DNA from: a virus
Reading direction: 5' to 3' (one strand)
Virus record (IMG/VR): IMGVR_UViG_3300024301_000086
Span: 1 to 25,093 of that record
Length of the DNA stretch: 25,093 nt
Part shown: positions 1 through 25,093 of the stretch, piece by piece
Layout: the number at the start of each line of letters is the position of its first letter
Position numbering within the stretch: position 1 is the stretch's first letter
Translations under genes and position numbers: made by a program
The notes under the pieces: model-generated
Told to the model about the DNA's origin: nothing
Database searches by the model: none
What the model saw: only the letters and a program-made list of their open reading frames with translations

Positions 1-1
1 T

Positions 2-691
2 CCGGAGTATGTGAACCGATTATACGGATCACTGCTTAGGCACATTAATGTACCATTTAACTTCACATGCATCACTGATGACGCAACGGGACTCCGTAAA
101 GAGATCAAGACGCTCGATTATAAAACGTTTGACCCTTTCCCGTACCCCAAAGATCGAATCTTCACCAGAGAGAAACTGGTACTCCTCAATCACTCTATGG
201 CAGACCATAACATGTGGATTGACTTAGATGTATTAATACATGGAGATATCACAGAGTACGTTACTCGTGATCTAGAAAAGCCGACTTTCATTTTTAATCA
301 TTGGAATAGTATAGATGAAACTATGCGTAGGTTTGGTTGGGGTGCTGTATGCCATATTAATAGTTCGTTTGTATGTTGGACACAAGACCGAGGAAAGTGG
401 TTGTATGACTATACCGTGAAAGAGATCGATAAGATTGCATTTACGTATAACTCATTAGATAAGTATTTGTTCTATAGGCATTGGACTAAGGATAATCTTG
501 GATTATGGGAAGATGGCATTGTTTATAATTATAATTACAATAATCCAAAGAATGAAATGAAGAGCGACTATAAGATAGCGCTTTTTAATACATCACATAT
601 ACAAATGACTGGTCGACCAAAAGATGCATTAGAACTTCATGAAGCAGAAGGATGGGCTAAAGAAATGTGGGAGTCTTACGATGAGAGTTGA
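2..691 (+). CDS. Glycosyltransferase, GT-A-like, 5' end outside window
   Basis: The reading frame is open to the left edge, and the codons before the first GTG (position 11) read P-E-Y-V-N-R-L-Y. This matches the internal E-Y-V-N-R-L-Y of the paralogue at 2572-3327, so the gene starts upstream and the GTG at 11 is an internal Val. A D-L-D motif at 221-229 sits in a hydrophobic W-I-D-L-D-V-L context, as in GT-A enzymes, where it binds the metal and nucleotide sugar. The rest is rich in Trp and Tyr, as is usual for this phage family. The protein is probably cytoplasmic and moves a sugar from a nucleotide donor to an unknown acceptor. It is the first visible gene of a five-gene overlapping plus-strand operon, and its stop overlaps the next gene by 11 bases. 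The fold assignment is fairly safe; substrate and acceptor cannot be read. Confidence 0.75.
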   Translation, partial: PEYVNRLYGSLLRHINVPFNFTCITDDATGLRKEIKTLDYKTFDPFPYPKDRIFTREKLVLLNHSMADHNMWIDLDVLIHGDITEYVTRDLEKPTFIFNHWNSIDETMRRFGWGAVCHINSSFVCWTQDRGKWLYDYTVKEIDKIAFTYNSLDKYLFYRHWTKDNLGLWEDGIVYNYNYNNPKNEMKSDYKIALFNTSHIQMTGRPKDALELHEAEGWAKEMWESYDES

Positions 692-1112
692 TAACCAGTT
701 AGCATATGATTGGTTAATGGAATCAGAATGGGGCCACGTTTCGTATATCGCTCCTGGAGAGATCCCAGATGAGTTTCTGATGATAGATAAACTCGGCATA
801 GAATATAACTGTTTTGATATGAACCCAATGTATAAAGGGAAATTCATTATATGCGACGTGATATTCGATTATCCAAAGGGAATATATAATAACATTCTAA
901 ACTTCAACTGTCACAAGATGTACCCTATTGGTAAACTATATCGTGGAGAATTTATCTTAATAGGGTCTGATGATCGGCATCCCGGAGATTGTAATCCAGT
1001 AGATTCTTGTGATCAATTAATAGAACAGAATTTGTTAACTACCGTATATAAACAAGAGAAGGTTTCTACAAATAGAAATAATTTTTATATCGTATTTGGG
1101 AATAATTTATGA
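681..1112 (+). CDS. Small protein of unknown function in glycosyltransferase operon
   Basis: This encodes 143 residues. I chose ATG 681 over the upstream in-frame ATG at 639 because 681 has a GGGAG ribosome-binding site at 668-672 and overlaps the previous stop by only 11 bases, like its neighbours; 639 has no such site and would overlap by 53. The protein is acidic and Tyr/Asn-rich, with the stretches C-F-D-M-N-P-M-Y and N-F-N-C-H-K-M-Y-P. No signal peptide or membrane helix is visible. I have a weak impression of small phage proteins annotated as methyltransferase-like, but I see no glycine-rich SAM-binding motif, so I give no function. Its position between a GT-A-like and a GT9-like gene, with an ATGA overlap onto the latter, suggests it serves the same glycan pathway. 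Confidence 0.6.
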   Translation: MRVDNQLAYDWLMESEWGHVSYIAPGEIPDEFLMIDKLGIEYNCFDMNPMYKGKFIICDVIFDYPKGIYNNILNFNCHKMYPIGKLYRGEFILIGSDDRHPGDCNPVDSCDQLIEQNLLTTVYKQEKVSTNRNNFYIVFGNNL

Positions 1113-1927
1113 TAAACTTAGAATGGTATGCTGCGATTGGATACGGAGATATCTTATTACCCATTTCGTATGCACATAATATATCACACACATTTCGAGA
1201 GGAAGTTAACATTAATTTCCGATATAACGAAGGTATAGAGTACAAATATAACGAGAACTCCAAAGAGTTGCTATGGGAACAAGCAGAATATTTAAATTCT
1301 ATTTGCGATAAATCTAATATCGCCGGAGTTGCAGTTTCACATAAATTTCATGATGTCAGTAGAATACGATGGATTGGGTATCATCAATCGTTATTACGTA
1401 CAGCTAAATACCATAATCAATGGTATATGAATGAAATTAAATACGAAAAGGTTCGTAAGATAGTTGTTGGTTCAACGACTAATAATAAAATTCCTCTAGA
1501 CAAATATCAGGGTGGGTCTAAGACATGGAAGTCTTCTCAAGACTGGAATATGTTAGAGAACGATTTAAAAACAATTTCAGATTCATACGAAATAGTTCAC
1601 ATAGACTACACTACTCCACTACCTGAAGCGATTGAACACCTTTCGGACGCAGCATTGTTTATTGGATATCATGGAGGAATGTCTTGGTTAGCTAGATTCT
1701 GCGCAACTCCTTCTATCGTCTTGGTTACACCAAACTCTCTCAGTAATGATATGTTCTCTAATGCGATGGTTAGGAGAAACATTTGTATAAGAGGAGTTGA
1801 TCATATAGAGATGCTGATCCATGAATGCACTTCTATATTAGAGCGATATATTGGGGGGTTTAGAAATAGAGATCCTGCAAGGAGGTATTTTGAAGAAGCA
1901 CTGACAAAGAAATTATATGTTAAATAA
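1109..1927 (+). CDS. GT9/heptosyltransferase-like glycosyltransferase
   Basis: This encodes 272 residues. The ATG overlaps the preceding stop (ATGA), giving translational coupling. Near residues 180-205 the sequence A-L-F-I-G-Y-H-G-G-M-S-W-L-A-R-F is followed by a hydrophobic strand (S-I-V-L-V) and P-N. This resembles the donor-binding C-terminal domain of GT-B enzymes of the ADP-heptose:LPS heptosyltransferase type (family 9), in which a D/H-x-G-x-x-H/W-L-A motif contacts the nucleotide. The protein is shorter than bacterial heptosyltransferases (about 320-350 residues), and the N-terminal Rossmann half looks reduced: the start I-G-Y-G-D-I could be the short acceptor-side loop. The 3' end overlaps the next gene by 11 bases. 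The likely role is adding a sugar to a surface or virion glycan. The GT-B assignment rests on one motif region, so it is moderate. Confidence 0.6.
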   Translation: MINLEWYAAIGYGDILLPISYAHNISHTFREEVNINFRYNEGIEYKYNENSKELLWEQAEYLNSICDKSNIAGVAVSHKFHDVSRIRWIGYHQSLLRTAKYHNQWYMNEIKYEKVRKIVVGSTTNNKIPLDKYQGGSKTWKSSQDWNMLENDLKTISDSYEIVHIDYTTPLPEAIEHLSDAALFIGYHGGMSWLARFCATPSIVLVTPNSLSNDMFSNAMVRRNICIRGVDHIEMLIHECTSILERYIGGFRNRDPARRYFEEALTKKLYVK

Positions 1928-2579
1928 GGTATTCATTGGTTATGATGAGAGAGAAGATATCGCAGCACATGTATGTGAGTATTCTATTCGGTCCAGGACA
2001 TCTTCTCCGTTAGATATTACGTTTCTAAAGAGTTCTGATATACCAGAATACAATCGAATAATAACAGAACCACAATCTACAGACTTTACATTCACTCGTT
2101 TCTGGGTTCCGTACTTATCGGGATATAAAGGAACATCAATTTTTGTAGACTGCGACTTTCTGTTTCTAGACGACATACAGAAACTCATTGACATCGCCGA
2201 TAATCAAACTCCAGTGAGTGTATGTAAGTTAGATCCATATACACCAAAGAGTAACGTTAAGATGGATAATGTTCCTCAGCATCGATCATATCGAAAGAAC
2301 TGGGCTAGTCTGATGGTGTTCCGTAACGATTTATGTACGATGTTAACTCCGGAGTACCTGAACAACGAAGTTCCTGGGATTAATCTACATCACTTTACGT
2401 GGACAGATTCTATTGGAGAATTACCATTATCATGGAACACTCTGGATGGATATAGTACCACGCAGAATCCAAGTGCAATACATTATACAGATGGTGGTCC
2501 ATGGTTTCCTCAGTATCAGAATACATACTATTCGCAATTATGGATAGATGAGTTAGATAGGTATCGAAAAAGTGGTTAA
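1917..2579 (+). CDS. GT-A-like glycosyltransferase (DxD)
   Basis: This encodes 220 residues. The N-terminus K-V-F-I-G-Y-D-E-R-E resembles GT8-type or similar phage glycosyltransferases that open with a strand ending in G-Y/F-D. The metal-binding motif D-C-D is at 2148-2156 (F-V-D-C-D-F-L-F), about 75 residues in, which is the expected distance. Preceding residues F-T-R-F-W-V-P-Y resemble the conserved F-x-x-x-R-x-x-x-P region before DxD in GT8-like enzymes. A late H-Y-T-D-G-G-P-W segment could be the C-terminal His/Gly/Trp signature that often binds diphosphate. The start overlaps the previous stop by 11 bases. No membrane segment is visible. Sugar and acceptor are unknown. Confidence 0.72.
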   Translation: MLNKVFIGYDEREDIAAHVCEYSIRSRTSSPLDITFLKSSDIPEYNRIITEPQSTDFTFTRFWVPYLSGYKGTSIFVDCDFLFLDDIQKLIDIADNQTPVSVCKLDPYTPKSNVKMDNVPQHRSYRKNWASLMVFRNDLCTMLTPEYLNNEVPGINLHHFTWTDSIGELPLSWNTLDGYSTTQNPSAIHYTDGGPWFPQYQNTYYSQLWIDELDRYRKSG

Positions 2580-3327
2580 TTTTGTATGTCTTAAATGGGG
2601 AACCAAGTATGATGCGGAATACGTTAACCGCCTTTACACCATGCTCAAAAGAAACTGTCGAGAAGAATTCACTCTCTACTGTTGTACCGAAGATCGGTCA
2701 GGTATATCAGATGAAATAAAGATAGTACCACTACCTATTGAAAAATATGATTTACAAACGTATTGGTGGAAACTCTGGATACTGTCTAAAGAGTTTCCAG
2801 TAGATGGTAAGTGTATATTCTTTGACTTAGATACTGTTATTCAAAATGACATACAGGAGATGGTCGATTTTCAATGTGGAGAAGATATATATGTTCTATC
2901 TGCTCAATGGAGAATCAGATATAGATTGACGGTTAATCAGTATTATACATACACCAATTCCTCTATCATAATATGGGACACCAATACAGAATTAGGCATA
3001 TTTCCACATTATATCAAGCACAATTACTATTATGAGATGAGGTATTATGGAAATGATGAATACCTAGAGTTAGAGCATCCTGATAAAATAAAAACCCTAC
3101 CTATTCATTGGGCATATTCACGATTAGCCGGTTATGACGATAGTGATGACGAAAAACGAAATCAGTGTAGGACAGACCTATTCGTAAAAAAACAATTCAA
3201 TATTTCATATAGAATGTGGAATATGCCTGATCGTATGATATGCTTATTTAATGCTATAGGCGAGCATCATACCGATATATCAATTTATAATGGATATGAA
3301 CATTATTGGTCAGATTCAATATCCTGA
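2572..3327 (+). CDS. GT-A-like glycosyltransferase, paralogue of the first gene
   Basis: This encodes 251 residues and starts at GTG 2572, inside the previous gene (8-base overlap ending in TAA). The N-terminus V-N-F-V-C-L-K-W-G-T-K-Y is a typical first beta strand plus donor loop. It is followed by E-Y-V-N-R-L-Y, shared with the left-edge gene, so the two are paralogues. The DxD motif D-L-D is at 2824-2832 in F-F-D-L-D-T-V-I. A late P-I-H-W-A-Y segment is the likely C-terminal His region. This is the last gene of the plus-strand operon; its 3' end overlaps the 3' end of the convergent oxygenase-like gene by 25 bases, with no room for a dedicated terminator. Glycosyltransferase activity is well supported; the substrate is unknown. 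Confidence 0.75.
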   Translation: MVNFVCLKWGTKYDAEYVNRLYTMLKRNCREEFTLYCCTEDRSGISDEIKIVPLPIEKYDLQTYWWKLWILSKEFPVDGKCIFFDLDTVIQNDIQEMVDFQCGEDIYVLSAQWRIRYRLTVNQYYTYTNSSIIIWDTNTELGIFPHYIKHNYYYEMRYYGNDEYLELEHPDKIKTLPIHWAYSRLAGYDDSDDEKRNQCRTDLFVKKQFNISYRMWNMPDRMICLFNAIGEHHTDISIYNGYEHYWSDSIS

Positions 3328-3947
3328 ATCATCTCATCCCACATCCACTGATCTCTGATAACATACGATATAGTGAGTCGGGGAGTGTCGACACTTTTAG
3401 CACAGTGCCAGACGATTTTATCTGGTTCTGTGAAAGAACCGAAGTATCCTACTTTAGCAGACCATCCCTCAGGATCAGGAACACGGATTAAATCCTTAGA
3501 GACAGGATCTTGATATTCAAAGTATCCCTTTCCGCCAGGAGGCGAATATGTCATGATTAAATTTTGACCAGCACAGTTAGCATTATGATGCCAACCAATA
3601 TATCCATCTTCTGGATAATACATCATCAAAGCATTAAACTCGACTCCTAAAATACTAATGATATCATAATTCAGTTTATCTGCAATTTCTTTCCAACCTT
3701 CTGGCCGGTCTACACTTGATGCAGTATGTAAATCAAATCCAACTGATATTTCTGGATACCCATATTCTTCTATTTCTTGTGATTGTGCTTTAATAAGATA
3801 TTCATACGAACATCCTATATCTGAAGAAACTTGTCTATTTCCAAAATATAATTTATCAATCAAGGATGAGTCGTGAGAGAACATCCATGAAGAGAATTCG
3901 TTAAGAGTTTCTAATAATCTATTATTTTTTAAGGATACGCTGCGCAC
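3303..3947 (-). CDS. 2OG-Fe(II) oxygenase-like protein
   Basis: This encodes 214 residues from a GTG start at 3947, which overlaps the upstream glycosyltransferase by 26 bases; a possible AGAAG ribosome-binding site lies just upstream. Residues 118-126 read G-W-H-H-N-A-N-C-A, followed by a Y-S-P-P-G-G turn, then I-V-W-H near 168-171 and T-P-R-L-T-I-S near 178-184. This order (His motif, distal His, then Arg plus beta strand) is that of the double-stranded beta-helix dioxygenases, and phage members often carry G-W-H-x-N. The candidate iron ligands are His120 or His121 and His171, and Arg180 would hold 2-oxoglutarate. The usual acidic ligand two residues after the first His is Asn here. The likely role is hydroxylating a protein side chain or sugar in the pathway of the neighbouring glycosyltransferases; the substrate is unknown. 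Confidence 0.65.
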   Translation of the reverse strand: MRSVSLKNNRLLETLNEFSSWMFSHDSSLIDKLYFGNRQVSSDIGCSYEYLIKAQSQEIEEYGYPEISVGFDLHTASSVDRPEGWKEIADKLNYDIISILGVEFNALMMYYPEDGYIGWHHNANCAGQNLIMTYSPPGGKGYFEYQDPVSKDLIRVPDPEGWSAKVGYFGSFTEPDKIVWHCAKSVDTPRLTISYVIRDQWMWDEMIQDIESDQ

Positions 3948-4686
3948 GAACTTCTGATTTCTTTAATGTATAGTGATAAATAATAGGACCTTCGAGTGCT
4001 TCGGATTTATCATATATGCTAATAAAATTCCATCTAGCATCTTGTCCTGGGAAAACATCTATCTTTATAGATTTATATTTCTTAGAGGTATATAGTCTAT
4101 AGAAGGTATATTGATCCCAAGGGCGCATAGCTTTTCGGTGTTGAGGCCAAGGCCAAGGATCAGCAGTCGTTTGATAACCATACTCTGTCCACCAATCCTG
4201 CATCATCTGAAGAGTCTTCTTTTTATTATTATATAGGAAAACTCCACAATGCCAAATCAATTCTTCTGTATCAGATATTTTAACATCAGCGGCTGCATAC
4301 TCACGAATTTTAGTTAGCATGATATCGCTGTCACCTAACTGCTGGAAAATTTTTGTTATATCTTCGTGCTGTACTTCACAATCTGCATCGATGTATGCAG
4401 TAATATCATAGGTGGTTCTAGGTAATGCATATAATTTAGCACGAGGATGATCTGGCGCAGTAAGATCAACTACATCGAATATATCTCTGTGTCGTTCATC
4501 AAATAGTTCTGGCTGAGTACATAATGTAATTTTAGCGTCTGGGTAGAAATCTAGAATCGACTCGGCGAGATTAATCGCAGAATTATAATATACTTTTGAT
4601 ATACTCGCCGCTATTAAAAATCCATTACTCTTGATTTTCTGTGATTTCTGAGGAGTCGGTTCCTGAGGGGTCTTGTTCTGATGCAT
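3922..4686 (-). CDS. GT-A-like glycosyltransferase (DxD), minus-strand
   Basis: This encodes 254 residues. The ATG at 4686 lies within the upstream gene (62-base overlap); no other ATG, GTG or TTG occurs between it and the first conserved strand (F-L-I-A-A-S), so this start is preferred despite a polar Gln/Pro/Lys-rich lead of about 20 residues. The motif A-Y-I-D-A-D-C-E near residue 97 is a clear DxD. It is preceded by A-K-L-Y-A-L, as in enzymes where the chain from Lys to DxD lines the donor pocket. Later W-H-C-G-V-F-L-Y and a Trp-rich stretch (W-P-W-P) fit a phage glycosyltransferase that senses a bulky acceptor. It is read after the coiled-coil gene and before the oxygenase-like gene, both overlapping, so the three are probably co-translated. 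Confidence 0.72.
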   Translation of the reverse strand: MHQNKTPQEPTPQKSQKIKSNGFLIAASISKVYYNSAINLAESILDFYPDAKITLCTQPELFDERHRDIFDVVDLTAPDHPRAKLYALPRTTYDITAYIDADCEVQHEDITKIFQQLGDSDIMLTKIREYAAADVKISDTEELIWHCGVFLYNNKKKTLQMMQDWWTEYGYQTTADPWPWPQHRKAMRPWDQYTFYRLYTSKKYKSIKIDVFPGQDARWNFISIYDKSEALEGPIIYHYTLKKSEVRAQRILKK

Positions 4687-5143
4687 TATTCAATTCTTTC
4701 ATTAATAATATTGTAGTATATGCTTGTACTTCTGGAATAGATTTTGATTTTCTAATCATTGCTTTCGCAGCACGATCTTTCGAATTCTTAACTGCTTCGA
4801 TTTCAAATGCTTCTAACTTATATGAGAACAGAGCTTCTTGTTTTTGAAATTCCACGCTTCTTTTACTAGCATCTTCTTTTCGGATCCGATCTTCTTCTCG
4901 AGCCTTCTGCATACGCAAAACTTCTTCAGTTGTAGCCTGGTCGATAGAATCTATTCCGATAGTTTCCATGAGTGTATCCCAGTCCTCGCTGGTTGTGCCT
5001 TCTGCGGGCTTTGAAACTACTGCCGAAAATATCTGAGAAGATCCATTATCTAAGTTGACCACGATATCACAATTTACACAGTCCTTAGTTTCAATATTTT
5101 CCCATGTCGCATTTTTAAATTTACGTGAAATTGCTTGTGCCAT
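4625..5143 (-). CDS. Unrecognised protein with charged helical region, next to fibre genes
   Basis: This encodes 172 residues. The ATG at 5143 is one base after the stop of the fibre-like gene, with an AAGGA ribosome-binding site about 9 bases upstream. The N-terminal 45 residues look like a small beta unit (K-D-C-V-N-C-D-I-V-V-N-L-D-N-G). Residues about 75-130 are strongly charged and helical (E-E-V-L-R-M-Q-K-A-R-E-E-D-R), probably a coiled coil. A further helix, I-P-E-V-Q-A-Y, comes before an acidic, Ser/Thr-rich tail. The position right after two tail-fibre genes is typical of fibre chaperones or small virion proteins, but I do not recognise the family. Its end overlaps the glycosyltransferase by 62 bases, which is unusually long for this window. 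Confidence 0.6.
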   Translation of the reverse strand: MAQAISRKFKNATWENIETKDCVNCDIVVNLDNGSSQIFSAVVSKPAEGTTSEDWDTLMETIGIDSIDQATTEEVLRMQKAREEDRIRKEDASKRSVEFQKQEALFSYKLEAFEIEAVKNSKDRAAKAMIRKSKSIPEVQAYTTILLMKELNNASEQDPSGTDSSEITENQE

Positions 5144-5144
5144 T

Positions 5145-6266
5145 TTATTTTGTCCTTAACCATAAATATGCTGTCGATATATCTTTAACAGTCGAAACGA
5201 CCGTCCAAGATGAAAAACTCCTATCTACCAAACGTTGAAACGTCCTATTAACTGCTCTCTCATAAGTTTCGTCCTCAAACCCCAGAAATGATATATTCAT
5301 TCTAGACTTATCCTCTCGCACGACCCAACCAGAAAAGTATTCACCCTCTCTTGTACCATACGTTCTGCGATAGTTTCTAAGGTACTCTGATAGAAAGGAG
5401 AATACTCTATCTCCAGCATATCTTCCGACATAATTTCTCTGATATTCTCCAATGAAATTTCTATTATAGGCGCCAACGTATGATATATCCTCCAACGAAA
5501 CTCTCGTATCTTTAATACTACTTCCCATCTTATACCAAGTTTGTCCTGTCGTTGCAGGATTCTTCTCTTGTAATCTATATTGACCACGGCCAGTATCTAT
5601 AACATAGTCTGCATAAGAATCGAATAATCCCTGTAACTCGGTGTCACTCATTTCACGAAGATCCCCGTCAGTAGTGATAAGTCTTAGTGGACGATATTCA
5701 GTTGGTACTGTATCACCAGTTTTCCTCCATATCTTAATCTCAGAAGATCCTGCTTGATTAGTATTACTCAAAGTGTGTACGCTAATCCATGTTTCTCCAG
5801 GTAATGCTGGACTATCCACTTGCATTACATAACTTCCCAGACCCCTGGATGCTAATTCTAGCACCACACGATCAAAGAATTCTGTTCTGATCGAAGCATT
5901 TGTCATCGGACGAATTCCAGTAGTGGTGTTTCCATCATCATCGATAACAATTGTAGAGTATTCGACTGGCCGAGTTGGGGCAGTTGTTCCCGCATCAAGT
6001 TTCTGCGTTACGTCATAAACTTGTTGTTGTATAGTGGTATTCGCATCATGCGTTCCTATCGTATCTGAATAATAAGTATCAATATACGTTCCTATAGAAG
6101 TCTCATCATCATTAATACCAATCGTGAGATTTCCGCCAGATTGGTTCTTATCAGCAATAGCTTTACATATTTGATAAACAGGATATTCTAGACGAACGTC
6201 GTTCATCTCCTGTAATCCAGCAAAATTATTAGATACGTCGTATAGTATCGATAGTGGTCTAGACAT
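5145..6266 (-). CDS. Fibre-like virion protein with Tyr/Arg/Asn repeats
   Basis: This encodes 373 residues. The start ATG 6266 follows AGG at a 6-base spacing. Residues 1-60 (P-L-S-I-L-Y-D-V-S-N-N-F) form a compact N-terminal module. Residues 125-230 are mixed alpha/beta (T-E-F-F-D-R-V-V-L-E-L and L-Q-G-L-F-D-S-Y). Residues 263-304 hold degenerate repeats built on Y-x-R-N-F/Y-x-G/R-x-Y, such as Y-N-R-N-F-I-G-E-Y-Q-R-N-Y. Marine T4-like phages carry longer versions of such aromatic/Arg/Asn repeats in tail-fibre proteins. No signal peptide or membrane helix is seen. It lies directly after the large fibre gene with a 12-base gap, so it is probably a virion component of the fibre or outer baseplate. 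Its exact place in the particle is unknown. Confidence 0.65.
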   Translation of the reverse strand: MSRPLSILYDVSNNFAGLQEMNDVRLEYPVYQICKAIADKNQSGGNLTIGINDDETSIGTYIDTYYSDTIGTHDANTTIQQQVYDVTQKLDAGTTAPTRPVEYSTIVIDDDGNTTTGIRPMTNASIRTEFFDRVVLELASRGLGSYVMQVDSPALPGETWISVHTLSNTNQAGSSEIKIWRKTGDTVPTEYRPLRLITTDGDLREMSDTELQGLFDSYADYVIDTGRGQYRLQEKNPATTGQTWYKMGSSIKDTRVSLEDISYVGAYNRNFIGEYQRNYVGRYAGDRVFSFLSEYLRNYRRTYGTREGEYFSGWVVREDKSRMNISFLGFEDETYERAVNRTFQRLVDRSFSSWTVVSTVKDISTAYLWLRTK

Positions 6267-6278
6267 ATTATACCTATA

Positions 6279-8951
6279 TTATGATGTAGGAGGGAATAAT
6301 TGTGTTCCCGATGAATTATATATTTTAGGCATCAATGCACGTACAGCTGCTTTGAACGTTGCATCAGTTCCATCGATTGAAGTACTTATACTGACATCGC
6401 CTAAGTTATTTACAGTACCAGATCCGGAAACAATTCCCGTAAGTTCGATATCAAAATCGTTGACGTTAGCAGTTATTAACCCGTCATTATTGACAGCTAT
6501 AGCTATACCGAGTTGCAAATCCTCGTTACTTGATCCCTTTGCTATCAACATATTACTGATCCTTGTAGATACAGCAGTCCCGAAATCGGTTATTGATGTT
6601 GATGTATGTACGTGGTCGCCACCAGATACCGTTACTGTCGCCGTTACATCTTCAGATCCATCGAAAGTAACATCTCCACTCAATCCACCAGAAAAAGTTA
6701 TTTTCCTTGCGTTGGACCATTTTAAAGATTCGTTTGAAGTTGTAGAATTTCCTTGGAGATCACCGATAACTACTCTTGGAGCTTTGCCCTTAATTACTAT
6801 TGGAGCATTATTAACCGGCGCATTTGTAAATGTTAGATATCTACCACTTACTTCATATCCGGTAGTAAGTGTCCCAGCAACTTTTACAGAAAGAATTTTA
6901 TCTTTATTATTTAAATAATATGAAAGTAAATATGTTTTAGTTGCGCCGTTACCAGTATATGATTCAGTGAATCCCGGAGTTGTACTATCTCCCCAATAAT
7001 CCATCGTCAAGTTGCCTGACATAGTATCGCCAGTGACATTCACGAATCTGTTATCTGCTTCTGTTTCGGTGTAATATCTTCCATCAAGGTCCGCCGAAGT
7101 GATAGCAGTAATGTGTCCATATCCGTCAAGTGTGATATCTTGAATGACACTACCATTACTATTATCTACAGATGCTTGAGTAGATGTATCAGCATGAGCG
7201 ATAGTCCACTTCGCCTTTTCGGTTGCGTCTTGCGCAACAACAATGCCAGTTGCAGTTACTCCAGTTGGTTTAGCAGCTTCTAACTTACCTGCAATGTAAT
7301 ATGAATTACTTCCATTGTTGATGGACCAATCATCTTCAGTCTCATCCCAAACTAGTTCCGGTTGATCCAGTAACGGATATCCTGTTGTGTTAGAATACCC
7401 ACGATTAACTTTGATTCCTACGTTTTCTGAAGGAGCAGTATAGGCGCCAGTTCCGAGATTAAGAACGTCTGGATATCCAACGAAGTCGCTATTCAATAAC
7501 AAGATGTTATCAGCGAGGTTTACTTCGGTGGAGTTAACTGTAGTAGTTGTTCCGGTGACAACGAGGTTACCCTTGACTTCTACGTTATTGTCAAATGTGA
7601 CATCACCTTTAAATAAAGATGTATCTGTAGAAGCATCTCCAACAGTAATACCATCATTGAATATGGGTTTGTCAGAGAATGTCTTAACACCAGCGATAGA
7701 TTGTGCGCCGGCGGTTCTTACAACGGAAGAATCTACTTTCAATAGTGTGATATCGTTAGATTCGCCGCCGGTTCCCGGAGTTGAAGTGAAACTAATACCA
7801 GGCGTAGTCGGATCAAGCTGTAACGTTTTTACATAAGCACCAGTAGTATCTGTACCGAGTTCAACTTTATTAGCTTCTACAGTAGTTGCGATTGAAACGC
7901 TGCCTAGATTAGTGACTGTTCCGGTTCCGGTTACATCACCAGTCAGTGTGATGGTAAAGTCATCGACGTTAAAATCTAACGTATTATCAGAAGTTTGATA
8001 AGTTACAGCAATTCCACTTTGAGTTCCGCCAGAGATAACATCAGCAAAGTTTGTATTATCTAAGATGTATGGAGTAATTGCGGTTTCAACGCCAGTGGTC
8101 GGATTGACGACAATTCTCTTAAGATGCCATTGATTATCCGTAGAATCCCAATAAACCCTGACATCAGAACGAATGACGTCGTCACTATCATCTCCAGGAA
8201 GTTTATAATCAGTTCCTCTATTGATGATAAAACCGCCACTAGGTGCAACAGCAGAACTGACATCACCGAGGCCAATGAACGTTGTATTGATGTTTAGTTT
8301 AGCGTTGCTGCCGCCGCCTACTGTCAATGTTCCTTCAGAGATATCTAGAGTTCCGTCAATTGTAAATGTCTTACCAGAAGGTAATTTTAAATTTGAAAGA
8401 ATTTCTTGTGTAGAATTATTAGTGCCGCCGACCGTAGTATGTTCTAGATCTAATTTTACTGTATTACTATATCTACTATCTTCACGACTTACAATTTCAT
8501 TAATAGAACCTACGAAAGTACCCTTTTCGGTAGTCGTTAATGTAGACAGTACACCATGTTCGCTATTCAGTTCATTGATAGCTGCGACGATGGTAGACTT
8601 TGCAGATGTATCTAGACTTGTAAGGACACCAATCTCGGAATCCAGTTCGTTGATAGCGCTAACGAGAGTAGATTTATCAGTAGTTGTTAGAGAACTGATA
8701 ACCCCAATCTCAGCATCGTGTTCATTGATTGCACCAACAAGTGTAGGCGCAGTGGTAGTTAGCGCTCCAATAATTCCAACTTCAGTTTCTACTTTGGTAA
8801 GAACTTCTATAACAGCACCAACAACCGTATCTGATGTGAGTGTCGGATTACCACCAAGAAGGGAATGATCACCAAGCTGTTGAGCAGTTGTGTTTGTATT
8901 GAGACGCCATGAATCAAATGTCTCTAGTTTGGATGTGTTTACAATAGCCAT
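6279..8951 (-). CDS. Large tail-fibre-like virion protein
   Basis: This encodes 890 residues. Residues 43-153 carry four to five copies of a helical repeat centred on A-I-N-E with a 25-residue period (at 74, 99, 124 and 149; a weaker copy at 46), usually preceded by L-x-T-T-x-K-S-T-L-V. Such repeats form trimeric stalks in phage fibres. The remainder is beta-rich, low in Cys and high in Gly/Thr/Asn/Asp. It includes V-T-G-D-T-M-S-G-N-L-T-M (a common fibre shaft motif) near residue 640, and a 31-residue beta module present twice (328-358 and 829-859). The C-terminus (Y-N-S-S-G-T-Q-L-F-P-P) is short, without a visible chaperone domain. It probably forms a trimeric fibre attached to the baseplate and used for host recognition. 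It is co-directional with the baseplate operon, 1 base after the preceding stop. Confidence 0.78.
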   Translation of the reverse strand: MAIVNTSKLETFDSWRLNTNTTAQQLGDHSLLGGNPTLTSDTVVGAVIEVLTKVETEVGIIGALTTTAPTLVGAINEHDAEIGVISSLTTTDKSTLVSAINELDSEIGVLTSLDTSAKSTIVAAINELNSEHGVLSTLTTTEKGTFVGSINEIVSREDSRYSNTVKLDLEHTTVGGTNNSTQEILSNLKLPSGKTFTIDGTLDISEGTLTVGGGSNAKLNINTTFIGLGDVSSAVAPSGGFIINRGTDYKLPGDDSDDVIRSDVRVYWDSTDNQWHLKRIVVNPTTGVETAITPYILDNTNFADVISGGTQSGIAVTYQTSDNTLDFNVDDFTITLTGDVTGTGTVTNLGSVSIATTVEANKVELGTDTTGAYVKTLQLDPTTPGISFTSTPGTGGESNDITLLKVDSSVVRTAGAQSIAGVKTFSDKPIFNDGITVGDASTDTSLFKGDVTFDNNVEVKGNLVVTGTTTTVNSTEVNLADNILLLNSDFVGYPDVLNLGTGAYTAPSENVGIKVNRGYSNTTGYPLLDQPELVWDETEDDWSINNGSNSYYIAGKLEAAKPTGVTATGIVVAQDATEKAKWTIAHADTSTQASVDNSNGSVIQDITLDGYGHITAITSADLDGRYYTETEADNRFVNVTGDTMSGNLTMDYWGDSTTPGFTESYTGNGATKTYLLSYYLNNKDKILSVKVAGTLTTGYEVSGRYLTFTNAPVNNAPIVIKGKAPRVVIGDLQGNSTTSNESLKWSNARKITFSGGLSGDVTFDGSEDVTATVTVSGGDHVHTSTSITDFGTAVSTRISNMLIAKGSSNEDLQLGIAIAVNNDGLITANVNDFDIELTGIVSGSGTVNNLGDVSISTSIDGTDATFKAAVRALMPKIYNSSGTQLFPPTS
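8493..8825 (-). repeat. 25-residue (75-base) tandem repeats in tail-fibre gene
   Basis: The encoded A-I-N-E core recurs at residues 74, 99, 124 and 149, an exact 25-residue period, with a diverged copy (A-V-I-E) at 46. Each unit has a T-T-x-K/P-S-T-L-V lead and an E-I-G-V-L exit. The copies are more alike as protein than as DNA, so they are old repeats under selection, not a recent expansion. Confidence 0.8.
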
Positions 8952-8952
8952 G

Positions 8953-9204
8953 TTATTCTACTTTTCCTAGAAGTTGTTTTACCAGATCAGATAATTCGGC
9001 GACCTGACTTTTCAGTTGTTGAATTTCATCAACTTTGTTTACATTATTTCTTCTCGCCTGAACTGCCTTCATATAATCTTTCTTATTGGTATTTAGTATG
9101 GCTTTCGAGTGCGGGTCTCGACCAAGATATTTGTTATCCTCTACTGGGATTAACTCTAAATTGATCGATGACGAATTAGTCGCACTCTTTTTTCGTGTAG
9201 CCAT
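8953..9204 (-). CDS. Small Lys-rich protein with C-terminal coiled coil
   Basis: This encodes 83 residues. I chose the ATG at 9204 (M-A-T-R-K-K) because GAGG lies 6 bases before it. The in-frame ATG 12 bases upstream, at 9216, overlaps the stop region of the giant wedge gene and would place the GAGG inside the coding sequence. The N-terminus is basic and Ser-rich. Residues 25-50 are polar (K-Y-L-G-R-D-P-H-S-K-A-I), and the last 25 residues form an amphipathic heptad pattern (L-K-S-Q-V-A-E-L-S-D-L-V-K-Q-L-L). Small proteins with this layout occur between the large DUF4815 gene and the fibre gene of marine T4-like phages as I know them. A linker or adaptor between baseplate and fibre is possible but not shown. 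Confidence 0.65.
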   Translation of the reverse strand: MATRKKSATNSSSINLELIPVEDNKYLGRDPHSKAILNTNKKDYMKAVQARRNNVNKVDEIQQLKSQVAELSDLVKQLLGKVE

Positions 9205-9216
9205 ATTATACCTCAA

Positions 9217-12200
9217 TTATCCATAAATTGCAATTGCTCGCAGATTCTTACATGTAGGAATCACAGAACTATTAGTAGATTTAAATACGATCTTAAATGC
9301 CATATTACTAAATTCTACATTACTTAAATCTTCTGGAGTGATGTTATACTCAACTTCAGAATAAACTGTTACATTTTCACTATACCCCATAGGATCATCT
9401 GGTTCACTCAATACCCACTCCTGAATTTCGAAATCTGAATCATCCGAAGATTGAACCTTATAATATAATTCAATGTCAGTATTAGTTGGTCGATTTACAT
9501 CAAGGATAACCTTAATCTGGTTGGCATCTTCTAATAGTGACACTCTACGAGTGATATATTTAGATTGAGCAGATCCACCAGCCCCAACGGTTTCTGGAAC
9601 GAAATCATCAACGTAGTTTCTATTATCTTCTTCATACTGAGAAGGATGGTCGATTAAGTTAGAAATAGTCAATAGAGATACTCGGTCTAGATCAATAACT
9701 GGAGATAAGTTACTCACGTTGGTTTCCATAATACCTCTAAACGTTGCGCCAGGAACTCCTCCAGTAGCATTTTCAGTCGATGGTACACAATAAGGTTTAT
9801 TGAAGTATGTATTCTGATTAGGAATCACTGGGAAGTATGATGACACTACATATGGATTCTCACTTCCTGCGAACGACTGAGCAGAACTCAACTTACCATA
9901 CCAGTCGATATTGGTATTAGGAATAACCAATTCTTGAACAGATAGTTGAGCGACGTCTGCCAACTTATTAGAAGTCGCTCTAACTACTGATCCGCCAGCA
10001 CGGCCAGTAGCGGTAGCCGTACCAGTTACCGTAAATTCATAATACGATTTTTCGATTCTAGTGATCTGATGTGTTTTGTTGAGGTTAGTGATCTCAATAC
10101 CATTCATTGTAGTAGAAGCATTAGCGACAACTCCAGATACAGTTACATAAGAATCTTCGAACAATCCATGATTTTTATGATATACACGAACTGTAGAAGA
10201 ATCCTCAGTAGTGAAGATAGGGTCTACTGATAAATTAGTTGCTTGTATATCAACGTTATTGAATATCGCTTCGCCGTAATTAGAGAACTCTGCACGATTC
10301 AATCTGAATTTAAGATCCTTCTCTTGTTCAGGTGTCCATGTAGATGCGTTCTGCGATTTGAAGAATACTCCGGTATAAGGTTGTTTAGAAATCCTGTATG
10401 TAGGATTAGTTAGATCGAATCCACCCATCTCTGATACATAACACTTAGGTTTATCAGACATAGACGAGATCACGATAGCATATTCAACACCTTGCTGCAA
10501 GTGAACTGGCGCTTGAAACTCAAAGTTTGTTGCGACTGATGCGTCATCAGATATGTCTGTAGCAGTCAATGTCTTATTCACTTTTGAGAACGGGATGATG
10601 TTCATGGTAGGAATACCTGCGGTAGTCGTAACCAAGTGAACTGTCACTGAAATGTTTTCGTCGAATGTAGCGAAATATAGATCAATTGAAGTTGCAAAGA
10701 TACCGCCTGGCTCGTCAACCATAATAGTTTGAGCGAGAGGGTCATACCATCCCGTAATTCTAGTTTGAGCAGCTACAACACCTCTTTCGAAGGTAGTTCT
10801 ATTTTCAGTAACACTAGTTCTATCGATACGTGGTACTCGTGTTGACAATACGACGTTCTCTTTAGATTCTAAGAGTCCAGATGCCTCATAGATAGCTTCA
10901 GATGAAGTTGTAGTATCATTAGTGACGTTAGTCAAGCTGTCCGTCAAACGGAATATTCTCTGTCCGGTTCTAAACTGCATAACACTGTTATTGGGAACGA
11001 TGAAGAATCCCGTAAGTGTTCCAGAGTCATCTGTAACTAACTCATCTCTAGTCTGAATATCCGATGGCCATTCAGTTTCGCCATTGAAAGTATATCCAGA
11101 GTGGTATGAAGGATTCGCTTCGACGATAGAACTGAACTCAAAGAATTCATCGGTCTTAGTAGTATATGCGGTAATATCCTTATTATCAAAGAATGCATAT
11201 ACTCTAGTATTCGGTTTCATACGTTCAGCTTTAAAGGATACGATCCTTGAGCGAATGAATGGTACAAAGTTAACCTCGACAACTCTATTGCCAAGATCAG
11301 TAGTGACCGTATCGGGAACAACCTCCGTACGAAGACCATCTCTAATAGAATTCGTTTGAGTTATGCCTATAGTTGTTGTAGTAGTAAGTACTGCACGACC
11401 CATAACAGACATAGACGCTGCAGAATTAAATGAAGGGTCTCTCCATGTAGAAGATGACGTTGATGTAGATCCCGGAACAACTCCTGACCAATTGGTTTGC
11501 CATTCATTCCAGACAGTGCCAGTAACGCCAGCAGCATCAGCGAGTTGAGAGAAAGAGTCGTATACACCTTCTTGATCGATAATAACTTGTGGACGAGTTT
11601 CGGTATCTTTCCAGTTATCAGATTCCGGAGACAACTTCAAATCGCCTGTCCAACTAAAGATGTTGTATGGGTTAACATATTCCGCATATGATGCATATGG
11701 TTGCTCGATGTACGATTGAGTCGTGTAGTCCAATGTCAACAATGGACCAGTCTTACGCAACCCACTACTACTCAAATCATTCCACCGCAAACGAACTTCG
11801 TCTTCTTTAAATTGTGGGCGAACAATTCCTCTAGATTTGTCCATAGATACAGAATAATCTGGATGAGCAGGGTTCCCTACATTGTGTCCATAGAAGTTAT
11901 CTACCAAGAAACCATTTTTAAAATGGTCTGCTGGCAACTGGTAGTTTGCAGCTTCCTTTTCCAATAATGACAGTGTGGTATAGTATTCTAGAGTTTTAAT
12001 ACGTCGTTCTAGTTTACCGATATCACGCATCGTATATCGTTTATTGTCAATTAATTTTGCATTAACGCTATCTGGACCGAATGTGAATGCTGCAATAAAC
12101 AATTCGTAAAGTACCATCGCATCTTGTGGATCACGTGGTAATTCCGGAACTAGTGAAGGTACACCTTGAACAGAAGAAAAATTACCATACTTATCGACAT

Positions 12201-14565
12201 AGATCTTGTCTAGACGATTTAGGTAGTATGTGATATCAGTCTTAATGATAGATCCAGCTTTAGGCACGTCCACTACAGAAGCAGAAGTTCCAGTGAAGTT
12301 ATTTCCAGTGATATCTTTCGTTGGTCTGAAGTCAATAGCATCACGCAATTGGATCAGTCCTTTTGAAGAATTGAATGATGGAATTTCTTCATAATCAGTA
12401 CCAGAATACGAATCTACCGAGAAATAATCTCCGGAACTATGCTGATAATAGTCTACACGTATATTCAAGTTTCCGATAGGAGGTAATGCACCATATTTCA
12501 ATCGAATTGAAGCAATTCCATAGAAGTTATCTCGTTGGCCATTGTCTAATTCATATCTATCTGTCACATCCAAGAAATCGCCGCCACCGATAGAAACTCC
12601 AATGTCTTTAATAGATACTAACCGAACCACATCAGTTAGTCCTAATGAATCGGAAGTACCTGGAGTTAATTCTGGAGTAGTTATAGATAATGCATGATTG
12701 CTAATCAAGGTTTTTGTCTTACGAACCAAATTCTTTTCGATCGGATAAATAATATTGACAGTACCATTAACTATACTCCCAGATCCCGTAGAAGCGAAAC
12801 TGACCGTAGCAGTAGACACTCCAGTAGCAACGTTAAATCCCAAAGAAACCCCAGTGACATTTAAGATTTCCCCACTAGTTGTATCAGTTGCGATCCAGTC
12901 TGTGGCATTAAATGATTGAATAACACCATCTGAAACAGCGATAGTTGATGTAGAGTTGGTTACTGAGGTGTTGTAAGAAGTTCTTTTAGAAATATAATAT
13001 GTGTCGTTAATATCACCTGTAGTTAAAGTCTTGATGGTATTAAACGGCAATTTATATATCAACGAGTTGTTAGCGGTATCATATAACTTAGCGCCATAAG
13101 TAGAATTAATTGTCGCTAAAAATTGAGCGCCAGACCCCGTTTGTTGAATATCGGTGACTTCACCAAACGACCGTTGAGAAATCATAACTACATCGAATAG
13201 ATATAGTTTGTATGTATTAGTTCCAAATGCATAATCGATCGATCTCGCTCTAGCTGTACCGATTACGGTCGGTACACCGAGTTCCACAACGATTAGGTTC
13301 AGGGTATTAAAAGTATCTACGTCTGGCAGAGATTGAGTTACGTCAACATAGACATAGTTACCAAGATTGGCGACGGTAGATGCTCCGTTGAAGAATGCTT
13401 CGTGATCAGAATCTCTGGATTTTAGAACCGGAATATATTTAATATCTTCTAATTCAATTCGATATCCATGAACATATGCGACAGATTTTTCTAGTCCAAC
13501 AGCTAGTCTGGATTCTCCATAAGCAATTACTTGAGCATCCGTCAGTGCGTTGAGATTAAATAATGAACGAAGTTGAGAAATACTATAGAGACCATTATTA
13601 CTGCCGTCATTATACATTTCACGAACGTGTAGTTGAAATGGATTCAGTGCATAATTACCAGACTCTTCATAGGTGCGTTGAGCTAAGTTGTTCGCAAGTT
13701 CCGAATATTTAGTGACAGCCCTTTGTTTAACAATTCCATCTTCAATTAACATCAACTGAATAATGTTCTCACTACGTTCAGCTTCAAAGCTAAACGGTTG
13801 TGTGATCAAATCTAATTGAATTTGGTAACGATGTGCGCCAGGTGCTGCTGTATTAGGAGTACCTAATGCATTATCGCCAAGAGTAATATCTTCACTAATA
13901 GTTACAATCGATTCAGTAATCTCATATGCGACACGAACACTAGCATCAGTTGTATATCTGGATATAATTAAAGATTCTGGAGCAGAATATACGAAATTAC
14001 CATTGACAAAGAACACACCCTCGTCGATACTGAACCGGATACCGTATCCAATAGAATCTTCCACAGCAGCACGAATCTTAGCTTTGCGCTGAGTAGTAGC
14101 ATCAGACCAAATTTCTTCTGGAGCTTCGAATGTCTTAGTTATACCATCTGCACCAGAGTTGATATACTTTACATATAATGTTATTGGACCGTCTGTTGTA
14201 GATGGAACTACGTCAATAACTTTAGCACTTACTCCAGTTTCTTGACCTGTAATAGTAGTTCCAACGAACTCGTCATAGTAATTATCTGTAATTAGTGTAG
14301 TAGATCCGCCATCAGGAATAAATGAGGACTCAACCTTAACATAATCTAGTTTGTTATCTAGCGTCATATTTCCGCCAAGGACAGGAGTGCCTTCTTGGAA
14401 CATATGCCTACCGTGACGATCAATCTGCGCTTGAAGCGCAGTCTGCATCTGAGTTAATTCGCGGGCTTGAACAGCGTGCCCAGGACGATATAAAACACGA
14501 ACGTAGTTTTTAGTTTCGTCGAAATCATCCCAATACGGCTGATTGTTATAATACTTTAATGGCAT
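9217..14565 (-). CDS. Giant DUF4815 baseplate wedge protein (gp10-like)
   Basis: This encodes 1782 residues. The N-terminus reads Y-Y-N-Q/N-P-Y-x-D-D-F-D, then R-V-L-Y-R-P-G-x-A-V-Q-A-R-E-L-T-Q, and Q-E-G-T-P-V. This is the hallmark opening of the DUF4815 structural proteins of cyanophage-type T4-like phages, often annotated as baseplate wedge gp10 or simply virion structural protein. The body is beta-rich and Thr/Ser/Tyr-rich throughout. A conserved-looking stretch around residues 1260-1400 contains A-Q-T-x-I-T-G-W-Y-D-P-L-A-Q-T and D-L-Y-F-A-T-F-D. T4 gp10 is 602 residues, so this is about three times larger. An AGAGAG ribosome-binding site precedes ATG 14565, 17 bases after gp8. It probably forms the outer wedge and fibre-attachment layer. 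Identity to DUF4815 is confident; equivalence to T4 gp10 is less so. Confidence 0.75.
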   Translation of the reverse strand: MPLKYYNNQPYWDDFDETKNYVRVLYRPGHAVQARELTQMQTALQAQIDRHGRHMFQEGTPVLGGNMTLDNKLDYVKVESSFIPDGGSTTLITDNYYDEFVGTTITGQETGVSAKVIDVVPSTTDGPITLYVKYINSGADGITKTFEAPEEIWSDATTQRKAKIRAAVEDSIGYGIRFSIDEGVFFVNGNFVYSAPESLIISRYTTDASVRVAYEITESIVTISEDITLGDNALGTPNTAAPGAHRYQIQLDLITQPFSFEAERSENIIQLMLIEDGIVKQRAVTKYSELANNLAQRTYEESGNYALNPFQLHVREMYNDGSNNGLYSISQLRSLFNLNALTDAQVIAYGESRLAVGLEKSVAYVHGYRIELEDIKYIPVLKSRDSDHEAFFNGASTVANLGNYVYVDVTQSLPDVDTFNTLNLIVVELGVPTVIGTARARSIDYAFGTNTYKLYLFDVVMISQRSFGEVTDIQQTGSGAQFLATINSTYGAKLYDTANNSLIYKLPFNTIKTLTTGDINDTYYISKRTSYNTSVTNSTSTIAVSDGVIQSFNATDWIATDTTSGEILNVTGVSLGFNVATGVSTATVSFASTGSGSIVNGTVNIIYPIEKNLVRKTKTLISNHALSITTPELTPGTSDSLGLTDVVRLVSIKDIGVSIGGGDFLDVTDRYELDNGQRDNFYGIASIRLKYGALPPIGNLNIRVDYYQHSSGDYFSVDSYSGTDYEEIPSFNSSKGLIQLRDAIDFRPTKDITGNNFTGTSASVVDVPKAGSIIKTDITYYLNRLDKIYVDKYGNFSSVQGVPSLVPELPRDPQDAMVLYELFIAAFTFGPDSVNAKLIDNKRYTMRDIGKLERRIKTLEYYTTLSLLEKEAANYQLPADHFKNGFLVDNFYGHNVGNPAHPDYSVSMDKSRGIVRPQFKEDEVRLRWNDLSSSGLRKTGPLLTLDYTTQSYIEQPYASYAEYVNPYNIFSWTGDLKLSPESDNWKDTETRPQVIIDQEGVYDSFSQLADAAGVTGTVWNEWQTNWSGVVPGSTSTSSSTWRDPSFNSAASMSVMGRAVLTTTTTIGITQTNSIRDGLRTEVVPDTVTTDLGNRVVEVNFVPFIRSRIVSFKAERMKPNTRVYAFFDNKDITAYTTKTDEFFEFSSIVEANPSYHSGYTFNGETEWPSDIQTRDELVTDDSGTLTGFFIVPNNSVMQFRTGQRIFRLTDSLTNVTNDTTTSSEAIYEASGLLESKENVVLSTRVPRIDRTSVTENRTTFERGVVAAQTRITGWYDPLAQTIMVDEPGGIFATSIDLYFATFDENISVTVHLVTTTAGIPTMNIIPFSKVNKTLTATDISDDASVATNFEFQAPVHLQQGVEYAIVISSMSDKPKCYVSEMGGFDLTNPTYRISKQPYTGVFFKSQNASTWTPEQEKDLKFRLNRAEFSNYGEAIFNNVDIQATNLSVDPIFTTEDSSTVRVYHKNHGLFEDSYVTVSGVVANASTTMNGIEITNLNKTHQITRIEKSYYEFTVTGTATATGRAGGSVVRATSNKLADVAQLSVQELVIPNTNIDWYGKLSSAQSFAGSENPYVVSSYFPVIPNQNTYFNKPYCVPSTENATGGVPGATFRGIMETNVSNLSPVIDLDRVSLLTISNLIDHPSQYEEDNRNYVDDFVPETVGAGGSAQSKYITRRVSLLEDANQIKVILDVNRPTNTDIELYYKVQSSDDSDFEIQEWVLSEPDDPMGYSENVTVYSEVEYNITPEDLSNVEFSNMAFKIVFKSTNSSVIPTCKNLRAIAIYG

Positions 14566-14582
14566 TCTGTTCTCTCTTTATC

Positions 14583-15947
14583 TTAAAATTCGATAATAAT
14601 TTTGACATCTTCAATCTGCGATATAGATCTATTAATAGGGTCACGACTTTCAACGAAAATAATTTGACCACTATTCGGAGTATACTCCGAATCTCCGATA
14701 GCACCACTAGCGACTAGTGTACCACTTCCACCAACCCCAGTCGATCCTGAGATCGCTTCTCCATCTACGAATGATTTAAATCCAGTTTTACTGTTCTGAT
14801 GAAATTTGACGAGGAGCGTATCAGTATCTATATCATCTATATATGCAACAGCGTCGGAAGTGGATCCTGTGATATAATCTCCGACCACCAAGTTTTCTGC
14901 CGACTGCAATTGCATTGTCCGCAGCGCACTGAACGTAGTTGCAGTATTGATATCAGTACCATTTGCAGCTAGTGGGTTTTTAATCAACCCAACTTGACGG
15001 AAGTTGTTGCCGACAATGAAGTCTGAATCGCCATCGTCATACTCGAAACGTGTAGTGACCGCAACATAGAAAGCGCCTAGTTCAGTAACTGGATCTGCAC
15101 CGTGAGCAACTCCTGGAGACATAATTGGATATCCTGTAGCACCTTCTCCACCTCCTCCAGTGATTGTCAACTCACCGAGAGTGTATCCTGTTCCATTATT
15201 GGTGATATTAATTGCAGTAACCACTCCACCGATAACAGTTGCAGTTGCAGTAGCACCAGTGCCATCTCCAACAATTTCCACCGTAGGGGCGCTAGTGTAA
15301 CCTGATCCACCAGAAGTTAAAATTGCATTATAAATTTTACCATTCAAACTGGCAGCGGAATCCACTTGATTATCATATGCAGTTTTATCAGTCGCTGGAA
15401 GATCATCATATCCACCCGCTGGTAGAACTACCGTCTTGATAGGCATATAGAAGTTAGTTAGAAAAGCTATACCTTCATTGATAGTTGGTACATGCATGAA
15501 TTTCCAAATATAACCATCACCAAGTGAGATTGGATTAAAATCTTGTCCAGTAGGTTTGACCAATGATGCGCCTGGGCCAGCCTTCAAACACTTGTAGATT
15601 TGATTTTCATCTGTGATTACATAAAACTGTTTAGTGTAGATGTCATCATCACGATCATTCCATCCGGTATATGAATTACCTGATGTCCAGTTATATCTGG
15701 GAACGACATGAGAAATTCCACTTGCGACCGTTTTCTTTGCAGCCATCATATTAACATATGTCTCAGCAATTTCTTTCTGAGTATCAAGCGGAGTTGGTGC
15801 TTCTGAATCGGTTAGGTCGGTAACTGAATCTGACCATGGATCAGATTTTCCAATGAAAACGTAGACGGAGTTATCTGTATCGACGATATCTCGTTTGAAG
15901 TTTTCCGCATTTACTATACGAAATCGGTGTGTTACAATTGCTGTCAT
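14583..15947 (-). CDS. 8: Baseplate wedge protein gp8
   Basis: This encodes 454 residues. The N-terminal half has the gp8 landmarks: Y-V-F-I-G-K-S-D-P-W near residue 29, R-Y-N-W-T-S-G-N-S-Y near 84, F-Y-V-I-T-D-E-N-Q-I-Y-K-C near 108 and Y-I-W-K-F-M near 146. T4 gp8 is 334 residues and forms a wedge dimer bound to gp7 and gp10. The extra length here is largely a Gly/Thr-rich insertion (residues about 201-275) made of two copies of a beta unit, each with G-x-G-Y-T. A ribosome-binding site AGAGG lies about 10 bases before the ATG. A TATAAATA octamer inside the end of the upstream gene, about 67 bases before this start, may give it its own late promoter. Confidence 0.85.
   Translation of the reverse strand: MTAIVTHRFRIVNAENFKRDIVDTDNSVYVFIGKSDPWSDSVTDLTDSEAPTPLDTQKEIAETYVNMMAAKKTVASGISHVVPRYNWTSGNSYTGWNDRDDDIYTKQFYVITDENQIYKCLKAGPGASLVKPTGQDFNPISLGDGYIWKFMHVPTINEGIAFLTNFYMPIKTVVLPAGGYDDLPATDKTAYDNQVDSAASLNGKIYNAILTSGGSGYTSAPTVEIVGDGTGATATATVIGGVVTAINITNNGTGYTLGELTITGGGGEGATGYPIMSPGVAHGADPVTELGAFYVAVTTRFEYDDGDSDFIVGNNFRQVGLIKNPLAANGTDINTATTFSALRTMQLQSAENLVVGDYITGSTSDAVAYIDDIDTDTLLVKFHQNSKTGFKSFVDGEAISGSTGVGGSGTLVASGAIGDSEYTPNSGQIIFVESRDPINRSISQIEDVKIIIEF
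15123..15329 (-). repeat. Two-copy beta-repeat insertion in gp8
   Basis: Residues 207-238 and 243-275 of gp8 are diverged copies of one unit: I-x-x-x-G-x-G-Y-T, then a hydrophobic strand, then a Gly-rich turn G-x-G-x-G-A-T. Such units are common in Gly-rich phage fibre and adhesin regions as I know them. T4 gp8 is about 120 residues shorter. Confidence 0.65.
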
Positions 15948-15960
15948 TTAAATTTACCTC

Positions 15961-16890
15961 TTACATCGATGATGTTGTGATAGAAACTGCTACGTTAACT
16001 CTATCTATTGTTTTATTTATACCCTCTTGGATAGTGAAATTCTTAAACGAATATAATGTAGTTTCATCATAAAATTTTAACAAGTCTGAGAACATCTGAC
16101 TACGTTTTGCGTAGAACCATTCTACTAAAGTAAGTACCAGTAATATATCGTAAGAAGCACGAGCAAAACTGACTCTGTTGCTCAGTGCGTACATCTGAAC
16201 CAACAATGGGAAATCTTCGTCTGAGACTAGACCTGGCTGAAAACCAGGCATTTTTGATTGTTGATCTAATGCCAACAAAAGCAAGAAGATCTCGCCGAAG
16301 AAAATAAATCCACTTGGATGAACAAGTTTATTATATACATCACGCCACTTCTCAACGTTGTTACCAGTGCGAATGACATATGAGAACTTTTGATAAAAGA
16401 ACGAGTCTTGCAATTTCTTTCTATCAGACAAGAATCCGTCATCGGTTAGATATGCCTGCGACTCCTCGCTCCATACACCCGCAGAAGGAATTAACATTTC
16501 ATTCTTAGGGTAGTAAATCTCTACGTTATCTTGGAGAAGAATCTTAAAAAATGTTTCAATAGATTCCGTTGATCCACGAATATTATAATATTCAACTAGG
16601 TTCTTATATAACTTCGTTCTATCTGTCTGAATGTCACGTGGGATGTTAGAAGCGATTTCTTTTTGAATTTGATATAGATAATGTTCAGACTGATCTATAT
16701 CTCTCTCTTCTAGAATATTATTAAGTTCATATGAAGGTTGAAACCCCTTGTTCATGAACTTATAGTAATCTTCCAACATCTCTATAAGTTTAGAAGAATT
16801 CTCACGTAACCCTTCGGGAAGAAGTGATTCTACTCTAATAGATTCTTTGGTCTTCCGTTTAGTACTAGCGGTAGCTTCAATTGATGCCAT
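15961..16890 (-). CDS. 7: Baseplate wedge protein, gp7-like
   Basis: This encodes 309 residues and lies between gp6 and gp8, the place of gp7 in T4. Residues 105-130 (V-E-Y-Y-N-I-R-G-S-T-E-S-I-E-T-F-F) and the later K-L-Q-D-S-F-F-Y-Q-K-F-S-Y and L-V-H-P-S-G-F-I-F-F-G-E match, as I recall them, the conserved core of proteins annotated as gp7 or as virion structural protein in marine T4-like phages. T4 gp7 is 1032 residues, so if equivalent this keeps only a fraction of it, about 30%. The C-terminal 90 residues are helical. It starts 2 bases after the gp6 stop. It is probably the clamp that joins gp6 dimers within a wedge. Wedge-protein identity is likely; naming it gp7 relies mainly on position. 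Confidence 0.62.
   Translation of the reverse strand: MASIEATASTKRKTKESIRVESLLPEGLRENSSKLIEMLEDYYKFMNKGFQPSYELNNILEERDIDQSEHYLYQIQKEIASNIPRDIQTDRTKLYKNLVEYYNIRGSTESIETFFKILLQDNVEIYYPKNEMLIPSAGVWSEESQAYLTDDGFLSDRKKLQDSFFYQKFSYVIRTGNNVEKWRDVYNKLVHPSGFIFFGEIFLLLLALDQQSKMPGFQPGLVSDEDFPLLVQMYALSNRVSFARASYDILLVLTLVEWFYAKRSQMFSDLLKFYDETTLYSFKNFTIQEGINKTIDRVNVAVSITTSSM
16014..16021 (-). promoter_or_regulatory. T4-type late promoter octamer upstream of gp8
   Basis: This reads TATAAATA on the minus strand inside the last codons of the gp7-like gene (G-I-N-K). Expected initiation is near 16008, about 60 bases before the gp8 ATG at 15947, a normal leader length. It would let gp8 and the giant wedge gene be transcribed separately from gp25-6-7. 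The motif is exact; use is inferred. Confidence 0.45.
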
Positions 16891-16892
16891 AA

Positions 16893-18734
16893 TTAGTGCC
16901 TAGAAGTAGTCTTATAGTTAACAGTACCAGCAGAACCAGATACTGCGATAGTATCGATTTCTCCATTAACAGTAACTTGCGTCATATCAACGGATAGTAG
17001 TTGATTGCGCTTTGGCGCCAAATCGTTCGAGTTAGGAATGAATGTCAATTGAATAGGGTCTGTGGTGTCTGGTCGGAAATTGTTAATAACTACTCGACCT
17101 TCAGTTGTATATATTCTTCCAGCATCTAATGAAACTGTTGTTCTAATACTATCCACGATCTTGTACATGTATATCCTACGATCAGTCGATCCGGTAATCT
17201 TAGTATCTGCGAAATAGTGTACGATACCATTTATCAAAAATGATGTCGATTCCATAACAGATTCATCTGAAGAAGTTGTGTAGATTGGAGAGGCGAATTC
17301 CAAGTCATAATTATTATTCATCGTATTAGATGGAGTGATGATCTTAAACATATACACTCTCATATATGAGTTAAGTATAGCAGGATCCGAAGCGTCGATG
17401 TTTCTTAGTAATTTTGAGAATCGGAATACGCCATCAAATTGTTTGAGTTCAGTATCGTTATAATCTGATACAACACTAGAAACAAGAGACTGTAGTTCAG
17501 CCTTCTTCCGGTCGGTTAGGTTAGGATTATACTTAAAGAATGTTTCCAACTTGATGTAGGTATATTCAGGGTCTACCATAAATGGAGTAATTGATACGAC
17601 GTTCTTTTGCTTCAGAATATTCTCTACGATGAATGACTTCTCTGCAGTAGTCAAAGTCTCAGCACTCTTAGGTTTAATTGCAATGAACACTTTACCATAG
17701 TCTGGCGGATTTGCATCTTCACCACCCCATACGGAGATAGCATCAATATCACCATATTCTTTAACGATAATGGCACGATAATCATCGGCAGTCACCGCTC
17801 GGTTCTGTGTGATATAACTCAATGGAGAATTGAATCGAATAGATTCTATATTCTCACGAACAGATCCGCCGGCCGAAGCACTAACAGTCACGACGGTAAT
17901 ATCAGAATTACCTTCTATCTCTGACACAATATCAAATGTGCGAGCGCCATTGGCGTCCTCAGCAGAGGTATATACATATTCCAACTCTACAATATTATCA
18001 GATCTTGGTTTAGCTCCAATGATTCCGTCGCCGAAATATATTTCATATTTTGCAGCACTATTCTCTTGATAGAAATATACTTTAGTGTCACCACCAACAC
18101 TAGTTAGCGTAGTGAATGGGGTGTATATGTCATACTGTGTAGAATTGTCGTTAGCTTTAATACGAACTCGCATTGTACTCAGGTCGATGTCTTCATCAGG
18201 AATCTCAAACTTCTGATTCGGTATGTATTCGTCGATGCGATAGGTCATCGTTTTTAGAGTTCCTTGTTTAACAGGAACATTCTCAAAGAAGAATCTATTG
18301 TTAGCAGAGTCATATAATACGGTTATGGATTCTACAACAACAAATCCATATTCTTCACCGTCGATTACAGAAATTAACTTAGTGCCTCGTGGAAGAGTTA
18401 TACTAGGTGGGATTGGCGTTCCAATTGGGTTATTTACCGTGATGTTAACGTATGCGGTCGCAGCGGATGCTGAGCGAGGAGTATATCCCAATAATTTAGC
18501 ATGAGATACTACATTACCACGGATTTGAGCTGAATCTAGAAATGCTTCATTCAATGCGAAGTGCGCTGCCATTGCATTGTAGTGAGTGTTGTATGCCAAG
18601 ATGTCCAGTAGGATAGACATACCAGACCCCTCAAAGTCGTAGTCGTTATATTTACCTTGAGCTCTAAGATAGTTCTTGATATTATCTTTGATTTGATCAA
18701 AGTCTAATTCTGTGACGTTTAAGTTAACTGCCAT
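16893..18734 (-). CDS. 6: Baseplate wedge protein gp6
   Basis: This encodes 613 residues (T4 gp6: 660). The N-terminus L-D-F-D-Q-I-K-x-N-I-K-N-Y-L, then D-Y-D-F-E-G-S-G-M-S-I-L-L-D-I-L-A-Y-N-T-H-Y-N, then L-L-G-Y-T-P-R-S-A, is diagnostic for gp6 and is shared with the Mu gp47/gpJ baseplate family. The middle carries Y-F-G-D-G-I-I-G, and residues near 320 read I-T-Q-N-R-A-V-T-A-D-D-Y, both standard family landmarks. gp6 dimers form the inner iris ring that opens during contraction. The ATG shares one base with the gp25 stop (TAATG), and AGAGAG lies upstream. Confidence 0.93.
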   Translation of the reverse strand: MAVNLNVTELDFDQIKDNIKNYLRAQGKYNDYDFEGSGMSILLDILAYNTHYNAMAAHFALNEAFLDSAQIRGNVVSHAKLLGYTPRSASAATAYVNITVNNPIGTPIPPSITLPRGTKLISVIDGEEYGFVVVESITVLYDSANNRFFFENVPVKQGTLKTMTYRIDEYIPNQKFEIPDEDIDLSTMRVRIKANDNSTQYDIYTPFTTLTSVGGDTKVYFYQENSAAKYEIYFGDGIIGAKPRSDNIVELEYVYTSAEDANGARTFDIVSEIEGNSDITVVTVSASAGGSVRENIESIRFNSPLSYITQNRAVTADDYRAIIVKEYGDIDAISVWGGEDANPPDYGKVFIAIKPKSAETLTTAEKSFIVENILKQKNVVSITPFMVDPEYTYIKLETFFKYNPNLTDRKKAELQSLVSSVVSDYNDTELKQFDGVFRFSKLLRNIDASDPAILNSYMRVYMFKIITPSNTMNNNYDLEFASPIYTTSSDESVMESTSFLINGIVHYFADTKITGSTDRRIYMYKIVDSIRTTVSLDAGRIYTTEGRVVINNFRPDTTDPIQLTFIPNSNDLAPKRNQLLSVDMTQVTVNGEIDTIAVSGSAGTVNYKTTSRH

Positions 18735-19177
18735 TATCGGATTCTCTCTAAATATAATTGTACTTCTGATTCAGTATCAACAGTAACAATGTTAAACGTT
18801 ATCGTTACATAGTAAGCATTATTATCAGAATCATCTTGAACTTCTACCTTGATGTCGCTTACTCTAGGTTCATATTTGGAAACAACGTTCCTGATGTACG
18901 ACTTAAGCATAAACATAGTATCAGGAGTAGCATTTTCAAATAACAAGTTGTTTACCCCAGAACTCAATTCTGGTTGAAATGGTCTTTCATATTTCCCAGT
19001 CATAACCAAATTCTTCACAGCATTTTTAACCGCTGCAATATCCGTAAGAGGAATAATATCCTTCTTGTTTGGATGTGGCGTCAACGATAGGTCTAGATCA
19101 GAATATTGCTTACCTCTTGAAACAAGTGCTGTTCTCTGCCCCGATACGTTGTAGTCTGATAGGTTTTCTGTACTCAT
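18734..19177 (-). CDS. 25: Baseplate wedge protein gp25 (lysozyme-like fold, TssE family)
   Basis: This encodes 147 residues (T4 gp25: 132). The N-terminal part Y-S-D-L-D-L-S-L-T-P-H-P is the usual gp25 opening, and the E-P-R motif that docks onto the sheath/gp53 region is at residues 103-105. The family is conserved from phages to type VI secretion (TssE) and nucleates sheath assembly. This is the first gene after the 83-base gap. A TATAAATA octamer ends only 5 bases before the ATG, and a sigma70-like promoter lies further upstream. The ribosome-binding site is weak (only AAGA-like purines); no alternative Met lies before the conserved block. Confidence 0.93.
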   Translation of the reverse strand: MSTENLSDYNVSGQRTALVSRGKQYSDLDLSLTPHPNKKDIIPLTDIAAVKNAVKNLVMTGKYERPFQPELSSGVNNLLFENATPDTMFMLKSYIRNVVSKYEPRVSDIKVEVQDDSDNNAYYVTITFNIVTVDTESEVQLYLERIR

Positions 19178-19182
19178 GTTAT

Positions 19183-19190
19183 TATTTATA
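19183..19190 (-). promoter_or_regulatory. T4-type late promoter octamer next to gp25
   Basis: This reads TATAAATA on the minus strand, the exact T4 late-promoter core recognised by gp55-type sigma factors. The distance to the gp25 ATG (19177) is unusually short: with initiation about 6 bases downstream of the octamer, the transcript would begin at or near the A of the ATG. It could drive leaderless gp25 mRNA, or the octamer may act only on an upstream-initiated transcript. The motif match is certain; its activity is inferred. Confidence 0.5.
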
Positions 19191-19228
19191 TCTTATATCG
19201 TGGCTACTACCCTGCTGGGGCAATGAAT

Positions 19229-19257
19229 ATTATACACTATTTTTATGCTTTTGACAA
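19229..19257 (-). promoter_or_regulatory. Sigma70-like promoter upstream of gp25
   Basis: On the minus strand, TTGTCA (19257-19252) is followed after exactly 17 bases by TATAAT (19234-19229). The -10 is perfect, the -35 matches five of six, and the spacing is optimal. It occupies the only long gap of the baseplate block, starting right after the PAAR stop and pointing at gp25. Predicted initiation is near 19222, giving a leader of about 45 bases. Activity is inferred. Confidence 0.6.
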
Positions 19258-19260
19258 GCA

Positions 19261-19581
19261 CTAATTAACGAATACGTTAGACGAACCACTTGTGATGACA
19301 TTAGAATCGTCTCCTTCGTAGTCGTCACCAAGTCTACCCATCCCCATCCCATTCACAAATACATTAGGCGAATACGTTGACAGTCCAGGCGATTCGTCAA
19401 CACAACCAGTCATCAGGTGAGATGCCACTGCGTCACCTTGTCGCACAGAACCAAAGTTGTTCACAAAAACATTAGGTGAACAAGCATCGGTTTTCGTTGT
19501 TGAAGGAAATGCGCAATCAACTCCAGATCCAGTATCTGAATCTACCGTATCCTTTCCACTACCCCTTGCTGCTTCTGGCAT
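19261..19581 (-). CDS. 5.4: PAAR-type spike tip protein (gp5.4-like)
   Basis: This encodes 106 residues. Three copies of S-P/S-N-V-F-V-N occur at residues 35-41, 71-77 and 100-106, the first two continuing into a shared 16-residue unit ending in R-x-G-D. His55, Cys22, Cys34 and Cys60 are candidate zinc ligands at the sharp tip. T4 gp5.4 is 97 residues and caps the gp5 needle; PAAR proteins do the same for VgrG in type VI secretion. It follows gp5 after 2 bases, exactly as in T4 (5, 5.4). The third repeat ends at the C-terminus and is cut short. The ribosome-binding site is weak. Confidence 0.85.
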   Translation of the reverse strand: MPEAARGSGKDTVDSDTGSGVDCAFPSTTKTDACSPNVFVNNFGSVRQGDAVASHLMTGCVDESPGLSTYSPNVFVNGMGMGRLGDDYEGDDSNVITSGSSNVFVN

Positions 19582-19583
19582 AA

Positions 19584-21992
19584 TTATACACTACCATTTT
19601 GTAACAAGTCATACTCTTCTTTCGCTTTAATATATGCGTCATTCAATACATACCACTTATTAGATCCAGGAGTTTCTTGATCAACTGCTATTCTAGCATC
19701 TAACATTCTTCCGTATGCATCACCAATAGCCTGCTTGTCCGTCGATGGAGCGACCACTGGAGTAGCAGTAGTAGCTGTTGTAGTAGTAGTCGTCGTCGTT
19801 GCAACAGGAGCACTTACCGCCGTTTCCTTGGTAGATGTGGTAGTATCCACCGGAGGTAATCCGAGTCTCTCACGAATTACAGGATCATCTCCGGTATATG
19901 GAGCGGCATTAGGATCTTGTAAACTGACGACTCCTTTATTGATTTTAGCACCTAGATCTTTAAGATTACTCAAGTTGGTGTCTTTGCCAAGCGATTCTAA
20001 ACCACCCATGAATGGTGATGACTGGAATATATTGGATGTATTGAGTTCTTTTAGAAGATCGTCCATACCACTACCAAATTTCTTTTTAATTGCTGGTGGA
20101 ATCTTGTCGTTCTTTTCTAGTTCTACCTTCGCTTCAGCGATCTTATCTGGAAGTTCCTCTTTCGCCTTCTCAGTAGCAGTTTCAACAGTTTCAATTCGAA
20201 CTGGAGTAGGTGATACCGCTTTGGTGTCATAAATGACTGGTGCAGTTTCTTCTGCTGGTCTAGGAACTTCTCCAGAAATTTGAGAAGGATTGTTAGGTTC
20301 GAACCCTTCCAACTCTTCCATAGCTGCTAAACAGTCACGGAGTTCTCTGGCGAAACGTTTCTTGACTCCAGCTTTAACTGCCGGAGTACTTCTCTTAAAC
20401 CATTTATCGACGTTACTGCGTTCTTCATATAGCGTTTTTATCAATGGTGCCTCTGGCCAGTCTTGTTTACCCTTCAATACGTTTATCAAAGAAGTGGATG
20501 GCCCATGTTGAACTGCAATAGACCATACTGCGTTTTGAATTCCTACGGTATATTTACCCGAATTAATATCAATTCCAGTTCTACTCTTTATAACCTTAGC
20601 GCAGATATCATAATGAGTAGCTTGAATAAATGCATGTTGAGCATTTTTAAAATCCGGATCATACTCGGCTAACTGTACCCAAGTCTGAGCGAATTTATTG
20701 GTTTGCATTTCTGCTTTAGAATTGGTGTTCGGATCACCGGCAGCTGTCAATTTAGTGTATATATTATTATATCCACGCAGTTTACAGAACTTCAAGAAGT
20801 TCTTCATCGTTCCTGTTTTAGTTGCGATCTGATACGCTCCGTAAGACGCACCTCCAGTAGTATCCCATCCCAATGCTCCGGGTTTACCATTAGATTCATA
20901 CTTCTCACTCACATAACCCAACTCTTTTCTACATTGATACGGTGACGGAGGAATTTCATCCTGAGAAAGTTTTGTCGCAAATTCTGTTGCAGCACCAACG
21001 TATTCGCCTCCAGGCGCTGCACCAGCAGTTCCGCCTCCTCCAGGAGATGCAAACACAGGATCTCCATAGACGAATGTAGTTAAATCTAATTCTTCTATAG
21101 TTTCTGGTTCGTAATTTAAATCGATTCTTCCATCTGGAGATGAGTTGATCTTGACATTATATCCAGTGATACTAATGTCACCAACCGCTTCAATTGCAAG
21201 GTCTTTTCCCGCAGTTAATTTAATATTCTTATCGCAAGATATATCGGTATCTCCTGCGACTGATGCATAGAGATTTCCACCAACTACGACGTTCACATCT
21301 TTCTCTACAAATAAATTCCATCCAACTGCAGATTCCCATTTACTCGCAAGACTTCGAATGCGAATATCTCCGTTTCTATGTAACTCTATAAATGATCCGC
21401 TCTTATGTTCGATGTTGATGCGTTCCATTCCAATGGTGTCATCAAACTCAAGAATGTGTCCAGACTCGGATTCATATGCATGATTGCGTGGATACTCTGC
21501 GGAGAAGACATCATCGGGTTCTTTAATTGATGCCATCCCACCTTCTGCTTGAATACTTCTTCTAGGAGTAGTGTTGATTGAACGTGCTCTTTTATTTACA
21601 TCTGGTTCTCCAGTGTATCTTGGATATGTACCGTTCGGATCATTAAAACCTTTAGTTGCATTAGCTGGAGCGATTGGAGTACCTTGAACAGATCCCATCA
21701 CAATAGGATCTTGTGCTGATGAACCATCTCTGAAGAATCCAACTACCCACGATCCTTCAACTAAACCATGATGAGATGCTCCCACTCCGGATACACCTGA
21801 TGCAGTTGATGGCATCATTACTGTAGCCCATGGAAGATCCGTAGTTTTAATTAATCCACGTGATTCTGTATGAAATCCAAAGCAGCGTACACGTACCCGC
21901 CCCATCTTTTCCGGATCTTCTCTATCTTCAACGACTCCCATGAACCAAGTGAAGTTTCCACCGATGTATTGATCTGCTGTAAATGCTGACAT
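19584..21992 (-). CDS. 5: Baseplate hub spike gp5 with peptidoglycan-hydrolase-like domain
   Basis: This encodes 802 residues (T4 gp5: 575). Residues 1-105 are the OB-fold domain (W-F-M-G-V-V-E-D-R-E-D-P-x-x-x-G-R-V-R-V-R). Residues 170-290 form the VgrG-like beta section (D-I-S-C-D-K-N-I-K-L-T-A-G-K-D-L). A Gly-rich linker at 317-329 leads to a lytic-enzyme-like domain at about 355-560, with E363/E366 in V-S-E-K-Y-E-S-N-G, D377, and G-G-A-S-Y-G-A-Y-Q-I-A at 380-390. The tail (about 560-802) is Pro/Thr/Lys-rich with a run of Thr near 735. It probably pierces the envelope and cuts peptidoglycan during injection. In T4 the lysozyme lies between the OB fold and the needle; here it lies after the beta section. 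It starts 4 bases after the hub gene. Confidence 0.88.
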   Translation of the reverse strand: MSAFTADQYIGGNFTWFMGVVEDREDPEKMGRVRVRCFGFHTESRGLIKTTDLPWATVMMPSTASGVSGVGASHHGLVEGSWVVGFFRDGSSAQDPIVMGSVQGTPIAPANATKGFNDPNGTYPRYTGEPDVNKRARSINTTPRRSIQAEGGMASIKEPDDVFSAEYPRNHAYESESGHILEFDDTIGMERINIEHKSGSFIELHRNGDIRIRSLASKWESAVGWNLFVEKDVNVVVGGNLYASVAGDTDISCDKNIKLTAGKDLAIEAVGDISITGYNVKINSSPDGRIDLNYEPETIEELDLTTFVYGDPVFASPGGGGTAGAAPGGEYVGAATEFATKLSQDEIPPSPYQCRKELGYVSEKYESNGKPGALGWDTTGGASYGAYQIATKTGTMKNFLKFCKLRGYNNIYTKLTAAGDPNTNSKAEMQTNKFAQTWVQLAEYDPDFKNAQHAFIQATHYDICAKVIKSRTGIDINSGKYTVGIQNAVWSIAVQHGPSTSLINVLKGKQDWPEAPLIKTLYEERSNVDKWFKRSTPAVKAGVKKRFARELRDCLAAMEELEGFEPNNPSQISGEVPRPAEETAPVIYDTKAVSPTPVRIETVETATEKAKEELPDKIAEAKVELEKNDKIPPAIKKKFGSGMDDLLKELNTSNIFQSSPFMGGLESLGKDTNLSNLKDLGAKINKGVVSLQDPNAAPYTGDDPVIRERLGLPPVDTTTSTKETAVSAPVATTTTTTTTATTATPVVAPSTDKQAIGDAYGRMLDARIAVDQETPGSNKWYVLNDAYIKAKEEYDLLQNGSV

Positions 21993-21996
21993 AATA

Positions 21997-23346
21997 TTAT
22001 TCCGCCGAATCTAGTGTGTAATAACTGTAATCTTTTTTGATCGTCAAAGCACAATGATACTCTGATCCGAATGTATGTTTAACTGCTGCAATTAGATAGT
22101 CACCAGAAATCATCATGTCATGCTTAGCCGACTTCTTAGCATCTTTATCTCTAATCTTTTTAAGCACCTGAGGATCAATTGATTTAGGTGCTTCAATTGT
22201 AATTTTCTTTCCGGCATTTATTTCTAAGTTCCCATGAATAACTATACTTTGTTTAATACTGTCCAAGTTCTCCAGCATTGATTGATGCTGACCGATAGAA
22301 TATATCGCAGGGTCATGATAATTTTTATAATCAGAATATGCCATAGAATTCTGATTCATGTAGATATATAGAGAATCGTGATGATGGTTTAATGTTTCAT
22401 CTTTCAGTTTAAATTCAGATGAAATGAGTTCCTTCGATTTTCTATCTCCCATTGTGGGGGTTTGCGGAAATCTAGATCTATAGTCAAACTTCACATCATA
22501 TAACTTCTTCTTTGCTATATCAACAACTCTTGTGGTTGAAGCATATGCTCCTCTAGCGGACATTAGATATTTTGAAGAGTTAAGATCACTGGACATGGAG
22601 ATTATCTTATACTTCGCTTCTTCATAACCTTCCGGAGTTCCAGGATTGGTCTCTTGTAAGAAATTAAATTTATAGGTTCCAATAGAACTCTGTTCAGCTA
22701 AAGATTTGTATGATTTGATATTAAATCCATTCAGTGATTCGAAGGCATATATCGGAGAACCAGTGTCAGAATATGCATGTCGCAATAGCCAATTTATTGC
22801 TGAGAATGGTTTTAAATTTGGAATGATTAGTTTGACATTTCCTTTACTATCACTATCACTTTCCACTATCCCCGAATATCCCAAATCACCTTTCATGATC
22901 TTGCTAATTTGTTTGGAAATAGAACCTGACGATGTACGTGAGATTGATACTACATGATTATAAAATGCATGTTCCGATACACATGTAAACTGATATGCTT
23001 GTAGCGCATCTTTGACCTTACCGAAAGTTGGGATTTCCGATATGTAAAATGTTTTCTTAATCTTTGTTGTATCTTTAGATCCTCTATCCCGCTTGTAGAA
23101 TGTTATCTCTACCTTCTCTTGCCCAGAGATTCGGAATTCTTCAAACAAGTTGATCGTGTCTCGCACTTCTATAGTAGCTACCAAAGAATATGTGTAAATG
23201 CTTTCTGTGATAGTTGTTTGTGTCACGAACGCTTTAATGTCCGCAGTCTTTCCATACGCATTCGTTAGAACGATACTACTAATTCTAAATGCTGACGGAA
23301 ACCCACTTTCTGCGGTATTTTCGTTCTGACTATTATTATTAATCAT
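21997..23346 (-). CDS. 27: Baseplate hub protein, gp27-like
   Basis: This encodes 449 residues (T4 gp27: 391). The order hub then gp5 then PAAR, with a 4-base gap to gp5, is the usual hub-spike arrangement. The N-terminal half (S-S-I-V-L-T-N, D-I-K-A-F-V-T-Q-T-T-I-T-E-S-I-Y, then G-Q-E-K-V-E-I-T-F and Y-I-S-E-I-P) fits the gp27/gpD/VgrG hub barrel that adapts the sixfold tube to the threefold spike. Residues about 150-200 (L-K-P-F-S-A-I-N-W-L-L-R-H-A) match the region that follows the first barrel in such hubs. It is coupled to gp53 by an ATGA overlap. In T4, gene 27 lies elsewhere, so this arrangement differs. Sequence-level identity to gp27 is weak; fold and context carry the call. Confidence 0.68.
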   Translation of the reverse strand: MINNNSQNENTAESGFPSAFRISSIVLTNAYGKTADIKAFVTQTTITESIYTYSLVATIEVRDTINLFEEFRISGQEKVEITFYKRDRGSKDTTKIKKTFYISEIPTFGKVKDALQAYQFTCVSEHAFYNHVVSISRTSSGSISKQISKIMKGDLGYSGIVESDSDSKGNVKLIIPNLKPFSAINWLLRHAYSDTGSPIYAFESLNGFNIKSYKSLAEQSSIGTYKFNFLQETNPGTPEGYEEAKYKIISMSSDLNSSKYLMSARGAYASTTRVVDIAKKKLYDVKFDYRSRFPQTPTMGDRKSKELISSEFKLKDETLNHHHDSLYIYMNQNSMAYSDYKNYHDPAIYSIGQHQSMLENLDSIKQSIVIHGNLEINAGKKITIEAPKSIDPQVLKKIRDKDAKKSAKHDMMISGDYLIAAVKHTFGSEYHCALTIKKDYSYYTLDSAE

Positions 23347-24122
23347 CTGTTAATCAACTCTTGATATGCATCGGCGAATTCAAAAATCTTAGACTCTCTG
23401 ACAATTCGAATCTTCGATCTTTGATCATTAAGGTCTTGCTCATACTCACGGTATGTGATTAAGTCCAACTGAATAGGTGGAGTTCCGCCAGATATATACA
23501 AAGCATTATGTACAATTCTACCGGCAGCATCTTCCCAGTGGTGTGGAGCTAATTGTCTCTCAAATACTTCATACGATGTCACAAAATCTTGAGAAGTGTC
23601 GCCACGAATAATTTCGTTCTTTTGAAAAACTCCAGATATATTTGTCAGTACCATTTGCTGAGTCGTAGCATCTTTGGCAGATAATGTCGCCGAGGCACCA
23701 CTCAAGAAACCTACGACTCGTTCCCCGACGGTAAATCTGTCGGCCAAACTATTTTCAATTGAAGTTAGTAACCCATCGCCATCATATACATATTTCGGTC
23801 TGCATGTAACTACGACTCCTGGATATTCCTCTGCCATATATTTTTCAAACTCATCTGAACTCAACGGCCAAGAGGACAATCCTGTACGAAGATGTTCGTT
23901 AACAATAAAGAACGTCCAGTAATATTCCGGAGTGCCATACAACTTCTGAGAAACTACGTCTGGTCGATCTCCCTCTTGAATCTCATAATACGTGTATAAC
24001 GATAGCTCGTCGGTAAATTGTTCCTTTGGTTTAACGAACCTGAATAGGTCGATGATTCGTGTCTGAACTCCGTTTCCTAAGAAATCGTAATCTGTTTTTG
24101 GGAAGTTTCTAAAGAATGACAT
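23343..24122 (-). CDS. 53: Baseplate wedge protein gp53
   Basis: This encodes 259 residues (T4 gp53: 196). The N-terminus F-F-R-N-F-P-K-T-D-Y-D-F is a familiar gp53 opening in marine T4-like phages. Residues 43-78 form a LysM-like unit (Y-Y-E-I-Q-E-G-D-R-P-D-V-V-S-Q-K-L-Y-G), with W69 and the F-F-I-V-N strand. This unit is known in gp53, where it binds the gp25/gp6 wedge core, not peptidoglycan. The segment 125-185 is an extra beta-hairpin-rich piece (R-F-T-V-G-E-R-V-V-G-F-L-S-G). An AGGA ribosome-binding site lies about 9 bases before the ATG. It follows the gp48-like gene after 16 bases and overlaps the hub gene by 4. Confidence 0.85.
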   Translation of the reverse strand: MSFFRNFPKTDYDFLGNGVQTRIIDLFRFVKPKEQFTDELSLYTYYEIQEGDRPDVVSQKLYGTPEYYWTFFIVNEHLRTGLSSWPLSSDEFEKYMAEEYPGVVVTCRPKYVYDGDGLLTSIENSLADRFTVGERVVGFLSGASATLSAKDATTQQMVLTNISGVFQKNEIIRGDTSQDFVTSYEVFERQLAPHHWEDAAGRIVHNALYISGGTPPIQLDLITYREYEQDLNDQRSKIRIVRESKIFEFADAYQELINR

Positions 24123-24138
24123 TATATTCTATCCTAAA

Positions 24139-24966
24139 TTAATATGCATCACGATGATATTCACGATACATCGATTCCAGATCGTTGCGTGTAAGCGCCT
24201 TGGTCTCTTGGAACCCCAATGTCAATGATACGTCTAATGGAGCGCCATCGGAATAGAATGAGTTCCCACTTGCATTATATACTGTAGATATGTTCATAAG
24301 AAAACAATTGTAGATCGGTGAGTAATATCTATTGTAGTCTGTTGATTTTGCCGATAAAACACTAATTTTAAATTCAGATGGGTATTTCAAAACAAGTGTG
24401 TTTCCTGCTGGATATGCGTTATATTGTAAACGCTTAACCAACTCTCTAATATCATTACTCTCTTTTGCACTTTGCGCCACCAATTTAAATTCCAATGAGT
24501 ATGAACGAGTATTAGAACCTGAGAACGTTGTCCTCTGGTTTGGGTTTAAGAGAGTCCGTTTGTTATATAGAATAGCGTCAGAAATAGCATCTGTCGCTGA
24601 AGTTCCAATGCCACCAGATTTACTTGCGATCTGAGCAAGAACTGCTGCCTTAGTCGTAGTGTCACCTATTCCGCTTGCAGCTGCTTTAGCATTCTCGATC
24701 GCTGCTGGTATACCATTACTTAACGCATCCTGTGCGATAGATCCAAGTTGGTTCATATTAGTTGAACCATACGCCAAATTATCAGCCATAGGCAACCCCA
24801 CCGGAATCGGTAAAGTAGCGGTAACTGGAAAATCTAAATTCTCACCAACTGTCTCTATGATCATTCTATTATAGTTCTCGATCTCACCAGGAATACGAAT
24901 TATCATATTCGGTTTGACCTTCTTGCCATTGGAAGCAGAAGATGAATATACGTTTGGATTAGCCAT
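24139..24966 (-). CDS. 48: Baseplate tube cap protein, gp48-like (or gp54)
   Basis: This encodes 275 residues, the first gene of the baseplate operon. Residues 150-250 (Y-S-L-E-F-K-L-V-A-Q-S-A-K-E-S, then L-V-L-K-Y-P-S-E-F-K-I-S, then D-G-A-P-L-D-V-S-L-T-L-G-F-Q-E-T) show the tube-like beta fold shared by T4 gp48, gp54 and tail-tube gp19. The N-terminus R-I-P-G-E-I-E-N-Y-N is polar. Residues 80-140 are Ala-rich and helical (A-A-I-E-N-A-K-A-A-A-S-G-I). T4 gp48 is 364 and gp54 is 320 residues; this is shorter than both. Adjacency to gp53 favours gp48, as I recall for cyanophage-type genomes. An AGAGA ribosome-binding site lies upstream, preceded by a late-promoter octamer at 25018-25011. gp54 remains possible. 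Confidence 0.6.
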   Translation of the reverse strand: MANPNVYSSSASNGKKVKPNMIIRIPGEIENYNRMIIETVGENLDFPVTATLPIPVGLPMADNLAYGSTNMNQLGSIAQDALSNGIPAAIENAKAAASGIGDTTTKAAVLAQIASKSGGIGTSATDAISDAILYNKRTLLNPNQRTTFSGSNTRSYSLEFKLVAQSAKESNDIRELVKRLQYNAYPAGNTLVLKYPSEFKISVLSAKSTDYNRYYSPIYNCFLMNISTVYNASGNSFYSDGAPLDVSLTLGFQETKALTRNDLESMYREYHRDAY

Positions 24967-24976
24967 TGGTTTCTCT

Positions 24977-24984
24977 TATAAATA
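24977..24984 (+). promoter_or_regulatory. T4-type late promoter octamer upstream of gp4-like gene
   Basis: This reads TATAAATA on the plus strand, with expected initiation near 24990 and a leader of about 28 bases to ATG 25018. It lies inside the leader of the gp48-like gene, facing the opposite octamer at 25011-25018. The motif is exact; activity is inferred. Confidence 0.55.
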
Positions 24985-25010
24985 GTTATTAGGTGAACAA
25001 CTCTTATTAG

Positions 25011-25018
25011 TATTTATA
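25011..25018 (-). promoter_or_regulatory. T4-type late promoter octamer upstream of gp48-like gene
   Basis: This reads TATAAATA on the minus strand, with expected initiation near 25005 and a leader of about 40 bases to ATG 24966. It would drive the whole baseplate operon. The octamer overlaps the first base of the divergent gp4-like gene. The motif is exact; activity is inferred. Confidence 0.6.
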
Positions 25019-25093
25019 TGGCATATTCGGGCAGATATCCAGTCGCCAACCCACAAAAGTATGATGGGGACTCAACTAAGGTATATTACAGAT
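25018..25093 (+). CDS. 4: Head completion protein gp4-like, N-terminal fragment
   Basis: From ATG 25018 the frame stays open to the window end and reads M-A-Y-S-G-R-Y, then P-V-A-N-P-x-K-Y, then G-D-x-T-K-V-x-Y-R. This spacing of G-R-Y, N-P-x-K-Y and G-D-x-T-K-x-x-Y-R is what I know from gp4 head-completion proteins of T4-like phages (M-x-x-x-G-K/R-F/Y-x-P-x-N-P-x-K-Y). gp4 (also called gp50/65) is a PD-(D/E)xK-like protein needed to finish filled heads before tail joining. An in-frame stop (TGA, 24994-24996) precedes it and no other standard start lies between, so the ATG is safe. No good ribosome-binding site is seen within 12 bases; the nearest purine run, AGGTGA at 24991, is 21 bases away. 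Only 25 codons are visible. Confidence 0.7.
   Translation, partial: MAYSGRYPVANPQKYDGDSTKVYYR

What the first reader, a model, noticed from the sequence alone, without database searches (positions are those of the whole stretch)
3303..5143. Oxygenase-glycosyltransferase pair beside tail-fibre genes: possible hydroxylate-then-glycosylate module
The window shows a 2OG-Fe(II)-oxygenase-like gene overlapping a DxD glycosyltransferase by 26 bases and, upstream, a coiled-coil protein overlapping that glycosyltransferase by 62 bases, all directly downstream of two fibre genes and co-directional with them. Known precedent: collagen modification in animals, and giant-virus proteins that combine lysyl hydroxylase with glycosyltransferase. 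Inference: the pair modifies a fibre or baseplate protein, first adding a hydroxyl, then a sugar. No collagen G-x-y repeats are present in the fibres here, so the acceptor would be different.
Basis: partly seen in the sequence, partly recalled or inferred. Interest (0 to 1): 0.65.

Follow-up and report, generated by a model that had tools for sequence, protein, structure and literature searches.

The report
Phage repeat-fibre modification gene cassette
Aquatic tailed phages carry a tightly conserved set of three genes (a helper, a sugar-adding enzyme and an iron-dependent oxygenase) right behind a tail-fibre gene built of short aromatic repeats, which suggests that phages chemically decorate this fibre in a way that works like collagen modification in animals but evolved from different parts.

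Summary
The reported genes are real. Oxygenase (3303-3947), glycosyltransferase (3922-4686) and coiled-coil protein (4625-5143) overlap by 26 and 62 bases behind two co-directional fibre genes. AlphaFold models (both pLDDT 93.5) show a prolyl-hydroxylase-like double-stranded beta-helix and a glycogenin-like GT-A fold. The pairing is not chance: in 42 non-redundant glycosyltransferase loci with both flanks, 41 have the coiled-coil gene directly before and the oxygenase directly after. The new element is the acceptor candidate: the fibre gene just upstream carries a period-4 aromatic repeat, consensus [YF]-T-G-[N/D], with up to about 400 tetrads. A scan that started from the repeat alone found the cassette behind every genuine repeat fibre whose DNA ran far enough (45 of 52 non-redundant loci; the rest are truncated or unrelated). 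Loci picked by aliphatic [VL]-x-G-[ND] tetrads had none (0 of 51). The window's own repeat is short and degenerate (5328-5483). So 'modifies the neighbouring fibre' is strongly supported by linkage; 'first hydroxyl, then sugar on the same residue' remains inference. The oxygenase has an invariant HxN...H...R site instead of HxD/E, and Pro and Lys are nearly absent from most repeats, so this is not collagen-type chemistry. No activity has been measured.

The parts
3303..3947 (-). OX: Fe(II)/2-oxoglutarate-oxygenase-like protein, double-stranded beta-helix, H120-x-N122, H181, R190
   Evidence: ORF; AlphaFold model pLDDT 93.5; best structural matches PiuC Z 11.5, bacterial P4H Z 11.0, PHD2, PBCV-1 collagen prolyl hydroxylase Z 10.1; residue conservation
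3922..4686 (-). GT: GT8-like (glycogenin-like) GT-A glycosyltransferase, DxD at residues 100-102
   Evidence: ORF; model pLDDT 93.5; glycogenin-1 Z 17.1, 192 residues, rmsd 3.4; invariant D100, D102, D191, N220 and near-invariant H238
4625..5143 (-). CC: coiled-coil protein, likely fibre-assembly chaperone or adaptor (function inferred)
   Evidence: ORF; homologue directly before GT in 42 of 42 non-redundant loci; no family match
5145..6266 (-). FIB2: repeat-fibre protein, proposed acceptor
   Evidence: N-terminal domain belongs to the repeat-fibre family upstream of other cassettes (domain E 1.5e-27 for Z=100); C-terminal end YLWLRT resembles YTLYVRT; matches C48C1 giant fibre
5328..5483 (-). 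Short aromatic period-4 repeat in FIB2: YVGA YNRN FIGE YQRN YVGR YAGD ... YLRN YRRT (residues 262-313)
   Evidence: 9 aromatic pairs at spacing 4 in residues 256-320, 0 of 20000 shuffles as many; whole protein 10 against 4.7 expected
6279..8951 (-). FIB1: tail-fibre gene of a different family, neighbour of the cassette
   Evidence: PHROG tail-fibre matches, best E 1.3e-16; not a member of the repeat-fibre family

Best explanation
Genes 3303-5143 form a dedicated modification cassette for the tail fibre encoded directly upstream (5145-6266). The coiled-coil protein helps the fibre fold or presents it. The GT8-like enzyme adds sugars to, and the oxygenase hydroxylates, residues in or near the fibre's aromatic tetrad repeat, most often [YF]-T-G-[N/D]. 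Shown: the folds, the invariant active-site residues, the conserved order and overlaps, and the two-way linkage to the repeat fibre. Inferred: catalysis, the acceptor residue, the sugar, and whether hydroxylation prepares the site for the sugar (I give that step about 0.4).
For: Cassette order CC-GT-OX kept in 41 of 42 non-redundant loci, mostly with overlapping reading frames; the exception L098 has a second fibre inserted between GT and OX, so the OX still directly follows a fibre. The gene upstream of CC has aromatics at exact period 4 with z>4 in 36 of 43 loci; 8 of 222 control ORFs pass, all of them second fibres next door. Only periods 4, 8 and 12 are broadly enriched. Repeat-first scan: 63 of 70 repeat ORFs with at least 2.5 kb downstream have CC+GT and 61 have OX; every exception is a truncated stretch or an unrelated low-complexity ORF. 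Aliphatic-tetrad control 0 of 51. Named phage C48C1 has the same order behind a 3347-aa repeat fibre. Folds. OX residues H120, N122, H181, R190 are invariant wherever present in 107 distinct sequences.
Against: No activity or modified peptide has been observed. The canonical Fe-binding carboxylate is replaced by Asn in every member. No single acceptor residue is abundant in all repeats: Tyr falls to 8% of tetrads in L133, Asn/Asp to 11% in L140, Ser/Thr to 24% in L076. The window's own repeat is short and degenerate. Oxygenase paralogues occur without GT. Most aliphatic control ORFs are not long arrays, so that control is weak.
Confidence: 0.72

Rival explanations
1. Both enzymes act on the fibre but on different residues and independently: the GT8-like enzyme sugars Tyr or Thr/Ser hydroxyls directly, as glycogenin does on Tyr, and the oxygenase hydroxylates another residue such as Asn/Asp, or acts on the sugar.
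For: The repeats already offer hydroxyls (Tyr in a median 68% and Ser/Thr in a median 58% of tetrads), so no hydroxylase is needed to make a sugar acceptor. The best GT structural match is a Tyr-glucosylating enzyme.
Against: OX and GT genes are almost always overlapping and co-inherited. L133 repeats are 92% Phe at the aromatic position, so Tyr alone cannot be the universal acceptor.
Confidence: 0.4
2. The oxygenase-like protein is not a hydroxylase: with HxN it is a binding or chaperone protein for the repeat, or catalyses a different oxidation.
For: N122 replaces the Asp/Glu iron ligand in all members. Loss of the carboxylate changes chemistry in some relatives (halogenases; general knowledge).
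Against: Both His, the Asn and the 2OG-binding Arg are invariant at about 30% identity, which fits selection for a working site. Human AspH hydroxylates Asp/Asn with only two His iron ligands (PMC13168262).
Confidence: 0.12
3. The cassette modifies something other than the fibre, such as a host surface glycan or another virion protein, and lies behind the fibre only as cargo.
For: A convergent block of further glycosyltransferase-like genes lies at 11-3327 in the window.
Against: Two-way linkage to one repeat type across diverged lineages. Cargo genes would be expected to move or to be lost without the fibre.
Confidence: 0.07
4. The arrangement is an accident of neighbouring tail-region genes in one phage lineage.
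For: Tail-region gene order is often conserved in related phages (general knowledge).
Against: 42 non-redundant GT clusters (under 80% identity) keep not only the order but also the fibre type; oxygenase paralogues sit elsewhere without GT.
Confidence: 0.03

Closest known systems
Collagen modification by lysyl hydroxylase and collagen glycosyltransferases, including mimivirus (R699: PMC9546862)
   Same: Repetitive fibrous protein, a 2OG-oxygenase-fold enzyme and a glycosyltransferase, virus-encoded
   Different: No G-x-y collagen repeats; Pro and Lys nearly absent from most tetrads; separate small enzymes; GT8-like GT; HxN iron site; in phages; extra coiled-coil gene
Mycobacteriophage virion glycosylation by phage glycosyltransferases (e.g. 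Maravista note PMC11256854)
   Same: Phage-encoded glycosyltransferases thought to modify virion proteins
   Different: There proposed for the capsid protein; here a fibre, with an oxygenase and a repeat-specific linkage
Glycogenin (GT8)
   Same: Closest solved fold to the GT (Z 17.1), DxD; glycogenin glucosylates Tyr (general knowledge)
   Different: About 16% identity; no self-glucosylation shown; acceptor proposed in trans on a fibre
Aspartate/asparagine beta-hydroxylase AspH (PMC13168262)
   Same: 2OG protein hydroxylase without the carboxylate iron ligand
   Different: AspH has water at that site; here a conserved Asn; AspH substrates are EGF-like domains
PiuC, bacterial and PBCV-1 prolyl hydroxylases, PHD2
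   Same: Closest solved folds of the oxygenase (Z 10-11.5)
   Different: Sequence identity about 8-13%; canonical HxD sites (general knowledge); different substrates

Membership tests
Double-stranded beta-helix Fe(II)/2OG oxygenase superfamily | DSBH fold | tested here: met
   Model pLDDT 93.5; matches to PiuC, P4H, PHD2 at Z 10-11.5 over about 150 residues
Double-stranded beta-helix Fe(II)/2OG oxygenase superfamily | Two iron-ligand His and a basic residue for 2OG | tested here: met
   H120, H181, R190 invariant wherever present, lying on the predicted strands expected for this fold
Canonical 2-His-1-carboxylate oxygenases | HxD/E...H iron triad | tested here: not met
   H-x-N in all 106 sequences that cover the site
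Double-stranded beta-helix Fe(II)/2OG oxygenase superfamily | Fe(II)/2OG-dependent oxidation | not testable with these tools
   Needs an assay
GT8 glycosyltransferases | GT-A fold with DxD | tested here: met
   Glycogenin-1 Z 17.1; D100 and D102 invariant
GT8 glycosyltransferases | Recognised by the GT8 family profile | tested here: inconclusive
   PF01501 matches 8 of 40 members, best E 3e-4; it does not match the window protein
GT8 glycosyltransferases | Retaining mechanism, UDP-sugar donor | not testable with these tools
   Needs an assay
Collagen modification system | G-x-y collagen repeat acceptor | tested here: not met
   Acceptor candidate is a period-4 aromatic repeat
Collagen modification system | Hydroxy-Pro or hydroxy-Lys as modified residue | tested here: inconclusive
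   Pro and Lys median 0 per tetrad over 30 loci, so unlikely as a general acceptor; only the repeat was tested, the L017 group is Lys-rich, and no modified residue was measured

The most novel reading that the evidence does not exclude
A phage analogue of collagen biogenesis, evolved independently: a fibre of up to hundreds of aromatic tetrads is hydroxylated by a 2OG oxygenase with a natural His-x-Asn iron site, and the new or neighbouring hydroxyl is glycosylated by a glycogenin-like enzyme, with a dedicated chaperone.
Probability: 0.33. Interest if true: 0.88.

Novelty: new variant of a known kind. Interest (0 to 1): 0.72.

Why it matters
If true, some aquatic phages build a long, regularly decorated fibre with its own hydroxylase, sugar transferase and helper: a virus-encoded hydroxylase-plus-glycosyltransferase system on a fibrous protein that is not collagen. 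It gives a defined acceptor repeat, a testable three-gene system, and an unusual His-x-Asn iron site conserved across more than 100 distinct sequences. The three proteins have no Pfam or PHROG name and relatives were found in only one of 50,697 phage records, so the system has largely escaped annotation.

Tried and rejected
Family searches of OX, GT and CC in Pfam and PHROGs named nothing usable. Sequence-profile searches of the PDB found no relative of OX or GT. A DNA-level search of the phages collection gave no match. One genome-contig query alignment was too diverged. S-RIM2 and ACG-2014g fibres, which matched the repeat, were checked: they carry aliphatic V/L-T-G-N/D tetrads, show no aromatic period-4 excess and have no CC-GT-OX behind them; the 2OG oxygenase annotated near the ACG-2014g fibre is not a profile match to OX. 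Tyr as the only acceptor was considered and set aside because of Phe-rich repeats (L133, L047). Pro/Lys hydroxylation was judged unlikely as a general mechanism. DUF4815 protein as acceptor: no linkage seen. I could not overlay the model on a solved structure residue by residue, so N122 sitting in the carboxylate position is inferred from motif spacing and strand order. Paper searches found no description of this repeat or cassette; most subscription papers are not held.

Full report
What is there. The window is a 25,093-base virus record with no other contig. Its - strand carries a T4-like tail/baseplate block ending in two fibre genes and the three genes of the finding. Convergent to them lies a + strand block of glycosyltransferase-like genes (11-3327).

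Relatives. Among 50,697 public phage records only phage C48C1 (OQ984149, listed as Kyanoviridae) has relatives of the three proteins, at 32-38% identity, in the same order CC-GT-OX directly behind a 3347-aa fibre. It also has two OX paralogues elsewhere. IMG/VR scans with GT and OX profiles gave 160 loci. Profile searches over these loci and a non-redundant count show that of 42 GT clusters below 80% identity with both flanks present, 41 have CC directly before and OX directly after, with median gaps of -23 and -10 bases, so the frames usually overlap. The GT-first scan was not selected for neighbours. The one exception, L098, has a second fibre gene between GT and OX. Distances of the three proteins are correlated (r 0.74-0.78, 0 of 999 permutations); this shows co-inheritance but would also be seen for any genes inherited together.

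The acceptor candidate. In nearly every locus the gene upstream of CC is a fibre with aromatic residues at exactly every fourth position. Against shuffles of the same protein, 36 of 43 upstream genes reach z>4; of 222 other ORFs of at least 200 aa in the same loci, 8 do, and all 8 are second fibres beside the first. Periods 2, 3, 5, 7 and 9 are never enriched above z 4, period 6 in 2 of 43, while 4, 8 and 12 are in 32-35 of 43. The average tetrad is [Y 73%/F 26%]-[T 41%]-[G 62%]-[N 27%/D 16%]. I noticed the period on these loci, so I repeated the test from the other side. A scan of IMG/VR for DNA encoding [YF]xG[ND] tetrads, with no reference to the cassette, gave 70 closed ORFs with at least 2.5 kb downstream; 63 have CC and GT and 61 have OX within 6 kb on the same strand. 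After collapsing to 52 non-redundant loci, 45 have CC+GT and 43 have OX. The exceptions are three unrelated low-complexity ORFs, four stretches that end before or inside the cassette, and two with CC+GT that end before the OX. The same scan with V/L in place of Y/F gave 0 of 51. That control is weak, because most of its ORFs have only one or two pattern matches. Synechococcus phages S-RIM2 and ACG-2014g, which do have longer V/L tetrad arrays, also lack the cassette behind them.

The window's own fibre. FIB2 (5145-6266) belongs to this fibre family: its N-terminus matches a profile of the other upstream fibres (E 1.5e-27 for Z=100), and its end YLWLRT resembles YTLYVRT. Its repeat is short and partly degenerate (5328-5483), but the period-4 excess there is clear (9 pairs, 0 of 20,000 shuffles).

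The enzymes. OX: AlphaFold pLDDT 93.5, pTM 0.90; closest folds PiuC, bacterial prolyl hydroxylase, PHD2 and the PBCV-1 collagen prolyl hydroxylase. H120, N122, H181 and R190 are invariant wherever present in 107 distinct sequences, cassette and solitary alike. Motif order and strand positions put N122 where HxD/E enzymes have the carboxylate; this mapping is inferred, since I had no coordinates. AspH shows that a protein hydroxylase can work without that carboxylate (PMC13168262). GT: pLDDT 93.5, pTM 0.88; glycogenin Z 17.1; D100, D102, D191 and N220 invariant and H238 near-invariant, which resembles the GT8 pattern (general knowledge).

Mechanism. Shown: folds, conserved sites, gene order, two-way linkage with a repeat fibre. 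Inferred: that the fibre is the substrate (I think about 0.85 likely), that both enzymes are active, which residue is modified, and the order of steps. Pro and Lys are nearly absent from most repeats, so collagen-type hydroxyproline or hydroxylysine is unlikely to be the general answer. Tyr, Thr/Ser and Asn/Asp all remain possible; none is abundant in every locus.

Verdict. What this adds is the specific acceptor candidate and the evidence that cassette and repeat fibre go together in both directions.

Noticed in passing
window 11-3327 (+ strand): Convergent block of glycosyltransferase-like ORFs (phrog_1962 glycosyltransferase, phrog_28018, weak GT8/GT61 matches). Homologues of two of them lie on the opposite strand beside the cassette in about 25 other loci. 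They might extend a first sugar.
   Followed up: partly
L167 1-6491: The same repeat fibre, CC, GT, OX and convergent glycosyltransferases on a contig filed as a Bifidobacterium breve MAG; it looks like a phage contig binned by mistake.
   Followed up: partly
L145 1063-1740; L161 2345-3016; L118 3068-3697; C48C1 18267-18920 and 40130-40804: Solitary OX paralogues with the same HxN site, no GT nearby, beside DNA-metabolism genes; substrate unknown.
   Followed up: partly
L017 3-5156; L025 1-5046: Repeat fibres with Lys at tetrad position 3 in 68% (L017, 399 tetrads) and frequent Trp, unlike the usual Gly; their cassettes are intact.
   Followed up: no
L098 2258-6651: A second repeat-family fibre inserted between GT and OX, as if fibre and oxygenase belong together.
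   Followed up: partly
L168 3405-9143 (S-RIM2) and L169 3492-8606 (ACG-2014g): Cyanophage structural proteins with V/L-T-G-N/D tetrads, apparently an aliphatic version of the same repeat, without the cassette behind them.
   Followed up: partly
window 6279-8951: FIB1 contains a short match to the lower-baseplate BppL N-terminal domain (E 8e-7) at residues 406-426.
   Followed up: no
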